Positions 1-64,000 of a stretch of DNA of 64,000 bases are shown here, in pieces. The stretch comes from Streptomyces sp. TLI_105. GTDB lineage: Bacteria; Actinomycetota; Actinomycetes; Streptomycetales; Streptomycetaceae. The DNA lies in contig NZ_FNSM01000001.1 of the NCBI RefSeq assembly GCF_900105415.1, forward strand, positions 3,200,501 through 3,264,500. Direction: 5' to 3'. The notes beneath the pieces were generated by a model. That model was not told the DNA's origin. It made no database searches and saw only the letters and a list, made by a program, of their open reading frames with translations. Numbering within the stretch: the first letter of the stretch is position 1; every line of letters begins with the position of its first letter. The translations under genes were made by a program, and so were the position numbers.

Positions 1-1
1 C

Positions 2-34
2 CATGCCGGGGAGCGTACGGGCCGGCACTGACAG
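2..34 (-). promoter_or_regulatory. RecA-NDp-like promoter and start codon of a gene leaving the left edge
   Basis: On the minus strand CTGTCAGTG (34-26) is followed by exactly 8 nt, then TACGCT (17-12), then 7 nt, then ATG (4-2). This fits the actinobacterial damage promoter TTGTCRGTG-N8-TANNNT at every conserved position except the first T. The ATG would be the start of a leaderless gene whose body lies outside the window, so its product is unknown. Bases 35-91 hold only a partial direct repeat (GACGGGCTCAGGCGTGCC near 46 and 86) and no gene that I can support. Confidence 0.6.
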
Positions 35-91
35 GGCCCGGCCGCCGACGGGCTCAGGCGTGCCGGACGAGCACAGGCATGCCGGACGGGC

Positions 92-655
92 TCAGGCGTG
101 CCAGGACTGGGCGGTGCCGCCCGCCTCCGCCTCGACCATGATCCGGCGCAGCATGCCGTTGAGCAGGTCGCGTTCCTCCGGGGTGAGGACGCCGAGCAGC
201 CGGTACTCCTCGTGGCCGAGGACGTCCATCGCGCCGAGCCAGGTCTCGCGGCCGGAGGCGGTGAGTTCGACGACGACCCGGCGGCGGTCGGTCGTGGACT
301 GGGTGCGGCGGACGAAGCCGCGCTTCTCCAGGGCGTCGAGGCGCCCGGAGACGGAGGCGGGGGCCAGGTCGAGGTCCTGGGCGAGCTCGGAGGGGGCGGC
401 GCTGCCGCCGCGCCCCGCGAGCTTGTGGAGGGTGTCGAACTCGTGGCGTTCCAGGTCGAAGTCGACGAGGGACTGCTCCCTGACCCGGCGCAGGTGGACC
501 GAGAGTTTCTTCATCCGGGTGACCGCGCCTTCGACGACGGGGTCGAGGCCGGGCAGGACGGGCTGCCAGCGCTCGACGTGCCCGTCGGTCCAGTCGCGCG
601 GTGCGTGGGGTGCGCGGGATTCGCGGGGGGCACGCGGTTCCTCGGGGTGTGCCAT
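92..655 (-). CDS. MarR-family transcriptional regulator
   Basis: This 187-residue winged-helix protein has the MarR core from about residue 50 to 170: a dimer helix, a helix-turn-helix (SELAQDLDLAPASVSGRLDALEKRGFV) and a wing with the typical TTDRRRVVVELT. The first 40 residues are charged and probably disordered. The ATG at 655 was chosen because the open frame further upstream runs antisense through the divergent transporter; TACGAT (667-662) lies 6 nt before it, so the mRNA may be leaderless. It is divergent from the MFS gene at 741, with a 9-bp perfect inverted repeat in the 85-bp gap. From MarR family behaviour I infer that it represses itself and the transporter and is released by a small ligand. 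The ligand is unknown. Confidence 0.88.
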   Translation of the reverse strand: MAHPEEPRAPRESRAPHAPRDWTDGHVERWQPVLPGLDPVVEGAVTRMKKLSVHLRRVREQSLVDFDLERHEFDTLHKLAGRGGSAAPSELAQDLDLAPASVSGRLDALEKRGFVRRTQSTTDRRRVVVELTASGRETWLGAMDVLGHEEYRLLGVLTPEERDLLNGMLRRIMVEAEAGGTAQSWHA

Positions 656-694
656 GGGGTGATCGTACGTCGGCGGGGCGCCGTTCTCCCCGGA

Positions 695-731
695 AGTATT
701 TCGTTGACGAATTATTCGGCACCGAAATACT
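695..731. promoter_or_regulatory. Inverted-repeat operator and promoter between MarR and MFS genes
   Basis: AGTATTTCG (695-703) and CGAAATACT (723-731) are perfect inverted repeats separated by 19 bp in an unusually AT-rich spot. They enclose TTGACG (704-709), a good -35 box, and the right arm overlaps TACTCT (728-733), a -10 box at 18 bp spacing that ends 7 nt before the MFS ATG. A regulator bound here would block the transporter promoter. The MarR product is the obvious candidate, by inference. Confidence 0.65.
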
Positions 732-740
732 CTGCGGTCC

Positions 741-1964
741 ATGTCCGCTGCCCCCGTGCGTCCCGTCACGCCCCCAGCCGTCCCCCACCCCCTGCGCACC
801 CGCCCCTTCCGCCTCCTCTTCACCGGCCGTGCCCTCTCCCTCCTCGGCGACGCCGCCATCCCCGCCGCCCTCGCCCTCGCCGTCCTGGAGGCCACCGGCT
901 CCACCTCGGCGCTCGCCCTGGTCCTCGGCTGCGCGATGGTCCCCAAACTGCTCCTGCTGCCCCTGGGAGGCGTCGCCGGGGACCGCTTCGACGCCCGCAC
1001 GGTCGCGCTCACCACGGACCTCGTACGCTGCGCCACCCAGCTCCTCGTCGGCGTCCAGCTCCTCGGCGGCGCCCCCAGCCTCGCCGTCCTCGCGGTCGCC
1101 GAGGCCCTCGGCGGCGCCGCCGGAGCCTTCGCCATGCCGACCGGCTCGCCGCTCGTGAAGGGCACGGTGCCGGAGGAGGCCCTGCACCGGGCCAACGCCG
1201 CGATGGGCGTCGCCCAGAGCGCCACCCGCCTCGCGGGACCCGCGCTCGCCGGCACCCTGGTCCTGACCGTCGGCCCCGGCTGGGCGTTCGTCCTGGACGC
1301 GGCCACCTTCGCCGTCAGCGCCCTGCTCCTGACCGCCGTACGGGTGAAGCGGGTCCCGGTCCCGCGCCGCTCGCTCCGCGCAGACCTCGCCGAGGGCTGG
1401 CAGGAGGTCCGCTCCCGGGACTGGTACTGGACCAGCCTCATCGGCCACAGCGCCTGGAACGGCGCCGCCGCCGTCCTGATGACCCTCGGCCCCGCCATCG
1501 CCGTGGACCGGCTCGGCGGCGGCACCACCTGGGTCGTCCTCCTCCAGGTCGGCGCCGTCGGCTTCCTCCTCGGGACGCTGCTCGCCGACCGGGCCCGCCC
1601 CCGGCGCCCGGTCCTGACCGCGAACCTCGGCCTCGCCACGTACGCGCTGCCGCTGGTGCTGCTCGCCCTCGCCGCGCCCGCGCCGGTGACGATCGCGGCG
1701 TACGGGCTCGCGCAGGCGGGGCTCGGCTTCCTCTCGCCCGTCTGGCAGACCGCCGTCCAGCGCGCGGTGCCCGCCCACGCGCTCGCCCGGGTCACCTCGT
1801 ACGACTGGCTGCTCTCGCTCGCCGCGATGCCCCTGGGGTACGCCCTCGCCCCGCTCGCCGCCTCGGCCTGGGGCCCTCAGGTCCCGCTCCTCGCCGCCGC
1901 GGTGGCGGTGGGCGGCTGCTGCGCGGGGACGGCGCTGGTGCCGGGGGTGAGGCGGTTCAGGTAG
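741..1964 (+). CDS. MFS transporter
   Basis: This 407-residue polytopic membrane protein has about 12 hydrophobic segments and the two-halved pattern of the major facilitator superfamily. Near residue 75 a GGVAGDRFDARTV stretch is the conserved loop between helices 2 and 3; the similar LLADRARPRRPVL loop starts the second half. It resembles drug or metabolite exporters of the enterobactin-exporter/DHA3 type, driven by the proton gradient. The ATG lies 7 nt after a -10 box, so a leaderless transcript is likely. Regulation by the divergent MarR protein is inferred. Such MarR/MFS pairs usually handle toxic aromatic or antibiotic-like compounds, but nothing in the sequence fixes the substrate. 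Confidence 0.88.
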   Translation: MSAAPVRPVTPPAVPHPLRTRPFRLLFTGRALSLLGDAAIPAALALAVLEATGSTSALALVLGCAMVPKLLLLPLGGVAGDRFDARTVALTTDLVRCATQLLVGVQLLGGAPSLAVLAVAEALGGAAGAFAMPTGSPLVKGTVPEEALHRANAAMGVAQSATRLAGPALAGTLVLTVGPGWAFVLDAATFAVSALLLTAVRVKRVPVPRRSLRADLAEGWQEVRSRDWYWTSLIGHSAWNGAAAVLMTLGPAIAVDRLGGGTTWVVLLQVGAVGFLLGTLLADRARPRRPVLTANLGLATYALPLVLLALAAPAPVTIAAYGLAQAGLGFLSPVWQTAVQRAVPAHALARVTSYDWLLSLAAMPLGYALAPLAASAWGPQVPLLAAAVAVGGCCAGTALVPGVRRFR

Positions 1965-1966
1965 GG

Positions 1967-1989
1967 CTGTCAGTGGGGTCCTCTACCGT
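1967..1989 (+). promoter_or_regulatory. RecA-NDp-like (PafBC-type) promoter of the DUF4132 gene
   Basis: CTGTCAGTG (1967-1975), 8 nt, TACCGT (1984-1989), then 7 nt to the ATG at 1997. The motif, the 8-nt spacing and the leaderless arrangement fit TTGTCRGTG-N8-TANNNT, the RecA/LexA-independent damage promoter described for Mycobacterium. Only the first base deviates. The SWIM gene at 47693 has the same layout. Confidence 0.72.
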
Positions 1990-1996
1990 CGGGAGC

Positions 1997-4483
1997 ATGG
2001 TGGGGATCACGGAACCGGGCGGCGGGTTGGACGAGGCGCTTGCGGAAGGGCCGGAGGCGGTGGGCGAGTTGATCGGCTCCCTGGACGCGACCGGTCGGCG
2101 CGAGGCGGCGCTCGCGCTTCACCGGCGCGTGTGCGGGCGGTCGGACGAGGGGACGGCGAAGGCCGTCCTCGCCGTCCTGGCCGGGCAGGAGCTGGGCTGG
2201 TCGGTCGCCGAGGCGGACCTGCTGCTCGCCCGGCTCCTCGGCAAGGACGCCGAAGTCGCCCCGCACGAACTGCGGAAGTCGTTCCTCGCCCTGGTGCCGA
2301 TCGTCCTGGCGGCGGCGGACGAGGCCGGGGACTTCGACCGGCCCCGGGTGCGGGTGCTGCGCGGCATGGCCGAGTACCTGCGGGTCCACCGGCAGGACGA
2401 GTTCAGCCTGCTCCGGGACCGGATGGACGTGCTGCTGCGCCGTGAGGCCCCCGTCGACGAGGGCCTGCTGCCCCGTCACCTCCTCGACGGGAACGACGAC
2501 TACGGCCCGGCGATGCGTGCCGCGCACGCGGAGCTGCTCGTCCGCCCCGGAGTGCCGGAACTCCTCGCGCACTGTGCCCTGATGGACCGGCCCCGGGCGA
2601 CGAGGGCCTGGCGGAAGGAGTCGGCCGCACGCCTCGCGCGGGCCGAGGCCGGGGCGGAGGTGGTGCGGCGGCTGTTGGAGGGGATCGCCGCACAGCCCGA
2701 GCACCGGGTGGACGATCCGGACCCCTACGGGATGGGGGTCCCGACCCTGGCCGACAGGGCCAACACCTCCCTCGTCCGCGGCCTGTCGTGGGCCGCGCTC
2801 GACGTCGACGCCGACTGGGTCGTGCCGCTCGTCGGGGCCGTCGCGCTGCACGCGGGGACGGGGATCGGCGGTTCCGGCGGGTTCTGCCGCAGTCAGCCGC
2901 TGGCCACGACGGCGGTCGCGGTGCTCGGGGAGTGCGGGGGCGCCCGGGCCGAGGAGGCCGTGCAGTGGCTCGGGCGGCTGCCGAAGAAGGTGAGGAACCG
3001 GACGGTCGGGAAGGGGATCGTGAAGGCCCTGGAGGCGGTGGCGGCCCGCTCCGGGCTCACGCCCTCTATGCTCCGCGAGCGCGGGGTGGCGACGCTCGGT
3101 CTGGGCGGGCGCGGGGTCCGGGAGGTGCCGCTCGGGGCGTACACGGCGGAGCTCTCGGTACGGGAGCCGGGCACGGTCGCGCTGTCCTTCAGGGGCCCGG
3201 AGGGGAGGCTCCTGAAGGCCGCGCCGAAGGAGGTCCGGGAGGCGCGCGCGGAGGAGCTGAAGGAGGTCAGGGCGACCCTGAAGGAGCTCAAGGGCCTGGT
3301 GGCGGCCGAGCGGTCCCGGCTCGAGGAGCACCTCGTGGCGGGGACGGTCTGGCCGGCGGAGGACTGGCAGCGGTACTACGTCGACCATCCGGTGACCGGA
3401 GCCCTGGCCCGTGCGCTGCTCTGGGAGGTCACGGAGGGCGCGGCGGACGGCGGGTGGACGGCCGGCGTCCCGGAGCGGGCGGGCGGCGGCTGGGCCCTCG
3501 CCGGGCACGACGGGACGGCGCGCCCGGTCGGTCCGGGCGCCCGGCTGCGGCTGTGGCATCCGCTGCGGGCCGGCGGCGAGGAGGTCGCCGAGTGGCGGAC
3601 CGCGCTGGCGGAGCGGGAGGAACGCCAGCCGTTCAAGCAGGTCTTCCGCGAGGTGTATCCGCTGACTCCGGCGGAGCTCGCGACCGGTTCGTACTCCAAC
3701 CGCTTCGCGGGGCACGTCCTGCGGTACGGGCAGGCGCGGGCGCTGATGGCCGAGCGCGGCTGGACGGGGAACCACCTGGGGTACTTCTCGGACGGCTGGT
3801 CCTCGGAGCTGGTGAAGGAGCTGCCCGCGCCGGGCGAGCTGCCGGCCGGGGAGGGGACGCGCTGGCGGGCCCGGTTCTTCGTGGAGCTGGTCGACGAGGG
3901 GGCGCGCGGGGACGGGGTGGCCCGGCTCTGCTCCACGGACCAGGTGCGCTTCGAGCGGCGGGCGGGGGCGCGGGGCGCCTGGGCGGCGGCCGCGCTGACC
4001 GACGTACCGGCGCTCGTGCTCTCCGAGGCGCTGCGGGACGTCGACCTGTTCGTGGGGGTGGCGTCGATCGGGGCGGACCCGCGGTGGCGGGACCGGGGGG
4101 AGGACCGGGCCTACGACGGGTACTGGGAGAGTTGGTCGTTCGGCGAGCTGACGGAGTCGGCGCTGATCCGGCGCGAGACGCTGTCCCGGCTGCTGCCCCG
4201 GACGCGGATCGCGGACCGGGTGGAGCTGACCGACCGCTTCCTGCGGGTCCGGGGCGAGCTGCGCGCGTACCGGATCCATCTGGGCTCGGGGAACGTGCTG
4301 ATGGAGCCGGACGACACCTATCTGTGCGTGGTGGAGGACCGCGTGCGGGACCGGGGGAAGGTGTTCCTGCCGTTCGAGGAGGACGGCGGGCTGCTCTCGG
4401 TGATCCTGTCGAAGGCGCTGCTGCTCGCCGCCGACGACCGCATCACCGACACGACGATCACCTCGCAGATACGCCGGGGCTGA
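1997..4483 (+). CDS. DUF4132 (MolR/YehI-type) protein
   Basis: This 828-residue soluble protein has a helical, HEAT-like N-terminal two thirds and a C-terminal DUF4132 domain from about residue 690. That domain carries the family signature RFLRVRGELRAYRIHLGSGN followed by LMEPDDTYLCVV. There is no signal peptide, membrane helix or N-terminal WGR domain, which E. coli YehI is known to have. The ATG at 1997 lies 7 nt after a damage-type -10 box; no Shine-Dalgarno at normal spacing is present. It overlaps the convergent hydrolase by 26 bp. DUF4132 proteins are uncharacterised. In E. coli the family member sits beside yehL, yehM, yehP and yehQ, whose homologues occur here at 42.7-49.0 kb under the same promoter type, so I infer a shared pathway. 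Confidence 0.85.
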   Translation: MVGITEPGGGLDEALAEGPEAVGELIGSLDATGRREAALALHRRVCGRSDEGTAKAVLAVLAGQELGWSVAEADLLLARLLGKDAEVAPHELRKSFLALVPIVLAAADEAGDFDRPRVRVLRGMAEYLRVHRQDEFSLLRDRMDVLLRREAPVDEGLLPRHLLDGNDDYGPAMRAAHAELLVRPGVPELLAHCALMDRPRATRAWRKESAARLARAEAGAEVVRRLLEGIAAQPEHRVDDPDPYGMGVPTLADRANTSLVRGLSWAALDVDADWVVPLVGAVALHAGTGIGGSGGFCRSQPLATTAVAVLGECGGARAEEAVQWLGRLPKKVRNRTVGKGIVKALEAVAARSGLTPSMLRERGVATLGLGGRGVREVPLGAYTAELSVREPGTVALSFRGPEGRLLKAAPKEVREARAEELKEVRATLKELKGLVAAERSRLEEHLVAGTVWPAEDWQRYYVDHPVTGALARALLWEVTEGAADGGWTAGVPERAGGGWALAGHDGTARPVGPGARLRLWHPLRAGGEEVAEWRTALAEREERQPFKQVFREVYPLTPAELATGSYSNRFAGHVLRYGQARALMAERGWTGNHLGYFSDGWSSELVKELPAPGELPAGEGTRWRARFFVELVDEGARGDGVARLCSTDQVRFERRAGARGAWAAAALTDVPALVLSEALRDVDLFVGVASIGADPRWRDRGEDRAYDGYWESWSFGELTESALIRRETLSRLLPRTRIADRVELTDRFLRVRGELRAYRIHLGSGNVLMEPDDTYLCVVEDRVRDRGKVFLPFEEDGGLLSVILSKALLLAADDRITDTTITSQIRRG

Positions 4484-5261
4484 GCTCGGCGGCCGTCTCC
4501 GCGAGGAGGGCGAGGAAGGCGAGGAGCAGCCGGGCGGTCTCCTCCGGGCGCTCCAGGGCCGGGAAGTGGCCGGCCCAGTCGAGGTCGACGCGGCGGGCGG
4601 CGGGCAGGAGCCGTCCGAGCTCGTCGGCGATCGCCCGGAAGTCGGGCAGGTCGTGGGCGCCGACGGCCACGAGGGCGGGGACCCGGATGCGGGCGAGGTC
4701 GTCGCGGGTGACCTCGGGGGCGACGGGGTGGTGCTCCTCGGGGGCGGCGAGCTGGAGGTCGAAGGCGCGCCGCTGCGCGTCCCGGACGAGGGCGCGGGCG
4801 GCCTCGTCGGCCTCGGGGCCGAGCCAGGTGTCGACGTTGAGCTCGACGGCCGCGTCGAGGTCGCCCGCTTCGAGGAGCGCGTCCTCGCGGGCTTCCCAGG
4901 CGCGCAGCTCGTCGCTCGGTTCCATGCCGGGAACGGCGGAGGCGAGGAGGGCGAGCGCGACGACGCGTCCGGGGTGGCGGGCGGCGAGTTCGAGGGCGAC
5001 CCGGCCGCCGAAGGAGGAGCCGACGACGACGGCGCGCTCGACACCGAGGTGGTCGAGGAGCTCGCGGACGTCCTCGGCGTGGGTGTGCGGGGCGTCCATG
5101 GGGCTGTCGCCGAAGCCGCGGAGGTCGCAGCGGACGACTCGGTGTCCCGCTCCGGCCAGCGCGTGGAACTGGCCGTCCCACATCCGGCGGTCGCAGACCC
5201 CGGAGTGCAGCAGGACGACGGTCGAGGGGCCGGTGCCGGCCACGTCATGAGAGAGCGTCAC
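4458..5261 (-). CDS. Alpha/beta hydrolase
   Basis: This 267-residue single-domain enzyme starts in the classical way: a beta strand leading to LLHSGVCDRRMW (oxyanion region, HS instead of HG), then a DLRGFGDSP turn. The nucleophile elbow is GSSFGG (Ser near 100), the acid is Asp in VAVGAHDLPDF, and the catalytic His is in WAGHFPALERPEE near the C-terminus. It belongs with esterases, haloperoxidase-like and 2-hydroxymuconate-semialdehyde hydrolase-like proteins; the substrate cannot be told. The GTG at 5261 is preferred over an in-frame ATG at 5303 because a promoter (TGGACC-17 bp-TAGGGT) ends 7 nt before it. The last 26 bp overlap the convergent DUF4132 gene. Confidence 0.85.
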   Translation of the reverse strand: MTLSHDVAGTGPSTVVLLHSGVCDRRMWDGQFHALAGAGHRVVRCDLRGFGDSPMDAPHTHAEDVRELLDHLGVERAVVVGSSFGGRVALELAARHPGRVVALALLASAVPGMEPSDELRAWEAREDALLEAGDLDAAVELNVDTWLGPEADEAARALVRDAQRRAFDLQLAAPEEHHPVAPEVTRDDLARIRVPALVAVGAHDLPDFRAIADELGRLLPAARRVDLDWAGHFPALERPEETARLLLAFLALLAETAAELSPGVSAR

Positions 5262-5268
5262 CCGCCAG

Positions 5269-5297
5269 ACCCTAGGGGGCGGGACATGACCGGTCCA
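5269..5297 (-). promoter_or_regulatory. Predicted leaderless promoter of the alpha/beta hydrolase
   Basis: TGGACC (5297-5292), a 17-bp spacer, then TAGGGT (5274-5269) lies 7 nt upstream of the GTG start at 5261. The spacing fits a housekeeping sigma factor and a leaderless transcript. This decides the start codon proposed for the hydrolase. Confidence 0.5.
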
Positions 5298-5314
5298 CCT
5301 CATCCCCCCAGCGA

Positions 5315-5373
5315 CTTGAACACGTTCAAGAGGAGGTCTACAGTCATGACTGCCAGCTTTTGAACGCGTTCAA
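5315..5373 (+). promoter_or_regulatory. Promoter with two TTGAAC-NN-GTTCAA operators
   Basis: Operator 1 (5315-5330, CTTGAACACGTTCAAG) is palindromic except for its central AC. Operator 2 (5360-5373, TTGAACGCGTTCAA) is a perfect 14-bp palindrome. The promoter TTGAAC (5316-5321), 17 bp, TACAGT (5339-5344) has its -35 inside operator 1, and operator 2 lies just after the expected start near 5351. A protein bound to both would shut the promoter completely. The TetR regulator encoded last in this operon is the likely ligand-responsive repressor. Confidence 0.75.
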
Positions 5374-5386
5374 GGGAGGGTGGGGC

Positions 5387-5821
5387 ATGGACCTCACTGT
5401 CGTCGCGTACATCGTCTACCTGCTGATCAGCGTGGCCCTCACCATCTGGGTCGCCCGCACGCTCAGCCGCAACGGAAGGATCTTCCTCTCCGACGTCCTG
5501 CACGGGAACGAGAAGCTCGCGGACGCCGTCAACCACCTCCTGGTGGTCGGCTTCTACCTCGTCAACTTCGGCTTCGTCGCCCTCTACCTGAGCCAGGACG
5601 CCGCCGTCGTCGACGCCCGGGCACTCTTCGAGGCCCTCTCCGTCAAGCTCGGAGTGGTCCTGCTCGTCCTCGGCGTGATGCACCTCGGAAACGTCTACGT
5701 GCTCAACAAGATCCGCCGCCGCGGGGTCATGGAGCGCGAACAGGTGCCGCCGGTCGGCCCCCAGGGCTGGGCCACCACCCCCAAGGGCGGCCCCTGGGCC
5801 CCGCCCGCGCCCCAGGGCTGA
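5387..5821 (+). CDS. Small integral membrane protein in TetR-controlled operon
   Basis: This 144-residue protein has three predicted membrane helices: about residues 5-25 (VVAYIVYLLISVALTIWVA), 48-70 (LLVVGFYLVNFGFVALYL) and 85-108 (KLGVVLLVLGVMHLGNVYVL), with a Pro/Gly-rich cytoplasmic-looking tail. GGGAGGG ends 6 nt before the ATG, which decides the start; the longer frame begins inside operator 2. It is the first gene of a three-gene operon with the DCC protein (5 nt gap) and the TetR gene. I do not recognise a functional family. Its pairing with a CxxC protein suggests a membrane redox or lipid-linked role, which is inference. Confidence 0.75.
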   Translation: MDLTVVAYIVYLLISVALTIWVARTLSRNGRIFLSDVLHGNEKLADAVNHLLVVGFYLVNFGFVALYLSQDAAVVDARALFEALSVKLGVVLLVLGVMHLGNVYVLNKIRRRGVMEREQVPPVGPQGWATTPKGGPWAPPAPQG

Positions 5822-5826
5822 CCGCG

Positions 5827-6255
5827 ATGTCGGCCCCCACGACCCCCGTGGGACGCCTGACCGTGCTGTACGACGCCGACTGCCCGCTCTGCGTGCACCT
5901 CAGGCACTGGCTGCTGCGCCAGCGTCAGCTCGTCCCCCTCGACCTCGTACCGGCCGGCTCGCAGCAGGCCCGGCACCTCTTCCCGGCCCTCGACCACACC
6001 GCCACCCTGCGGGAGATCACCGTGATCGGGGACCGGGGCCAGGTCTACCGCGAGACCGCCGCCTGGATCGTCTGCCTCTGGGCCCTGGCCGACCACCGGC
6101 CCAAGGCCCACTGGCTGGCCACTCCCGCCGGACAGCCCTTCGCCCGGCTGACCGTCCTGGCGGCCGCGAAGTGGCGCGAGGCCCTCAAGGGACCGGGGCC
6201 GGACGACGGGCCCTGCCGGGACGGGCACTGCGAGGTGCCCGGTCCGCCCGGTTAG
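5827..6255 (+). CDS. DCC-family thiol-disulfide oxidoreductase-like protein
   Basis: This 142-residue protein begins with strand VGRLTVLYDADCPLC. The DxDCPLC motif (Cys 25 and Cys 28, approximately) is the hallmark of the DUF393/DCC family, which has a thioredoxin-like fold and a presumed redox-active CxxC. Later blocks (REITVIGDRGQVYRETAAWIVCLWAL) also match the family. Its C-terminus has two further cysteines in a short CRDGHC segment, which is unusual. It starts 5 nt after the preceding stop, so translation is probably coupled. The exact partner is unknown; the membrane protein encoded just upstream is the best guess. Confidence 0.82.
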   Translation: MSAPTTPVGRLTVLYDADCPLCVHLRHWLLRQRQLVPLDLVPAGSQQARHLFPALDHTATLREITVIGDRGQVYRETAAWIVCLWALADHRPKAHWLATPAGQPFARLTVLAAAKWREALKGPGPDDGPCRDGHCEVPGPPG

Positions 6256-6265
6256 GCTCGGCCCT

Positions 6266-7033
6266 GTGAAGGACGTGAAGGAAGAGAAGAAGGCCGACGA
6301 GAAGAAGGCCCCCAAGAGCGAGCAGACCCGCACGCTCATCCTCGAAACCGCGCTCCGGCTGTTCAAGGAGCGCGGTTACCACAAGACGACGATGCGGGCC
6401 ATCGCCCAGGAGGCCGGGGTCTCCGTCGGCAACGCGTACTACTACTTCTCCTCCAAGGAGCACCTCGTCCAGGGCTTCTACGACCGGATCGCCGAGGAGC
6501 ACCAGGCGGCCGTCGAGTCCATCCTGACCGGCCCCGAGAAGGACCTGACCGCCCGGATCCGCGGGGTCTACCTCGGCTGGCTCGACATCGCGGAGCCGTA
6601 CCACGAGTTCGCGGCCCAGTTCTTCAAGAACGCCGCCGACCCGGACAGCCCGCTCAGCCCCTTCTCCCCCGAGTCGGAGGGCCCGCGCGAGGCGGCGATC
6701 GAGGTGCACCGCCGGGTCATCTCCGGCGCCTCGGTCAAGGTCGACCCGGAACTGAGGGAAGCACTCCCGCAGTTGCTCTGGCTCCAGCAGATGGGCCTGG
6801 TGCTGTTCTGGGTGTACGACCGCTCGGAAGGCGCGGCGAACAGCCGGCGCCTGGTGGAGCGCCTCGCGCCGGTCACCGCCCGCGCGATCTCGCTCTCCCG
6901 CTTCCGGATCCTGCGCCCGCTGGTCAAGGAGACGCACGAACTGCTCTCCGACTTCATGCCGACGGCGGCCGGGATGGCGGCTTCGGGCAAGCCCGAGAAG
7001 CGGACGAGCCCGAAGCCGCAGGGCACCGCCTAG
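6266..7033 (+). CDS. TetR-family transcriptional regulator
   Basis: This 255-residue regulator has a highly charged Lys-rich leader (about 20 residues) and a TetR helix-turn-helix at about 23-70, with the diagnostic TTMRAIAQEAGVSVGNAYYYFSSKE block. A helical ligand-binding domain follows, and the C-terminal 20 residues are basic and probably flexible. It is the third gene of the operon controlled by the TTGAAC-NN-GTTCAA operators, so autoregulation is likely. TAGGCT (6253-6258) lies 7 nt before the GTG, so an internal leaderless promoter may also supply a basal amount. Its stop overlaps that of the convergent solute-binding protein gene by 4 bp. The ligand is unknown. Confidence 0.88.
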   Translation: MKDVKEEKKADEKKAPKSEQTRTLILETALRLFKERGYHKTTMRAIAQEAGVSVGNAYYYFSSKEHLVQGFYDRIAEEHQAAVESILTGPEKDLTARIRGVYLGWLDIAEPYHEFAAQFFKNAADPDSPLSPFSPESEGPREAAIEVHRRVISGASVKVDPELREALPQLLWLQQMGLVLFWVYDRSEGAANSRRLVERLAPVTARAISLSRFRILRPLVKETHELLSDFMPTAAGMAASGKPEKRTSPKPQGTA

Positions 7034-8583
7034 ATCCAGCTGAGCTCCCACAGGCGCCAGATGCCCGTGCCGTCCGACAGGTACTGGGAGCCGGTGACCG
7101 CCTCCGTGGAGAGGACGTAGTCCTTCTTCTGCCACAGCGGGACGAGCGGCACGTCGGCGGCGACCTCGTTCTGGATCTCCTTGAAGTCGTTCGTCGCCCG
7201 GCCCCGGTCGCTGTACTGCTGCGTCGAGGCGATCAGGCTGTCGATCCGCTTGTTGGAGAAGCCGTTGTGCAGGGTGTTCGCGGTGCCGACGAGCGGGGCG
7301 GTGAAGCTGTCGGAGTCGGGGAAGTCGGGGAGCCAGCCGACGGGATAGGCGTCGTAGCTGCCCTTCGCGTACCCCTTCTGGAAGCTCTTCCAGTCGACCT
7401 CGAGGACCTTCACCTTGAAGAGGCCGGTCTCGTCCAGCTGCCGCTTGATCTCGGCGGCCTCGGCGACGTAGGTGGCGTCCTTGCGGACGCCGAGGGTGAA
7501 CGCCACCGGCGTCTTGATCCCGGCGTCCTTCAGGAGCTCCTGGGCCTTCTTCCGGCTCGGCTCCGGGTAGACGTCGAAGAAGGCGGTGCTGTGCCCGACG
7601 AAGCCCTGCGGGATGAGGGAGTAGAGCGGCTCGACCGTGCCCTTGTAGGCGCCCTCGGTGATCGCCGGGCGGTCGAGGACGGCGGCGACGGCCTGCCGTA
7701 CGGCCTTGTCCGCCATGGGCGAGCCGGGCCGGACGTTGAAGTTGAGGTTGCGGATCTCGGCGCTCTCCGCCTCGGTGATCCGGGTCCCGTCCTCCGTGCC
7801 CAGGGACGCGATGAAGTTCGGCGGGAGCTGCCGGTGCGTCACCTGGACCTCCTTCGCCTTCCAGGCGTTGGCGAGGTCCTCGGACTGGCCGAAGTACTTC
7901 ACCAGGACCGTGTGACCGGTCTTGGTGACGGCGCCCCTGTACCGCGGGTTGGGCTCCAGGCGGGCGGACTCGCCCTCCTTGTACTCCTTGAGGACGTACG
8001 GCCCCGAGCCGTCGACCGCGGAGTCCGTCCGCAGCCTGTTGGCCGGGTAGTGGTCCTTGTCCACGATCGAGCCGGCGCCCGTGGCCACCTTCAGCGGGAA
8101 CGTGGCGTCACGGCCGCTCAGGTGGAAGGTGACGGTACGGCCCTCGGCCGAGACGTTCTTCAGGGTCGGGAAGAGCGGCTGCGGACCGACGTCGGTCTTG
8201 ATGCGCAGCATCCGCTCGAAGGAGTACTCGACGTCCTCGGCGGTGATCTTGCGCCCGCTGGCGAAGGTGAGGTCGTCGCGGAGCGTGCACTGGTACGTGG
8301 TGAGCTTGGTGCCCACGAACTTGCAGCTCTCGGCGGCGTCCGGCACCGGCTGGGAGAGGCCCGGCTTGAACGTCAGCAGCGACTGGAAGACGTTGCTGTA
8401 CATGGCCCAGGAGCCGGCGTCGTAGGCGCCCGCCGGGTCGAGTGAAGTGACCTCGTCGGTCGTGCCGACGGTGATCGGATCGGTCCGGACGCCGTCGGAG
8501 GGCAGGAGTTGCCACCCCCCCACTCCGGCGGCCACCAGTACTCCACAAGTGATGAGGATCCGCAGACGGACCGTCGACCGCAT
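7030..8583 (-). CDS. Peptide/nickel-type ABC transporter solute-binding protein
   Basis: This 517-residue exported protein belongs to the SBP_bac_5 (OppA/DppA) family: after the signal region it has TVGTTDEVTSLDPAGAYDAGSW, then SFERMLRIKTDVGPQ, and a long two-lobed body ending in TGIWRLWELSWI. The N-terminus (MRSTVRLRILITC, then a long hydrophobic run) works as a signal or anchor. Its only cysteine there is in LITC, a poor lipobox, so lipidation is doubtful. The ATG at 8583 follows GGAAG at a suitable distance. No permease or ATPase gene is adjacent, so it is an orphan component that must work with a transporter encoded elsewhere. It is tail-to-tail with the TetR gene (4-bp overlap). Confidence 0.85.
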   Translation of the reverse strand: MRSTVRLRILITCGVLVAAGVGGWQLLPSDGVRTDPITVGTTDEVTSLDPAGAYDAGSWAMYSNVFQSLLTFKPGLSQPVPDAAESCKFVGTKLTTYQCTLRDDLTFASGRKITAEDVEYSFERMLRIKTDVGPQPLFPTLKNVSAEGRTVTFHLSGRDATFPLKVATGAGSIVDKDHYPANRLRTDSAVDGSGPYVLKEYKEGESARLEPNPRYRGAVTKTGHTVLVKYFGQSEDLANAWKAKEVQVTHRQLPPNFIASLGTEDGTRITEAESAEIRNLNFNVRPGSPMADKAVRQAVAAVLDRPAITEGAYKGTVEPLYSLIPQGFVGHSTAFFDVYPEPSRKKAQELLKDAGIKTPVAFTLGVRKDATYVAEAAEIKRQLDETGLFKVKVLEVDWKSFQKGYAKGSYDAYPVGWLPDFPDSDSFTAPLVGTANTLHNGFSNKRIDSLIASTQQYSDRGRATNDFKEIQNEVAADVPLVPLWQKKDYVLSTEAVTGSQYLSDGTGIWRLWELSWI

Positions 8584-8777
8584 TGCCGTGCTTCCTTTTT
8601 TTGAGACCACCCCAGATGCGACGGCCCCCGGAAAACGTCGCGCTGGCTGCATCCCATCACACGGCTTTCACATGGGGAAGGGAAAATTTTCACACGACAG
8701 GTATATGTCCGGGATATGAGAATTTAAGTCGATGAGCAGCACGTATCGCTCTCGGCGCGGGGAGTGACGGCGTCCGG

Positions 8778-10013
8778 TCAGGCCTGTTTCGAGGCGAGTT
8801 CGACGATCGTGATGTCGGAGGGCGCCCCGACCCGGACCGGAGGCCCCCAGGCGCCCGCGCCCCGCGAGACGTACAGCTGCGTGTCCCCGTACCGCTCCAG
8901 GCCGGCGACGGTCGGGTTGGCGAGCTCGGCGAGGTAGTTGCCGGGCCAGAGCTGGCCGCCGTGGGTGTGCCCGGAGAGCTGGAGGTCCACGCCGTGGCGT
9001 ACGGCGTCGTGGACGACGATCGGCTGGTGCGCGAGGAGCACCGCGGCGCGGGCCCGGTCGCGGTCGCCGAGGGCCCGCGCGAAGTCGGGGCCCTCGCCCT
9101 CGCTCTCCCCCGCGACGTCGTCGACGCCGGCGAGGTCGAAGCCGGCCGGGATCTCCACGCGCGCGTTGCGCAGCGGACGCAGGCCGAGCTCGCGGACGTG
9201 GTCGACCCAGGCGTCGGCGCCCGAGAAGTACTCGTGGTTGCCGGTCACGAAGAAGGAGCCGTGACGGGCCCGGAGCCGGGCGAGCGGCTCGGCGGCCGGG
9301 CCGAGGTTCTCGACGGTCCCGTCGACGAGGTCGCCGACGACGGCGATCAGGTCGGGCTGGGCGGCATTGATCGAATCGACGATCCGCTGGGTGTGGGCGC
9401 GGCCCAGGATCGGCCCGAGGTGGATGTCGGACACGACGGCGATCCGGTAACCGTGCGCGGCGCGCGGGATCTTGGCCAGCGGCACGGTGACCCGCTTGAC
9501 CCGGGGCCCGCGCAGCACACCGTACGTCCCGTACCCGACGGTCCCGACGGCGACGGCGGCCGCGGCCCCCCCGACGACCCGGGAGACGAACAGCCGCCGG
9601 GAGAGGTTGGACTCCCGCGGCTCGGTCACCGGAGCGGGTACGGGCTCCGCCGCTTCGGCCACGGGCACGGATACGGGCTCCGCCGGGGCGGCGGCTCGGC
9701 GGCCCGTCCAGGCGCGCAGGAGCGGCCGGACGGCCTCGCCGACGAGCAGGGCCAGGACCAGGTACAGGAGCACGGCGAGCCAGAGGAACCCCGGCCAGGC
9801 CACCGTCTGCTGGAGCAGGAAGGGCGCGCCCGCCCGCGAGGAGACCAGGGCCGCGAGCGAGAGCAGCGGCAGGACCACGACGGCGGCCGTGCCGAGCCGG
9901 CGCGCGAGGCTCCCGGCCACCGTGACGTCACGCACGAGACGCCGCCACACGTACCAGTGGACCGCCCCGAGCAGCGCGAGCACCACGACCAGGACCAGCA
10001 GAAAGACGACCAC
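8778..10013 (-). CDS. Membrane-anchored metallophosphoesterase
   Basis: This 411-residue protein has two or three N-terminal membrane helices (residues 1-95), a Pro/Ala/Val-rich linker, a twin-Arg-like LSRRLFVSRVVGGAAAAVAVGTVGYG segment, then a calcineurin-like phosphoesterase domain from about 180. All metal-binding motifs are present: SDIHLG, GDLVDG, GNHEY, and the C-terminal SGHTHGGQLWPG. The catalytic domain is probably outside the membrane. Proteins of this type (YkuE-like) act on phosphodiesters, possibly lipid-linked; the substrate is unknown. The GTG at 10013 follows a G-rich stretch. It lies 19 nt downstream of a small membrane protein gene and is probably co-transcribed with it. Confidence 0.87.
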   Translation of the reverse strand: MVVFLLVLVVVLALLGAVHWYVWRRLVRDVTVAGSLARRLGTAAVVVLPLLSLAALVSSRAGAPFLLQQTVAWPGFLWLAVLLYLVLALLVGEAVRPLLRAWTGRRAAAPAEPVSVPVAEAAEPVPAPVTEPRESNLSRRLFVSRVVGGAAAAVAVGTVGYGTYGVLRGPRVKRVTVPLAKIPRAAHGYRIAVVSDIHLGPILGRAHTQRIVDSINAAQPDLIAVVGDLVDGTVENLGPAAEPLARLRARHGSFFVTGNHEYFSGADAWVDHVRELGLRPLRNARVEIPAGFDLAGVDDVAGESEGEGPDFARALGDRDRARAAVLLAHQPIVVHDAVRHGVDLQLSGHTHGGQLWPGNYLAELANPTVAGLERYGDTQLYVSRGAGAWGPPVRVGAPSDITIVELASKQA

Positions 10014-10032
10014 GCCCCCCGGAACCCCTCTT

Positions 10033-10278
10033 CTAGGCGTCCGCGCGGCGCGCGGCGCGCACCCCGCGCAACCCGATCACACCGATCGCCGTCCCCAGGA
10101 CAAAGGACGTGACGGCAAGCAGCAGATGAACCCAGAAGTAGGCCGTCGGGTCGCCGGCGTCGTCGAAGGCGAGGCCGCTCCCGTCGTTCCAGAGGTTCTT
10201 GACGAAAGTGACCCAGATGAACCAACTCCATGCCCCGAACGCGAGCAGGAACCAGGAGACGCGGCGGCTGAGCTTCAT
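10033..10278 (-). CDS. Small two-helix membrane protein
   Basis: This 81-residue protein has two hydrophobic segments: residues 8-26 (SWFLLAFGAWSWFIWVTFV) and 48-70 (YFWVHLLLAVTSFVLGTAIGVIGL). A short acidic loop lies between them and the C-terminus is Arg-rich (RGVRAARRADA), which suggests cytoplasmic ends. The ATG at 10278 has GATACT 6 nt upstream on the minus strand, so a leaderless start is likely. The gene is divergent from the D-Ala-D-Ala carboxypeptidase and precedes the metallophosphoesterase, probably in one operon. I do not know a function for it. Confidence 0.75.
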   Translation of the reverse strand: MKLSRRVSWFLLAFGAWSWFIWVTFVKNLWNDGSGLAFDDAGDPTAYFWVHLLLAVTSFVLGTAIGVIGLRGVRAARRADA

Positions 10279-10387
10279 GACCCCAGTATCACCGTCGGCC
10301 TCCCGGTCCCCGCTTCCGGGTGGACGGGCGCGGGTGAACCGCCTGCCGGGGTTCGGATCGGTTGTGCGTACCTGTACGTTCTCGACC

Positions 10388-11773
10388 GTGTCTGCTTCGA
10401 AGAAGACCGCTTGGGCGGTCACCGCTGCTGTGCTCCTGCCGCTCGTCACCGCCGCGCCCGCGGCGCACGCGGACGGGAAGGACGGGAAGGACAAGCAGCC
10501 CAAGCCTCCCGCCGTGATGTCCAAGGTCGGCGGTGACCTGCTCAGCAAGCCGGGGACGCAGGTGCGGCTCGGTCCCGGTGCCCCGGTGCTGCCGAAGGAG
10601 CTGTCCGGCCGCTCCTGGATCGTCGCGGACGCGGAGAGCGGGCAGATCCTCGCCGCGCACAACGCGCACTGGCGGCTCGCCCCGGCCTCCACGCTCAAGA
10701 TGCTCTTCGCGGACACCCTGCTGCCGAAGTTCCCCAACAAGACGCAGAACCACCTGGTCACCACCGCGGACCTGGCCGGGATAGGGGACGGCTCCAGCCT
10801 GGTCGGCATCAAGGAGAAGCAGACCTACAGCGTCCGCGACCTGTGGCTCGGGGTGTTCCTCCGCTCCGGCAACGACGCCGTGCACGTGCTGACCAGCATG
10901 AACAACGGTCTCCAGCAGACCGTGCAGGACATGAACGACCAGGCGGTCGAGCTCCAGGCCCTCGACACCCACGTGGTCTCCCCGGACGGCTACGACGCCC
11001 CGGGCCAGGTCTCCTCCGCGTACGACCTGACGCTCATCGCCCGCCACGGGATGCAGAACGCGGACTTCCGCGCGTACGCCGCCACGGCCCGCGCCGCCTT
11101 CCCCGGCGAGGCCAAGCCGGGCAAGAAGCGCGAGACCTTCGAGATCCAGAACACCAACCGGCTCCTCACCGGAGACATCGGCGTCGCCCCGTACCAGGGC
11201 ATCGCGGGGGTCAAGAACGGCAACACCACGCACGCGGGCGCCACCTTCACCGGGGTCGCCGAGCGGGGCGGCAGGGTCCTGCTCGTCACCGTCATGAACC
11301 CCTCCTCGGAGGAGCAGCACGCGGTCTACCGGGAGGCCGCCCGGCTGCTCGACTGGGGCTTCGCCGCCTCCGGGAAGGTGACGCCGGTGGGCGAACTGGT
11401 GCCGCCGCTGTCGGCGCGCACGGCGTCCCCCACCCTGGAGGACGTCACGGCTCCGGCGGCCGGGAAGGACGCCCCGCAAAAGCCGGTCCACGCGGCCGCC
11501 CCCGCCGTGAGGTCCGGCGGGATGGGGATCGCGCTGGCCGTGGCGGGTGGTGTCCTCGTCCTGCTGGCCGCGGCCGGCTTCCTGGTCAACCGCCGCTGGC
11601 CGCTGGCCGGGGCGGCGGCGGCGACCCGTCGGCGCCGTTCCCCGTCCCCCGAGGAGTCCCCCGAGGAGTCTCCGGAGAAGTCCCGGGAGGAGTCTCCGGA
11701 GGAGACCCCGGCCCCGGCTCCGACTCCGACCCCGGCTCCGGAGCCGAAGGGCTCTTCCGACGTGACTCCGTAG
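10388..11773 (+). CDS. D-alanyl-D-alanine carboxypeptidase (penicillin-binding, peptidase S11)
   Basis: This 461-residue cell-wall enzyme has a Sec signal peptide (to about AHA-DG, residue 28), a peptidase S11 domain, a C-terminal membrane anchor (about 380-400) and a cytoplasmic Arg-rich tail with Glu/Ser/Pro repeats. The catalytic SxxK is STLK (in LAPASTLKML) and the second motif is SGN (LRSGNDAV). The third motif reads KNG (GVKNGNTTHAG), where KTG is usual. Such enzymes trim the terminal D-Ala of peptidoglycan pentapeptides. The GTG at 10388 was chosen because TACGTT ends 7 nt before it and it gives a proper signal peptide. The final 188 bp overlap the convergent YihY-family gene. Confidence 0.9.
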   Translation: MSASKKTAWAVTAAVLLPLVTAAPAAHADGKDGKDKQPKPPAVMSKVGGDLLSKPGTQVRLGPGAPVLPKELSGRSWIVADAESGQILAAHNAHWRLAPASTLKMLFADTLLPKFPNKTQNHLVTTADLAGIGDGSSLVGIKEKQTYSVRDLWLGVFLRSGNDAVHVLTSMNNGLQQTVQDMNDQAVELQALDTHVVSPDGYDAPGQVSSAYDLTLIARHGMQNADFRAYAATARAAFPGEAKPGKKRETFEIQNTNRLLTGDIGVAPYQGIAGVKNGNTTHAGATFTGVAERGGRVLLVTVMNPSSEEQHAVYREAARLLDWGFAASGKVTPVGELVPPLSARTASPTLEDVTAPAAGKDAPQKPVHAAAPAVRSGGMGIALAVAGGVLVLLAAAGFLVNRRWPLAGAAAATRRRRSPSPEESPEESPEKSREESPEETPAPAPTPTPAPEPKGSSDVTP

Positions 11774-12605
11774 CCGTCCAGGCCGCGCAGAACAGCAGCA
11801 GTTTCGCGGTGAAGTTGATCCAGAGGAGCAGGGCGACCGGGACGCCGAACGCCCCGTACATCGACTTCGCCGCGACCCCCTTCATGTAGCCGCCGAGCAG
11901 CAGCTTCAGCAGCTCGAAGCCGACCGCGCCCATCAGTGCCGCCGTCACGAGGTCCCGGCGGCCCGGTTCGACGCCCGGCAGCAGCGTCAGCACGTACAGC
12001 AGGATCAGGAAGTCGGCGACGACGGCGACGAGGACGGCGGCCACCTGGAGCAGGATGCCGCCCGCTCCTCCGCCCGAGATGCCGAGCCGGTCGGCGCTCC
12101 AGCCGACGGCGGTGGAGCCGAGCCAGGACGCGGCGAGCGAGCCGAGCGCGACGCCGCCGAGACCGAGGAGGATCAGCGCGTCCTTGCCCTTGAGCAGGAT
12201 CGGGTTGCCCTCGACGCCGTCGAGCCCCCAGACCGCGCGCAGGCACTCCCGCATGGAGCCGATCCAGCTGATGCCGGTGACGAGCAGGACGGCGCCGGCG
12301 ACGATCCCGATCGTGCCGGCGTTGGCGACGAGCCCGCCGATGTCGAGCTGATCGGAGATGCCGGGGACCTGGTCGCCGATCTTCTTCTCGATGGTGTCGA
12401 GCTGGTCGTCGGTGAGGAGCGCGGCGCCGATCGCGGCGGCGACCGTGATCAGCGGGAAGAGGGCGATGAAGGAGACGAAGGTGATCGCGGCGGCGAGCCG
12501 CGTCCAGTGCGCCGCGTCGAGGGTCTCGTACGCGTGCCAGCCGTGGGTCCGCATGAGGCGGGCGACCCACGGGCCGATGACGGGGAGTCTGGTCAGCCAG
12601 TCCAT
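11586..12605 (-). CDS. YihY/YhjD-family inner membrane protein
   Basis: This 339-residue protein has six main membrane helices and matches the YihY/BrkB/YhjD family: THGWHAYETLDAAHWTRLAAAITFVSFIALFPLITVAAAIG near the start, ITGISWIGSMRECLRAVWG-like block in the middle, and GVPVALLLWINFTAKLLLFCAAW at the last helix. The family is linked to envelope transport; E. coli YhjD has been connected to LPS or lipid export, without a firm biochemical role. The C-terminal 60 residues are Pro/Glu/Ser/Thr-rich and are encoded entirely antisense to the tail of the carboxypeptidase. The ATG at 12605 gives the canonical N-terminus. Confidence 0.85.
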   Translation of the reverse strand: MDWLTRLPVIGPWVARLMRTHGWHAYETLDAAHWTRLAAAITFVSFIALFPLITVAAAIGAALLTDDQLDTIEKKIGDQVPGISDQLDIGGLVANAGTIGIVAGAVLLVTGISWIGSMRECLRAVWGLDGVEGNPILLKGKDALILLGLGGVALGSLAASWLGSTAVGWSADRLGISGGGAGGILLQVAAVLVAVVADFLILLYVLTLLPGVEPGRRDLVTAALMGAVGFELLKLLLGGYMKGVAAKSMYGAFGVPVALLLWINFTAKLLLFCAAWTATESRRKSPSAPEPGSESEPGPGSPPETPPGTSPETPRGTPRGTGNGADGSPPPPRPAASGG

Positions 12606-12826
12606 GTCGTACGTCTGCTCCTCGCGCCGTCGATCACTCGGTCACTCAGGTACGAGAATCCCCCGCCGGGGCTCGGGGACCCGCGACCGACATCCCGTAC
12701 GGCGCGGACGGTGCCGGACCGTGGGGGTTCTTTCCCGGTGCTCCTTGCGTTCCTTCGGGCATCCGTTCCGACGAGCCGCTCCGTAATACCGGCATAAGCG
12801 CCATATCCGGCTATACGGTCACCTCC

Positions 12827-14203
12827 ATGGCTGTCGAGACCCGCGTCCCGGACGAAGACTGCGAAGCGATCAGCGGCTGGGGCCGCACCGCCCCCACCCT
12901 CGCGCGCGTGCACCGGCCCCGCGGGCACGCCGAGGCCGTCGAGGCCGTCCTCGCCCCCGGCCGCCGGGGCGTCGTCGCCCGTGGCCTGGGCCGCGCGTGC
13001 GGCGACGCCGCGCAGAACGCCGGCGGCACCGTCCTCGACATGAGCGGCTTCGACCGGATCCTGGCCGTCGACACCAGCGCCGGGCTCGTCGTCTGCGAGG
13101 CGGGCGTCACCCTGCACCGGCTGATGGAGGCGCTGGTGCCGTTCGGCTGGTTCGTCCCCGTCGCCCCCGGCACCCGGTACATGACCGTCGGCGGCGCGAT
13201 CGGCGCTGACGTCCACGGCGGGAACCACCCCGTCTCGGGCTCCTTCGGCCGGCACGTGACCGCGCTCGAACTCCTCACCGCCGACGGGCAGATCCGCACC
13301 GTGCCGCCGGGGACCCCGCTCTTCGACGCCACCACCGGCGGCCTGGGCCTGACCGGCGTGATCCTCTCGGCCACCCTGCGGCTGCTGCCCGTCGAGACCT
13401 CCCTGATGCGCGTGGACACCGAGCGCGTCCCCGACCTCGACGCGCTGATGGCCCGGCTCGCCGACGGCGGCCGGCGGTACCGCTACTCCGCCGCCCGGAT
13501 CGACCTGCTCGCCCGGGGCGCCGCCACCGGCCGCGCCGTCCTGACCCGCGGCGACCACGTGCCGTACGACGCGCTGCCCCGCCGCCACCGGGCCCGCCGC
13601 ACGCCGTTGGACTTCCGGCCGGGGCGGCTGCCCGCACCGCCGCCGTACGTCCCCGGCGGACTGCTCGGCCGCACGTCCGTCGGGCTCCTCAACGAGCTCT
13701 GGTACCGCGGGGCCCCGCGCGCCGCCACCGGCCGGCTCCAGTCGCTGCCGGCCTTCTTCCACCCCCTCGACGGCGTCCCCCACCGGAACCGGATCCACGG
13801 GCCCGAGGGCTTCGTCCGGTACCGCTTCGTCGTCCCGTACGGGCAGGAGGACGCCCTCCGGCGGATCGTGCGGCGGATCGCGGACCGGGGCCTCCCCTCC
13901 TTCCCCGCCGTCCTGAAACGGTTCGGCGCGGGCGACCCCGGCCCGCTCTCCTTCCCCCTCCCCGGCTGGGCCCTCGCCCTCGGCCTCCCCACCGGCCTGC
14001 CCGGGCTCGGGCACTTCCTCGACGCGCTCGACGAGGAGGTCGCGGGCGTCGGCGGCCGGGTCGACCTCGCCGACGACTCCCGGGTCCGGCCGGAGGCCCT
14101 GGCCGCGATGTACCCCCGGCTCGACGAGTTCCGGGCGCTGCGCGCGGCGCTCGACCCGCGGTCCGTCTTCACCTCGGACCTCGCCCGCCGTCTCGGCCTC
14201 TAG
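12827..14203 (+). CDS. DprE1-like FAD-dependent decaprenylphosphoryl-ribose 2'-oxidase
   Basis: This 458-residue flavoprotein has a p-cresol-methylhydroxylase-type FAD-binding domain. ARGLGRACGDAAQN near residue 50 and GTRYMTVGGAIGADVHGGNH near 125 match the DprE1 flavin-binding blocks, and the C-terminal ALO-type domain ends with a YPRLDEFRALRAALDPRSVFTSDLARRL block. DprE1 with DprE2 epimerises polyprenylphosphoryl-ribose to arabinose at the membrane face. The segment PLSFPLPGWALALGLP corresponds to the Mycobacterium region carrying Cys387; Ala stands at that position here. TACGGT lies 7 nt before the ATG, so a leaderless mRNA is likely. The next gene is the cognate reductase, which strengthens the call. 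Confidence 0.86.
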   Translation: MAVETRVPDEDCEAISGWGRTAPTLARVHRPRGHAEAVEAVLAPGRRGVVARGLGRACGDAAQNAGGTVLDMSGFDRILAVDTSAGLVVCEAGVTLHRLMEALVPFGWFVPVAPGTRYMTVGGAIGADVHGGNHPVSGSFGRHVTALELLTADGQIRTVPPGTPLFDATTGGLGLTGVILSATLRLLPVETSLMRVDTERVPDLDALMARLADGGRRYRYSAARIDLLARGAATGRAVLTRGDHVPYDALPRRHRARRTPLDFRPGRLPAPPPYVPGGLLGRTSVGLLNELWYRGAPRAATGRLQSLPAFFHPLDGVPHRNRIHGPEGFVRYRFVVPYGQEDALRRIVRRIADRGLPSFPAVLKRFGAGDPGPLSFPLPGWALALGLPTGLPGLGHFLDALDEEVAGVGGRVDLADDSRVRPEALAAMYPRLDEFRALRAALDPRSVFTSDLARRLGL

Positions 14204-14247
14204 AGCCCCTGGAGCCTCTAGGACCTCCCGGACTTCAAGGAGTTCAT

Positions 14248-15003
14248 GTGAAGGACGCCTTCGGTGCCCCGCAGTCGCTGCTCGTCCTCGGCGGCACCTC
14301 CGAGATCGGGCTCGCCACCGCCCGCCGACTGATCGCGCGCCGCACCCGCACGGTCCGGCTGGCGGGCCGCCCCTCCCCCGCGCTCACGGCCGCCGCGGAC
14401 TCGCTGCGCGCGCTCGGGGCGGACGTGCGCGCCGTGCCCTTCGACGCGCTCGACACCGCGTCGCACGAGGAGCGGCTCGGGAAGGTCTTCGCCGAGGGGG
14501 ACGTCGACATGGTGCTGCTCGCCTTCGGGGTCTTCGGCGACCAGGCGCGCGACGAGTCGGACCCGGTCGCCGCCGTCCGGGTCGCGCAGACCAACTACAC
14601 GGGCGCCGTCTCGGCCGGTCTGGTGTGCGCGGGCGCGCTCCAGGCGCAGGGGCACGGTTCGCTGGTGGTGCTCTCGTCGGTGGCGGGCGAGCGGGCGCGC
14701 CGCGCCGACTTCATCTACGGCTCGTCGAAGGCGGGCCTCGACGCCTTCGCGCAGGGCCTGGGGGACGCGCTGCACGGCACGGGCGTGCACGTCATGGTCG
14801 TACGACCCGGGTTCGTGCGCTCGAAGGCGACGGCCGGGCTCGCGGAGGCGCCGCTCGCGACGACCCCGGAGGCGGTCGCGGGCGCGATCGAGCTGGGGCT
14901 GCGGCGGCGCTCGGAGACGGTGTGGGTGCCGGGCTCGCTGCGGATGGTGAGGGCGGCCGTACGGCACGTGCCGAGGCCGCTGTTCCGGCGTCTGCCGGTG
15001 TGA
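14248..15003 (+). CDS. DprE2-like short-chain dehydrogenase (2'-keto reductase)
   Basis: This 251-residue SDR enzyme has an N-terminal nucleotide-binding GGTSEIGLA (TGxxxGxG variant typical of DprE2), an ALD/FDAL acidic segment, catalytic Ser in VVLSSVAGERARR, and YGSSK (Tyr and Lys of YxxxK) near residue 160. DprE2 reduces the keto intermediate made by DprE1 with NADH. The GTG at 14248 was chosen because AAGGAG ends 5 nt upstream and the overlapping ATG leads straight to a stop. It lies 44 bp after the DprE1-like gene and is probably co-transcribed. Convergent with the 2H phosphoesterase. Confidence 0.88.
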   Translation: MKDAFGAPQSLLVLGGTSEIGLATARRLIARRTRTVRLAGRPSPALTAAADSLRALGADVRAVPFDALDTASHEERLGKVFAEGDVDMVLLAFGVFGDQARDESDPVAAVRVAQTNYTGAVSAGLVCAGALQAQGHGSLVVLSSVAGERARRADFIYGSSKAGLDAFAQGLGDALHGTGVHVMVVRPGFVRSKATAGLAEAPLATTPEAVAGAIELGLRRRSETVWVPGSLRMVRAAVRHVPRPLFRRLPV

Positions 15004-15031
15004 CGTACGGCTCCGGGGCCCGTCCGGCGGA

Positions 15032-15622
15032 TCAGGCCGTCGGCGTCGGGGTGTCGACCGGGCTGCCGCCCTGGGCGGGGACGGCGGCGATCGGGCGGCC
15101 GCTGCCGAACTCGTAGTCGTACAGCTTCCGCCAGACCCCGTCCGGGCCCTGCTCGTACAGCGCGAAGGAGCGGCAGGTCCAGGCCGCCTCGTACCCGGCG
15201 AGCTCCTCGAACGCCCGGTCCATCCCCTCCTCGGAGATGCCGTGCGCCACGGTGACGTGCGGGTGGTACGGGAACTGGAGCTCGCGCACCAGCGGCCCGG
15301 CCTCGTCGCGGATCCGGTGCTGGAGGCGGTGGCAGGGGGTGACGCCCTCCTCCACCTTCACGTAGACGACCGGGGAGAGCGGGCGGAAGGTCCCGGTGCC
15401 CTTGAGGCGCACGGGGAACGGCTGGTGCTCGGCGGCGACGCCCGCGAGGTGGGCCTCGATCTCCGGCAGCCGCTCCTCGGGGACCTCGGTCGGCGGGACC
15501 AGGGTGACGTGCGTGGGGATGCCGTACGCGGCCTGGTCCCCGAAGCCGGCGCGCCGCTCCTGGAGCAGGCTGCCGTAGGGCTCCGGGACCGCGATCGAAA
15601 CGCCGAGCGTTACGGTCCCCAC
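15032..15622 (-). CDS. 2H phosphoesterase / 2'-5' RNA ligase family protein
   Basis: This 196-residue protein carries two HxTx motifs, IPTHVTLVPP near residue 38 and YHPHVTVAHG near 123, the catalytic pairs of the 2H phosphoesterase superfamily. Members hydrolyse or form 2',5' or 2',3'-cyclic phosphodiesters in RNA or nucleotides; the substrate here is unknown. The C-terminal 20 residues are a Pro/Thr-rich extension. The start is GTG at 15622; the family's first strand (VTLGVSIAVPEPYG) follows at once. It lies 91 bp upstream of the trpS stop and reads the same way. Confidence 0.83.
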   Translation of the reverse strand: MGTVTLGVSIAVPEPYGSLLQERRAGFGDQAAYGIPTHVTLVPPTEVPEERLPEIEAHLAGVAAEHQPFPVRLKGTGTFRPLSPVVYVKVEEGVTPCHRLQHRIRDEAGPLVRELQFPYHPHVTVAHGISEEGMDRAFEELAGYEAAWTCRSFALYEQGPDGVWRKLYDYEFGSGRPIAAVPAQGGSPVDTPTPTA

Positions 15623-15713
15623 GTCGTTCTCCTCCGTCGTCCGTCGAAATGTGTACGGGTGGTGCAGCGCCAGTGTGCGGCCTGCACCGCCCTTTCGGCC
15701 AGGGTCCTCGGTC

Positions 15714-18192
<2,479 letters not shown>

Positions 18193-18210
18193 GGTGGTGT
18201 CCTCCGGGCG

Positions 18211-18261
18211 TTCGGTGGAACGGTCCCGGGGCTGAGGTGCGCACGGGACCGGGATCCCGTG
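18211..18261 (-). promoter_or_regulatory. Mutually exclusive hairpins behind the ZTP aptamer
   Basis: CACGGGA (18261-18255) pairs with TCCCGTG (18248-18242), directly after the aptamer. The same TCCCG is also part of GGTCCCG, which can pair with CGGGACC further downstream (about 18228-18222). The two stems cannot coexist. This is the layout of an expression platform that switches between two structures ahead of the glyA Shine-Dalgarno at 18205-18201. The mode (transcription or translation) is not determined. Confidence 0.5.
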
Positions 18262-18262
18262 A

Positions 18263-18345
18263 TGCCCAGGCGGGCGGCACCTCGTGTGGTGGAGCGCGCG
18301 CGGCTCCCCCGGGGTCGCTTCCCCGTACGCCAGTCGCCGTGCGTG
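18263..18345 (-). ncRNA. ZTP (pfl) riboswitch upstream of glyA
   Basis: Reading the minus strand 5' to 3', GGCGACTGGCG (18338-18328) is followed by CCGGGGGAGCC (18311 down to 18301), a variable region, then CCGCCTGGGCA (18273-18263). These are the conserved blocks of the pfl/ZTP motif in correct order: the first helix junction, the GGGGAGC block and the 3' pseudoknot hairpin ending in CCUGGGCA. ZTP switches typically sit upstream of glyA, folD and purH. TACTGT (18356-18351) just upstream could be the -10 box, giving a start near the aptamer edge. Ligand and on-state are from the known class, not shown here. Confidence 0.85.
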
Positions 18346-18455
18346 TTTCCACAGTAGCTGGCGTGCCGCCGTCGAGGTTTCCCTGTCCGGCATCCGAGCG
18401 ACGATAAGAAGGGGGCCACACGTACCCCCCGAGCCGCAGGACGAACGGAGATCCC

Positions 18456-19661
18456 GTGTCGAGGACAGAAGAGGCGATCGCTTCCGCGGACGCGCACAGC
18501 GCGCACAACTACCACCCCCTTCCGGTCGTCGTCGCCTCGGCGGACGGCGCCTGGATGACCGACGTCGAGGGCCGTCGCTACCTCGACATGCTCGCCGGGT
18601 ACTCGGCGCTCAACTTCGGGCACGGCAACCGCCGTCTGATCGACGCGGCGAAGGCGCAGCTGGAGCGGGTGACGCTGACCTCGCGCGCCTTCCACCACGA
18701 CCGGTTCGCCGAGTTCTGCGCGCGGCTCGCGGAGCTGTGCGGCAAGGAGGCGGTGCTGCCGATGAACACGGGGGCGGAGGCGGTCGAGACGGCCGTGAAG
18801 ACCGCCCGGAAGTGGGGGTACGAGGTGAAGGGCGTGCCGGACGGGCACGCGAAGATCGTGGTCGCGGCGAACAACTTCCACGGCCGGACGACGACGATCG
18901 TGAGCTTCTCGACGGACCACGAGGCGCGGGACCACTACGGGCCGTACACGCCGGGGTTCGAGATCGTGCCGTACGGGGACCTGACGGCGATGGAGGCGGC
19001 GGTCACCGAGAACACGGTGGCCGTGCTGCTCGAACCGATCCAGGGCGAGGCGGGGGTCCTGGTCCCGCCGGCCGGTTACCTGGCGGGGGTGCGGGAGCTG
19101 ACGCGCCGGCGGAACGTGCTGTTCATGGCGGACGAGATCCAGTCGGGCCTGGGCCGGACGGGGCGGACGTTCGCGTGCGAGCACGAGGGCGTGGTGCCGG
19201 ACGTGTACATCCTGGGGAAGGCGCTGGGCGGCGGCGTGGTGCCGGTGTCGGCGGTGGTGGCCGACCGTGACGTGCTCGGGGTGTTCCGGCCGGGCGAGCA
19301 CGGGTCGACGTTCGGCGGGAACCCGCTGGCGTGCGCGGTGGCCCTGGAGGTCATCGCGATGCTGCGGACGGGCGAGTTCCAGGAGCGGGCGGCGGAGCTG
19401 GGCGAGCACCTCCACGCGGAACTGGGGCTGCTCGTGGGCGGCGGCGCGGTGGAGACGGTGCGCGGGCGCGGGCTGTGGGCCGGGGTGGACATCGTGCCGT
19501 CCAGGGGCACGGGGCGGGAGATCTCGGAGAAGCTGATGGAACGGGGGGTTCTGGTGAAGGACACGCACGGGTCGACGATCCGGCTCGCGCCGCCGCTGGT
19601 GATCTCCAAGGAGGACCTGGACTGGGGTCTTGAGCAGCTGAGGGGGGTCCTCTCGGCCTGA
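18456..19661 (+). CDS. rocD: Ornithine aminotransferase
   Basis: This 401-residue class III PLP aminotransferase moves the delta-amino group of ornithine to 2-oxoglutarate, giving glutamate semialdehyde. It has the OAT N-terminus AHNYHPLPVVV, YLDMLAGYSALNFGHGN, the NTGAEAVETAVKTARKWGY block, the DEIQSGLGRTG aspartate region and the PLP lysine in ILGKALGGG (about residue 253). GTG at 18456 follows GGAG with 8 nt spacing. It is divergent from glyA. In many Streptomyces a dimethylargininase gene precedes rocD; none is present here. It faces the ATP-grasp gene across a 160-bp repeat-bearing gap. Confidence 0.9.
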   Translation: MSRTEEAIASADAHSAHNYHPLPVVVASADGAWMTDVEGRRYLDMLAGYSALNFGHGNRRLIDAAKAQLERVTLTSRAFHHDRFAEFCARLAELCGKEAVLPMNTGAEAVETAVKTARKWGYEVKGVPDGHAKIVVAANNFHGRTTTIVSFSTDHEARDHYGPYTPGFEIVPYGDLTAMEAAVTENTVAVLLEPIQGEAGVLVPPAGYLAGVRELTRRRNVLFMADEIQSGLGRTGRTFACEHEGVVPDVYILGKALGGGVVPVSAVVADRDVLGVFRPGEHGSTFGGNPLACAVALEVIAMLRTGEFQERAAELGEHLHAELGLLVGGGAVETVRGRGLWAGVDIVPSRGTGREISEKLMERGVLVKDTHGSTIRLAPPLVISKEDLDWGLEQLRGVLSA

Positions 19662-19740
19662 CGGCCGGGGCGGTGCCCCTCCCGCCTCCCGTGTGGGCAA
19701 TCGTCCCGCTGGGGCGAGGGGGCGGGCGCCGCCCTGGCCG

Positions 19741-19797
19741 GCGCGCCCACAACGGGGGGGCGCCGCCCCGGCGGGCGCGTGCTCACAACGCGGGCGG
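19741..19797. repeat. Short GC-rich repeat pair in convergent gap
   Basis: GCGCGCCCACAACGGGGGGG (19741-19760) and GCGCGTGCTCACAACGCGGG (19775-19794) are related copies around a CACAACG core, after a GTGGGCAATCGTCCCGC element near 19693. Such CACAACG units look to me like dispersed intergenic repeats in Streptomyces genomes. The region can fold strongly and may end transcription of rocD and the ATP-grasp gene. Confidence 0.4.
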
Positions 19798-19821
19798 CGG
19801 TCCGCAGCGAGGCGCGGCGGG

Positions 19822-21006
19822 TTACAGGATCACGTGCGGGAGGAAGCGGGCGTATTCGTCGGTGATGAGGCCCGTCGACTCCCGGATCCCCAGCCCCGCC
19901 GCCTCGTCCTCCACCACCCACGCCCCCAGCACCACCCGGTTGCCGTCGAAGTCGGGCAGGGGGGCCAGTTCCTGGTAGCAGCAGGCCTCCCCGTCCCGTA
20001 CGAAGGGTTCCGTGCCGGCCTGGTGCAGGGTGACGCCCGCGCCCTCGCGGCCGAGCAGCGGCTTGGCGACCCAGCCGGTGGTGGAGGCGAGTTCGCGCGG
20101 CCCGTCGAGGTAGGCGGGCAGCAGGTTGGGGTGGCCGGGGTTCAGCTCCCACAGGATCGCGAGGAGCGCCTTGTTGGAGAGCAGCATCTTCCAGGCGGGT
20201 TCGATCCAGCAGGTCGTGCCGGTGCCGCCGCCGTTGTCGAGGGTGTCGAGGACGTGCGGGCCGAAGCGGTCGGTGGTCAGCCATTCCCACGGGTAGAGCT
20301 TGAAGCAGCTGCGGATGAAGCGGAGCCGGTCGTCCACGAAGCGGCGCGAGAGCCGGTCCCAGCCGATCCGTTCGACGGAGAGCGCCTCGGTGTCGAGTCC
20401 GGCCTGCTGGGCGGTCTCGCGCAGGTACGCGACCGTCATCAGGTCCTCGCCGAGTTCGTCGCCGTCCGAGTGGGCGAAGTGGACGGGACCGGGCGGGAGG
20501 AGGTGGGCCTGGCGCTTCCAGGCGTCGACGAGCCGCTCGTGGAGGGAGTTCCACTGGTCGGCGCCGGGGAATCGTTCCTCCATCCAGAACCACTGGGGGC
20601 TCGCCGCCTCCACCAGGGAGGTGGGGGTGTCGGCGTTGTACTCCAGCATCTTGGCCGGGCCCGTGCCGTCGTAGCGGAGGTCGAAGCGGCCGTACAGGGA
20701 GGGGAGTTCGGCCCGCCGCCGCCAGGACTCGGCTACCAGGCCGGCCAGCTTGGGGTCGGTGATCCCGAGTTCGGCGAAGCGGTCGTGTTCGACGATGTGC
20801 GCGGCCGCCGTCAGGCACAGCGCGTGCAGTTCCTCGACGACCTCTTCCAGGGCCTCGACCTCGGGCAGCGAGAAGGAGTAGTACGCGCTCTCGTCCCAGT
20901 ACGGGCGCAGCGAGCCGTCCGGGTAGCGGGTCAGGGGGTAGACGAGCCCCTGCTCCTCGACCGTCCGCTGCCAGTCGGGCCGGGGCTCGGTGGTGTGGCG
21001 TTCCAT
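19822..21006 (-). CDS. Glutathionylspermidine synthase-like ATP-grasp protein (YgiC/YjfC type)
   Basis: This 394-residue protein has the GspS C-terminal-type ATP-grasp fold without the amidase domain. Diagnostic blocks are FDLRYDGTGPAKMLEYNADTPTSL (near residue 115), SLHERLVDAWKR, CFKLYPWEWL, CWIEPAWKMLLSNKALLAILW, and the ATP-binding WVAKPLLGREGAGV near 325. It should ligate an amine to a carboxyl group using ATP; actinomycetes lack glutathionylspermidine, so the true substrate is unknown. It lies 15 nt after a small Cys-rich lipoprotein gene, an arrangement like E. coli ygiB-ygiC. ATG at 21006 is well placed. Confidence 0.87.
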   Translation of the reverse strand: MERHTTEPRPDWQRTVEEQGLVYPLTRYPDGSLRPYWDESAYYSFSLPEVEALEEVVEELHALCLTAAAHIVEHDRFAELGITDPKLAGLVAESWRRRAELPSLYGRFDLRYDGTGPAKMLEYNADTPTSLVEAASPQWFWMEERFPGADQWNSLHERLVDAWKRQAHLLPPGPVHFAHSDGDELGEDLMTVAYLRETAQQAGLDTEALSVERIGWDRLSRRFVDDRLRFIRSCFKLYPWEWLTTDRFGPHVLDTLDNGGGTGTTCWIEPAWKMLLSNKALLAILWELNPGHPNLLPAYLDGPRELASTTGWVAKPLLGREGAGVTLHQAGTEPFVRDGEACCYQELAPLPDFDGNRVVLGAWVVEDEAAGLGIRESTGLITDEYARFLPHVIL

Positions 21007-21021
21007 GGTGTCGTGCCCGTC

Positions 21022-21318
21022 TCAGCCGCCGCCGGTGCCGGAGCAGCCGAAGCCGCCGCTGTCGACGGCGGTCTTGTCGAAGCTGCCGCCGCTGACGCGC
21101 TGGTCGCGGACGGATCCGCCGTAGTAGTACGCGCCCCGGGTGGTGCTGTCGTTGTCGTCGTCGCTTCCGCCGCCGCTCTCGCAGCGGTAGCTGGGCAGTT
21201 CCTCCCGGGTCAGCGGGTCCACGCACCGCCGGTCCGGCTCCGAACCGCACGCGGTGATCGTCGCCGCGAGCACACCCATCCCGCCGAGCACCACCGTGCT
21301 GGACCTCAGCCTGCGCAT
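21022..21318 (-). CDS. Small lipoprotein paired with the ATP-grasp gene
   Basis: This 98-residue protein has a signal peptide with lipobox TITAC (Cys about 24), so it is probably lipidated and outside the membrane. The mature part is Ser/Gly/Asp-rich, has Cys in RRCVD and YRCES, and ends in VDSGGFGCSGTGGG. The GGFG tail recalls the YgiB-type (DUF1190) partners of YgiC proteins, although overall similarity cannot be judged by eye. The ATG at 21318 is preceded by a GGGGAGG-type ribosome site. Same strand and 15 nt before the ATP-grasp gene, so co-expression is nearly certain. The exposed tail may be the substrate that the ligase modifies, which is a guess. Confidence 0.75.
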   Translation of the reverse strand: MRRLRSSTVVLGGMGVLAATITACGSEPDRRCVDPLTREELPSYRCESGGGSDDDNDSTTRGAYYYGGSVRDQRVSGGSFDKTAVDSGGFGCSGTGGG

Positions 21319-21407
21319 GTCCGTCGCCTCCCCTTCACCGCGTCACGTCCGCCGCGACCGCACAGTGTAGGCCGGTGATTTCCGGCCTCACCCCCTAGAG
21401 TCGTTTC

Positions 21408-22256
21408 GTGCTACTCGGGATGATTTGCGCACTGGCCTCGTCCGTCTGCTTCGGCGCGGCATCGGTCCTCCAGGCGATGGGGGCCCGCGCCGCCGAGCCC
21501 GGGACGGGCGGCGGCGTCGATGTCGCGCTGATGTGGCGGGCCCTGCGGCAGTGGCGCTATCTCGCCGGTCTCGGGATGGACGGTCTGGGCTTCGTCCTGC
21601 AGATCGTGGCCCTGCGGACGCTGCCCATCTACGTGGTGGGCGCGGCCCTCGCCGCCAGTCTGGCGGTCACGGCGGTCATCGCCTCCCGGGTGCTGAAGGT
21701 GCGGCTGAGCCGGGTGGAGTGGGCGGCCGTGGCCGTGGTCTGCGCGGGGCTCGCGATGCTGGCGCTGGCCTCCGGCAAGGAGGGCCACCGGGACGGCTCG
21801 GAGGCGCTGCGCTGGGCGCTGCTCGGGATCTCCTTCGGCGTCCTGCTGCTGGGCGTCGGGGCGGGCCGGCTGCCGGAGCGGCCCCGGGCGCTGGTCCTCG
21901 GCCTCGGGGCCGGGTTCGGCTTCGGGGTGGTGGAGGTGGCGGTCCGGCTGATCGACGGCATCGACTTCGCCGATCCCGTCTGGTACGCGCTCCTCGTCGG
22001 CGGCGGGGCCGCGTTCGTCCTGCTGACCTCGGCGCTCCAGCGCGGCTCGGTGACCACGGCGACGGCGGGCGCGGTGCTCGGCGAGACGATCGGGCCCGCG
22101 ATCGTCGGGGTGGCCTGGCTCGGGGACCGCACCCGGGAGGGGCTCGGCTGGCTGGCGATCGTCGGTTTCGCCGTGGCGGTGGCGGGCTCCCTGACGCTGG
22201 CCCGCTTCGGCGAGGCCCCGGCCCCGGCCTCGGCCCCGGAGTCCGCCACGCTGTAG
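21408..22256 (+). CDS. EamA/DMT-family transporter-like membrane protein
   Basis: This 282-residue protein has nine to ten hydrophobic helices in two EamA-like halves: MLLGMICALASSVCFGAASVLQAMGARAA at the start and a second repeat around WYALLVGGGAAFVLLTSALQRG. ALRTLPIYVVGAALAASLAVTAVIAS matches the conserved substrate-path helix of this superfamily. It is probably a small-molecule exporter or permease; the substrate is unknown. TAGAGT (21396-21401) lies 6 nt before the GTG, so it is probably leaderless. It is divergent from the lipoprotein gene and ends 6 bp before the convergent MocR gene. Confidence 0.83.
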   Translation: MLLGMICALASSVCFGAASVLQAMGARAAEPGTGGGVDVALMWRALRQWRYLAGLGMDGLGFVLQIVALRTLPIYVVGAALAASLAVTAVIASRVLKVRLSRVEWAAVAVVCAGLAMLALASGKEGHRDGSEALRWALLGISFGVLLLGVGAGRLPERPRALVLGLGAGFGFGVVEVAVRLIDGIDFADPVWYALLVGGGAAFVLLTSALQRGSVTTATAGAVLGETIGPAIVGVAWLGDRTREGLGWLAIVGFAVAVAGSLTLARFGEAPAPASAPESATL

Positions 22257-22262
22257 CGACCC

Positions 22263-23717
22263 TTACGGCAGCACCCCGCACAGGGCCCGGAGTGCGCCCT
22301 GCCAGCCGCTGTCGGGGGGTGTGGCGTAGCCGACGACGAGGCCGTCGAGGGTGGGCGGCACCGTGGGGCGGCGGAACCGGTTGACGCCCTGGACGGCGAG
22401 GCCGCGCCAGGCGGCGGCCCGCAGGGTCGCCTGCTCGGTGCCGGCCGGGAGGGCCAGGACGGCGTGGAGGCCGGCCGCGATCCCGCTGACCCGGGTCTCC
22501 GGTGAGTGGGTCGCGACGGCCGCCACCAGCTGGTCGCGGCGGCGCCGGTAGCGCAGCCGCATCGCCCGTACGTGCCGGTCGTACGCCCCCGAGCGCAGGA
22601 ACTCGGCGAAGGCCAGCTGGTCCGGCGCGCTCGACGTCCAGTCCACGGCTCCCTTCGCCGCCGCCACCTCCTGCGCCAGCTCCTGCGGCAGGACCATCCA
22701 GGCGAGGCGGAGGCCGGGCGCCAGGGACTTGCTGGCGGTGCCGAAGTAGACGACGCGGTCGGGGTCGAGGCCCTGGAGGGCGCCGACCGGCTGCCGGTCG
22801 TAGCGGAACTCCCCGTCGTAGTCGTCCTCCAGGACGAAGCCGCCGGAGGCGCGCGCCCAGTCGACAGCGGCCGCCCGCCGGTCGGGGGGCAGGGCGCCGC
22901 CCAGCGGGTACTGGTGGGCGGCCGTCATGAGGACGGCCCCGCAGCCGTCGAGCCCGGCCAGCTCCTCGGTCCTCGTGCCGCGCTCGTCGAAGCCCAGTGC
23001 GGGGGTGCCGAGTCCGGCCCGGCGCAGGAGGTCGTCGTGGAGCCAGAGGCCGTACGACTCGACGGCCACGTCCCGTACGCCCCGGGCCCGCAGCACCTCG
23101 CCGATCAGCGTCAGGCCGTGCACGAAGCCGGAGCAGATCACGATCCGCTCGGGTCGGGCGTGCACGCCCCGGGCGCGGGCGAGGTACTCGGCGAGCGCGG
23201 TGCGCAGTTCGGGCCGGCCGCGCGGATCGCCGTACCCGAAGGCCTCGTTGGGGGCGTCGATGAGGGCCCGGCGGTACGCCTTGAGCCATTCGGCGCGCGG
23301 GAAGGAGGCGAGATCGGGGGTGCCGGACTGGAGGTTGTGCACGAGTGCGGCGGTCCGGCCGCGACCGGTGCCGGACGACGGTGGCGAAGGGGGTCTCCCC
23401 TGCTCCGGCGAAGCCGAGAGCTTGGGGAGGGACGGCGCCGGGGGGCGGGGCGCGGCGCGGCGGGCGACGCGGGTCCCGGAGCCCTGCCGGGCGGTGAGCC
23501 AGCCCTCGGCGACGAGTTCGGCGTAGGCGTCGGCGACGGTGTTGCGGGCCATGCCGAGGTCGGCGGCGAGCGAGCGGGAGGACGGCAGCCGGGTGCCGGC
23601 CTCCAGGCGACCGCTGCGGACCGCCTCCCGCAGGGCGTCCATCAGGCCCGCGCGGAGCCGGGTGCCACGGAGTTCCAGGTGGAGGTCGGAGCCGAAAGTG
23701 GCCCAGTCGTTCGCCAT
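22263..23717 (-). CDS. MocR/GntR-type PLP-dependent transcriptional regulator
   Basis: This 484-residue fusion has a GntR winged helix at residues 15-85 (LPSSRSLAADLGMARNTVADAYAELVAEGWL) and a class I aminotransferase-like domain at about 125-480 that binds PLP. The PLP-lysine region is YFGTASKSLAPGLRLAWM (Lys near 330), with the PLP aspartate in VLEDDYDGEFRY. Regulators of this kind sense amino acids or vitamin B6 (PdxR, GabR, TauR are named members). The linker contains a short palindromic DNA repeat translated as LPKLSASPEQGRPPSPP. It is divergent from the AhpD-like gene with only 47 bp between, so it probably controls that operon and itself. Confidence 0.88.
   Translation of the reverse strand: MANDWATFGSDLHLELRGTRLRAGLMDALREAVRSGRLEAGTRLPSSRSLAADLGMARNTVADAYAELVAEGWLTARQGSGTRVARRAAPRPPAPSLPKLSASPEQGRPPSPPSSGTGRGRTAALVHNLQSGTPDLASFPRAEWLKAYRRALIDAPNEAFGYGDPRGRPELRTALAEYLARARGVHARPERIVICSGFVHGLTLIGEVLRARGVRDVAVESYGLWLHDDLLRRAGLGTPALGFDERGTRTEELAGLDGCGAVLMTAAHQYPLGGALPPDRRAAAVDWARASGGFVLEDDYDGEFRYDRQPVGALQGLDPDRVVYFGTASKSLAPGLRLAWMVLPQELAQEVAAAKGAVDWTSSAPDQLAFAEFLRSGAYDRHVRAMRLRYRRRRDQLVAAVATHSPETRVSGIAAGLHAVLALPAGTEQATLRAAAWRGLAVQGVNRFRRPTVPPTLDGLVVGYATPPDSGWQGALRALCGVLP
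23389..23431. repeat. Palindromic repeat element inside the MocR linker
   Basis: CTCCCC (23395-23400) pairs with GGGGAG (23424-23429), and between them CTCCGGC-GAA-GCCGAG forms a nested stem. The element encodes the linker LPKLSASPEQGRPPS. I remember closely similar CTCCCC-hairpin-GGGGAG units, with CTTCGCC-type loops, scattered inside and between Streptomyces genes. It is in frame and sits exactly at a domain boundary, as expected for a tolerated insertion. Confidence 0.6.
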
Positions 23718-23764
23718 GGAAATGGACCATACAGCTGAGCCAACGGCTTCGTACGGTGGTCGGC

Positions 23765-24271
23765 ATGACGACGACGGAATCGACCGAGCAGACCGCGTAC
23801 GCCCACGAGCACGCGCCCCGCCTCCCCCTCGCCGAGCACCTCCCCGAGTTCTACCGGGCGATGATCCGGCTGGAGACGGCGGCCGCGAAGGACATCGACC
23901 CGACCCTGTACCACCTGATCAAGCTCCGCGCCTCGCAGGTCAACCGCTGCGCGTTCTGCATCGACATGCACAGCAAGGACGCGCTGGCCGAGGGCGAGAG
24001 CATCGAGCGGATCGTTCAGCTCTCCGCCTGGGAGGAGTCCCGGCACTTCTACACCGAGCGCGAACTCGCCGCGTTCGCCCTGACCGAGGCCGTCACCGTC
24101 CTCACCGACGGCTTCGTGCCCGACGAGGTGTACGCACGGGCCGCCGCGCACTTCGACGAGACCGAACTCGCCCGGGTCATCGCCGCGATCGTCACGATCA
24201 ACGCCTGGAACCGGATCGGCGTCACGACGCGCATGACGCCGGGCCACTACACCCCGAAGTCCGCGTCGTGA
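23765..24271 (+). CDS. AhpD-like carboxymuconolactone decarboxylase family protein
   Basis: This 168-residue helical protein has the CMD/AhpD signature with the redox CxxC and distal histidine: LIKLRASQVNRCAFCIDMHSKDAL (Cys about 59 and 62, His 66). Members act as alkylhydroperoxidases or related thiol-dependent peroxidases. TACGGT (23752-23757) lies 7 nt before the ATG at 23765, so a leaderless mRNA is likely; this supports the ATG over the upstream in-frame GTG at 23756. It is divergent from the MocR regulator and overlaps the following lyase-like gene in a GTGA junction. Both are probably under MocR control. Confidence 0.87.
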   Translation: MTTTESTEQTAYAHEHAPRLPLAEHLPEFYRAMIRLETAAAKDIDPTLYHLIKLRASQVNRCAFCIDMHSKDALAEGESIERIVQLSAWEESRHFYTERELAAFALTEAVTVLTDGFVPDEVYARAAAHFDETELARVIAAIVTINAWNRIGVTTRMTPGHYTPKSAS

Positions 24272-25062
24272 GCACCCCGGTGAACGCCTCGGAGGCCGCT
24301 TCGGAGGCCGCTTCGGAGGCCGCTTCGAAGAGCGCCGAGGTCCTCCGCGCCCTGCACCACGACCGCGCGGCCGGCGTCCCGCTCGTGCTGCCCGGCCCGT
24401 GGGACGCGGCGAGCGCCCGCGCCTTCGAGGCCGCCGGCTTCCCCGCCCTCGCCACCCCGAGCGCCGCCATCGCCGCGTCCCTCGGCCACGAGGACGGGGC
24501 GACGCCCGCCGACGAGATGTTCGCCGCCGTGGCGCGCATCGTCCGGGCCGTGTCCGTCCCCGTCACGGCGGACCTGGAGGGCGGCTACGGACTGTCCGCC
24601 GCCGAACTCGTCGAGCGGGTACGGGAGACCGGCGCGGTCGGCGTGAACCTGGAGGACAGCGACGCCACGGGCGGTCTCAAGGACCCCGAGGCACACGCGG
24701 AGTGGCTGGCGGAGGTACGGGCGGCGGCCGGACCCGGGCTCTTCGTGAACGCGCGCATCGACACGTACCTCCGCGAGGACGTCGTCGACCCCGCCGGGGA
24801 GGCGCTCGTCCGCGCCCGCCTCTACGCGGCGGCGGGCGCGGACTGCGTGTACCCGATCAAGGCCCCGACCGCCGACCTGCCGGGCCTGCGGGCGGCCCTC
24901 GGCGACCTGCCGGTCAACGCCCTGTCCCTCCCGGACGGCCCGTCCTTCGCCGAACTCGGCCGCCTGGGCGCGACCCGCGTCACCTTCGGGCCCGGCCTGC
25001 TCTTCCGGTCCCTGCACGCGCTCGCGGACCTGGCGGCCGAGGTGCGGGCCCAGGCTCAGTAG
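24268..25062 (+). CDS. Isocitrate lyase/PEP mutase superfamily protein
   Basis: This 264-residue TIM-barrel protein matches the PEP mutase/oxaloacetate decarboxylase-like group: LVLPGPWDAASARAFEAAGFPALATPSAAIAASLG, VPVTADLEGGYG (Mg-binding acidic motif), GAVGVNLEDS, and NARIDTYLR. It probably cleaves or decarboxylates a 2-hydroxy or 2-keto acid; no close specificity can be read. The GTG at 24268 overlaps the stop of the AhpD-like gene (translational coupling). Three exact 12-bp repeats (24289-24324) code for repeated SEAA near the N-terminus, outside the barrel. It overlaps the convergent membrane protein gene by 7 bp. Confidence 0.85.
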   Translation: MSTPVNASEAASEAASEAASKSAEVLRALHHDRAAGVPLVLPGPWDAASARAFEAAGFPALATPSAAIAASLGHEDGATPADEMFAAVARIVRAVSVPVTADLEGGYGLSAAELVERVRETGAVGVNLEDSDATGGLKDPEAHAEWLAEVRAAAGPGLFVNARIDTYLREDVVDPAGEALVRARLYAAAGADCVYPIKAPTADLPGLRAALGDLPVNALSLPDGPSFAELGRLGATRVTFGPGLLFRSLHALADLAAEVRAQAQ

Positions 25063-26234
25063 GCACCGGGCCGGAAGAACTCCAGGGCCACGCGGAGCCG
25101 TTCGCGCTGCTTCGGCCAGTCGGCGTCCGGACCGGCGGCCAGGATCGCGTACTGGTTGCCGTCCTGGGCGGTGAAGGCGCGGTCGACGACCTTGCGGCGG
25201 CCGCCCTCACGGTCGTACGCGTACACGAGCTCGGCGGAGTCGGCGGGCGCGTCGGGCTCGCCCGTGACCCGTCCGAGGCTGACCTCGGTGTAGCCGGGCT
25301 TGTTGGTCCGGCCGTCCTCGGAGGCGCCGCGCAGCGCCTCGTACGGCGTCATGCCCGCCTCCTGGATGACGAAGACCTGGATCAGGCTCCGCCCGTCCGG
25401 CGCGTTGTAGAACACGCCCTGCTCGGACTCGGTGCGGTTCCAGCCCTCGGGGACGGCGATCGTGAAGCCCTTGAGGTCCTCCTGGGCGCGGTAACCGGGC
25501 GGGGGCACGTCGTCCAGGGGCGTGGACGTGCCGGACGGGGACTCCGAGGGGGTCTCCGACGGGGCCTCGGAGGTCGGCCGGCCCGTCTCCGCCGTGGCCG
25601 AGACGGAGGCCGGGGGGCCCGCCGCCGGGCCCGTCCCGTTCTCGCTGCGGCCCCAGACCAGCCAGGCGCCCACGGAACCCGCCGCGAGGACGGCCACCGC
25701 CACCCCGGCCGCCAGGACGACCCGCGAACGGGCCCGGGGCGCCGGGACGGGCGGCGCGGGGTACTGCCAACCACCGGCGTCGGGGGCGTATCCCGGGGGC
25801 CCCGGCAGGTGACCCGGGCCGTGGTCCGGCGCGTACTCCGGAGGAGGAGGCGGCGGAGCGACGGGCCCGGCGGCCCCGGTGGTCCCAGCGACCCCGGCGC
25901 CACCGGCGACCCCGGCGGCCTGCGGAGCCGGAGGCCCGACGGGGACCACGGGCCCGGCTGCCCCAGCGCCCCCCGGGGCCACGGGCCCGGCGGACCCCAC
26001 ACCCCCCGGAACCACGGGCCCACCGGCCCCAGCCCCCTCCGAGACCACAGGTCCACCGGCCCCAGCCCCCTCCGGGACCACAGGACCGGTCGGGCCTCCC
26101 TCCGGGACCACCGGACCGGTCGGGCCTCCCTCCCACGTGGGGGCGGGTGTGCTCTCCGTCGTCCCGCTCTCCCAGCTCTGCGTCTCGTCGTTCCAGCGGG
26201 CCCCGCCCGCCGGAACGCCCCCGTGACCGCTCAT
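25056..26234 (-). CDS. Single-pass membrane protein with collagen-like N-terminus
   Basis: This 392-residue protein starts with about 130 residues of Gly/Pro/Val repeats (GPVVPEGG, GPVVPGG), then a Pro-rich stretch, one membrane helix near residues 170-192 (VVLAAGVAVAVLAAGSVGAWLVW), a Ser/Thr/Pro/Glu spacer, and an exposed C-terminal domain of about 150 residues (GFTIAVPEGWNRTESEQGVFYN to ALEFFRPGAY). The outer domain resembles the lipoprotein/PsbP-like fold often seen attached to actinomycete kinase-type membrane proteins. It is the last gene of a three-gene operon and starts 1 nt after the preceding stop. The role is unknown. Confidence 0.78.
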   Translation of the reverse strand: MSGHGGVPAGGARWNDETQSWESGTTESTPAPTWEGGPTGPVVPEGGPTGPVVPEGAGAGGPVVSEGAGAGGPVVPGGVGSAGPVAPGGAGAAGPVVPVGPPAPQAAGVAGGAGVAGTTGAAGPVAPPPPPPEYAPDHGPGHLPGPPGYAPDAGGWQYPAPPVPAPRARSRVVLAAGVAVAVLAAGSVGAWLVWGRSENGTGPAAGPPASVSATAETGRPTSEAPSETPSESPSGTSTPLDDVPPPGYRAQEDLKGFTIAVPEGWNRTESEQGVFYNAPDGRSLIQVFVIQEAGMTPYEALRGASEDGRTNKPGYTEVSLGRVTGEPDAPADSAELVYAYDREGGRRKVVDRAFTAQDGNQYAILAAGPDADWPKQRERLRVALEFFRPGAY

Positions 26235-26235
26235 C

Positions 26236-26616
26236 TCACCCTCCGAGCAGGGCGCCGACGGCCTGCCCCACGGCCACGCCCGAGGCGAGGATCCCGGTCA
26301 CCGCGCCCGCGTCCGTGAGGGCGCGGCGCAGGGCGGCGAGCCGTCCGGTGCCCGCGCGTCCGGTGCCCTCGATCTCGTCCTCGGCGTCGGAGAGTTCGGC
26401 GTCGAGCGCGGTCGTCTGCTCGGAGGGGACGACGCCCTCCAGGTCGGCGCGGAGCCGGCGGATGGCCCGGAGGAGCTCCTCCTGCCGGGCGTCACGGGCG
26501 GGCTGCGTGCCGTTCACCGTGCTGGTGACGGTGTTGTGGTCGCCGATGGTGACGTTCCCGCTGGTGTTGGTGACGTGAATGCCGCCACGGTCGCGGGAGT
26601 TCCCTGTCTCAGCCAC
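26236..26616 (-). CDS. DUF5955-like small protein with NTxGNVTxGxHNTVTS tag
   Basis: This 126-residue protein begins with a tag rich in Asn, Thr and Gly (residues about 12-33, core GNVTIGDHNTVTS), then a helical pair (ARQEELLRAIRRLRADLEG and DAELSDAEDEIEG), then a Gly/Ala hydrophobic C-terminus ([24 protein letters not shown]). It overlaps the upstream gene by 8 bp and leaves 1 nt before the next one, so the three are co-translated. The same tag ends the 578-residue protein upstream, and the DNA of both tags is about 79% identical (26521-26586 against 26651-26716). I infer interaction between the tags. DUF5955 is my best family name, from memory. Confidence 0.72.
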   Translation of the reverse strand: MAETGNSRDRGGIHVTNTSGNVTIGDHNTVTSTVNGTQPARDARQEELLRAIRRLRADLEGVVPSEQTTALDAELSDAEDEIEGTGRAGTGRLAALRRALTDAGAVTGILASGVAVGQAVGALLGG

Positions 26617-28345
26617 GGTCGCCTCCGGTCGTGGAAGTGGTGAAGGTCTTGCTGGTGACGGTGTTGTGGTGCCCGACGGTGACGTTCCCCTTGGTGTTCT
26701 CGATGAACGTGCCGCCCTCGGCCACGTGGACGATCTTCTGCTCGAACTCGGCGGTCTCGTAACCGGCTTCGCGGAGCGCGAGCGTCACGCCGTTCGCGAC
26801 ACGGTCCTGCACGCTCTTCAGGTAGCGGCTGACGTCCATCTCCTGGAAGAGGGAGGCCTCGTCGTCGGAGCCGAGCTCGCGGATCGAGATCCACGGCCCC
26901 TCGGGCAGCGCGCCCGCGTGACCGGCGGTGAGCACCCGCCACAGCTGGGCGAGCGCGCGCCAGAGCGTGACCACGGCCTGCCCGGCCGAGCGCGGGGTCT
27001 GCCCGAGCGCCCAGACGGCCTTGCCGAAGTGGTGGTTGTGCCGGTAGCGGTGGGCGATCCGGTCGGCGTACCGGTAGAGCCGCTTCACCGGCCGCAGGAC
27101 GTGCGGGGCGACCTCCAGCATCAGCATGCCGCCCTGGGTGTGGACGCGGACGAAGACCGTGGTGACGATCTCCTCGCCCCAGCCGCCGACCCGGATGCGG
27201 AGGAAGTGACGGCGGGTCTCGCCGCCCTCCTCGATGGCGCGCGAGCGGTGCGCCTCGAAGTCCTCGGGGGTGTACGGGGCGGCCGTGCGGGCCGGCAGTC
27301 CGTCGACGGGCAGGAAGACGACCTCGTCGATCTCCAGCTCGCGCAGCCGGTCCCGTACGGCCGCCTGGAGCTGCGGCGAGCCGTGGAGGGAGGGCACGCG
27401 GAGCGCCTCCAGGAGGGGGACGACGTGCCGCAGGACGGCGCTGTTGTCGAGCGGTTCGGGCGCCTTGCCGTCGAGGTTCTTGCGGGGGCGCAGCTCGACG
27501 GAGAGCGACCAGGGCTCGTACGGGGAGCCGGCGCCGCAGAAGGGGACGTCGGCGTCGTACATGATCAGCCGGGCGTGCTGTTCGACCCGGATCCGGTCGC
27601 GCAGCCGGCGGAAGCGGGCGCTCTCGGTCTGCTCGGCCGGGTCGGAGCGCTGGTCGGCGAAGCGCTCGCGGGACAGCTCCTGGGTGAGCGCGCGGGCGAA
27701 CTGGCCGCGCTGGGCGGCCACCGCCCAGGCCACGAGGAGCGGCACGGCGATGGTGATCCACACCTCCAGCGGACCGATGCCCCACATCTCCTGGGCGGCG
27801 AGTTCGACCGCGAGGCCGACGAACTCTCCGGCCTCGCCGGTTTCGCCGAGGAACTCCCAGCCGGACCCGTCGTCGCCGAACGCCAGGAAGAAGAGCAGCA
27901 GCGCGGACTGGACGAACATCAGCCGCCCGTACCAGCGCAGCAGGAACGCGGAGACGATCCGGTAGACGGGGGCGGTGGCGGACCGGCCGCGCACCCAGCG
28001 GGCGATGCCGAGCACCAGGAAGGGTGTGAGGAGGAGCGCGATCAGGCCCTTGGTGAGGGGGATCGCGACGATCCAGAGGGCGAGGACGCCGGCGGCCCAG
28101 CCGAGTTCGACGCGGCGGGCGCGCAGCGCGTGGGCGAGGACGCGGCTCGCGTCGTAGCCGAGGGAGGGGGCGGCGAAGCGCTCCTCGTGGACGTACAGCT
28201 GATCGATGACCGCGTCACGGAATCCGTCGTCGAGGTACGTACCGGCGCAGAGCATGCGGGTCGCCTCGCTGGCGGCCGGTAAGCGGCGCGGGTCGACGGC
28301 GGACGACGGTCCGCCGGACTGGTGGGGTACGAACGACTGCGGCAA
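26609..28345 (-). CDS. Large membrane protein ending in the NTxGNVTxGxHNTVTS tag
   Basis: This 578-residue protein has an N-terminal cytoplasmic part, four hydrophobic segments between residues 80 and 220 (including LGWAAGVLALWIVAIPL and GLIALLLTPFLVLGIARWV), a long soluble region of about 330 residues (with RHFLRIRVGGWGEEIVTTVFVRVHTQGGMLMLEVAPHVL), and a C-terminal Asn/Thr/Gly tag with core GNVTVGHHNTVTS. I do not recognise the soluble domain. The start is unsure: TTG at 28345 gives the longest form with G-rich sequence close by, while an ATG at 28255 has GAGG 8 nt upstream. It heads the three-gene operon running down to 25056. Confidence 0.72.
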   Translation of the reverse strand: MPQSFVPHQSGGPSSAVDPRRLPAASEATRMLCAGTYLDDGFRDAVIDQLYVHEERFAAPSLGYDASRVLAHALRARRVELGWAAGVLALWIVAIPLTKGLIALLLTPFLVLGIARWVRGRSATAPVYRIVSAFLLRWYGRLMFVQSALLLFFLAFGDDGSGWEFLGETGEAGEFVGLAVELAAQEMWGIGPLEVWITIAVPLLVAWAVAAQRGQFARALTQELSRERFADQRSDPAEQTESARFRRLRDRIRVEQHARLIMYDADVPFCGAGSPYEPWSLSVELRPRKNLDGKAPEPLDNSAVLRHVVPLLEALRVPSLHGSPQLQAAVRDRLRELEIDEVVFLPVDGLPARTAAPYTPEDFEAHRSRAIEEGGETRRHFLRIRVGGWGEEIVTTVFVRVHTQGGMLMLEVAPHVLRPVKRLYRYADRIAHRYRHNHHFGKAVWALGQTPRSAGQAVVTLWRALAQLWRVLTAGHAGALPEGPWISIRELGSDDEASLFQEMDVSRYLKSVQDRVANGVTLALREAGYETAEFEQKIVHVAEGGTFIENTKGNVTVGHHNTVTSKTFTTSTTGGDRG

Positions 28346-28450
28346 AACTCCCCCGATGGTGTGGAACCGTCCATGTTTCCGGCCCAGTTGGCCGGGAACC
28401 GAGGGGACAGCATAGGGGAGGCGGGAGTTCCGTGTCGGCCCGGAAAACGA

Positions 28451-28490
28451 CGCCCCCGGGCCGTACGGTCGGTCGTACGGTCCGGGGGCG
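28451..28490 (-). terminator. Hairpin terminator after mdh
   Basis: CGCCCCCGGGCCGTACG (28451-28467) pairs with CGTACGGTCCGGGGGCG (28474-28490) with one G-T mismatch, forming a 17-bp stem with a 6-nt loop 27 bp past the mdh stop. Confidence 0.8.
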
Positions 28491-28516
28491 CCGGGAGTGT
28501 GAAGCTGCGGTCAGCT

Positions 28517-29787
<1,271 letters not shown>

Positions 29788-29827
29788 ACGGCGCCCGCCC
29801 TCCCACGGGGGAGAGGGCGGGCGCCGT
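29788..29827 (-). terminator. Hairpin terminator after folD-DUF3017 operon
   Basis: ACGGCGCCCGCCCTC (29788-29802) and GAGGGCGGGCGCCGT (29813-29827) form a perfect 15-bp stem with a 10-nt loop, 19 bp past the DUF3017 stop. Confidence 0.85.
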
Positions 29828-29845
29828 GCTTCACATGGGGGGCGG

Positions 29846-30370
29846 CTACGTCACCGTCAGGTGGAGCACGTCCTCCAGGAACGGGATCCGCAGCCACGGC
29901 TCCGGCTGCACCATGAGCGCGAGCAGCACGATCAGGCCGCCCATCACCCCGTACGTGATCATGTCCGTGAAGCGGGAGCGGACGGCCAGCATGCCGACGG
30001 ACGGCAGCGCCCGCCGCAAGGCCGCGCCCGTGAGGAGCGCCGCGCCGACCAGGATCGCCCCGACCCGGAAGGCCTGCGGGAACGGATCCGTCCCCACCAC
30101 GAGCAGGCCGAGCCCCGCGAGCACGAGGACGGTGAGCAGCGGCCACTGGCGCGCGGGCGCCGGCGCGTCGCCGGGGGCCGCCCGGCCGCCGCCCTCGGGG
30201 CGCGCGGTGTCGGTGGTGAGCCGCTGCCGCGGACCGCGCTTCGCCCCGCCCTCCGCCGCGCCGCCCGCGTCCGTACCGTCGACGGTTTCCGTACCGCCCG
30301 CGGTGTCCGCGCTCTCCACGACGTCCGCGCCGTCCGGGTTGCCGGGCGTCCCCGGGGTCCCGGAGGTCAC
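29846..30370 (-). CDS. DUF3017 membrane protein
   Basis: This 174-residue protein has a disordered N-terminal 75 residues (Gly/Asp/Thr/Pro-rich) and three membrane helices: about 80-98 (WPLLTVLVLAGLGLLVVG), 103-122 (FRVGAILVGAALLTGAAL) and 140-160 (MITYGVMGGLIVLLALMV). The short membrane core and its place directly after folD fit DUF3017, which follows folD in Streptomyces. The GTG at 30370 is separated from the folD stop by a single nucleotide, so translation is coupled. The function is unknown; the only strong clue is its fixed linkage to folD. Confidence 0.78.
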   Translation of the reverse strand: MTSGTPGTPGNPDGADVVESADTAGGTETVDGTDAGGAAEGGAKRGPRQRLTTDTARPEGGGRAAPGDAPAPARQWPLLTVLVLAGLGLLVVGTDPFPQAFRVGAILVGAALLTGAALRRALPSVGMLAVRSRFTDMITYGVMGGLIVLLALMVQPEPWLRIPFLEDVLHLTVT

Positions 30371-30371
30371 C

Positions 30372-31232
30372 TCAGAGCGCCGCGGCCGCGCGCTCGGCGG
30401 CCTCGACGACGTTGACGAGGAGCTGCGCACGGGTCATCGGGCCCACGCCGCCGGGGTTCGGGGAGATCCAGGCGGCCACCTCGGCGACGCCCGGGTCCAC
30501 GTCGCCGACGATCTTGCCCTCGCCGTTGCGGGAGACGCCGACGTCGAGGACGGCCGCGCCCGGCTTCACGTCCTCCGGCTTGATCAGGTGCGGCACGCCG
30601 GCCGCCGCGACGATGATGTCGGCGTTGCGCAGGTGCGCCGAGAGGTCCCGGGTGCCGGTGTGGCACTGGGTCACGGTCGCGTTCTCGGAGCGACGGGTCA
30701 GGATGAGCGGCATCGGGCGCCCGATGGTGACACCGCGGCCGACGACCACGACCTCGGCGCCGTTGATCTCCACGCCGTGGGCGCGGAGCAGGGTGACGAT
30801 GCCGTTCGGCGTGCAGGGCAGCGGCGCGGGCTCGTTGAGGACGAGCCGGCCGAGGTTGGTCGGGTGCAGGCCGTCCGCGTCCTTGGCCGGGTCCATCAGC
30901 TCCAGGATGCGGTTCTCGTCGATGCCCTTGGGCAGCGGCAGTTGGACGATGTAGCCGGTGCAGGCCGGGTCCTCGTTGAGCTCCCGTACGACCGCCTCGA
31001 TCTCCTCCTGGGTGGCGGTGCCCGGCAGGGTGCGCTGGATGGAGGCGAGACCGACCTCCGCGCAGTCGCGGTGCTTTCCGGCGACGTACTTCTGGCTGGC
31101 CGGGTCGTCGCCGACCAGGACCGTGCCGAGGCCGGGCGTGATGCCCTTCTCCTTGAGGGCCGCCACACGGACGGTCAGATCGGACTTGATCGAGGCTGCG
31201 GTGGCCTTGCCATCGAGAATCTGGGCGCTCAT
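30372..31232 (-). CDS. folD: Bifunctional methylene-THF dehydrogenase / methenyl-THF cyclohydrolase
   Basis: This 286-residue enzyme interconverts 5,10-methylene-THF and 10-formyl-THF, feeding purine synthesis (PurN and PurH use the formyl group). Motifs: [24 protein letters not shown] with the catalytic Lys, [27 protein letters not shown] (Rossmann loop), and the C-terminal [15 protein letters not shown]. The ATG at 31232 follows GGGAGGATG with good spacing. It is the first gene of a two-gene operon with DUF3017. No ZTP aptamer is present in its 5' region, unlike glyA. Confidence 0.95.
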
Positions 31233-31482
31233 GGAGACATCCTCCCGGATGACCCCCGCCTTGTTCCAATTCGCTCACGAGGAGCGGCGGGCGATGCGGA
31301 GCGAGAAGTTGCACTTGCACAACTCCGCTGCGTATCGACTGGACAAAATCTCGCCATTGCGACGACGATGACCGGCGTAGTAGCGCGGAAAGTGCCGGGG
31401 GGAAATCCGCTCAAATGCCGTGAAAGTCCTCCGCGCGGGCCGCGTCGTCCCCGCACAGAGAAATTCACGGAGGAATCCCGCG

Positions 31483-32061
31483 ATGAGCTTCGGCGATCCG
31501 AACAACCCCTACGGCCAGCCGCAGGGACAGGGACAGCAGCCGGGCTACGGCTACCCGCAGCAGGCCCCGCAGGGCGTGCCGCAGCAGGGCTACGGCTACC
31601 CGGCGGCCCCGGCGTACGGCGGCTACCCGGGCGCGGCCATGGAGATGCCGGGCAGCGTCAAGAGCGCGCGCGTGATCCTGTGGATCATGAGCGCCCTCAA
31701 CCTGCTGGGCGGCTTCGGCGCGATCGCCCTCTCCTTCACCTTCTCCAGCGAGCTGGAGAAGTCGGGCTCCCTGTCCGGCGACGAGGAGACCTTCGCGAAC
31801 CTGGGCCAGGGCATCATGATCGGCGCCGGCATCGTCTCGCTGATCTTCGCGATCCTCGGCATGGTGCTCGCCGCCAAGTTCAACTCCGGTGGCAACGGCG
31901 TCCGGATCGGCGCGATCGTCTGGGCCTCCTTCGCGGTGCTGTTCAGCCTGTTCTCGCTGCCGCTCGGCATCGTCAGCCTCGCGCTCGGCGTCCTCGTCAT
32001 CGTCTTCGTGGCGAAGTCGGACGGCTCGGCCTGGTTCAACCGGAACAGGCAGCAGTACTGA
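31483..32061 (+). CDS. Membrane protein with Gly/Pro/Gln/Tyr-rich N-terminus
   Basis: This 192-residue protein has a low-complexity head of about 55 residues (PYGQPQGQGQQPGYGYPQQ style repeats) followed by three or four membrane helices: 63-85 (ARVILWIMSALNLLGGFGAIAL), about 112-138, and a long hydrophobic run from 150 to 180. Such heads are common on actinomycete membrane proteins that gather at septa or tips. The ATG at 31483 follows GGAGG with a 9-nt spacer. The gene is divergent from folD and convergent with the DUF2079 gene across a perfect palindromic terminator. No functional family was recognised. Confidence 0.75.
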   Translation: MSFGDPNNPYGQPQGQGQQPGYGYPQQAPQGVPQQGYGYPAAPAYGGYPGAAMEMPGSVKSARVILWIMSALNLLGGFGAIALSFTFSSELEKSGSLSGDEETFANLGQGIMIGAGIVSLIFAILGMVLAAKFNSGGNGVRIGAIVWASFAVLFSLFSLPLGIVSLALGVLVIVFVAKSDGSAWFNRNRQQY

Positions 32062-32075
32062 GCCTGACGCACGCC

Positions 32076-32109
32076 TGAGGGGCGGGATCCGTACGGATCC
32101 CGCCCCTCA
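32076..32109. terminator. Perfect 34-bp palindrome, bidirectional terminator
   Basis: TGAGGGGCGGGATCC (32076-32090) and GGATCCCGCCCCTCA (32095-32109) flank GTAC; the whole 34 bp is a perfect palindrome. It lies between two convergent genes, 15 bp past one stop and 7 bp past the other, and can end transcription on both strands. Confidence 0.88.
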
Positions 32110-32115
32110 CGCGCG

Positions 32116-33552
32116 TCACCGCCGCTTCAGGACCGCGAAGCCGTCCGAGCGGTGGGTGATCTCGTACCGCGCCTCCGGATGCAGCTGCGAAGCCAGCTGC
32201 GCCGGATCCGACACCTGTTGCCCCCAGCCCCGCAGGTCGAAGGCGAGATAGTCCGGGGTGGCGCCCTTCGACGTGCCCACCCAGTAGACCCGGTGGTCCG
32301 CCGTGAGGTGCGCGAGGAGCGAGACGTCCGCCTCGACGCTCGCCCCCTCCGGCACGGCGTCGACCGCCGCCCGCGCCTCCAGGGTCCGGGTGTCCGTCCG
32401 GTACGTCTCCGACTTCATCAGCTCCCGCAGCGGCAGGTTCGCGGCGAGGACGAGCGCGACCGCCGTCGCGACCGGGATCACGACCTTGCCGTACGAGACG
32501 AGCCAGGCGCGCGGCGAGGTGCGGACCGAGCGGACGCCGTCCACGAGGGCCAGGAAGACGACCGGCATCAGGATCGCGCTGTAGTGCCAGTGCATGCCCC
32601 AGTGGTTGGCGTCCTGGGAGAGGAAGCGCCAGCCCAGGGTCGGCAGGACGAGCAGGACCAGCGGGGAGCGCAGGGCGAGGAAGCCGGTGATCGCGAGCAG
32701 GTAGAAGACCATCTCCCACCGCTCGCCCGAGGCGAGGGCGTCACCGATGACCTGCCCGAAGGAGGTGTCGGCGCCCTGGCCGGTCTTCTCGATCTTGGCC
32801 CAGTAGTCGTACTGGCCGAGCCGGCTCGCCGCCGGGATCAGGACGAGGACCGTCAGCGCGAAGGCCGCCACGCCGAAGCCGGCCAGGGCGGCGCCGAGGC
32901 GCCGCTGTCCCTTCAGGAAGAGGACCGCGCCGACCATGGCGACGGTGAGGCCCATGTCCTCCTTGACGAGGACGAGCGGAACGGACCAGGCGGCGGCCGC
33001 GGTCCAGCGCCCGAGGAGCAGGGCCCGGCAGGCCAGGGCGAGCAGCGGGACGGCGAAGGCGATCTCGTGGAAGTCGGACTTGACGGCCTCCTGGAGCCCC
33101 CAGGAGAGGCCGTAGGCGACGGTCAGGCCGATGCCTGCGGCCCGGCTGCCGAGGATCTGCTGCGTGGTGCGGCCCACGACGACGGCGGAGGCGGCGAAGA
33201 GCGCGGCCTGCCCGAGGAGCAGTGCGGCGGGCGAGGACCAGATCCAGTAGAGCGGCGCGAGGAGGGCGGTGACGGGGCTGAAGTGGTCGCCGAGTATCTG
33301 GAAGCCGGGGCCCTTGATGTCGACGACGGGGGCGCGGAACTCGGCGTACGCCCGGACGGACTGCCCGAAGATCCCGAGGTCCCAGGAGGGCGTGCGGAAG
33401 TGCGCGTACTGCACCCAGGAGTACAGGAAGTACAGGCCGCAGAGGACGCCCGCGAGGATCAGGTACGGGCGGAGCGGGGCCGGGGCGAGGCCGTCGGACG
33501 GGTCCGTGTCGGCGGTGTCCGCCGGGGGCCTGTTCAGTACGTCCAACACCAC
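32116..33552 (-). CDS. DUF2079 multi-pass membrane protein
   Basis: This protein of about 478 residues has around ten membrane helices in its first 390 residues and a soluble extracytoplasmic tail. RTPSWDLGIFGQSVRAYAEF followed by GDHFSPVTALLAPLYWIW is the DUF2079 signature and resembles GT-C glycosyltransferase-like membrane proteins, with the Asp of WDLGIF in the place of the usual catalytic acidic residue. VKSDFHEIAFAVPLL and QDANHWGMHWHYSAILMPV are further conserved blocks. The donor and acceptor are unknown. The start is uncertain: GTG codons at 33552 and 33549 follow GGGGGAC closely, and the frame is open up to 33585. Confidence 0.8.
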   Translation of the reverse strand: MVLDVLNRPPADTADTDPSDGLAPAPLRPYLILAGVLCGLYFLYSWVQYAHFRTPSWDLGIFGQSVRAYAEFRAPVVDIKGPGFQILGDHFSPVTALLAPLYWIWSSPAALLLGQAALFAASAVVVGRTTQQILGSRAAGIGLTVAYGLSWGLQEAVKSDFHEIAFAVPLLALACRALLLGRWTAAAAWSVPLVLVKEDMGLTVAMVGAVLFLKGQRRLGAALAGFGVAAFALTVLVLIPAASRLGQYDYWAKIEKTGQGADTSFGQVIGDALASGERWEMVFYLLAITGFLALRSPLVLLVLPTLGWRFLSQDANHWGMHWHYSAILMPVVFLALVDGVRSVRTSPRAWLVSYGKVVIPVATAVALVLAANLPLRELMKSETYRTDTRTLEARAAVDAVPEGASVEADVSLLAHLTADHRVYWVGTSKGATPDYLAFDLRGWGQQVSDPAQLASQLHPEARYEITHRSDGFAVLKRR

Positions 33553-33643
33553 GTCCCCCACTAACGGCGGCCGACAAAAGAGCAACCCATTAGACCAGAG
33601 TCCACCCGTTCGGCGGATCTGCCGCCGGGCCCGGGAACGGGAG

Positions 33644-33677
33644 CGGCCCGCCCGTACCCCTGGGTACGGGCGGGCCG
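33644..33677 (-). terminator. Hairpin terminator after purNH
   Basis: CGGCCCGCCCGTACCC (33644-33659) and GGGTACGGGCGGGCCG (33662-33677) form a perfect stem of up to 16 bp about 30 bp past the purH stop. Confidence 0.85.
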
Positions 33678-33705
33678 TCCGTCACCGGCCTCGGGTTGGT
33701 GGGGC

Positions 33706-35269
<1,564 letters not shown>

Positions 35270-35295
<26 letters not shown>

Positions 35296-35899
35296 GAACC
35301 TTTCGTCCCTCAATGCGGTAGCCGTGCCGGGCGAGGCGCCCCACGACGTCGACGAGCAGCGAGCGCTCGACTTCCTTGATGCGCTCGTGCAGAGCGGCTT
35401 CATCGTCCTCGTCCCGCACCTCGACCACGCCCTGGGCGATGATCGGGCCGGTGTCGACACCGTCGTCGACGAAGTGGACGGTGCATCCGGTGACCTTCGC
35501 GCCGTAGGCGAGGGCGTCACGCACCCCGTGGGCACCGGGAAAACTGGGGAGGAGCGCCGGGTGGGTGTTGACGACCCGGCCGCCGAAGCGGGCGAGGAAC
35601 TCCTTGCCGACGATCTTCATGAACCCGGCCGAGACGACGAGGTCCGGCTCGTACGCGGCGGTGGCCTCGGTCAGCGCGCGGTCCCACTCCTGGCGGGTCG
35701 CGTGGTCCTTCACCCTGCACACGAAGGTCGGCAGCCCGGCGCGCTCGGCGCGCTCCAGGCCGACGATGGAGTCGCGGTCGGCGCCGACGGCGACGATCTC
35801 GGCGCCGTACCCCTCGGGGTCGGCGGCGATGGCGTCGAGGAGGGCCTGCAGATTGGTACCGGACCCGGAGACCAGGACGACGAGGCGGGCGGCAGCCAC
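35270..35899 (-). CDS. purN: Phosphoribosylglycinamide formyltransferase
   Basis: This 209-residue enzyme formylates GAR with 10-formyl-THF. It begins [19 protein letters not shown] (phosphate-binding loop) and contains [37 protein letters not shown] with the catalytic Asn-His, plus the metal-linked Asp in [16 protein letters not shown]. The GTG at 35899 was chosen over a GTG at 35908 because GGAAAGAG then sits at a normal 8-nt spacing and the protein starts as in other PurN. It is the first gene of the purN-purH operon, which is closed by the hairpin at 33644. Confidence 0.93.
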
Positions 35900-36210
35900 A
35901 GGGGTCACTCTTTCCGTGGTGTTTGTGCGGTCGTACGAACGAATCGTGCCCCTTGATACGGGGAACCCTACGAATGGCTCGACCGTCAGCAACGATACCG
36001 GCACACGGGACGGCCCCCACGGGACGGGGGCGGAGCAGGGCGGTAGCGTCAGGGTCCGACGCCGGGCGCGCACCGGACCGGACGGGAGGTCGGAGCCGGT
36101 TCGGACGGCGGACGGCCCGGCGGACGAGCAGCAGACGAGACAGCACGAGACAGCAGCGGAGACCACGGGTGCGGTCGTGGTCGAGACGACAGAGGGAAGA
36201 CGTTCAGCAG
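35900..36210. other. Divergent intergenic region purN / membrane protein, no gene
   Basis: No convincing gene. For purN, TTGCTG (35992-35987) and TAGGGT (35970-35965) on the minus strand are spaced by 16 bp and form a possible promoter. The right part (36000-36200) is rich in short CGGAC and GAGAC repeats without clear structure. No riboswitch consensus was found. Confidence 0.35.
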
Positions 36211-36936
36211 ATGCCGGAACGCCAGTCCACGGACGACAACAACCCGTTCGCGCCACCGCCCGAGGGCAGGCCGGACCAGCCGTGGCAGCCGCGGCGACCG
36301 GAGGGCTCGGACGACGACGCGTCCGGCACCCCGGGCTCGTCGGGGCCGTCCGACGGCCGCTGGAGCCCGCGCCAGCCGGGCCCCTCGCAGGACGGCTTCG
36401 GCCGGGGACCGGAGCGGCAGGGCGGGCCGGAGGGCGGACCCGGGCAGGGCGGGCCCAAGCAGGGCCCGGGGATCCGCTGGGACCCGACGGACCCGGCGCA
36501 GCGAAGGGCGCGGTACGCGATCCTCTCCGGCATGTGGGGCTTCTTCTTCGCCATCTTCGACATTCCGGAGCTGGCGCTGCTGCTCGGCGCCCTCGGCCTC
36601 TACTGGTCGATCAGCTCGCTGCGCGCCAAGCCGAAGGCGGCCGAGGAACTGTCGCCGACATCACAGCCTCCGTCGGCGCAGCCCTCGCCGGGCCGGCCCT
36701 CGGGGCAGGGGGCGTCCGCCTCGACCCTGCCGCTCCGCTCGATGCGGACGGCGGCCATCAGCGGTCTCGTCGCGGCGAGCCTGGCGCTGATGATCGTCGC
36801 GGTGGGCTTCACCATGCAGCTCGTCTACCGCGACTTCTACCAGTGCCGCGACGACGCCCTGACCCACGCGGGCGAGCTGGCCTGCAACGACCTCCTGCCG
36901 AAGCCGCTGCGCGCGGGCTTCGGGGTACGGGACTAG
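36211..36936 (+). CDS. Proline-rich two-helix membrane protein
   Basis: This 241-residue protein has a disordered N-terminal 95 residues (Pro/Gly/Gln/Arg-rich), a short conserved [25 protein letters not shown] start of the structured part, a hydrophobic hairpin at about 108-135 ([22 protein letters not shown]), a Ser/Pro linker, and a second helix at about 178-204 ([25 protein letters not shown]). Two cysteines in the exposed C-terminal region (YQCRDD, LACNDL) may form a disulfide. The ATG at 36211 follows GAGGGAAG with a somewhat long spacer. Function unknown. It meets the convergent DUF6350 gene with a 10-bp gap. Confidence 0.75.
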
Positions 36937-36946
36937 TCGGCCGGCG

Positions 36947-38599
36947 TCAGTCGGTGGCGGGCGGCGGCGGCGGCGGCGAGGAAGGCTCCCAGGCCGCCGG
37001 GAGGTAGTCGTACGGCTCGTAGCCGGGGTCGTCGCCGAAGGGGTCGGCGTACGGAGCGGTGTACCGGTCGGTGTGCGGGGCGGCGGGCGCGTCGCCCCGC
37101 GGGTCCGGCCCGGTCCCGACCCCGGCGCCCCTGCCGGTGCCGGTCTCGGCCGTCGCCCGGGGCGCGGCCGCCTCCGGCCAGGCCTCCACGGGTCCGGACG
37201 GGGACGCCATGAGTCCGGACAGGGCCGCCATGAGTCTGGACGGGGTCGCCCTGAGTCCGGACGGGGCTCCCGCGAGTCCGGACGGGGCCGCCACGGGACC
37301 GTCCACCGCGAGGCCGTCCGCCACGGGGCCGTCCGCCACGGTGGACGCGGCCACGGGCACCGGCATCGGCGCCGGCATGGACGCGACCGAGGACCGGGGC
37401 TTCCTGGAGCGCGGGACCCGGCGGCCCCAGGCCCGTACCCCGAGCGCCACCGGCACCCCCGCGCAGGCCCCCCACAGCACCGCCGCCGCGCCCGCCTGCC
37501 ACCACACGGGGCCGAACGCCGAGAGCCGGCCGGTGCCGAGCGGGCCGCCCGCCGCGGCCGCCAGGACGGCGACGGCCGCCCCGCACGCCCCGGCCGCGCC
37601 GAGCGCCGTCAGGGCCGCGTCCCGGGCGGCCCAGGTCCGGGCGGCCCGGCCCGCCCGGCGCCCCTGGACCACCGCGGCGACCAGCGGGACCGCGGCGGCC
37701 GCCCAGTGGACCCAGCTGCCGCGCCCCTCGGCGGGCAGCGCCGCCAGGAGCGGGAAGGGCGGCACGGCCGGGTCGCCTGCGAGGCCCAGCGGGGTCGCGA
37801 GCGCTCCCGTGCCGAGGGCGAAGCCGGGCCCGAGGCCGTACGCGGCTCCCCAGACGGTCGCGTTCGGCAGCAGCGCCAGGACGAGCAGCAGCACCGTCAC
37901 CCGACCGGACCACTCCCCCGCGAGGCCTTCGAACGAGGCCTGCGCCCGGCCCGCGTGCCAGGCGAGCGAGACGGCCGCGACCACCGCGCCGCCGCCGAGC
38001 AGCGTCAGCGTCCCCAGCCCGGCGGCGCGCAGGGCGGCGGCGGCCTGCCGCTGCCCCGGCAGCGGGCGGCCGAGCGCCGTCCAGACGCCCGCGCCCGCCG
38101 CGCCGGTGACGACGGCGGGCAGCCAGAGTCCGGCCGTGACGAGGTCGGCGGGCAGCGGGCCGCTCTCGCTGTAGACCACGACGGCGGCCGCCACCAGCAG
38201 GTATCCCCCGGCGACGGCGGCGACGGCGCCGCCCGGCGAGGGGCGCGGCCGGGCCCCGTCGTCCCCCGGGTCGAGGGTGTCGCGGGCGGCCCGGTGCACC
38301 AGCCAGACGGGCAGGGCGGCGAGCAGCAGCGGGGCGATGCCGAGGGGGGCGGGCAGGCCGGACAGGGTGTCCGTGCGGACCAGGTCCACGCCGTGGGCGA
38401 GCAGCCAGATGCCGGCGGCGACGTGCAGGGCGCCGACGGGACCGCTGTCGGGGTACGGGGAGCTGATCCAGGCCGCGATCACCAGGACCGCGAGGGCGCC
38501 GAGGCCGAGTCCGGCGGCGACCCCGCCCCGGACGCAGGCGGTGGCGAGCGCGGCGGAACGGCCGCCCTGGACCAGGGGGTGCTCGGTCACATGGGTCAC
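36947..38599 (-). CDS. DUF6350 multi-pass membrane protein
   Basis: This 550-residue protein has about eleven membrane helices in residues 15-400 (for example [22 protein letters not shown] and [22 protein letters not shown]), with [20 protein letters not shown] as a conserved central loop. These features and its place beside purN fit DUF6350, once annotated as cell-division membrane proteins. The C-terminal 130 residues are cytoplasmic, Pro/Ala-rich, and contain a degenerate 7-residue SGLxAxP repeat encoded by five 21-bp DNA repeats. The GTG at 38599 has CAGCAT 6 nt upstream; a second GTG at 38590 is possible. Function unknown. Confidence 0.78.
37190..37295. repeat. Five 21-bp tandem repeats in the DUF6350 tail
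   Basis: Units of about 21 bp around GTCCGGACGGGG recur at roughly 37190, 37211, 37232, 37253 and 37274 with a few changes. They keep the reading frame and give the repeated Ser-Gly-Leu-Met-Ala pattern of the cytoplasmic tail. Confidence 0.7.
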
Positions 38600-38718
38600 G
38601 GGGCCATGCTGCCAACGACACGCGCTTTCGCCGCGTAACAGGCAAACATCCGTTGTGTCGCCCAATATACGTTTATGTACTTTTCCGCCCAGAGCAGCTC
38701 TGCGGGAGGTCGACGTCG

Positions 38719-40110
38719 ATGAGCCGGAGCACCGCGGATTCCGCATCCTCCGTCACCCTGCCGCCCCCGAAGGAGCGGCGCAGGTTGCGTGAGGCCCTCG
38801 CCCTGAGCGAGGAGCAGGTCGCCGAGGCCATGGGCGTCACGAAGGCCACGGTGAGGGCATGGGAGACCGGGCGCTCGGCGCCCCGGGGCCGCAAGCGCGA
38901 GGCGTACGCGAAGCTGCTCGGCACCCCCGAGCCCACGGATCTCGTACGTCCTGAGGCCGAGCCCCAGGCGCAGACGGAGGCGGAACCCCAGGCGCAGGCG
39001 ACCCGGGCGGAGGCGCAGTCGGCCCGGGTCGAGGCGCCGGGCGAGGCCCGCCCGGCCCGGTCACAGGCTCAGACACCGGCTCAGCAGCCGCAGGCACAGA
39101 CGCACTCTCAGCAGCCGCAGCCGTCGGCTTCGGGCAACGTGCGGCCCAGGGCCGCCGTCAAGCGGGCCGCCAAGCCGCCGCGGGCCCCGTCCCCCGCGCC
39201 GGCCATCTCACCGGCCCCCGCCCGCAAGGGCCCCTCGAAGCCGCCGGAGCGACTGAAACCGGTGGCGGCGGAGGCCCCCGCGGAACCGGCCGTCCCCGCA
39301 GGGCCGCCGGCCCTCACCCCCGAGGAGGCCTTCGACGCGCTGTACGCGTACGCCGCGCCGGGCCTCGTCCACCAGACGTACCTGCTCACGGGGCGCCGCC
39401 TGCTCTCCCGGGAGGCCGTCGAGTACGCCTTCCACCACGCCTGGCAGCACTGGCCCGAGGTCGCCGTGGACGCGGACCCGGTGGGCTGGGTGCGGGCGAC
39501 GGCGTACGAGTACGCCCTCTCCCCCTGGCACCGGTTCCGGCGCGCCCACCGGCATCCCGACGCCCCGCCGACCGAGGCGAACCGCCGGGCACTGCTCGGC
39601 GCGCTCCTCGAACTGCCGCCGCCGTACCGCCGTACCGTCCTGCTCTACGACGGGCTCGGCCTGGACCTGCCGGAGACGGCGGCCGAGACGGAGGCGAGCA
39701 CGCCCGCCGCCGCCAACCGGCTGCTGCACGCCCGGGCGGTCCTCGGCCGGCGGATCCCCGAGCTCGCCGAGCCGGAGGCCCTGCACCGTTGTCTGAGCGC
39801 GCTGGTCGCGGAGGCGCCGACGGCGACGCTGCCGCCCGCCCGCGCGGTCCGGACGGGCAGCGAGCGCCGGACCCGCAGCTGGACGCGGGCGGTGCTCGGG
39901 GTGACGGCGGCCCTCATCGCGGTGACCGGCTTCACGGCGGCGACCGCGCCGACCCGCTACATCCCGGTGAACGCCCCCGGCGAGGCCGTCAACGGCGTGC
40001 CCGTGCGCGGCGGCCCGCAGAAGCTCAGCCCGGAGGACCTGGAGCTCCGCGACAAGCTGCGCGCCGAGCCCAACCCGGGCCCGGAGCGGCTGGTCCCGGC
40101 GGTCGACTAG
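38719..40110 (+). CDS. XRE-type HTH protein with sigma-factor-like core and C-terminal membrane anchor
   Basis: This 463-residue protein has an XRE helix-turn-helix at about 18-66 ([35 protein letters not shown]), a Gln/Ala/Pro-rich linker of about 130 residues, and a helical core at 200-350. That core looks like ECF sigma regions 2 and 4 ([42 protein letters not shown] and [32 protein letters not shown]). A membrane helix near 393-412 follows ([22 protein letters not shown]), with a short outer tail. The ATG follows GGGAGG at 8 nt. An AT-rich TATACGTTTATGTAC stretch at 38665-38680 marks the promoter zone. It may tether a DNA-binding domain to the membrane; targets are unknown. Confidence 0.75.
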
Positions 40111-40123
40111 GAGGTGGACGTGA

Positions 40124-40169
40124 AGTGGGCCCCGCCCCTCCCGGTCTCCCGGGAGGGGCGGGGCCCACT
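40124..40169. terminator. Perfect 21-bp-stem bidirectional terminator
   Basis: Arms 40124-40144 and 40149-40169 are perfect inverted repeats of 21 bp (AGTGGGCCCCGCCCCTCCCG-type) around a TCTC loop, between the regulator gene and the convergent sucCD operon. Confidence 0.9.
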
Positions 40170-40208
40170 CGCGTGCTGCCTGTCAGGCCGCTGTGCGTTT
40201 CAGCCTGT

Positions 40209-41093
40209 TCAGCCCGCGAGGATGGCGCGCGCCAGCTTGGCGGTCTCGGTCGGCGTCTTGCCGACCTTGACACCGGCGGCCTCGAGGGCCTCCTTCTTCG
40301 CCTGGGCGGTGCCGGAGGAGCCGGAGACGATGGCGCCGGCGTGGCCCATGGTCTTGCCCTCGGGGGCGGTGAAGCCCGCGACGTAGCCGACGACCGGCTT
40401 GGTGACGTTGGCCTTGATGAAGTCGGCCGCACGCTCCTCGGCGTCGCCGCCGATCTCGCCGATCATGACGATCAGGTCGGTGTCGGGGTCCGCCTCGAAC
40501 GCCGCGAGGGCGTCGATGTGCGTGGTGCCGATGACCGGGTCGCCACCGATGCCGACGGCGGAGGAGAAGCCGAGGTCACGGAGCTCGTACATCATCTGGT
40601 ACGTCAGCGTGCCGGACTTCGAGACCAGGCCGATGCGGCCCGGCTTCGTGATGTCGCCCGGGATGATGCCGGCGTTGGACTGGCCCGGGGTGATGAGACC
40701 GGGGCAGTTCGGGCCGATGAGGCGGGTCTTGTTGCCCTTGTCCACGGCGTACGCGTAGAACGCGGCCGAGTCGTGGACGGCGATGCCCTCGGTGATGACG
40801 ACGGCGAGCGGGATCTCGGCGTCGATCGCCTCGACCACGGCGGCCTTCGCGAAGGCCGGCGGGACGAAGAGGACCGAGACGTTGGCGCCGGTCTCCTTCA
40901 TCGCCTCGGCGACGGTGCCGAAGACCGGGATCTCGGTGCCGTCGAAGTCGACCTTGGTGCCGGCCTTGCGCGGGTTCACGCCGCCGACGATGTTGGTGCC
41001 GTCACCGAGCATGAGCTTGGTGTGCTTCATGCCCGTGGCACCGGTCATGCCCTGGACGATGACCTTGCTGTCCTTGTTGAGGAAGATAGCCAT
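40209..41093 (-). CDS. sucD: Succinyl-CoA synthetase alpha subunit
   Basis: This 294-residue subunit binds CoA and carries the phosphohistidine. Motifs: [54 protein letters not shown], and the phosphorylated His in [20 protein letters not shown] (about residue 250). With SucC it makes ATP or GTP from succinyl-CoA in the TCA cycle. The ATG at 41093 has AGGGGAAACCACAGCC upstream. It lies 21 bp after sucC and closes the operon at a strong hairpin. Confidence 0.96.
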
Positions 41094-41114
41094 GGCTGTG
41101 GTTTCCCCTGTCCC

Positions 41115-42293
41115 TTACTTCGCAGCCGCGAGCTCGGCGGCCTTGTCGGCCGCGCCGTCCATGGTGTCCACGCGCTGCACGAGCGGGTGGTTGGCGTCCG
41201 ACAGGATCTTGCGACCCAGCTCCGCGTTGTTGCCGTCGAGACGGACGACCAGCGGCTTGGTGACCTCTTCGCCCTTCGAGGCGAGGAGCTCCAGGGCCTG
41301 CACGATGCCGTTGGCGACCTCGTCACAGGCGGTGATGCCACCGAAGACGTTGACGAACACGGACTTGACGTCCGGGTCGCCGAGGATGATCTCCAGGCCG
41401 TTCGCCATGACCTCGGCGGAGGCGCCGCCGCCGATGTCGAGGAAGTTGGCCGGCTTCACGCCGCCGTGGTTCTCACCGGCGTACGCGACGACGTCCAGCG
41501 TCGACATGACCAGGCCCGCGCCGTTGCCGATGATGCCGACCTGGCCGTCGAGCTTGACGTAGTTGAGGCCCTTGGCCTTGGCGGCAGCCTCGAGCGGGTT
41601 GGCTGCGGCCTTGTCCTCGAGCGCCTCGTGCTCCGGCTGGCGGAAGTCGGCGTTGGCGTCCAGGGAGACCTTGCCGTCGAGGGCGATGACCTCGCCGGAG
41701 GCGACCTTGGCCAGCGGGTTGACCTCGACGAGGAGGGCGTCCTCGGCGACGAAGGTGTCCCACAGGGTCACGAGGACCTCGGCGACCTTCTCGGCGACCT
41801 CGGCCGGGAACTTGGCCTGGGCGACGATCTCGCGGGCCTTCTCGATGTCGACGCCCTTGTTGGAGTCGACCGGCACCTTCGCGAGCTTCTCGGGGGTCGT
41901 CGCGGCGACCTCCTCGATGTCCATGCCACCGGCGACGGACGCCATGGCGAGGAAGGTGCGGTTGGTGCGGTCGAGGAGGTACGAGACGTAGTACTCCTCG
42001 ACGATCTCCGGAGCGGTCTCCGCGATCATCACCTTGTGGACCGTGTGGCCCTTGATGTCCATCCCGAGGATGTCCGTCGCGCGGGCGACGGCCTCGTCCG
42101 GGGTGGCGGCCAGCTTCACGCCGCCGGCCTTGCCGCGGCCGCCGACCTTCACCTGCGCCTTGACGACCGACTTGCCGCCAAGACGCTCGGTGGCCTCGCG
42201 CGCCGCCTCAGGCGTGTCGATGACTTCACCGGCCAGCACCGGTACACCGTGCTTGGCGAAGAGGTCCCTCGCCTGGTACTCGAACAGGTCCAC
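41115..42293 (-). CDS. sucC: Succinyl-CoA synthetase beta subunit
   Basis: This 392-residue ATP-grasp subunit begins [20 protein letters not shown], and has [28 protein letters not shown], the [14 protein letters not shown] block, and [17 protein letters not shown], all typical of SucC. It supplies the nucleotide site of the succinyl-CoA synthetase complex. The start is GTG at 42293, giving the family N-terminus; the frame extends upstream without similarity. It is first in the sucCD operon and follows a 395-bp non-coding region. Confidence 0.95.
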
Positions 42294-42688
42294 GCGCGTC
42301 CGTCCCTTTTCTGATGATCGCGGTTCGTTGTCTGCGTGGGCGTGCCGCGGAGGGCAACGTGACTGCGCTGTCACAAGGGAGGCGTTCACGGAGTCCGTGG
42401 ACGCGGCATGTCCGTCTCGCAGGTTATCCCCGTGGGCCGTGGGTCCCTAAATCGCAGGTCACACCAGAGCGGTGATACGGGTCACAGACCGTACGGGCCG
42501 GGGGGCTGTCCGTAGGGGTGGTGGGGTTGGCCCGGAGACCCCTCGCGGCAGGCGAGGACCGGCCTTCGGGGCCCTCACGACGCGCCGGGGGCCGGGGTGA
42601 GGGTCGTTCCGCCACGAGTGTGATATGGACCTCAGTGGGGTCGCGCGCGCCCGTGTGGGTGGCCCCGCGGCGACGGATTCCGCAGTCC
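42294..42688. other. Intergenic region between sucC start and VWA gene stop, no gene
   Basis: No gene is supported. Features seen: GTGAC (42359-42363) and GTCAC (42370-42374), an inverted repeat with a 6-bp spacer about 70 bp upstream of sucC; two GGTCACA copies near 42456 and 42479; and a GC-rich half nearest the VWA gene (42530-42600) that can fold and may contain its terminator. The sucCD promoter must lie in the left part. Confidence 0.4.
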
Positions 42689-43852
42689 TCAGCCCTCGGG
42701 TATCGGGAGCGGGCGCTTCTCCAGGGCGGCCGCCATGATCTCCGGGAACAGGTCGGGGGTGCAGGCGAAGGCCGGGGCGCCGAGCGCGGCGAGCGCCGCC
42801 GCGTGGTCCCGGTCGTAGGCGGGGGCGCCCTCGTCGGAGAGCGCGAGCAGGGCGACGAACTGGACGCCGGAGGCCTTCATGGCCGCGACCCGCTTCAGCA
42901 TCTCGTCCCGGATGCCTCCCTCGTAGAGGTCGCTGACGAGGACGACGACGGTGTCGGCGGGGCGGGTGATCCTCGACTGGCAGTAGGCGAGGGCGCGGTT
43001 GATGTCGGTGCCGCCGCCGAGCCGGGTGCCGAAGAGGACGTCGACCGGGTCGTCGAGCTGCTCGGTCAGGTCGACGACGGAGGTGTCGAAGACGACGAGG
43101 CGGGTGGCGAGCGTGCGCATCGAGGCGAGCACCGCGCCGAAGACGGCGGCGTGGACGACGGAGGCGGCCATGGAGCCCGACTGGTCGACGCAGAGCACGA
43201 TCTCCTTCCTGACTCCCCGGGAGGCGCGCCCGTGGCCGACGAGCCGCTCGGGGACGACCGTGCGCTGCTCGGGCAGGTAGTGCTTGAGGTTGGCGCGGAT
43301 CGTGCGGTCCCAGTCGATGTCCCGGTGGCGGGGGCGGCTGATCCGGGCGGAGCGGTCGAGCGCACCGGTGAGGGTGGCACGGGTGCGGGCGGCGAGGCGC
43401 TTCTCCAGGTCGTCGACGACCTTGCGGACGACGGCCCGGGCGGTCTCCCGGGTCGTCTCGGGCATCGCCCTGCCGAGGGAGAGGAGGGTGCCGACGAGGT
43501 GCACGTCGGCCTCGACGGCCTCCAGCATCTCCGGCTCCAGGAGGAGGGTGGCGAGCCCGAGCCGGTCGATGGCGTCGCGCTGCATGACCTGGACGACGGA
43601 GCTCGGGAAGTACGTGCGGATGTCGCCGAGCCAGCGGGCGACGGAGGGCACGGACGCGCCGAGCCCGGCCGAGCGGTCCCGTCCGGTGCGGGGGCCGCTC
43701 TCGCTGGGGCGGTCGTAGAGCGCGGTGAGGGCTCCGTCCATGGCCGCGTCGGTGCCGGTGAGCGCCCTGCCGGTGCCGTCGGCCTCCCCGCCACCCAGGA
43801 CCAGCCGCCAGCGCCGCAGCCGCTCGTCGTCGGTGAGCGTCCTGTCCGTCAT
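42689..43852 (-). CDS. VWA-domain protein (YehP/CoxE type)
   Basis: This 387-residue cytoplasmic protein has a helical N-terminal half and a von Willebrand A domain at about 200-370. The metal-ion-dependent adhesion site is intact: DQSGSMAAS (DxSxS, about 216), the Thr in GGGTDINRAL, and the Asp in VVLVSDLYEGG. FDTSVVDLTEQLDDPVDVLFGTRLGGG matches the CoxE-like proteins that partner MoxR AAA ATPases. The ATG at 43852 overlaps the stop of the DUF5682 gene by 4 bp (ATGA). It is the third gene of the MoxR/DUF5682/VWA operon and corresponds to E. coli YehP. VWA partners usually present clients to the AAA ring; the client is unknown here. Confidence 0.87.
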   Translation of the reverse strand: MTDRTLTDDERLRRWRLVLGGGEADGTGRALTGTDAAMDGALTALYDRPSESGPRTGRDRSAGLGASVPSVARWLGDIRTYFPSSVVQVMQRDAIDRLGLATLLLEPEMLEAVEADVHLVGTLLSLGRAMPETTRETARAVVRKVVDDLEKRLAARTRATLTGALDRSARISRPRHRDIDWDRTIRANLKHYLPEQRTVVPERLVGHGRASRGVRKEIVLCVDQSGSMAASVVHAAVFGAVLASMRTLATRLVVFDTSVVDLTEQLDDPVDVLFGTRLGGGTDINRALAYCQSRITRPADTVVVLVSDLYEGGIRDEMLKRVAAMKASGVQFVALLALSDEGAPAYDRDHAAALAALGAPAFACTPDLFPEIMAAALEKRPLPIPEG

Positions 43853-46305
43853 GCGAGGGCCTCCGTTCCGAGGATGAGGTGGAGGAGCGGCAGCACGGCG
43901 TCCGCCCGCTCGGGGTCGGGGGCCGGGGCGAAGCCGGGCACGCCGGGCTCGGAGGGCCCCGGCCCGCCGGAACGGGGCCCCCGCGCGACCAGCTCCCCGA
44001 GCGTGCGGCGCACGCCCTGCTCGTAACCGGAGAAGGTGCGCCGCAGCAGCGGCAGGACGTCGGTGAACGCCTCGGCCGGGACGGACGTCAGCCAGGCGTC
44101 GACCAGTCCGAGGAGCCGCTCGTCGTGGACGAGGAGCAGTCCGCCGCCGGAGGCCCCGCCGACGAAGCCGTCGATCCAGGCGGCGGCGTCGGCCGGCGGG
44201 GTGCCGGGCGAGAGGGCGCGGCTCATGAGCAGGGCGGCCTCGCCGTCGGCGATCCGGCCCTCGTCGAGCAGAAGCCGGGCGGCCCGCCCCCGCAGGACGC
44301 CCGGTGTCCGGTCGCGGTCGGCGAGCCGGCGCAGCACCCCGGCCCACCGGTCGACGAGGTCGGGGCGGTCCGGGAGGAGGCCGATCGCCGTGTGGACGGC
44401 GTCGATCCGGTCCCGCATCTGCGCGGCGGCGTCCGTGTCGAGTCCGGCGCAGGCGGGCGGCAGGCCCACGCAGATCCGCTCGGCGAGCCCGGCGGCGACC
44501 TCGCCGAGGGCCGCCGTGCCGGTGCCGCGGACGTCGCCGTAGCGCAGGGCGCGGGCCAGAGCCGGGAGGGCCTGCGCCAGGTGGGCGACGTCGGTGTCGA
44601 GCGCGGCCCGGTCGGCGAGCGCCCGCATGACGACCGGAAGCGCGTCCGTGAGCCCGGCGAGGAGGCACTGCTCGGCGAGGACGGTGATGTCGCCGAGGGC
44701 GGTCGCGGCGAGGGCGCGGGACTCGGCCCTGGCGGTGGCGGCGGCCTCGACGGTGGTGCCCCAGACGCCGGCCTCGGCGACCTGGACGTACAGCTCGGGC
44801 TCCCAGCGCAGCCGCCAGGTCTCCCGGAAGGTGCCGGTGCCGGCCCGCCCGGCGGCCGGCTCGCCCCAGTGGACGCCGAGGAGGCGCAGCCGGTGCAGCA
44901 GCCGGCTGCGCTCGCCGTCGGTCTCCTTGCGGAGGTCGAGTCCGAGCTCGCGCTCCTGGGCCTCGGGCTTGAGGCGCAGGGTGCGCCGGCGGCGGTCCAG
45001 ATCGCGCTGGAGGGGTACGGCGGGGGCGCCGGCCGGCACCTCGCCGAGGACGTCGCCGACGACGAGGCGGTCGCGGACGAGGTCGAGCGGCACGTCGGAG
45101 CCCTCGCAGAGGACGGCGCGGACGGCGTCGGTCGCCTCGTCGAGGCCGGGGCGCGGACGGCCGCGCAGGACGGCGAGCGTCTCGGCGAGCCGGACGGCCT
45201 CGATGACGTGGGCGGAGGAGACGGGGTGGTCCTCGGCCCTGAGGAGCCCGGCGACCTTCGTCATCCAGCGCTCGACGGGCCGGTCGGGGGCGGCGAAGAG
45301 GTGTCCGTACCAGCCGGGCGCGTCGATCCCGGCGCCGTAGCCGGAGCGGCGGGCGAGTCTGCGGTGGGTCCAGGGGACCCAGGTCAGCTCGGCCTTCGCC
45401 CGGGGCAGGCCCTTGAGGAGGGCCTTGTCGGCGGCGACGGTGGTCCTGCGGGTGAGGGCGGGCACGTGCCAGGCGCCGCAGACCACGGCGACGGAGTCCC
45501 CGAACTCCTTGCGGGCGGCGCGCAGCTTGAGCCGCATGTGCGCCTCGCGGACCAGGTCGCGGGGGTGGCCGCCGTGTCCGTACGTCTCGCGGAGGGCGCC
45601 CATGGCCTCGGCGAGGGCCTCGAAGGGGGCGGTGGGATCGCCGTCCCCGCGCAGCTCGACGACGTCCTCCCACCAGCGCTCGGCGTCCTCGTACCCGGCG
45701 GCTCCGGCGAGTTCGGCGACCGGGTCGATCCGCGGGCCGCTGCCCGTGACCTCCTCCTCGTCCCTCCAGGTGGGGTCGGCGGCGGCGAGGGTGTGGGCGG
45801 CGGGCAGGTCGACGAAGCGGACGGCGGCGTCGTGGTCGAGGGCCCAGCGGATCGCGACCCACTCGGGCGAGAACTCGGCCATCGGCCAGAACGCGGCCCG
45901 CCCGGGGTCGTCCACGGCGTGGGCGAGCAGCGCGACGGGCGGCCGCATGTCCGGGTCCGCGGCGAGCGCCACGAGGGCGTCGGCCTCGGCGGGCCCCTCG
46001 ACGAGCACCGCGGCGGGCCGCGCCGCCTCCAACGCGGCCCGCACTCCACGCGCGGAGCCGGGCCCGTGATGCCGCACCCCCAGCAACAGGGGCTCCCTCC
46101 GGCCCCCACCGTTCTTGCCGGGACGGGGCTCGGCAGCCGAGACCCGGGAGGCGGCGGAGACCGGGGGCGCGTCCGAGGCGCGGGGCGCATGATGGGGCGC
46201 GTCCGACGCGCGGGCGCCGTCACGGAGGGCGTCCGACGCGCGGGGCGCGTCTCCGGGTGGGTCCGGTGGGCGGGAGGTGTTCGGGGCCGTGGTCGTCGAG
46301 GTCAT
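43849..46305 (-). CDS. DUF5682 protein (YehM type)
   Basis: This 818-residue soluble protein starts with about 65 low-complexity residues (repeated RASDAP), then has the family block LLLGVRHHGPGSARGVRAALEAARPAAVLVEGPAEAD (70-110). SVAVVCGAWHVPALTRR follows near 270, and the C-terminal half is helical, ending in DAVLPLLHLILG. The RHHGPGS and CGAWHVPAL motifs resemble the TraB/ChaN-type fold, where a His and acidic residues could bind metal; that is inference. It overlaps both neighbours by 4 bp. E. coli YehM is a family member, from memory. No biochemical activity is known for DUF5682. Confidence 0.83.
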   Translation of the reverse strand: MTSTTTAPNTSRPPDPPGDAPRASDALRDGARASDAPHHAPRASDAPPVSAASRVSAAEPRPGKNGGGRREPLLLGVRHHGPGSARGVRAALEAARPAAVLVEGPAEADALVALAADPDMRPPVALLAHAVDDPGRAAFWPMAEFSPEWVAIRWALDHDAAVRFVDLPAAHTLAAADPTWRDEEEVTGSGPRIDPVAELAGAAGYEDAERWWEDVVELRGDGDPTAPFEALAEAMGALRETYGHGGHPRDLVREAHMRLKLRAARKEFGDSVAVVCGAWHVPALTRRTTVAADKALLKGLPRAKAELTWVPWTHRRLARRSGYGAGIDAPGWYGHLFAAPDRPVERWMTKVAGLLRAEDHPVSSAHVIEAVRLAETLAVLRGRPRPGLDEATDAVRAVLCEGSDVPLDLVRDRLVVGDVLGEVPAGAPAVPLQRDLDRRRRTLRLKPEAQERELGLDLRKETDGERSRLLHRLRLLGVHWGEPAAGRAGTGTFRETWRLRWEPELYVQVAEAGVWGTTVEAAATARAESRALAATALGDITVLAEQCLLAGLTDALPVVMRALADRAALDTDVAHLAQALPALARALRYGDVRGTGTAALGEVAAGLAERICVGLPPACAGLDTDAAAQMRDRIDAVHTAIGLLPDRPDLVDRWAGVLRRLADRDRTPGVLRGRAARLLLDEGRIADGEAALLMSRALSPGTPPADAAAWIDGFVGGASGGGLLLVHDERLLGLVDAWLTSVPAEAFTDVLPLLRRTFSGYEQGVRRTLGELVARGPRSGGPGPSEPGVPGFAPAPDPERADAVLPLLHLILGTEALA

Positions 46306-47459
46306 GCGCTCACCTCGCGGCAGGCGCGGTAGAAGTCCTTCCAGCCGTCTCTCTCCCTCACGACCGTTTCCAGGTACTCCTGCCAGACGACCCGGTCGGC
46401 CGCCGGGTCACGGACGACCGCGCCGAGGATGCCGGCGGCGATGTCGCCGGGGCGCAGGACGCCGTCGCCGAAGTGGGCGGCGAGGGCGAGTCCGCCGGTG
46501 ACGACGGAGATCGCCTCGGCCGTCGAGAGCGTCCCCGAGGGGGACTTGACCTTCGTCCGGCCGTCGGTGGTGACGCCGTCCCGCAGCTCGCGGAAGACCG
46601 TGACGACCCGGCGGATCTCGTCCACGCCGTCGGGCAGGACGGGCAGTTCGAGGGAGCGGCCGAGCTGCTCGACCCGACGGGCGACGATGTCGACCTCGGC
46701 CTCGGGGGTCGCGGGCAGCGGCAGCACGACGGTGTTGAAGCGGCGGCGCAGCGCGCTGGAGAGCTCGTTGACGCCGCGGTCGCGGTCGTTGGCGGTGGCG
46801 ATCAGGTTGAAGCCGGGGACGGCCTGCACCTCCTGGCCGAGCTCGGGGACGGGCAGGGTCTTCTCGGACAGGATCGTGATGAGCGTGTCCTGCACGTCGG
46901 CGGGGATGCGGGTGAGCTCCTCGACCCGGACGGTCATGCCCTGGGACATCGCGCGCATCACGGGGCTGGGGACGAGGGCGCCCCCGCTGGGGCCGTGGGC
47001 GAGGAGTCGCGCGTAGTTCCAGCCGTACCGGATGGCTTCCTCGGGCGTGCCGGCGGTGCCCTGGACGAGGAGGGTGGAGTCGCCGCTGACGGCGGCGGCG
47101 AGGTGCTCGGAGACCCAGGTCTTGGCGGTGCCGGGGACGCCGAGGAGGAGCAGCGCCCGGTCGGTGGCGAGCGTGGTGACGGCGACTTCCACGATGCGGC
47201 GCGGTCCGACGTACTTGGGCGTGATGACGGTGCCGTCGGGGAGCGTGCCGCCGAGGAGGTAGGTGGCGACGGCCCACGGGGAGAGGCGCCAGCGGGCGGG
47301 CCGGGGCCGGTCGTCGGCGGCGGCGAGGGCCGCGAGTTCGTGGGCGAAGGCGTGCTCCACGTGCGGCCGCAGGGCCTCGGTGGCGGTCTGCGGCCGCCCC
47401 GGTCCGGTGTCCGTCTCGACACCGGAACCGGGCTTCGCGATGGTTTCGGGCACGGGCAT
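46302..47459 (-). CDS. MoxR-family AAA+ ATPase (YehL type)
   Basis: This 385-residue ATPase has Walker A GVPGTAKTW (about 115), Walker B/sensor region VRVEELTRIPADVQDTLITILSEK (MoxR type with EELTR), sensor 1 NLIATANDRDRGVNELSSALRRRF, and a C-terminal lid. Walker A has Ala-Lys-Thr instead of Gly-Lys-Thr, as in many MoxR proteins. The ATG at 47459 follows GAGGGGGATCC, a good ribosome site, and the transcript should start near 47490 from a RecA-NDp-like promoter. It is first in the operon and overlaps the DUF5682 gene by 4 bp. MoxR ATPases remodel or insert cofactors into client proteins with VWA partners. Confidence 0.9.
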   Translation of the reverse strand: MPVPETIAKPGSGVETDTGPGRPQTATEALRPHVEHAFAHELAALAAADDRPRPARWRLSPWAVATYLLGGTLPDGTVITPKYVGPRRIVEVAVTTLATDRALLLLGVPGTAKTWVSEHLAAAVSGDSTLLVQGTAGTPEEAIRYGWNYARLLAHGPSGGALVPSPVMRAMSQGMTVRVEELTRIPADVQDTLITILSEKTLPVPELGQEVQAVPGFNLIATANDRDRGVNELSSALRRRFNTVVLPLPATPEAEVDIVARRVEQLGRSLELPVLPDGVDEIRRVVTVFRELRDGVTTDGRTKVKSPSGTLSTAEAISVVTGGLALAAHFGDGVLRPGDIAAGILGAVVRDPAADRVVWQEYLETVVRERDGWKDFYRACREVSA

Positions 47460-47497
47460 GGATCCCCCTCCAGATCGTTCGACCTGCTGTGTGATCC

Positions 47498-47520
47498 ACC
47501 GTGCACCATGCCACTGACAA
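47498..47520 (-). promoter_or_regulatory. RecA-NDp-like promoter of the MoxR operon
   Basis: On the minus strand TTGTCAGTG (47520-47512), a perfect match to the upstream half, then 8 nt, then CACGGT (47503-47498). The -10 deviates from TANNNT only in its first base. The predicted start near 47490 leaves a leader of about 30 nt with a Shine-Dalgarno before the ATG at 47459. Confidence 0.6.
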
Positions 47521-47662
47521 TCGGATGTCACCGCTGGTCAGGGCCGGTTGGGGAAGGTGAGGGAGGGTCAGTCGACGATCGTCGGTCGACTCGATGTTCC
47601 CGCCGCCGGCCTCGTACGTGACCTCGTAGGTCTCGTTGCCTGGAACCGCCGGGCCGAGGGCG

Positions 47663-47685
47663 TTGTCAGTGGCGGCCCCTACCTT
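47663..47685 (+). promoter_or_regulatory. RecA-NDp-like promoter of the SWIM gene
   Basis: TTGTCAGTG (47663-47671), exactly 8 nt, TACCTT (47680-47685), then 7 nt to the ATG at 47693. This is a full match to TTGTCRGTG-N8-TANNNT and again leaderless. Between this and the divergent MoxR promoter lies a perfect AGTCGAC/GTCGACT inverted repeat (47570-47576, 47585-47591). Confidence 0.78.
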
Positions 47686-47692
47686 CGATGAC

Positions 47693-49039
47693 ATGAATGC
47701 CATGGGGGTGCGCTGGACGACGGAACAGGTGCTTGCGCTGGCTCCTGACGAGGCGTCGCGCAGAGCGGGGAGCGAGCTCGGCACGGCCGGGCCCTGGTCG
47801 GAGACGGGCTGCGGTGACGGCGTCGTCTGGGGCCTGTGCAAGGGCAGCGGAAGCACGCCGTACCGGACGGTCGTCGACACGACGGGACCCGCGTACTCGT
47901 GCGGTTGCCCCAGCCGGAAGTCTCCCTGCAAGCACGCGCTGGGCCTGCTGCTGCTCCGGGCGGCGGACGGGATCGCCGCCGAGGGGTGCCCCGCGCCCGA
48001 CTGGGCCGCGCAGTGGCTCACCGCGCGGCGCGACCGGACCGCGAGCGCGGACCTTCGGGCCGGGGACGGGGCCCCGGGAGCGACGGCGGATCCGGAGGCG
48101 GTGCGCCGCCGGGCCGAGCGCAGGGCGGCCCGTATCACCTCGGGCGCGCGGGAGTTGGAGCAGCGCCTCGCCGACCTGCTGCGCGGCGGTCTGGCGGTGG
48201 CCGGCCAGGCGGGGTACGGGCTGTGGGAGGAGACGGCGGCCCGCATGGTCGACGCCCAGGCGCCGGGGCTCGCCGGGCGGGTCCGGGAACTGGGGGCGAT
48301 ACCGGCCTCGGGGCCGGGCTGGCCGGTGCGGCTCCTGGAGGAGTGCGCGCTGACGCATCTCCTCGGCCGGGCGTGGCTGGCGGCGGACCGGCTGCCCGCC
48401 CCGTTCGCGACGACGGTGCGGACCCGGGTGGGCCTCACCGCCCCGGCCGACGGCGTCCCGGTGCGCGACCACTGGCTGGTCCTCGCCCAGTACGACGCGT
48501 CCGACGCCCGGCTGACGACCCGGCGGATCTGGCTGTACGGCACGACGACCGGGCGCACCGCGCTCCTGCTCTCCTTCGGCGCGGCGGGCCGGGCGCCGCA
48601 GCTCGCGCTCCCCGTGGGCGCCTTGCTGGACGGCGAGTTGACGCCGCACACCGGCTCGGGTCAGGTGCGGGCTGAGCCGGGCGAGCGGTTCGTCCCGGTC
48701 GCGGGACCCGTCGCCCCGCCGGCGGGCGGACCGGTCGGCGCGGCGCTCGACGCGTACGGTCGCGCGCTCCGCGAGGACCCGTGGCTGGGCTCCTGGCCCG
48801 TGACGCTGAGACAGGTCGTACCGGCGCGCGCGGAGTACGGCTGGCAGCTCGCCGACGCCGACGGCCGCGAGGCGCTGCCCCTGACGCCCGCCGCCCAGTC
48901 CCGGCCCGGTCTCTGGCGCCTGGTCGCCCTGTCCGGCGGCGCCCCGGTGACCGTCTTCGGCGAGGTCGGGCACCGGGGGTTCACCCCGCTCGCCGCCTGG
49001 TCGCCGGAGGCCCCGGGCGAGACGGTCCCCCTCATATGA
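47693..49039 (+). CDS. SWIM zinc-finger protein (YehQ type)
   Basis: This 448-residue protein has a SWIM domain near residues 55-90: YSCGCPSRKSPCKHALGLLLL, the CxCx(n)CxH pattern (Cys 72, 74, Cys 81, His 83, approximately) that binds zinc and often nucleic acid or protein. A basic region (RRRAERRAARITSGARELEQRLADLLRGGL) follows, then a beta-rich C-terminal part. The ATG at 47693 is 7 nt after the -10 of a RecA-NDp-like promoter. It is divergent from the MoxR operon and overlaps or abuts the DUF5691 gene. Equivalent to E. coli YehQ. SWIM domains occur in several DNA-repair factors, which fits the promoter type, but the role here is unproved. Confidence 0.87.
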   Translation: MNAMGVRWTTEQVLALAPDEASRRAGSELGTAGPWSETGCGDGVVWGLCKGSGSTPYRTVVDTTGPAYSCGCPSRKSPCKHALGLLLLRAADGIAAEGCPAPDWAAQWLTARRDRTASADLRAGDGAPGATADPEAVRRRAERRAARITSGARELEQRLADLLRGGLAVAGQAGYGLWEETAARMVDAQAPGLAGRVRELGAIPASGPGWPVRLLEECALTHLLGRAWLAADRLPAPFATTVRTRVGLTAPADGVPVRDHWLVLAQYDASDARLTTRRIWLYGTTTGRTALLLSFGAAGRAPQLALPVGALLDGELTPHTGSGQVRAEPGERFVPVAGPVAPPAGGPVGAALDAYGRALREDPWLGSWPVTLRQVVPARAEYGWQLADADGREALPLTPAAQSRPGLWRLVALSGGAPVTVFGEVGHRGFTPLAAWSPEAPGETVPLI

Positions 49040-49077
49040 CGCCCGGCCACCGCGCACCGACCCACCGGAGGAGCCCG

Positions 49078-50925
49078 ATGGACACGACCGCGACCACCAC
49101 CACCGCCGCCCCGGCGGCGGGAACGACCGCCGACGACGAGGCGTCCACCCCGTCCTGGGAGGAGCTCGTCAGCTCGGCGATGCTGGGGACGGACCGTCGG
49201 CCTCCCGCCGCGCCCGCGGGCTCCGCCGCGGCCCGGGACCTGCCGGGCGCGCTGCTCGACGCGGCCGCGCTGCACACCGTACGACGCAGGGCGGGGCTGC
49301 GGCCCGGCCCCGCCGCGCCCTTGCCGGAGCCCGCGCCGGAGGATCCGCGTGCGCCGCTGCCCGAGGCCGCCCGGCTCCGCCTCGACCAGCTGCTCGCCGG
49401 CCGGACCGCGCCCTCGCCCGCCGGGCGGCGCGGGGCCGCCCCCGACCTGGCCGAGCTGCTCCCCCAGTGGCTGGCCCTCGCAGACCGGCACGGCTACAAG
49501 GCGCCGCCCGCCGCCCTGCCCGCGCTGCTCGACGCGGCCAGGGCCCGCACCGATCTGCGCCCCCAGGCGCTGCGTCTGGCGGGTCCGCGCGGCCTGTGGC
49601 TGGCCCGGCTCAACCCCGAGTGGAGGTTCGCCCTCCGGGGCCGGGGCGCGGGCGGCCGCCTCCCGTCCCCGGAGGACGCCGAGGGGGTCCGCGCGCTGTG
49701 GGACGAGGGCCTGTTCGCCGAGCGGGTCGCCCTGCTCTCCGCCGTACGGACCGAGGACCCGGCCGCCGGTCTCGCGCTGCTCGCCTCGACCTGGTCCACC
49801 GAGCGGGCGGAGGACCGGCTGATGTTCCTGGACTCGCTGCGGGCCGGGCTCTCCGGCGCCGACGAGGAGTTCCTGGAAGAGGCCCTCGACGACCGCAGCC
49901 GCAACGTCCGGGCCACCGCCGCCGAGTTGCTCTCCGCCCTGCCGGCCTCCGCTCTCGCGGGCCGGATGGCGGCCCGGGCCGCCACCTGCGTCGGCCTGGA
50001 CCGGACGGCCCCGACTCCGACGATCGCCGTCGAGGCCCCGCACGAGTGCGACGCGGCGATGCAACGGGACGGCCTGGTGGCGACGCCTCCGGCGGGCCGG
50101 GGCGAGCGTTCCTGGTGGCTGGGCCAGCTCGTCGAGGCGACGCCGCTGCCCTCCTGGCCGGCCAGGTTCGGGGGACGCGGCCCGGAGGAGATCGTGGCGC
50201 TGCCGGTCGCCGACGACTGGCAGGGCGAACTGCACGCGGCCTGGTGCCGGGCCGCCGTGCGCCAGCGGGACCCGGCGTGGTCGCGCGCGCTGCTCGGATC
50301 CCCCGGCGACCCGCCCGCGACGGGCCCCGGCACCTCGTCCCTGGGCGAGCGCGCCCAGCTCCTGTCGACGCTGCCCGTGGAGGAACGGGCGCGCTGGGTC
50401 GCCTCGTTCATCGCGGCCCACGGCCTGTCGGAGGCGTTCCAGCTGCTCGGCGTCTGCGCCGTCCCGTGGGCGGAGCCGCTCGGCGTCGCGGTGATCGACG
50501 CGCTCGACATCGCGCGCGAGGCGGGCAGTTACCCGTGGAGCTTCAGCGGGGTGATGGGCCTCGCGGAGCGCTGCCTCGCCCCGGAGGCGGCACGCCGGCT
50601 GGAGTCCCTGACGGCCCGTCCGGACGAGGCGGAGGACAGCTCCCCCGGCGCGGGCGACTACTGGTCGGAGGCCTTCCAGCGCCTGGTCTCCACCCTCCGC
50701 CTCCGCGCCGCGATGCACACCGAACTCACCCCACCGCCCCCGGCGGGCGCCCCCGCACCGTCACCGCCGGGCGCCCCCGCACCACCGCCCGGCTCCGCAC
50801 CACCGTCCGGCCCCACACCGGCACCCGGCTCCGCACCGTCCCCCGGCTCCGTACCGCCGCCCGGCTCCGCACCGTCCCCCCGCTCCGCACCATCCCCCGC
50901 TCCCGCACCGGCGCCCGGCTCCTGA
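49078..50925 (+). CDS. DUF5691 helical-repeat protein
   Basis: This 615-residue protein is almost all helical and HEAT-like: WEELVSSAMLGTDRR near the start is the DUF5691 opening, then ARDLPGALLDAAALHTVRRRAG, LLPQWLALADRHGYKAPPAALPALLDAAR, and EEFLEEALDDRSRNVRATAAELLSALP (a clear HEAT unit). The last 70 residues are a Pro/Ala/Ser repeat (PGSAPSPGS style) encoded by short tandem DNA repeats. The ATG at 49078 was chosen because GGAGGAG precedes it; an ATG at 49036 overlapping the SWIM stop is possible. It is in operon with SWIM. I have no E. coli counterpart; it probably scaffolds the MoxR/VWA system. Confidence 0.8.
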   Translation: MDTTATTTTAAPAAGTTADDEASTPSWEELVSSAMLGTDRRPPAAPAGSAAARDLPGALLDAAALHTVRRRAGLRPGPAAPLPEPAPEDPRAPLPEAARLRLDQLLAGRTAPSPAGRRGAAPDLAELLPQWLALADRHGYKAPPAALPALLDAARARTDLRPQALRLAGPRGLWLARLNPEWRFALRGRGAGGRLPSPEDAEGVRALWDEGLFAERVALLSAVRTEDPAAGLALLASTWSTERAEDRLMFLDSLRAGLSGADEEFLEEALDDRSRNVRATAAELLSALPASALAGRMAARAATCVGLDRTAPTPTIAVEAPHECDAAMQRDGLVATPPAGRGERSWWLGQLVEATPLPSWPARFGGRGPEEIVALPVADDWQGELHAAWCRAAVRQRDPAWSRALLGSPGDPPATGPGTSSLGERAQLLSTLPVEERARWVASFIAAHGLSEAFQLLGVCAVPWAEPLGVAVIDALDIAREAGSYPWSFSGVMGLAERCLAPEAARRLESLTARPDEAEDSSPGAGDYWSEAFQRLVSTLRLRAAMHTELTPPPPAGAPAPSPPGAPAPPPGSAPPSGPTPAPGSAPSPGSVPPPGSAPSPRSAPSPAPAPAPGS

Positions 50926-50954
50926 GGCGGCCCGGCCGGAACGTCCCCGGACGT

Positions 50955-50989
50955 CGACAGGGCCCTCCCGGGCGGGGAGGGCCCTGTCG
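50955..50989. terminator. Perfect 15-bp-stem terminator after the SWIM-DUF5691 operon
   Basis: CGACAGGGCCCTCCC (50955-50969) and GGGAGGGCCCTGTCG (50975-50989) pair perfectly around a 5-nt loop between the convergent DUF5691 and icmB genes. Confidence 0.88.
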
Positions 50990-51018
50990 GCCGGGGCGCA
51001 CGTGCACAGCGCAGCGGA

Positions 51019-51426
51019 CTACGCGGCGACGCGGACGTTCGCGTTCACCCACTCGACGATGGACGCGGTCGTCGCGCCCGGCGTGAAGATCTCCGCCACG
51101 CCCTTCTCCTTGAGCGGCGGGATGTCCGCGTCGGGGATGATGCCGCCGCCGAAGACCTTGATGTCCTCCGCGTCGCGGTCCTTGAGGAGCTCCAGGACCT
51201 TCACGAACAGCGTGTTGTGCGCTCCGGAGAGGATCGAGAGGCCGATCGCGTCGGCGTCCTCCTGGATCGCGGTGTCGACGATCTGCTCGGGGGTCTGATG
51301 GAGCCCGGTGTAGATGACCTCCATGCCCGCGTCGCGCAGCGCCCTCGCGATCACCTTGGCTCCGCGATCGTGGCCGTCGAGACCCGGTTTGGCGACGACC
51401 ACACGGATCGGACCGCTCACACCCAT
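51019..51426 (-). CDS. icmB: Coenzyme B12-binding subunit, isobutyryl-CoA mutase small chain
   Basis: This 135-residue protein is a stand-alone B12-binding domain. It has the DxHxxG cobalamin motif in [22 protein letters not shown] (His near residue 19), [11 protein letters not shown] and [13 protein letters not shown], all typical of mutase C-terminal domains. The length agrees with the isobutyryl-CoA mutase small subunit IcmB, which joins a large catalytic IcmA chain encoded elsewhere to interconvert isobutyryl-CoA and n-butyryl-CoA. The ATG at 51426 follows GGAGGC with good spacing. A methylmalonyl-CoA mutase-type role cannot be excluded by sequence alone. Confidence 0.88.
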
Positions 51427-51726
51427 CACTGCCTCCACATGCGACCCCCGCGCCTGACTGCCGGGGAGGTGAACGAACGTTATCCCCAGCATCCCGCACC
51501 GGAACCGTTTCGCGACGGCGTCCGAGGGGGAAATCACAGATGGGACATGTTCGCTCTGCGTCGTCCCCGCTTTCGGGCCCGCCTCCTGGGCCCACCAGCC
51601 GCAAGCGGGGCCGGTCGCGAAGGGAGCCGTGACGAGGTCACCACGCCTCGCGCCGCCGTCCGGGCGGCGCGGCGCATGGTGGACCGGCGTGCCGTTCGGC
51701 CCCGCGTGCCGTTCGGGAGGCCGGCC

Positions 51727-52518
51727 ATGGAGCTCGCCAAGGTCACCGCCCTCATGAAGGCCACCGCGCTGGAAGTCGCGATCCTCACCGGCCATCTCGT
51801 CCTCTACCCGTCCGGGATGGTCGCCGAGCGGCTCTCCCCCGCCCCGCGGCCCACGACGATCGCCCCGGGTAACCGGCCGGTGATCCTGCTGCACGGCTTC
51901 GTCGACAACCGGTCGGTCTTCGTCATGCTCCGCCGCTCCCTCCTCCGACACGGCCGTGACTGCGTGGAGTCACTCAACTACTCCCCGCTCACCTGCGACC
52001 TGCGGGCCGCCGCCGAGCTGCTGGGCCGCCGGGTGGACGAGGTCCGCGCCCGCACCGGACACGCCGAGGTCGACATCGTCGGGCACAGTCTCGGCGGGCT
52101 GATCGCCCGTTATTACGTGCAGCGACTGGGCGGCGACTCCCTGGTGCGCACCCTGGTCATGCTCGGCACCCCGCACGGGGGCACCACGGTGGCCCCGCTC
52201 GCCGACGCGCATCCGCTGGTGCGGCAGATGCGGCCCGGTTCGGAGGTCCTGCGGGAGCTCGCCGGGCCCGCGCCGGGCTGCCGGACCCGGTTCGTGAGCT
52301 TCTGGAGCGATCTGGACCAGGTGATGGTGCCGGCGGAGACCGCCCGCCTCGACCATCCCGACCTGCTCGTGCACAACGTGCGGGTGAGCGGCATCGGCCA
52401 TCTCGCACTGCCCGTGCATCCGACGGTGGCCGCCGGGGTCCGGGAGGCCCTCGACGCGGGCGGGCCGGTGGCCGTGGGAACGCGGGAGGAGGAGCCCGGC
52501 GCCACCTCCGTCGCCTGA
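51727..52518 (+). CDS. Alpha/beta-fold lipase/esterase
   Basis: This 263-residue protein has a hydrophobic N-terminus that may anchor it ([18 protein letters not shown]), the oxyanion HG in [10 protein letters not shown], the nucleophile in [15 protein letters not shown] (Ser about 121), an Asp in [14 protein letters not shown], and the catalytic His in [13 protein letters not shown]. It resembles secreted triacylglycerol lipase-like (class 2) and palmitoyl thioesterase-like proteins. The ATG at 51727 was chosen because GGGAGG lies 6 nt upstream; the in-frame ATG at 51547 gives a 60-residue basic extension with a weaker site. It is divergent from icmB; the 300-bp gap holds no other gene. Confidence 0.8.
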
Positions 52519-52530
52519 CCGCACGACACC

Positions 52531-52552
52531 GTTCTTCGAACGTTCATCGAAC
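52531..52552. repeat. Two tandem GTTCWTCGAAC units
   Basis: GTTCTTCGAAC (52531-52541) and GTTCATCGAAC (52542-52552) are head-to-tail, each near-palindromic. They lie just after the lipase stop and about 85 bp before the M23 promoter. They do not fit the LexA consensus spacing. Confidence 0.6.
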
Positions 52553-52631
52553 ACAAGGCCAAAGCTCTCCACCCCACCTGGCGAAACGCGACCGATTGCC
52601 CGTTTCCTGCGGGCCCAAACCCCTCCGAAGA

Positions 52632-52661
52632 TTGTCCGCCGCGCGTACCGCCGGGTACAGT
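52632..52661 (+). promoter_or_regulatory. Predicted promoter of the M23 peptidase gene
   Basis: TTGTCC (52632-52637), an 18-bp spacer and TACAGT (52656-52661) give a good sigma-70-type promoter, with a transcript leader of about 70 nt before the GTG at 52741. No c-di-AMP riboswitch consensus is present in that leader. Confidence 0.5.
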
Positions 52662-52740
52662 CGCGCCACTGCTTACCCCCGGGACACCCCTCACGGGCCC
52701 GCCCCGGACTGGTCCTGCTGCCGAGGCGAGAGAGACGTTG

Positions 52741-54324
52741 GTGAACGACCAGCACCCCCACGCCGGGTACGCCGGCGACGGCGCCCACACCACCGGCAGC
52801 TTCGCCATCGACCCGCTGTTCGGCGCCTACCCCGGCGGTCAGGCCGACCACAGCGGCCAGTGGGACCTCGGCCAGTACGCGGCCACCGGCACGTACGCGA
52901 CGACGGGGCAGTACGACACCACCGGGCAGTACGACACGACCGGCCAGTGGGACACCACGGGCCAGTGGAACACCACCGGCTCCTACGAGACCACCGGCGC
53001 GTACGAGACCGCCGCGACGCAGTACGACACCACCGGGCAGTGGGACGCCTCCGCCTGGACCGAGGCCCAGCACACCGGCCAGTACGAGACCGCCCACACC
53101 GGCGCGTACGCCGCCCAGGGCACGTACGGCTACGAGGCCTACGACGCCACCGGCCAGTGGGCCGCCCCCGCCTTCGCGACCGAGACCGGCGCCTTCGACG
53201 CGACCGCGTGGAACCACGCGACCCCGCAGCCCGAGCCGGTCGTGCCCCACCAGTACACCCCGCAGGCCGAGCACACGGCCGAGTTCGCCTTCGAGTACGT
53301 CCCCGCGGAACACGAGGGACACCAGGGACACGAAGGGCACCAGGGACACCAGGGGCTCGCCTCCGACGAGGCCGACGAGGCCTACCCGACGTACGAGGCC
53401 GAGGAGACCTACGACCCGGCCGACGCCGGAGCTCCGGAGGCCCTCGACGGCGAGGACGTCGACGGCGACGCCTACGACCAGGACGAGCCGACCGCCGAAC
53501 CGGCCGTCGAGCTCCGTACGGAGCCGCCCCTCGCCGGCCGCTCCGTACGCCGCTCCTCCGGCGGCAGCCGCGCCCGTCGCCGTACCCCCGCCAAACGGTC
53601 CGCGCTGCTGACCGTCGCCGTCCCCTCCGCCTGCGTCATGGGGGTCGCCGGCATCGCCGCCGCCTCCGTCGGCGGCCTCACCGGCACCGACACGACCGGC
53701 GGACAGAAGGACGACACGACCTCGCTGGCCGCCGCCGACCCGGCCTCGGTCAAGCAGGTCGCCGCCAACAGCGCGCTCGACACCCAGCTCGCCGCGCTCA
53801 GCGCCGACGCCCGCGACTTCGGCGACCGCGCCAGCCGCACCCAGGAGCGCATCGACCTCCGCGCCCGCCAGGCGGCCGAGAAGAAGAAGCGCGAGGAGGA
53901 GGCGGCCCGCAAGGAGGCGCTGCGCCCCAAGTACCTGCTGCCGGTGAAGCTCCACCAGCTCAGCGCGCGCTTCGGCCAGTCGGGCGTCAACTGGATGTCG
54001 CTGCACACGGGCATCGACTTCCCCGTGCAGTACGGCACCCCCGTCATGGCCGCCACCGACGGCACCGTCCGCACGCAGTGGAACAGCGCCTACGGCAACA
54101 TGGCGATCGTGACCTCCCCCGAGGGCACCGAGACCTGGTACTGCCACCTCAGCAGCACCAAGATCCGCTCGGGTTACGTCAAGGCCGGCGACGTCATTGC
54201 CTACTCGGGCAACTCCGGCAACTCCACCGGCCCGCACCTCCACTTCGAGGTCCGGCCCGGCGGCGGCTCCGCGATCGACCCACTGCCCTGGCTGCTGAGC
54301 CACGGCCTCAACCCGCTCGGCTGA
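52741..54324 (+). CDS. M23-family peptidoglycan endopeptidase with TTGQW-repeat head
   Basis: This 527-residue cell-wall hydrolase has a remarkable head of about 170 residues with repeated TTGQYD/TTGQWD units. An acidic Tyr/Glu/Gln/Gly stretch and a basic segment follow, then a membrane anchor near 293-315 (ALLTVAVPSACVMGVAGIAAASVGG), a coiled coil (about 350-395) and an M23 domain from about 415. Zinc ligands are intact: His and Asp in HTGIDFPV and the HLH of GPHLHFEV. The head is predicted cytoplasmic and the peptidase outside. GTG at 52741 follows GAGAGAG. A hairpin closes the gene. It should cut peptide cross-bridges during growth or sporulation. Confidence 0.88.
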   Translation: MNDQHPHAGYAGDGAHTTGSFAIDPLFGAYPGGQADHSGQWDLGQYAATGTYATTGQYDTTGQYDTTGQWDTTGQWNTTGSYETTGAYETAATQYDTTGQWDASAWTEAQHTGQYETAHTGAYAAQGTYGYEAYDATGQWAAPAFATETGAFDATAWNHATPQPEPVVPHQYTPQAEHTAEFAFEYVPAEHEGHQGHEGHQGHQGLASDEADEAYPTYEAEETYDPADAGAPEALDGEDVDGDAYDQDEPTAEPAVELRTEPPLAGRSVRRSSGGSRARRRTPAKRSALLTVAVPSACVMGVAGIAAASVGGLTGTDTTGGQKDDTTSLAAADPASVKQVAANSALDTQLAALSADARDFGDRASRTQERIDLRARQAAEKKKREEEAARKEALRPKYLLPVKLHQLSARFGQSGVNWMSLHTGIDFPVQYGTPVMAATDGTVRTQWNSAYGNMAIVTSPEGTETWYCHLSSTKIRSGYVKAGDVIAYSGNSGNSTGPHLHFEVRPGGGSAIDPLPWLLSHGLNPLG

Positions 54325-54348
54325 GCCTTCCCCGTACGAGAAGTGCCC

Positions 54349-54389
54349 ACGAGAAGGGCCCCGGCACAGGATGCCGGGGCCCTTCTCGT
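54349..54389. terminator. Perfect 18-bp-stem bidirectional terminator
   Basis: ACGAGAAGGGCCCCGGCA (54349-54366) and TGCCGGGGCCCTTCTCGT (54372-54389) pair perfectly between the convergent M23 and pcrA genes. Confidence 0.9.
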
Positions 54390-54398
54390 ACCGCCTCG

Positions 54399-56849
54399 CT
54401 ACAGCTTCTCGACCGGCGCGTACCGCAGGAGCAGCCGCTTCGGCTTCTCGTCGCCGAAGTCGATCGTCGCCTGGGCGTCCCCGCCGGCGCCCTGCACCGC
54501 CATGACCGTGCCGAGCCCGAACTGGTCGTGCGTGACCCGGTCGCCGACCTTGAGGGAGATGACCGGCTTCTCGCCGGCGCGCCGGGTGGCGAAGCCGGAG
54601 GGGCCGGAGCGCGAGCGGGAGGACGAGAGCGAGGAGGTGATCCCCGAGGTCGGCCCGGCGGGCTTGGCCATCGGACCGGTCCGCTTCCACTCCAGGTACG
54701 CGGGCGGGATCTCCTCCAGGAAGCGCGAGGCCGGGTTGTACGAGGGCTGGCCCCAGGCGCTGCGCATCGACGAGCGGGTGAGGTAGAGCCGCTCACGCGC
54801 GCGCGTGATGCCCACGTACGCCAGGCGCCGCTCCTCCTCCAGCTCCTTCGTCTGCCCGAGGGCGCGCATGTGCGGGAAGACGCCGTCCTCCATGCCGGTG
54901 AGGAACACCACCGGGAACTCCAGGCCCTTGGCGGTGTGCAGGGTCATCAGGGTGATGACGCCCCGGCCCTCCTCGTCCTCGTCGGGGATCTGGTCGGAGT
55001 CGGCGACGAGGGCGACCTGCTCCAGGAACTCGGCGAGGGTCGCGGGCTCCTCGCCGCGCTCCTGCTCGAACTCGAGGGCGACGGCGGCGAGTTCCTGGAG
55101 GTTCTCGATGCGGGTCTCGTCCTGCGGGTCGGTCGAGGCCTGGAGCTCGGCGAGATAGCCCGTCCGCTCCAGGACGGCCTCCAGGACGACGGCGGGGCCG
55201 GCGCCGGACTCGACGACGGTGCGCAGTTCGTCCATGAGCGCGTTGAACCGCTTCACGGCGTTCGCCGAGCGGGCGGCCATGCCGTACGCCTCGTCGACCC
55301 GCTTGAGGGCCTGCGGGAAGGTGATCTTCTCCCGCAGGGACAGGGCGTCGATCATCGCCTCGGCGCGCTCGCCGATGCCGCGCTTGGGGACGTTGAGGAT
55401 GCGGCGCAGCGGGACGTTGTCCTCGGGGTTGGCGAGGACGCGCAGGTACGCGAGGACGTCCCGGACCTCCTTGCGCTCGTAGAAGCGCACGCCGCCGACG
55501 ACCTTGTAGGGCAGGCCGACGCGGATGAAGATCTCTTCGAAGACACGGGACTGGGCGTTGGTCCGGTAGAAGACGGCGACGTCCCCGGCCTTGGCCTCGC
55601 CCGCGTCGGTGAGCCGGTCGATCTCGTCGGCGACGAACTGGGCCTCGTCGTGCTCGGTGTCGGCGACGTAACCGGTGATCTGCGATCCCGCGCCCGCGTT
55701 CGTCCACAGGTTCTTGGGGCGGCGGGACTCGTTGCGCTCGATGACGGCGTTGGCGGCGGAGAGGATCGTCTGGGTGGAGCGGTAGTTCTGCTCCAGGAGG
55801 ATCGTCGTCGCGTCCGGGTAGTCCTCCTCGAACTGGAGGATGTTGCGGATGGTCGCGCCGCGGAAGGCGTAGATCGACTGGTCGGCGTCGCCGACGACGC
55901 ACAGCTCGGCCGGGCCGAGGTCCTCGTAGCCGGTGCCGACGAGCTCGCGCACCAGCGTGTACTGGGCGTGGTTGGTGTCCTGGTACTCGTCGACGAGCAC
56001 GTGGCGGAAGCGCCGCCGGTAGTGCTCGGCGACGTCGGGGAACGCCTGGAGGAGGTGGACCGTCGTCATGATGATGTCGTCGAAGTCCAGGGCGTTGGCC
56101 TCGCGCAGCCGCGCCTGGTACATCCGGTACGCCTCGGCGAGCGTCTTCTCGAAGCCGTCGGCGGCCTGGTCGGCGAAGGCCTCCTCGTCGATCAGCTCGT
56201 TCTTCAGGTTCGAGATCTTGGCGCTGAACGACTTCGGCGGGAACTTCTTCGGGTCGAGGTCCAGGTCCCGGCAGACCAGCGACATCAGCCGCTTGGAGTC
56301 GGCGGCGTCGTAGATCGAGAAGGAGGAGGTGAAGCCGAGCTTCTTCGACTCGCGGCGCAGGATGCGGACGCAGGCGCTGTGGAAGGTCATGACCCACATC
56401 GCGTTGGCCCGCGGTCCGACGAGCTGCTCGACGCGCTCCTTCATCTCGCCGGCGGCCTTGTTCGTGAAGGTGATCGCCAGTATCTGGCCGGGGTGGACGT
56501 GCCGGGTGCCCAGGAGGTGGGCGATGCGGTGGGTGAGCACCCGGGTCTTGCCCGAGCCTGCGCCGGCGACGATGAGCAGCGGGGTGCCCGTGTGGACGAC
56601 GGCGGCGCGCTGCTGCTCGTTCAGCCCCTCCAGGAGCGCGGCGGGGTCCACGACGGGCCGGGGGTGGCCGTCGCGGTAGTGCGTCTCCCGGGCGGGCGGA
56701 GGCGCGTCGAAGTGCTCCCCGAAGAGGTCGTGCGGGACCTCCTCCTCGGCCGGCGGGGAGCCGTGCTCGTCGTCCTCGGGGTGGGGCGGCGGCTCCTCCG
56801 AGTGGTTCTGGAGGCCGGCCAGGAAGCTGTCGTCAAAGAGGCTGCTCAT
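54399..56849 (-). CDS. pcrA: ATP-dependent DNA helicase PcrA/UvrD
   Basis: This 816-residue SF1A helicase has an acidic N-terminal extension of about 65 residues, then the Q motif and Walker A (LNEQQRAAVVHTGTPLLIVAGAGSGKTRVL). Further motifs include TFTNKAAGEMKERV (Ia), LVDEYQDTNHAQY (II), GDADQSIYAFRGA (III), QNYRSTQTIL (IV), VITLMTLHTAKGLEFPVVFL (V) and EERRLAYVGITRARERL (VI). It unwinds DNA in excision repair, removes RecA filaments and acts at stalled forks. The ATG at 56849 stands just after the -10 of a RecA-NDp-like promoter, so damage induction is likely. Confidence 0.95.
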   Translation of the reverse strand: MSSLFDDSFLAGLQNHSEEPPPHPEDDEHGSPPAEEEVPHDLFGEHFDAPPPARETHYRDGHPRPVVDPAALLEGLNEQQRAAVVHTGTPLLIVAGAGSGKTRVLTHRIAHLLGTRHVHPGQILAITFTNKAAGEMKERVEQLVGPRANAMWVMTFHSACVRILRRESKKLGFTSSFSIYDAADSKRLMSLVCRDLDLDPKKFPPKSFSAKISNLKNELIDEEAFADQAADGFEKTLAEAYRMYQARLREANALDFDDIIMTTVHLLQAFPDVAEHYRRRFRHVLVDEYQDTNHAQYTLVRELVGTGYEDLGPAELCVVGDADQSIYAFRGATIRNILQFEEDYPDATTILLEQNYRSTQTILSAANAVIERNESRRPKNLWTNAGAGSQITGYVADTEHDEAQFVADEIDRLTDAGEAKAGDVAVFYRTNAQSRVFEEIFIRVGLPYKVVGGVRFYERKEVRDVLAYLRVLANPEDNVPLRRILNVPKRGIGERAEAMIDALSLREKITFPQALKRVDEAYGMAARSANAVKRFNALMDELRTVVESGAGPAVVLEAVLERTGYLAELQASTDPQDETRIENLQELAAVALEFEQERGEEPATLAEFLEQVALVADSDQIPDEDEEGRGVITLMTLHTAKGLEFPVVFLTGMEDGVFPHMRALGQTKELEEERRLAYVGITRARERLYLTRSSMRSAWGQPSYNPASRFLEEIPPAYLEWKRTGPMAKPAGPTSGITSSLSSSRSRSGPSGFATRRAGEKPVISLKVGDRVTHDQFGLGTVMAVQGAGGDAQATIDFGDEKPKRLLLRYAPVEKL

Positions 56850-56858
56850 CGCCTCACG

Positions 56859-56881
56859 AGTCTAGGACGCCCCGCCGACAT
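56859..56881 (-). promoter_or_regulatory. RecA-NDp-like promoter of pcrA
   Basis: On the minus strand ATGTCGGCG (56881-56873), 8 nt, TAGACT (56864-56859), then 9 nt to the ATG at 56849. It deviates from TTGTCRGTG at the first and eighth positions, but spacing and -10 are exact. This is the weakest upstream half of the five sites, supported by the repair function of the gene. Confidence 0.6.
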
Positions 56882-56972
56882 CCGGGCCCGCCTTCGGGAC
56901 GGAGGCTGTGGAAGGGCTCACATCCGGAGGGTCTGCGGAGGCCTCGGCGGCGCACGCCCAGAGGGTCGCGGT

Positions 56973-57326
56973 TCACACCCAGAGGGTCGCGATGAAGATG
57001 TTCGCCGTGGTCAGGCCGCCGACGGCGGCGAAGAGGCCCTTGTCGACCTTCTCCTCGTCCCGCTTGACGTAGACGAGGCCGAGGATCACGACGAGGATCG
57101 CCAGCTTGATGCCGATCTTGAGGTTGTTCACGGTGTGGTCGTCGGCCTGGTTGAGGCCGACGAGCGCGACGCCCGTGATCAGCATGGTCAGCGCGCCGTG
57201 CAGCATCGCGGGGCTGAAACGGGCCGTACCCGCGCCCATCGCCTTCATCTGGGTGAGGAAGCCGCCGAGGAGGGAGGCGATACCGATGATGTGCAGGGCG
57301 ACGAAGACATTGATGAGTACGTCCAT
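56973..57326 (-). CDS. Four-helix integral membrane protein
   Basis: This 117-residue protein has four membrane helices: 2-22 (DVLINVFVALHIIGIASLLGGF), 38-55 (LHGALTMLITGVALVGL), 68-84 (IGIKLAILVVILGLVYV) and 96-115 (GLFAAVGGLTTANIFIATLWV), with an NQADDHTVNNLKIGIK loop. One His and the helix pattern recall small haem- or quinone-associated membrane proteins, but no family is recognised. The ATG at 57326 has TAGGCT 7 nt upstream on the minus strand, so a leaderless mRNA is likely; the longer frame is discarded. It is upstream of pcrA on the same strand, separated by 123 bp. Confidence 0.78.
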   Translation of the reverse strand: MDVLINVFVALHIIGIASLLGGFLTQMKAMGAGTARFSPAMLHGALTMLITGVALVGLNQADDHTVNNLKIGIKLAILVVILGLVYVKRDEEKVDKGLFAAVGGLTTANIFIATLWV

Positions 57327-57669
57327 GGGGCGGAGCCTAACCGGGGCCCTAGCACTGCTCTCCGGCCGGGTCCACTCCCCCCGCCGCTTCGGTCGGACGG
57401 CCACCGGAATGATCCCGTCCCCTCACTCCGAGCGAAAGAGATCGGTCCCCGACACGTCAACTGTCGTCAATAGCGGTCAACTCCCCGTCCGGCCGTGACC
57501 CCAGGTTTAGCGTCCTCCACCAGGTGACCGGCTCCCCACCACCGCCGGTGTTCCGGCGGCGTCGGTCACCCCCGCCGAGAAAACCCGGCGGCGGTCCGCT
57601 CCCCTGTGCGGCCCGCCGCCGGCCCGGCGGGCACCGTCCCCCTCAGGGAAGAGGATGTGACCCGCCCTC
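57327..57669. other. Intergenic region upstream of NlpC/P60 gene
   Basis: No gene is seen. Three GTCAA units (57456-57460, 57466-57470, 57476-57480) are repeated every 10 bp, one helical turn, about 190 bp upstream of the start. From 57524 the sequence is C-rich and forms GCCGCCGG/CCGGCGGC hairpins. TAGCGT near 57514 could be a -10 box. The leader lacks the conserved c-di-AMP riboswitch core. Confidence 0.45.
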
Positions 57670-58785
57670 GTGGCAGCGCACCGGAAGTCCAAACAGTCCC
57701 CCCTCGGCACCTCGGCGGTCCGCACCGCCGCCACCCTCGCCCTCGCCTCCGCGGCGACGGCGACGCTCTTCGAAGGGTCCGGACACGCGGACCCCCGGCC
57801 CACCACCGCCCAGGTCAAGGCGAAGGTCGACCGGCTCTACGAGGAGGCCGAGGTCGCGACGGAGCGGTACAACGGGGCGAAGGAGAAGGCCGACGAGGCG
57901 CGCACCGCCTTCGACCGGCTGCGCGACGAGGCCGCCCGCAGGACCGAGCGCCTCAACACCGCCCGGGACGCCCTCGGGGCCATGGCCGCCGCCCAGTACC
58001 GCTCCGGAGGGCTCGACCCCGCGGTCCAGCTCGCCCTCACCTCCGACCCCGACCAGTACCTGGAGCGGGCCGCGCTCGTCGAGAAGGCCGGGGACCGGCA
58101 GGCGGCCGCCGTCACGGCCGTACGACGCGAGCTCACGGCGATCCGGCAGCTGCGCGGCGAATCGGCGGGGAAGCTGACCGCGCTGCGCGGGCACGAGGCG
58201 GAACTGCGGCGGCAGAAGGCGGCCGTCGTCGGCAAGCTGGCCGAGGCCAGGGCGCTGCTCGCCCGGCTGACCGAGGAGGAACGCGCACGGTACGAGGCGG
58301 CCGCCGCGGCCCGGGACGGCTCCGGCACCTCGACGCGGACCGACGGCCCGAGCGGCACGGGCACGGCCGACGCATCCCCGACGGTACGGGCCGACCGCTC
58401 CTCGGGCGGCGAGCGCGGACCGGTGACCGCCCCGGGCGGACGGGCCGCCGAGGCCATCTCCTTCGCCCGCGCCCAGCTCGGCAAGCCGTACGTGTGGGGA
58501 GCGACGGGCCCCTCCGCCTATGACTGCTCCGGTCTCACCCAGGCGGCCTGGCGCGCGGCCGGCATCTCCCTGCCCCGCACGACGTACACCCAGATCAACG
58601 CCGGCCGGCGCGTCTCCCGCTCCCAGCTCGCCCCCGGCGACCTGGTCTTCTTCTACTCCGGGATCAGCCACGTCGGGCTCTACATCGGGGGCGGCCAGAT
58701 GATCCACGCCCCCCGGCCGGGCGCCCCGGTGCGCATCGCCCCCATCGACGAGATGCCCTTCGCCGGGGCCACCCGGGTCGGCTGA
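57670..58785 (+). CDS. NlpC/P60 peptidoglycan endopeptidase
   Basis: This 371-residue secreted protein has a Sec signal peptide (AATLALASAATATLFEGSGHA), a long coiled coil at about 40-220 and a C-terminal NlpC/P60 domain from about 255. The catalytic Cys is in AYDCSGLTQAAWRAAG and the His in GISHVGLYIGGG, with a second polar residue in IHAPRPGAPV. It cleaves between D-Glu and the diamino acid of stem peptides. The GTG at 57670 is the first possible start, since an in-frame TGA lies 12 nt upstream; GGGAAGAGG is rather distant (about 16 nt). The end is 8 bp from the convergent response regulator gene. Confidence 0.88.
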   Translation: MAAHRKSKQSPLGTSAVRTAATLALASAATATLFEGSGHADPRPTTAQVKAKVDRLYEEAEVATERYNGAKEKADEARTAFDRLRDEAARRTERLNTARDALGAMAAAQYRSGGLDPAVQLALTSDPDQYLERAALVEKAGDRQAAAVTAVRRELTAIRQLRGESAGKLTALRGHEAELRRQKAAVVGKLAEARALLARLTEEERARYEAAAAARDGSGTSTRTDGPSGTGTADASPTVRADRSSGGERGPVTAPGGRAAEAISFARAQLGKPYVWGATGPSAYDCSGLTQAAWRAAGISLPRTTYTQINAGRRVSRSQLAPGDLVFFYSGISHVGLYIGGGQMIHAPRPGAPVRIAPIDEMPFAGATRVG

Positions 58786-58793
58786 GACCCCGC

Positions 58794-59510
58794 TCAGACC
58801 AGACGGCGGGCGGTGGCCCAGCGGGTCAGCTCGTGGCGGTTGGAGAGCTGGAGCTTCCGCAGCACCGCCGAGACGTGCGACTCGACCGTCTTCACCGAGA
58901 TGTAGAGCTGCTTGGCGATCTCCTTGTACGCGTATCCCCGGGCGATCAGCCGCAGCACCTCGCGCTCCCGCTGGGTGAGCCGGTCCAGGTCCTCGTCCAC
59001 CGGCGGCGCGTCCGTCGAGGCGAAGGCGTCCAGGACGAAGCCGGCGAGGCGCGGCGAGAAGACGGCATCGCCCTCCTGGACGCGGAAGATCGAGTCGACC
59101 AGGTCGGTCCCGGTGATCGTCTTGGTGACATAGCCGCGGGCACCGCCCCGGATCACCCCGATGACGTCCTCGGCCGCGTCCGAGACCGACAGGGCCAGAA
59201 AACGGACCGGGTCCTCGGGCGCGCCCATCAGGCTCGCGCAGCGCCGCAGCACCTCGACCCCGCCGCCGCCCGGCAGGTGCACGTCGAGGAGCACGACCTC
59301 GGGGCGGGTCGCGGTGATGACCGTGACCGCCTGGTCGACGTCGGCGGCCTCGCCGACCACCTCGACGCCCGTGACCTCGGTCCGGCCGATCTCGGCCTGG
59401 ACCCCGGTTCGGAACATCCGGTGGTCGTCGACGAGCACCACCCGCACCCGGCGCTCCGTGCCCGGCGCTTCCGCATCGGTTCCGGTCGTCGCTCCGGTCT
59501 CGTCGCTCAT
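58794..59510 (-). CDS. LuxR/NarL-family response regulator
   Basis: This 238-residue regulator has a receiver domain at about 22-145 (VRVVLVDDHRMFRTGVQAEI, phospho-acceptor Asp in VVLLDVHLPG near 75, Lys in GYVTKTITG). A NarL-type DNA-binding domain follows at about 170-235 (LTQREREVLRLIARGYAYKEIAKQLYISVKTVESHVSAVLRKL). A short Thr/Ala/Glu-rich N-terminus precedes. The ATG at 59510 overlaps the kinase stop by 4 bp, so the two are translationally coupled. Likely targets are the repeated CAGGGTCGG elements between the kinase and PspC genes. Confidence 0.93.
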   Translation of the reverse strand: MSDETGATTGTDAEAPGTERRVRVVLVDDHRMFRTGVQAEIGRTEVTGVEVVGEAADVDQAVTVITATRPEVVLLDVHLPGGGGVEVLRRCASLMGAPEDPVRFLALSVSDAAEDVIGVIRGGARGYVTKTITGTDLVDSIFRVQEGDAVFSPRLAGFVLDAFASTDAPPVDEDLDRLTQREREVLRLIARGYAYKEIAKQLYISVKTVESHVSAVLRKLQLSNRHELTRWATARRLV

Positions 59511-60769
59511 CCGTCCGCCCTCTCCATCTCGAGCTCCACTTCGGTGCCCCCGCCCTGCGGTGACCGCAGCCGGGCCGTACCGCCGTTGCGCTGCATACGG
59601 CCGATGATCGATTCTCGTACGCCCATCCGGTCCTCGGGCACCGAATCCAGGTCGAAGCCCGGTCCCCGGTCCCTTACCGAGACGAAGACCGTACGGCCCT
59701 CCACCTCGGCGTACACCTGCACGGCCCCGCCCTCGCCACCGTACTTGGCGGCGTTGACCATCGCCTCGCGCGCGGCCTGCATCTGCGCGGCCAGCTTCTC
59801 GTCGAGCGGGCAGTCTCCGACGACGACCACCTCCAGCGGCACCCCGTGCTTGTCCTCGACCTCGGCCGCCGCTCTCTTCACCGCCTCCGCGAGGGTCTCG
59901 GGCTCCTCGTCCCTGCCGGTGCCCTCGGGTTTGTAGAGCCAGTTCCGCAGCTCGCGCTCCTGCGCGCGGGCGAGGCGGCGCACCTCGCCGGGGTCGTCGG
60001 CGTTGCGCTGGATCAGGGTCAGGGTGTGCAGCACGGAGTCGTGGACGTGGGCCGCGACCTCGGCGCGCTCCTGGGCGCGGATGCGCATGGTCCGCTCGTC
60101 GTTGAGGTCCTGCGACATGCGGACCAGCCAGGGGCCGGCGAGGAGCGCTATGCCGGTGAGGACGGCGACGGCGGCGGTGACGGCCGTGCCGAGCTGGGCT
60201 ACGGAGCCGCGGACCACCAGGAAGACCGCGAGACCGGTGCCGACGAGGCCGACGCCGACGAGACCGCGGACGAGCTGGAACGCGCGCTTGCGGCGCCCGG
60301 GATCGGTCCAGCTGGCCCGGCGGGCGTTGTCCGCCTGTCTCCAGACGAGGACGACGCCGACGGCGATGAGGATCAGCGGCCATATGTAGCGTCCGGTCTC
60401 GTTGTCGACGCTGACGTTCCCGACGAGGGCCGCGAGGCCGATGCCGAGCGCGATCAGGGCGACGACCTGGCCCCGATCGGGCTTGCGCAGTCTGCGGCGC
60501 CCGTCCGAGGTGGTCTCGAAGAGGGAGCGCGGGGCGGACCTTCCGCCGACGCCGAGCGGGACGACGATCCAGAAGACCGCGTAGAGCACGATGCCCAGGC
60601 CGTTCGAGAACGACAGCACCACGAAGAGCGCGCGCACCCAGACGACCGGCAGACCGAGGTGGCCCGCAAGGCCGCGTGCGACACCGCCGAGCCACCGCCC
60701 GTCGGCGCTCCGGTAGAGCCTGCGCACGGGCGGTTCGTCGGTCTCGGTGACACGAGCGGTTGCGGACAT
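59507..60769 (-). CDS. PspC-domain sensor histidine kinase (DesK/LiaS type)
   Basis: This 420-residue kinase begins with a PspC domain (residues 15-75: RLYRSADGRWLGGVARGLAGHLGLPVVWVRALFVVLSF). Four further membrane helices follow, then a HisKA_3 dimer helix with the phospho-acceptor in AAHVHDSVLHTL (about 245) and an HATPase domain with REAMVNAAKYGGEGG (N box) and DRGPGFDLDSVPEDRMGVRESIIGRM (G boxes). The PspC domain suggests that it senses membrane stress, as in Psp and Lia systems. GACGAT lies 6 nt upstream of the ATG at 60769. It is divergent from a separate PspC protein gene. Confidence 0.91.
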   Translation of the reverse strand: MSATARVTETDEPPVRRLYRSADGRWLGGVARGLAGHLGLPVVWVRALFVVLSFSNGLGIVLYAVFWIVVPLGVGGRSAPRSLFETTSDGRRRLRKPDRGQVVALIALGIGLAALVGNVSVDNETGRYIWPLILIAVGVVLVWRQADNARRASWTDPGRRKRAFQLVRGLVGVGLVGTGLAVFLVVRGSVAQLGTAVTAAVAVLTGIALLAGPWLVRMSQDLNDERTMRIRAQERAEVAAHVHDSVLHTLTLIQRNADDPGEVRRLARAQERELRNWLYKPEGTGRDEEPETLAEAVKRAAAEVEDKHGVPLEVVVVGDCPLDEKLAAQMQAAREAMVNAAKYGGEGGAVQVYAEVEGRTVFVSVRDRGPGFDLDSVPEDRMGVRESIIGRMQRNGGTARLRSPQGGGTEVELEMERADG

Positions 60770-60803
60770 GCACTGATCGTCACACGTTCGGCCCGCCCCG
60801 GAC

Positions 60804-60886
60804 ATCAGGGTCGGCCCTGAGATCGTCCCTGGTACGGACTCGGGGGCGAAGGCCCCGTGAATATCAGGGTCGGGCCAGGGTCGGCC
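60804..60886. promoter_or_regulatory. Repeated CAGGGTCGG elements between kinase and PspC genes
   Basis: ATCAGGGTCGG occurs at 60804-60814 and 60863-60873, and CAGGGTCGGCC again at 60876-60886. The first copy extends into CAGGGTCGGCCCTG (60806-60819), a perfect CAGGG/CCCTG inverted repeat. They lie in the 156-bp divergent gap and are the best candidates for binding sites of the LuxR-type response regulator. Confidence 0.55.
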
Positions 60887-60925
60887 CCGGTGCCGCGGGA
60901 CGTCACGGGCCGTCACCATGGAGGC

Positions 60926-62266
60926 ATGACGAGTTCGATGCCTTCGCAGCACGAGGCCCCGCCCCCGGCGGAGGCCGATCCCGCCCCGCCGCTCCGGCGC
61001 TCGCGCGGAAGCAACGTCGTGGGCGGCGTCTGCGGAGGTCTCGGGCGGCGCTTCGACCTGGACCCGGTGATATTCCGGGTGGTGATCGGCGTGCTGTCGG
61101 TGACGGGCGGCCTGGGGCTGGTGTTCTACGGCTTCGCGTGGCTGCTGATCCCGCTCGTGGGCGAGGAGGAGAGCGAAGGGCGCGGACTGCTGACGGGCCG
61201 GGTGTCCGGGGCCTCCCTGGCGGCCCTGCTGATGGCGCTGATCGGCTGCGGGATCTTCCTTTCGACCCTGCACAGCGGGGAGATGCTGGGCTTCACGCTC
61301 ACGCTGTCGCTCGCGGTGTGCGGGGCGGCGGTCTGGTCGCAGCGGCGGCGGGTCGGCGGTGAGACCGAGGGCAGGGCGGACGCGACGGCCGTCCTCACGG
61401 TCGCCGAGGCGCCGCCCGAGACCAAGGCGCCGCCGCTCGCCGAGTTCCCCTCCTGGTGGAAGGACCCGATCGTCAAGGACGGCTCGACGGGCAAGATCGC
61501 CGTCGGCTATCTGTGGGGCCCGCACGGAATCCTGGACGAGGACGGCCGGGTGAACGGCGAGGTGCCGAAGCCGGGCAGTCAGTGGGGCCCCGACCCGGCG
61601 GCGCCCGGGCGTCCGGCGCCCTCCGTGCGCCGGAGCCCGCTCTCCATAGGGGGGCTCGTCTTCCTGCTCGCCCTGATCGCGGGCGGTCTCGGCACGGGTC
61701 TGACGTGGGACACCCACCCGCTGGGCACCAGCCTGCAGATCGGTCTGGCGGCCGCGCTCGCGGTGTTCGGCCTGGGCCTCGTCGTCAGCAGCCTCATCGG
61801 ACGGACCGGCTTCGGCACCGTCTTCCTGACCGTGATCACGGCGGGTCTGCTGGCCCTGGTGTCGGCGCTGCCCGAGCGCATCACCACGGACTGGGTCCGC
61901 GAGACCTGGCGGCCCGCCTCGGTCGCCGACGTGCGGCCGGACTACGAGCTGGGCACCGGGGTCGGCACGCTCGACCTGTCCCGGCTCCCGCTCCCGGCCG
62001 GCACGACGGCGGCGACACGCGTCGGGGTGGGCGCCGGACGGGTCGAGGTGATCGTCCCGAAGAGCGCGGTGGTGAAGCTGCACGCCCAGGTGGGCCTGGG
62101 CGATCTGCAGCTGCCGGGCGCGCCCGCCGGCGACATCGACATCGCGCCGGACCGCGACGTGACCCGGACGCTCACCCCGCCGGCCGGGACCACCCCGGCG
62201 GGCACCCTGGACCTCTCGCTGGAGGTCGGACTCGGACAGGTGGAGGTCACCCGTGCTGCTTCATGA
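60926..62266 (+). CDS. PspC-domain membrane protein with C-terminal DUF2154-like adhesin domain
   Basis: This 446-residue protein has an N-terminal PspC domain (LRRSRGSNVVGGVCGGLGRRFDLDPVIFRVVIGVLSVTGG, residues about 25-80), several membrane helices up to about 310, and a C-terminal beta-rich region (DYELGTGVGTLDLSRLPLP to LEVGLGQVEVTRAAS). The repeated GxGxLxLDLS/GLGxLxL pattern is that of LiaF-type cell-wall-active antibiotic response domains. In Bacillus LiaF restrains the kinase, so this protein may hold the neighbouring kinase inactive. CACCAT ends 6 nt before ATG 60926; ATG 60938 is also possible. Confidence 0.87.
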   Translation: MTSSMPSQHEAPPPAEADPAPPLRRSRGSNVVGGVCGGLGRRFDLDPVIFRVVIGVLSVTGGLGLVFYGFAWLLIPLVGEEESEGRGLLTGRVSGASLAALLMALIGCGIFLSTLHSGEMLGFTLTLSLAVCGAAVWSQRRRVGGETEGRADATAVLTVAEAPPETKAPPLAEFPSWWKDPIVKDGSTGKIAVGYLWGPHGILDEDGRVNGEVPKPGSQWGPDPAAPGRPAPSVRRSPLSIGGLVFLLALIAGGLGTGLTWDTHPLGTSLQIGLAAALAVFGLGLVVSSLIGRTGFGTVFLTVITAGLLALVSALPERITTDWVRETWRPASVADVRPDYELGTGVGTLDLSRLPLPAGTTAATRVGVGAGRVEVIVPKSAVVKLHAQVGLGDLQLPGAPAGDIDIAPDRDVTRTLTPPAGTTPAGTLDLSLEVGLGQVEVTRAAS

Positions 62267-62513
62267 GTTCCGCCCCGGCCGGCTGCTGGTCGGCCTGACC
62301 GCCCTCGCCCTGGCCGCGGCCTACGCGGGCGACGCCGCCGACGCCTGGGCGACCCCGTGGTACGCGGTGATCCCCGTGCTCTGCGGCGGCCTCGGCATCG
62401 CCGCCCTCGCGACCTGGGTCGCCTATCGAATACGGCGTCGTTCGGCGAGGAGCCGGTCCAGCGAGAGCACCGGGGCCCCGGCCAGCAGCAGCGGGAGCCA
62501 GGACATCAGATAG
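62253..62513 (+). CDS. Small two-helix membrane protein
   Basis: This 86-residue protein has two helices: 10-29 (LLVGLTALALAAAYAGDAA) and 36-58 (WYAVIPVLCGGLGIAALATWVAY), then an Arg/Ser-rich tail. The GTG at 62253 lies inside the end of the PspC gene (14-bp overlap), so translation is coupled. Its last 91 bp run antisense to the end of the DoxX gene. It may be an accessory membrane subunit of the PspC/LiaF-like system, by position only. Confidence 0.72.
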   Translation: MLLHEFRPGRLLVGLTALALAAAYAGDAADAWATPWYAVIPVLCGGLGIAALATWVAYRIRRRSARSRSSESTGAPASSSGSQDIR

Positions 62514-63103
62514 GCCAGGTCGTTGCCGAGGTAGTACGGGTGCACCTGCCAGCTCACGGTCAGCCAGAGGCTCAGCGAGATCAGCGCGCCGCCGAGCGCC
62601 GCCAGTCGGGCGAAGAGACCGAAGAGGGTCCCGAGCCCGACGGCGAGCTCGCCGAAGGCGATGGCGTAGCCGAAGCCGGCCGGGTTCTTGAGGGCGAGGT
62701 CGACGAGGGCGGGGATCGCGGAGCTATCGCGGACACCGCGCATCATCTCGCCGATGGAGCCGCTGCCCGTGTCGGCGAAGAAGGCGGAGTCGGTGAGCTT
62801 GTCGAGTCCGGCGTAGATGAAGGTGACCCCGAGGAAGATCCTCAGCGGAAGGAGGGCGTAGCGGGAGGCGGTCGCCTTCCACAGGTCGAAGGTGGTCTTC
62901 CCCTCGGCGAAACGCCCACCGGTCCCGCCCGGGCCGCCGGTGCCGATCCCGCCCAGGTCGCCGGTGCCGGGCCCGTCCGCGCCGCCGGTGCGGCCGGCCC
63001 CGGTCGGGCTGCCCGTACCGCCGGTCCCGCCCGAGGCACCGGTGCCTCCGGTCCGGCTCGGGTCGTCGCCCGTGTCGTGTGGTCGGTCCGTCTGTCCCGT
63101 CAT
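62423..63103 (-). CDS. DoxX-family membrane protein
   Basis: This 226-residue protein has a Gly/Thr-rich head of about 65 residues with GTGGTG-style repeats, then four membrane helices. LLPLRIFLGVTFIYAGLDKLTDSAFF near 83 and AIAFGELAVGLGTLFGLFARLAALGGALISLSLWLTVSW are typical DoxX/SURF4 blocks, with the short NDLAYLMSWLPLLLAG last part. DoxX proteins are linked to respiratory or redox stress; some act with rhodanese or superoxide dismutase. The ATG at 63103 follows GAGAGG at a long spacing. It overlaps the end of the convergent small protein gene by 91 bp. Confidence 0.85.
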   Translation of the reverse strand: MTGQTDRPHDTGDDPSRTGGTGASGGTGGTGSPTGAGRTGGADGPGTGDLGGIGTGGPGGTGGRFAEGKTTFDLWKATASRYALLPLRIFLGVTFIYAGLDKLTDSAFFADTGSGSIGEMMRGVRDSSAIPALVDLALKNPAGFGYAIAFGELAVGLGTLFGLFARLAALGGALISLSLWLTVSWQVHPYYLGNDLAYLMSWLPLLLAGAPVLSLDRLLAERRRIR

Positions 63104-63194
63104 CGTCGGTCACCTCTCCACGCCCCGGACGACTGTTCGCGGAACGATTCTCCTCGCACCCGGCGCCGGAGACACGGGAAGGGGGCCCGGACGC

Positions 63195-64000
63195 TCAGTC
63201 CATGACGTCGATCGTGACCCGGTTGGTCTCCACGCCGGCCGCCGTGACGACCGAGACCTCCACCCGGCCCGGTTCCACGTCCGCCGGGAGGGGGACGGTC
63301 AGGGTCGCGTCGGTGGGGTTGGCGAAGCCGCCCGGGACCGGGACCAGCGGCACGTGGGCGTGGACGGGGCCGATGCGGACGACCAGACGGGTCAGCGGGT
63401 CGGGGGCACCGGCGCCGGGCGGGACGAAGCCGCAGCCGCGGATCTCGATGTCGTCGCCCGTGCGGATCGGGGCGTCGAGGTCGCCCGCCTCCCGGGACCG
63501 GACCACGGAGTGGATCGTGGGGCGGACGCCCTCGGTGACCTTCGCGGCGAGGTGCCAGGCCGCCGAGACGCCGACGAACAGCACGAGGGACCAGGGCACC
63601 TCGGGCAGCCGGTCGGGGTCGCGGACCAGACCGACGGCGGCCAGGGCGAGGACGGCGCCGGAGACGAGGAGGTACTGCACGTCGGCGAGGGCGGCCCGGC
63701 CGCTGTCGTCGCAGACCAGGTCGGCGGCGCGCGGACGGTCGGCCCGCACCTTCTGGAGGCGGCCGGCCGCGATCCCCCGTGCGACGACGAGACGGGCGGT
63801 GACGGTGACGGAGGCGACGAGGGCGAGGACGGTCAGCAGGCCGGCGCCCCGGGCCAGGCCGAAGGCGGTCGCGCCGGGCGACCGGAAGGCCAGGAAGAGG
63901 AGGGTGAAGCCGAGGAACAGCAGCCAGCCGGCGGCGACGGCGCGGGTGGTGGAGAGCCGGTTGTCCTCGCCGATCAGCGGGGCGAGAAGACCGCCCCGGG
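63195..64000 (-). CDS. Membrane protein with C-terminal Ig/IPT-like domain, truncated by window edge
   Basis: The frame is open without a stop from 63195 to the right edge, so the 5' end is missing; the GTG at 63749 is internal. The 268 visible residues have about four membrane helices: two near the edge (AVAAGWLLFLGFTLLFLAF and GLLTVLALVASVTVTARLVV), two after a charged loop (YLLVSGAVLALAAVGLV and WSLVLFVGVSAAWHLAA). A C-terminal beta-rich domain follows (DDIEIRGCGFVPPGAGAPDPLTRLVVRIG to VETNRVTIDVMD) that resembles IPT/TIG folds. I do not know its function. The downstream gene on the same strand is DoxX, 91 bp away. Confidence 0.7.
   Translation of the reverse strand, partial: RGGLLAPLIGEDNRLSTTRAVAAGWLLFLGFTLLFLAFRSPGATAFGLARGAGLLTVLALVASVTVTARLVVARGIAAGRLQKVRADRPRAADLVCDDSGRAALADVQYLLVSGAVLALAAVGLVRDPDRLPEVPWSLVLFVGVSAAWHLAAKVTEGVRPTIHSVVRSREAGDLDAPIRTGDDIEIRGCGFVPPGAGAPDPLTRLVVRIGPVHAHVPLVPVPGGFANPTDATLTVPLPADVEPGRVEVSVVTAAGVETNRVTIDVMD

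Follow-up and report, generated by a model that had tools for sequence, protein, structure and literature searches.

Genes of the Yeh cassette are spread across many phyla and occur also in E. coli K-12, and we found no paper on the activity of this cassette. In E. coli the genes have the arrangement yehI-K-L-M-P-Q, as a preliminary description of the locus studied here had stated. Other MoxR-VWA pairs, such as RavA-ViaA and CoxD-CoxE, consist of an AAA motor and a CoxE-type VWA protein, and the MoxR-vWA ternary conflict systems combine MoxR and vWA with further partners (VMAP, iSTAND, beta-propeller). In Deinococcus deserti, a radiation response motif has been reported upstream of a putative five-gene MoxR/VWA operon, Deide_18730-18690 (PMC2669436).

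The window analysed here, a stretch of 64,000 nucleotides from Streptomyces sp. TLI_105, contains a cluster of five genes of this kind. We propose that it encodes one DNA-damage-induced AAA/VWA protein-remodelling machine with a putative client, a reading to which we give a probability of about 0.6.

Organization of the gene cluster

The cluster comprises the following genes.

46302-47459, minus strand: AAA+ ATPase of the MoxR type, YehL relative (Pfam AAA_5, E 8.9e-37; phmmer with yehL, 226 bits)
43849-46305, minus strand: DUF5682 protein, YehM relative (PF18934, full length, E 8.6e-294; phmmer with YehM, 131 bits)
42689-43852, minus strand: VWA protein of the CoxE type, YehP relative (PF05762, E 6.4e-62; phmmer with yehP, 223 bits)
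47693-49039, plus strand: SWIM zinc-finger protein (PF04434, 21.2 bits, cut-off 19.6)
49036-50925, plus strand: DUF5691 protein (PF18944, full length, E 5e-176)

The phmmer matches bear out the Yeh-like identity that had been proposed for the first three proteins. The Pfam scores of VWA_CoxE, DUF5682, AAA_5, DUF5691 and DUF4132 are all far over the cut-off; that of the SWIM protein is barely over it, and a CxC...CxH arrangement is present in its translation. Read by eye, the translations show the Walker A motif GVPGTAKT in the AAA protein and a DxSxS motif in the VWA protein. The coordinates confirm overlaps of 4 bp between AAA and DUF5682 and between DUF5682 and VWA (47459-42689, minus strand), and a divergent SWIM-DUF5691 arm (47693-50925, plus strand), whose two genes likewise overlap by 4 bp.

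Like the E. coli cluster, the Streptomyces cluster has adjacent AAA, DUF5682 and VWA genes in identical order, with a SWIM protein encoded nearby. Unlike it, DUF5691 is found instead of the adjacent DUF4132, and the SWIM gene is on the divergent arm. The window SWIM protein had no match with YehQ in a one-step search; the two have the SWIM domain in common. Deide_18730-18690, compared by gene numbers and published description rather than by sequence, also has five genes, with MoxR third and VWA fifth by number (PMC2669436). The order at the Deinococcus taeanensis locus (L163) is SWIM, DUF5691, AAA, DUF5682, VWA, a single small hypothetical gene separating AAA from DUF5682. In contrast to the Streptomyces cluster, the Deinococcus genes are co-directional and have a Deinococcus-type motif, not the RecA-NDp promoter described below.

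The five genes as one unit

AAA, DUF5682, VWA, SWIM and DUF5691 form one unit, and co-occurrence, operon and fusion evidence supports the earlier view that both divergent arms belong together. Among 246 genomes, DUF5682 was present in all 17 that had DUF5691 above cut-off (p 2e-24), including 9/9 outside the genus. SWIM and DUF5691 are joined in a single frame at two loci (L011 and L018). On Deinococcus and Rhizobium plasmids the five genes stand as one co-directional set; on Hymenobacter and Methylosinus plasmids the set is also co-directional, with no annotated VWA gene. DUF5682 is annotated in pieces in the Hymenobacter copy. A related cassette, DUF4132-AAA-DUF5682-VWA-SWIM, was seen at 53 of 58 testable loci. 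A search of phages gave a single unannotated gut contig and nothing else.

Carriage on plasmids, with the Iodobacter plasmid copy adjoining type I restriction genes, would suit an anti-phage or conflict system akin to the MoxR-vWA ternary systems, for which damage would be the signal of infection. The AAA protein also scores 24.4 bits against bpMoxR of the MoxR-vWA-propeller systems, a weak score under the cut-off of 27. We consider such a system improbable. The six window proteins (the five above and a DUF4132 protein) lack the VMAP, iSTAND and beta-propeller partner domains and carry no further conflict-system domain; PADLOC gave no match for them at E 0.01, and none of six terms looked for occurs in the main text of an eLife 2020 survey. 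Typical defence islands also differ from this cluster in their distribution: its SWIM gene occurs in 113 of the 121 Streptomyces genomes, and across the genus sco4804 reportedly keeps its position (PMC8120823).

A maturation chaperone, in which MoxR and VWA insert a metal into, or otherwise activate, one enzyme needed under DNA damage, is unlikely but deserves more weight. The VWA protein is of the CoxE type and has a faint likeness to ViaA (NCBIfam E 1.2e-5, far under the model cut-off), well-studied MoxR-VWA pairs such as RavA-ViaA and CoxD-CoxE are described in these terms (PMC7159879), and the authors of the D. deserti work suggest a chaperone that serves particular substrates (PMC2669436). 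The cluster differs from those pairs in adding DUF5682, SWIM, and DUF5691 or DUF4132, together with DNA-damage promoters. No further enzyme is common by name to five annotated plasmid regions, and SWIM, WGR and the damage promoters point to nucleic acid instead.

The distant DUF4132 gene

As the preliminary description had stated, the window also contains a DUF4132 gene, in which both PF13569 and DUF7737 were found.

1997-4483, plus strand: DUF4132 and DUF7737 protein with no WGR match (PF13569, E 1.9e-47; PF24879, E 6.1e-39)

It is the only DUF4132 gene of the genome (E 0.001), so that none adjoins the five-gene cluster; its start is 46 kb from that of the SWIM gene. The claim that these families co-occur, well founded for DUF5691 with DUF5682, holds for DUF4132 with DUF5682 in 10 of 12 genomes overall (p 3e-11) but in only two of four outside the genus (p 0.011). 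DUF4132 of the window type (>300 bits) is present in just 25 of 121 Streptomyces genomes, against 113 for the SWIM gene, and the five-gene unit therefore does not need DUF4132. In a second Streptomyces (L008), a relative of the window gene adjoins a complete yeh operon and is transcribed divergently from it. The earlier proposal of one system split in the chromosome thus stands as regards this neighbourhood and the promoter class common to both places, but not as regards the frequencies of the two genes. The window DUF4132 is best read as a co-regulated accessory and not as an obligatory part of the machine. The idea that DUF5691 is a diverged DUF4132 was rejected, with a profile comparison probability of 1.8%.

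RecA-NDp promoters in Streptomyces

The motif TTGTCAGTG with a -10 element at fixed spacing is present before the window genes. The search pattern was TTGTCAGTGG-N7-TANNNT, and it matched three sites with 0, 1 and 1 mismatches, in agreement with the damage-type promoters noticed earlier on both arms and at the DUF4132 gene.

47663-47685, plus strand: RecA-NDp (PafBC-type) promoter of the SWIM arm (0 mismatches)
47498-47520, minus strand: RecA-NDp-like promoter of the AAA arm (1 mismatch; -10 = CACGGT)
1967-1989, plus strand: RecA-NDp promoter of the DUF4132 gene (1 mismatch; ATG 7 nt past the -10)

On the SWIM arm, too, the ATG is 7 nt past the -10, and the transcript looks leaderless. Genome-wide, 96 sites fit the pattern with ≤2 mismatches, compared with 15 for the reversed pattern. 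Genes behind the same motif include recA, ruvC and genes for a beta clamp, a RadA-like protein and a uracil-DNA glycosylase. Of ten further genes behind the motif, several look unrelated to repair. The window genes thus resemble the PafBC/RecA-NDp regulon in promoter motif, spacing, near-leaderless start and a set that includes recA, and differ from it in having no known activity. Two adjacent WYL genes, C1:6594216 and 6595177, were taken as pafB and pafC by their position roughly 2 kb past a Pup-ligase-family gene. The authors of an S. venezuelae study state that their first search did not show conservation of the M. smegmatis PafBC motif in that species (PMC9380542).

These promoters are much more general than the preliminary description could see. 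In the best 30 of the 113 Streptomyces genomes, the SWIM-arm site is kept with 0-1 mismatches in 30/30 loci and the AAA-arm site with 1-2 mismatches in 30/30, never as a full match; 29 of these AAA-arm sites were assigned to an AAA start by script. A site with ≤2 mismatches lies upstream of 23 of 30 fetched DUF4132 relatives. Streptomyces yehI-L-M loci have a RecA-NDp site facing yehI in six of seven cases, and one was found upstream of all the type C (5/5) and type D (3/3) Streptomyces clusters found. Among 36 other actinobacterial loci, seven of eight RecA-NDp sites were at the cassette (reversed pattern, 0), and 29 loci had no site there at ≤1 mismatch. RecA-NDp promoters on both arms, on the DUF4132 gene and on three other Streptomyces Yeh-type architectures are new here.

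We infer that SCO4804 of S. coelicolor corresponds to DUF5682. Its disruption is reported to give less TopA protein and fewer topA and gyrB transcripts, its overexpression to raise both transcripts briefly, and TopA depletion to raise expression of sco4803-4805 about eightfold (PMC8120823). The cluster might on these grounds regulate DNA topology genes, with SCO4804 raising topA and gyrB transcription in response to supercoiling and not to damage. This is very improbable in our judgement: the same paper reports that plasmid supercoiling is the same in disruption and overexpression strains and that SCO4804 binds DNA only non-specifically and does not bind TopA, and its authors conclude that the effect is indirect. 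PafBC may also be triggered by TopA depletion itself.

Probable damage control in other bacteria

Upstream of the SWIM gene of D. taeanensis lies a site like the radiation motif (8/4000 shuffles). DRA0166 (DUF4132) and DR2173 (WGR) are reported to be up upon DdrO depletion (PMC8533742). E. coli molR, the neighbour of yehI, appears in a list of LexA-regulated genes (PMC11039860), and we found a LexA-like box 27 bp upstream of yehF. LexA boxes as a general feature of the cassette were rejected: in other phyla, gamma-type boxes upstream of it number 0.56/kb against 0.36 overall, Gram-positive-type boxes 1.46/kb against 1.52 overall, and alpha-type boxes 0. With no clear enrichment this is a weak negative, as the scan would also have missed the weak E. 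coli box. The RDRM search in Hymenobacter, Rhizobium and Methylosinus gave a sole site, with two mismatches, 190 bp before the Hymenobacter gene.

Domain structure of DUF5682

Models and fold comparisons divide DUF5682 into an N-terminal EreA/ChaN-like domain and a C-terminal helical-repeat half. Since the whole-protein fold search was swamped by the helical repeats, the N-terminal domain was folded alone.

45316-46110, minus strand: DUF5682 residues 66-330, predicted EreA/ChaN (TIKI) fold (second look at Foldseek matches)

The N-domain is predicted to resemble the EreA/ChaN/TIKI superfamily in fold and in the positions of conserved H, E, R and H; DUF5682 differs in its added helical-repeat half. 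R78, H79, H80, E103, R253 and H280 are invariant in 41/41 aligned relatives. By sequence, the N-domain had no significant match with the superfamily: Pfam ChaN reached E 0.12 in one relative, and hhalign with E. coli YbaP gave a probability of 3.8. The TraB family, tried as a stepping stone among the relatives, was present in 0/41 genomes, and a PDB search by sequence with DUF5682 gave nothing useful.

Proposed function

In the remodelling machine that we favour, PafBC, on sensing damage, would activate the two arms. The MoxR-type AAA ATPase would be the motor and the CoxE-type VWA protein its adaptor, while DUF5682 would contribute a helical scaffold bearing an EreA/ChaN-like domain that is perhaps hydrolytic. 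The client would be chosen by SWIM and DUF5691, or by WGR and DUF4132 in other lineages; it would most likely be a protein complex on DNA that blocks repair, replication or topoisomerase traffic, and the machine would remove it from the DNA, refold it or cut it. Within the same regulon, the DUF4132 protein encoded at 1997-4483 would act as an alternative subunit for targeting. Damage control alone is no proof of a repair role. A bolder and doubtful version is an "extract and cut" machine acting on proteins trapped on DNA, in which AAA/VWA would pull, the EreA/ChaN-fold domain of DUF5682 would hydrolyse the protein or its bond, and SWIM, WGR, DUF4132 and DUF5691 would recognise the lesion, damage control having been won independently via LexA, DdrO and PafBC.

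The reading of these genes as damage-induced offers another interpretation of the published topA-regulation result in S. coelicolor, and for DUF5682 there are now a fold prediction and candidate residues for catalysis. Three regulators unrelated to one another converge on members of the same families, through PafBC-type promoters in Streptomyces, as DdrO in Deinococcus and as LexA at E. coli molR, and the cassette thereby gains a testable role in DNA damage.

Gene content of the cluster and co-occurrence of its families

The window (G000:C1:3200501-3264500, G000 being its own genome and C1 the contig) lies inside a genome of 8.88 Mb, assigned here to Streptomyces since the top-ranking named relatives of its DUF5682 protein belong to that genus. 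The preliminary description had proposed a Yeh-like system with damage-type promoters and a distant DUF4132 gene, and the gene positions that it claimed match those recovered in the window. The six proteins carry the following Pfam domains:

47459 down to 42689 (-): AAA-DUF5682-VWA arm, with AAA_5, DUF5682 (full length) and VWA_CoxE
47693-50925 (+): SWIM-DUF5691 arm, with SWIM and DUF5691 (full length)
1997-4483 (+): DUF4132 gene, with DUF4132 and DUF7737

Every neighbouring same-strand gene pair in the cluster has 4 bp in common, and the translations, read by eye, show Walker A, MIDAS and CxC-CxH motifs. With NCBIfam, the cluster proteins showed only remote resemblance to ViaA and MadB/GvpN, and no PADLOC model matched the six proteins.

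Among 246 genomes of the phylum, DUF5682 was found in 19, DUF5691 above the cut-off in 17 (excluding three weaker hits) and DUF4132 above the cut-off in 12 (excluding one). DUF5682 was present in all 17 DUF5691 genomes (Fisher p 2e-24) and in 10 of the 12 DUF4132 genomes (p 3e-11), and outside the genus in 9 of 9 (p 9e-15) and 2 of 4 (p 0.011), respectively; these p values overstate independence because many of the genomes are kin.

Relatives of the window DUF4132 protein occur in 39 of 121 Streptomyces genomes and score above 300 bits in 25. In 17 of these 25 the gene lies 41-89 kb from the SWIM gene; in two (G355, G340) it is on the same contig but far away, in five the two are on different contigs, and one genome lacks SWIM. 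Such spacing suggests long-standing synteny rather than an operon.

Architectures and breadth

The fetched loci (L numbers) fall into four types.

Architectures of Yeh-like gene sets in the fetched loci
Type A (window type): SWIM-DUF5691 with AAA-DUF5682-VWA; the arms diverge in Streptomyces (L004, L007, L019, L020) and run co-directionally elsewhere in the actinobacteria (L013-L016, L022), and in L011 and L018 a single frame holds SWIM and DUF5691
Type B (E. coli-like): WGR-DUF4132, AAA, DUF5682, VWA, SWIM; L008, where a divergent DUF4132-DUF7737 gene resembling that of the window is present as well
Type C: short DUF4132, 1670-aa protein, AAA, fused DUF5682-VWA; L005, L021, and L009 similar
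Type D: VWA, AAA, diverged DUF5682; L003, L006, L010, L012

The type D locus L003 comes from the same genome as the window, at 7.63 Mb. This second, diverged VWA-AAA-DUF5682-like cluster of the genome (L003 6100-13576, G000:C1:7626099 onward) has a perfect RecA-NDp site ahead and is preceded by 144- and 464-aa proteins with no Pfam match. The DUF5682-like protein matched PF18934 at 4.9e-29 in the genome search, and hmmscan listed no family for it.

Genome contigs were also scanned with a DUF5682 alignment. By their titles, the best 80 of 569 loci come from Proteobacteria, Actinobacteria, Firmicutes, Planctomycetes, Verrucomicrobia, Spirochaetes and Acidobacteria-type organisms. Fifty-eight of these loci are flanked by 6 kb or more on each side, and in 53 of the 58 all five type B families (DUF4132, AAA, DUF5682, VWA, SWIM) lie on one strand within 9.5 kb (the exceptions are L027, L030, L037, L077 and L093); a WGR hit accompanies 12 of the 53. 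DUF5691 was found in none of the best 80, a sample that favours type B because a type B query was used. Plasmids carry type A sets in Deinococcus taeanensis and Rhizobium etli, and also, with no annotated VWA gene, in Methylosinus and in Hymenobacter radiodurans, where the DUF5682 annotation is split into pieces. On an Iodobacter plasmid (L164 1330-18734) a full cassette directly adjoins a type I restriction-modification set. A DUF5682-like stretch with 31.7% identity (MT835988.1 11382-12785) lies on a 14-kb contig labelled phage, which may be a misfiled bacterial fragment.

Damage-type promoters in Streptomyces

The SWIM protein is present in 113 of 121 Streptomyces genomes. Among the best 30 of these 113 loci, the window's own included, the RecA-NDp pattern (the PafBC-type damage promoter, hereafter the motif) preceded SWIM at 0-1 mismatches in all 30, a second, divergent motif was found at 1-2 mismatches in all 30, and the reversed pattern gave 0 sites. 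The divergent site stands at the AAA start in 29 of the 30, from -202 to +51 bp relative to the start of the longest frame; in L116 it lies deeper within that frame, on the same strand.

Ahead of the DUF4132 relatives, a hand tally of the 30 loci kept gave the motif in 23 at up to two mismatches and in 19 at up to one. It is missing in front of L137, L139, L140, L161 and L162, L160 has an unrelated weak site only, and in L144 the motif faces a divergent yehI rather than the DUF4132 relative. In seven Streptomyces loci AAA and DUF5682 come after yehI (L008, L192-L194, L196, L202, L203), and in six of them the motif faces yehI with 0 or 1 mismatches. The DUF5682 frame of L194 is shortened, and here a perfect site faces the opposite direction, towards a divergent 735-aa frame that starts like yehI; positions 13180-13420 hold a near-mirror repeat of the yehI beginning. 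Two yehI-type genes have no cassette nearby, one with the motif (L195) and one without (L201). Streptomyces type C clusters from the DUF5682 genome search had it in 5/5 (L005, L021, L229-L231; 0-1 mismatches) and Streptomyces type D clusters in 3/3 (L003, L006, L232; 0 mismatches).

Across the whole window genome the pattern had 96 sites at up to two mismatches vs 15 for its reverse. Perfect sites number 13, and the SWIM arm and the type D cluster are each headed by one of them. The other 11 and nine of the 31 one-mismatch sites, the latter picked for a good -10, were fetched for their downstream genes, and Pfam was run on 10 of the 20 proteins, picked after reading the translations. Perfect sites stood before recA, a DNA polymerase III beta-clamp gene, a gene whose domains led us to label it radA-like, and genes for a macrodomain-ADP-ribosyltransferase, a WGR-propeller protein and DUF4253, and one-mismatch sites before ruvC and a uracil-DNA glycosylase; two of the 10 had no Pfam match. 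Some of the 10 proteins outside the Pfam set were by eye unlike repair genes, e.g. L177 and L183.

Three of these genes, each with a perfect site ahead, may be described individually: L171 184-2514, a macrodomain fused to NAD:arginine ADP-ribosyltransferase; L170 1080-2516, a WGR and beta-propeller protein starting 7 nt past the -10; and L169 3-2468, which encodes 822 aa or more and has no Pfam match. In the window, a weak RecA-NDp-like site with 2 mismatches (56859-56881, -) immediately precedes a uvrD/pcrA-type helicase gene near the cluster (54399-56849, -), and another 2-mismatch site (12-34, -) has an ATG about 7 nt downstream, in a gene that exits the low end.

The genome has a Pup-ligase-family gene followed by two adjacent WYL genes, an arrangement expected for PafB and PafC. 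PafBC is reported to sense single-stranded DNA (PMC11804915).

Damage motifs outside Streptomyces

A further actinobacterial set comprised 36 loci (668 kb), including one Streptomyces and two DUF4132 loci without cassette. At up to one mismatch it gave eight RecA-NDp sites vs 0 reversed. Five stand ahead of cassette genes by coordinates (L070, L083, L093, L098, L101); sites in L011 and L012 were assigned to the cassette by reading of the sequence, and one further L011 site lies elsewhere. At this threshold 29 of the 36 loci had no cassette site.

A LexA-like box, which we take to be the published molR operator, lies 27 bp ahead of yehF, the head of the E. coli yeh genes; a plain scan for LexA-type boxes in other phyla was negative. 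E. coli molR stands as a known LexA-regulated gene in a published list (PMC11039860).

In D. taeanensis, a 1-mismatch palindrome resembling the Deinococcus radiation response motif (RDRM) abuts the -10 upstream of the SWIM gene. It is the sole RDRM-like site at up to two mismatches in 31.5 kb, and of 4000 shuffles of the 100-bp stretch, 8 gave an equal or better match. In D. deserti, PMC2669436 places a radiation response motif ahead of five genes described as a putative operon, which encode a MoxR ATPase and a VWA protein among others and are absent in D. radiodurans and D. geothermalis. In D. radiodurans, depletion of DdrO strongly raised DRA0166 (DUF4132) and DR2173 (WGR), as given in PMC8533742.

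A search of open-access main text found no paper naming DUF5682 or DUF5691, none on PafBC control of the cassette, and, apart from PMC2669436, PMC8533742, PMC11039860 and PMC8120823, none that treats the cassette as a damage system.

S. coelicolor sco4804 and TopA

According to PMC8120823, S. coelicolor sco4804 encodes 815 aa; a transposon insertion in it reduced TopA protein as well as the transcripts of topA and gyrB, and overexpression briefly increased both transcripts. TopA depletion raised sco4804 and adjacent genes about eightfold. Plasmid supercoiling was unaltered by disruption or overexpression, and the protein showed only non-specific DNA binding and no binding to TopA (PMC8120823).

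We infer that SCO4804 is DUF5682, SCO4803 AAA and SCO4805 VWA, since DUF5682 alone among the five reaches that length (757-997 aa, counted from the longest starts, in 23 of 24 loci). The window order between the uvrD-type helicase and sucCD also fits the SCO numbering, SCO4797 presumably being uvrD and SCO4808 sucC. That sco4805 was reported to fall is consistent with an operon (PMC8120823). If this mapping is right, TopA depletion may induce the cluster via PafBC.
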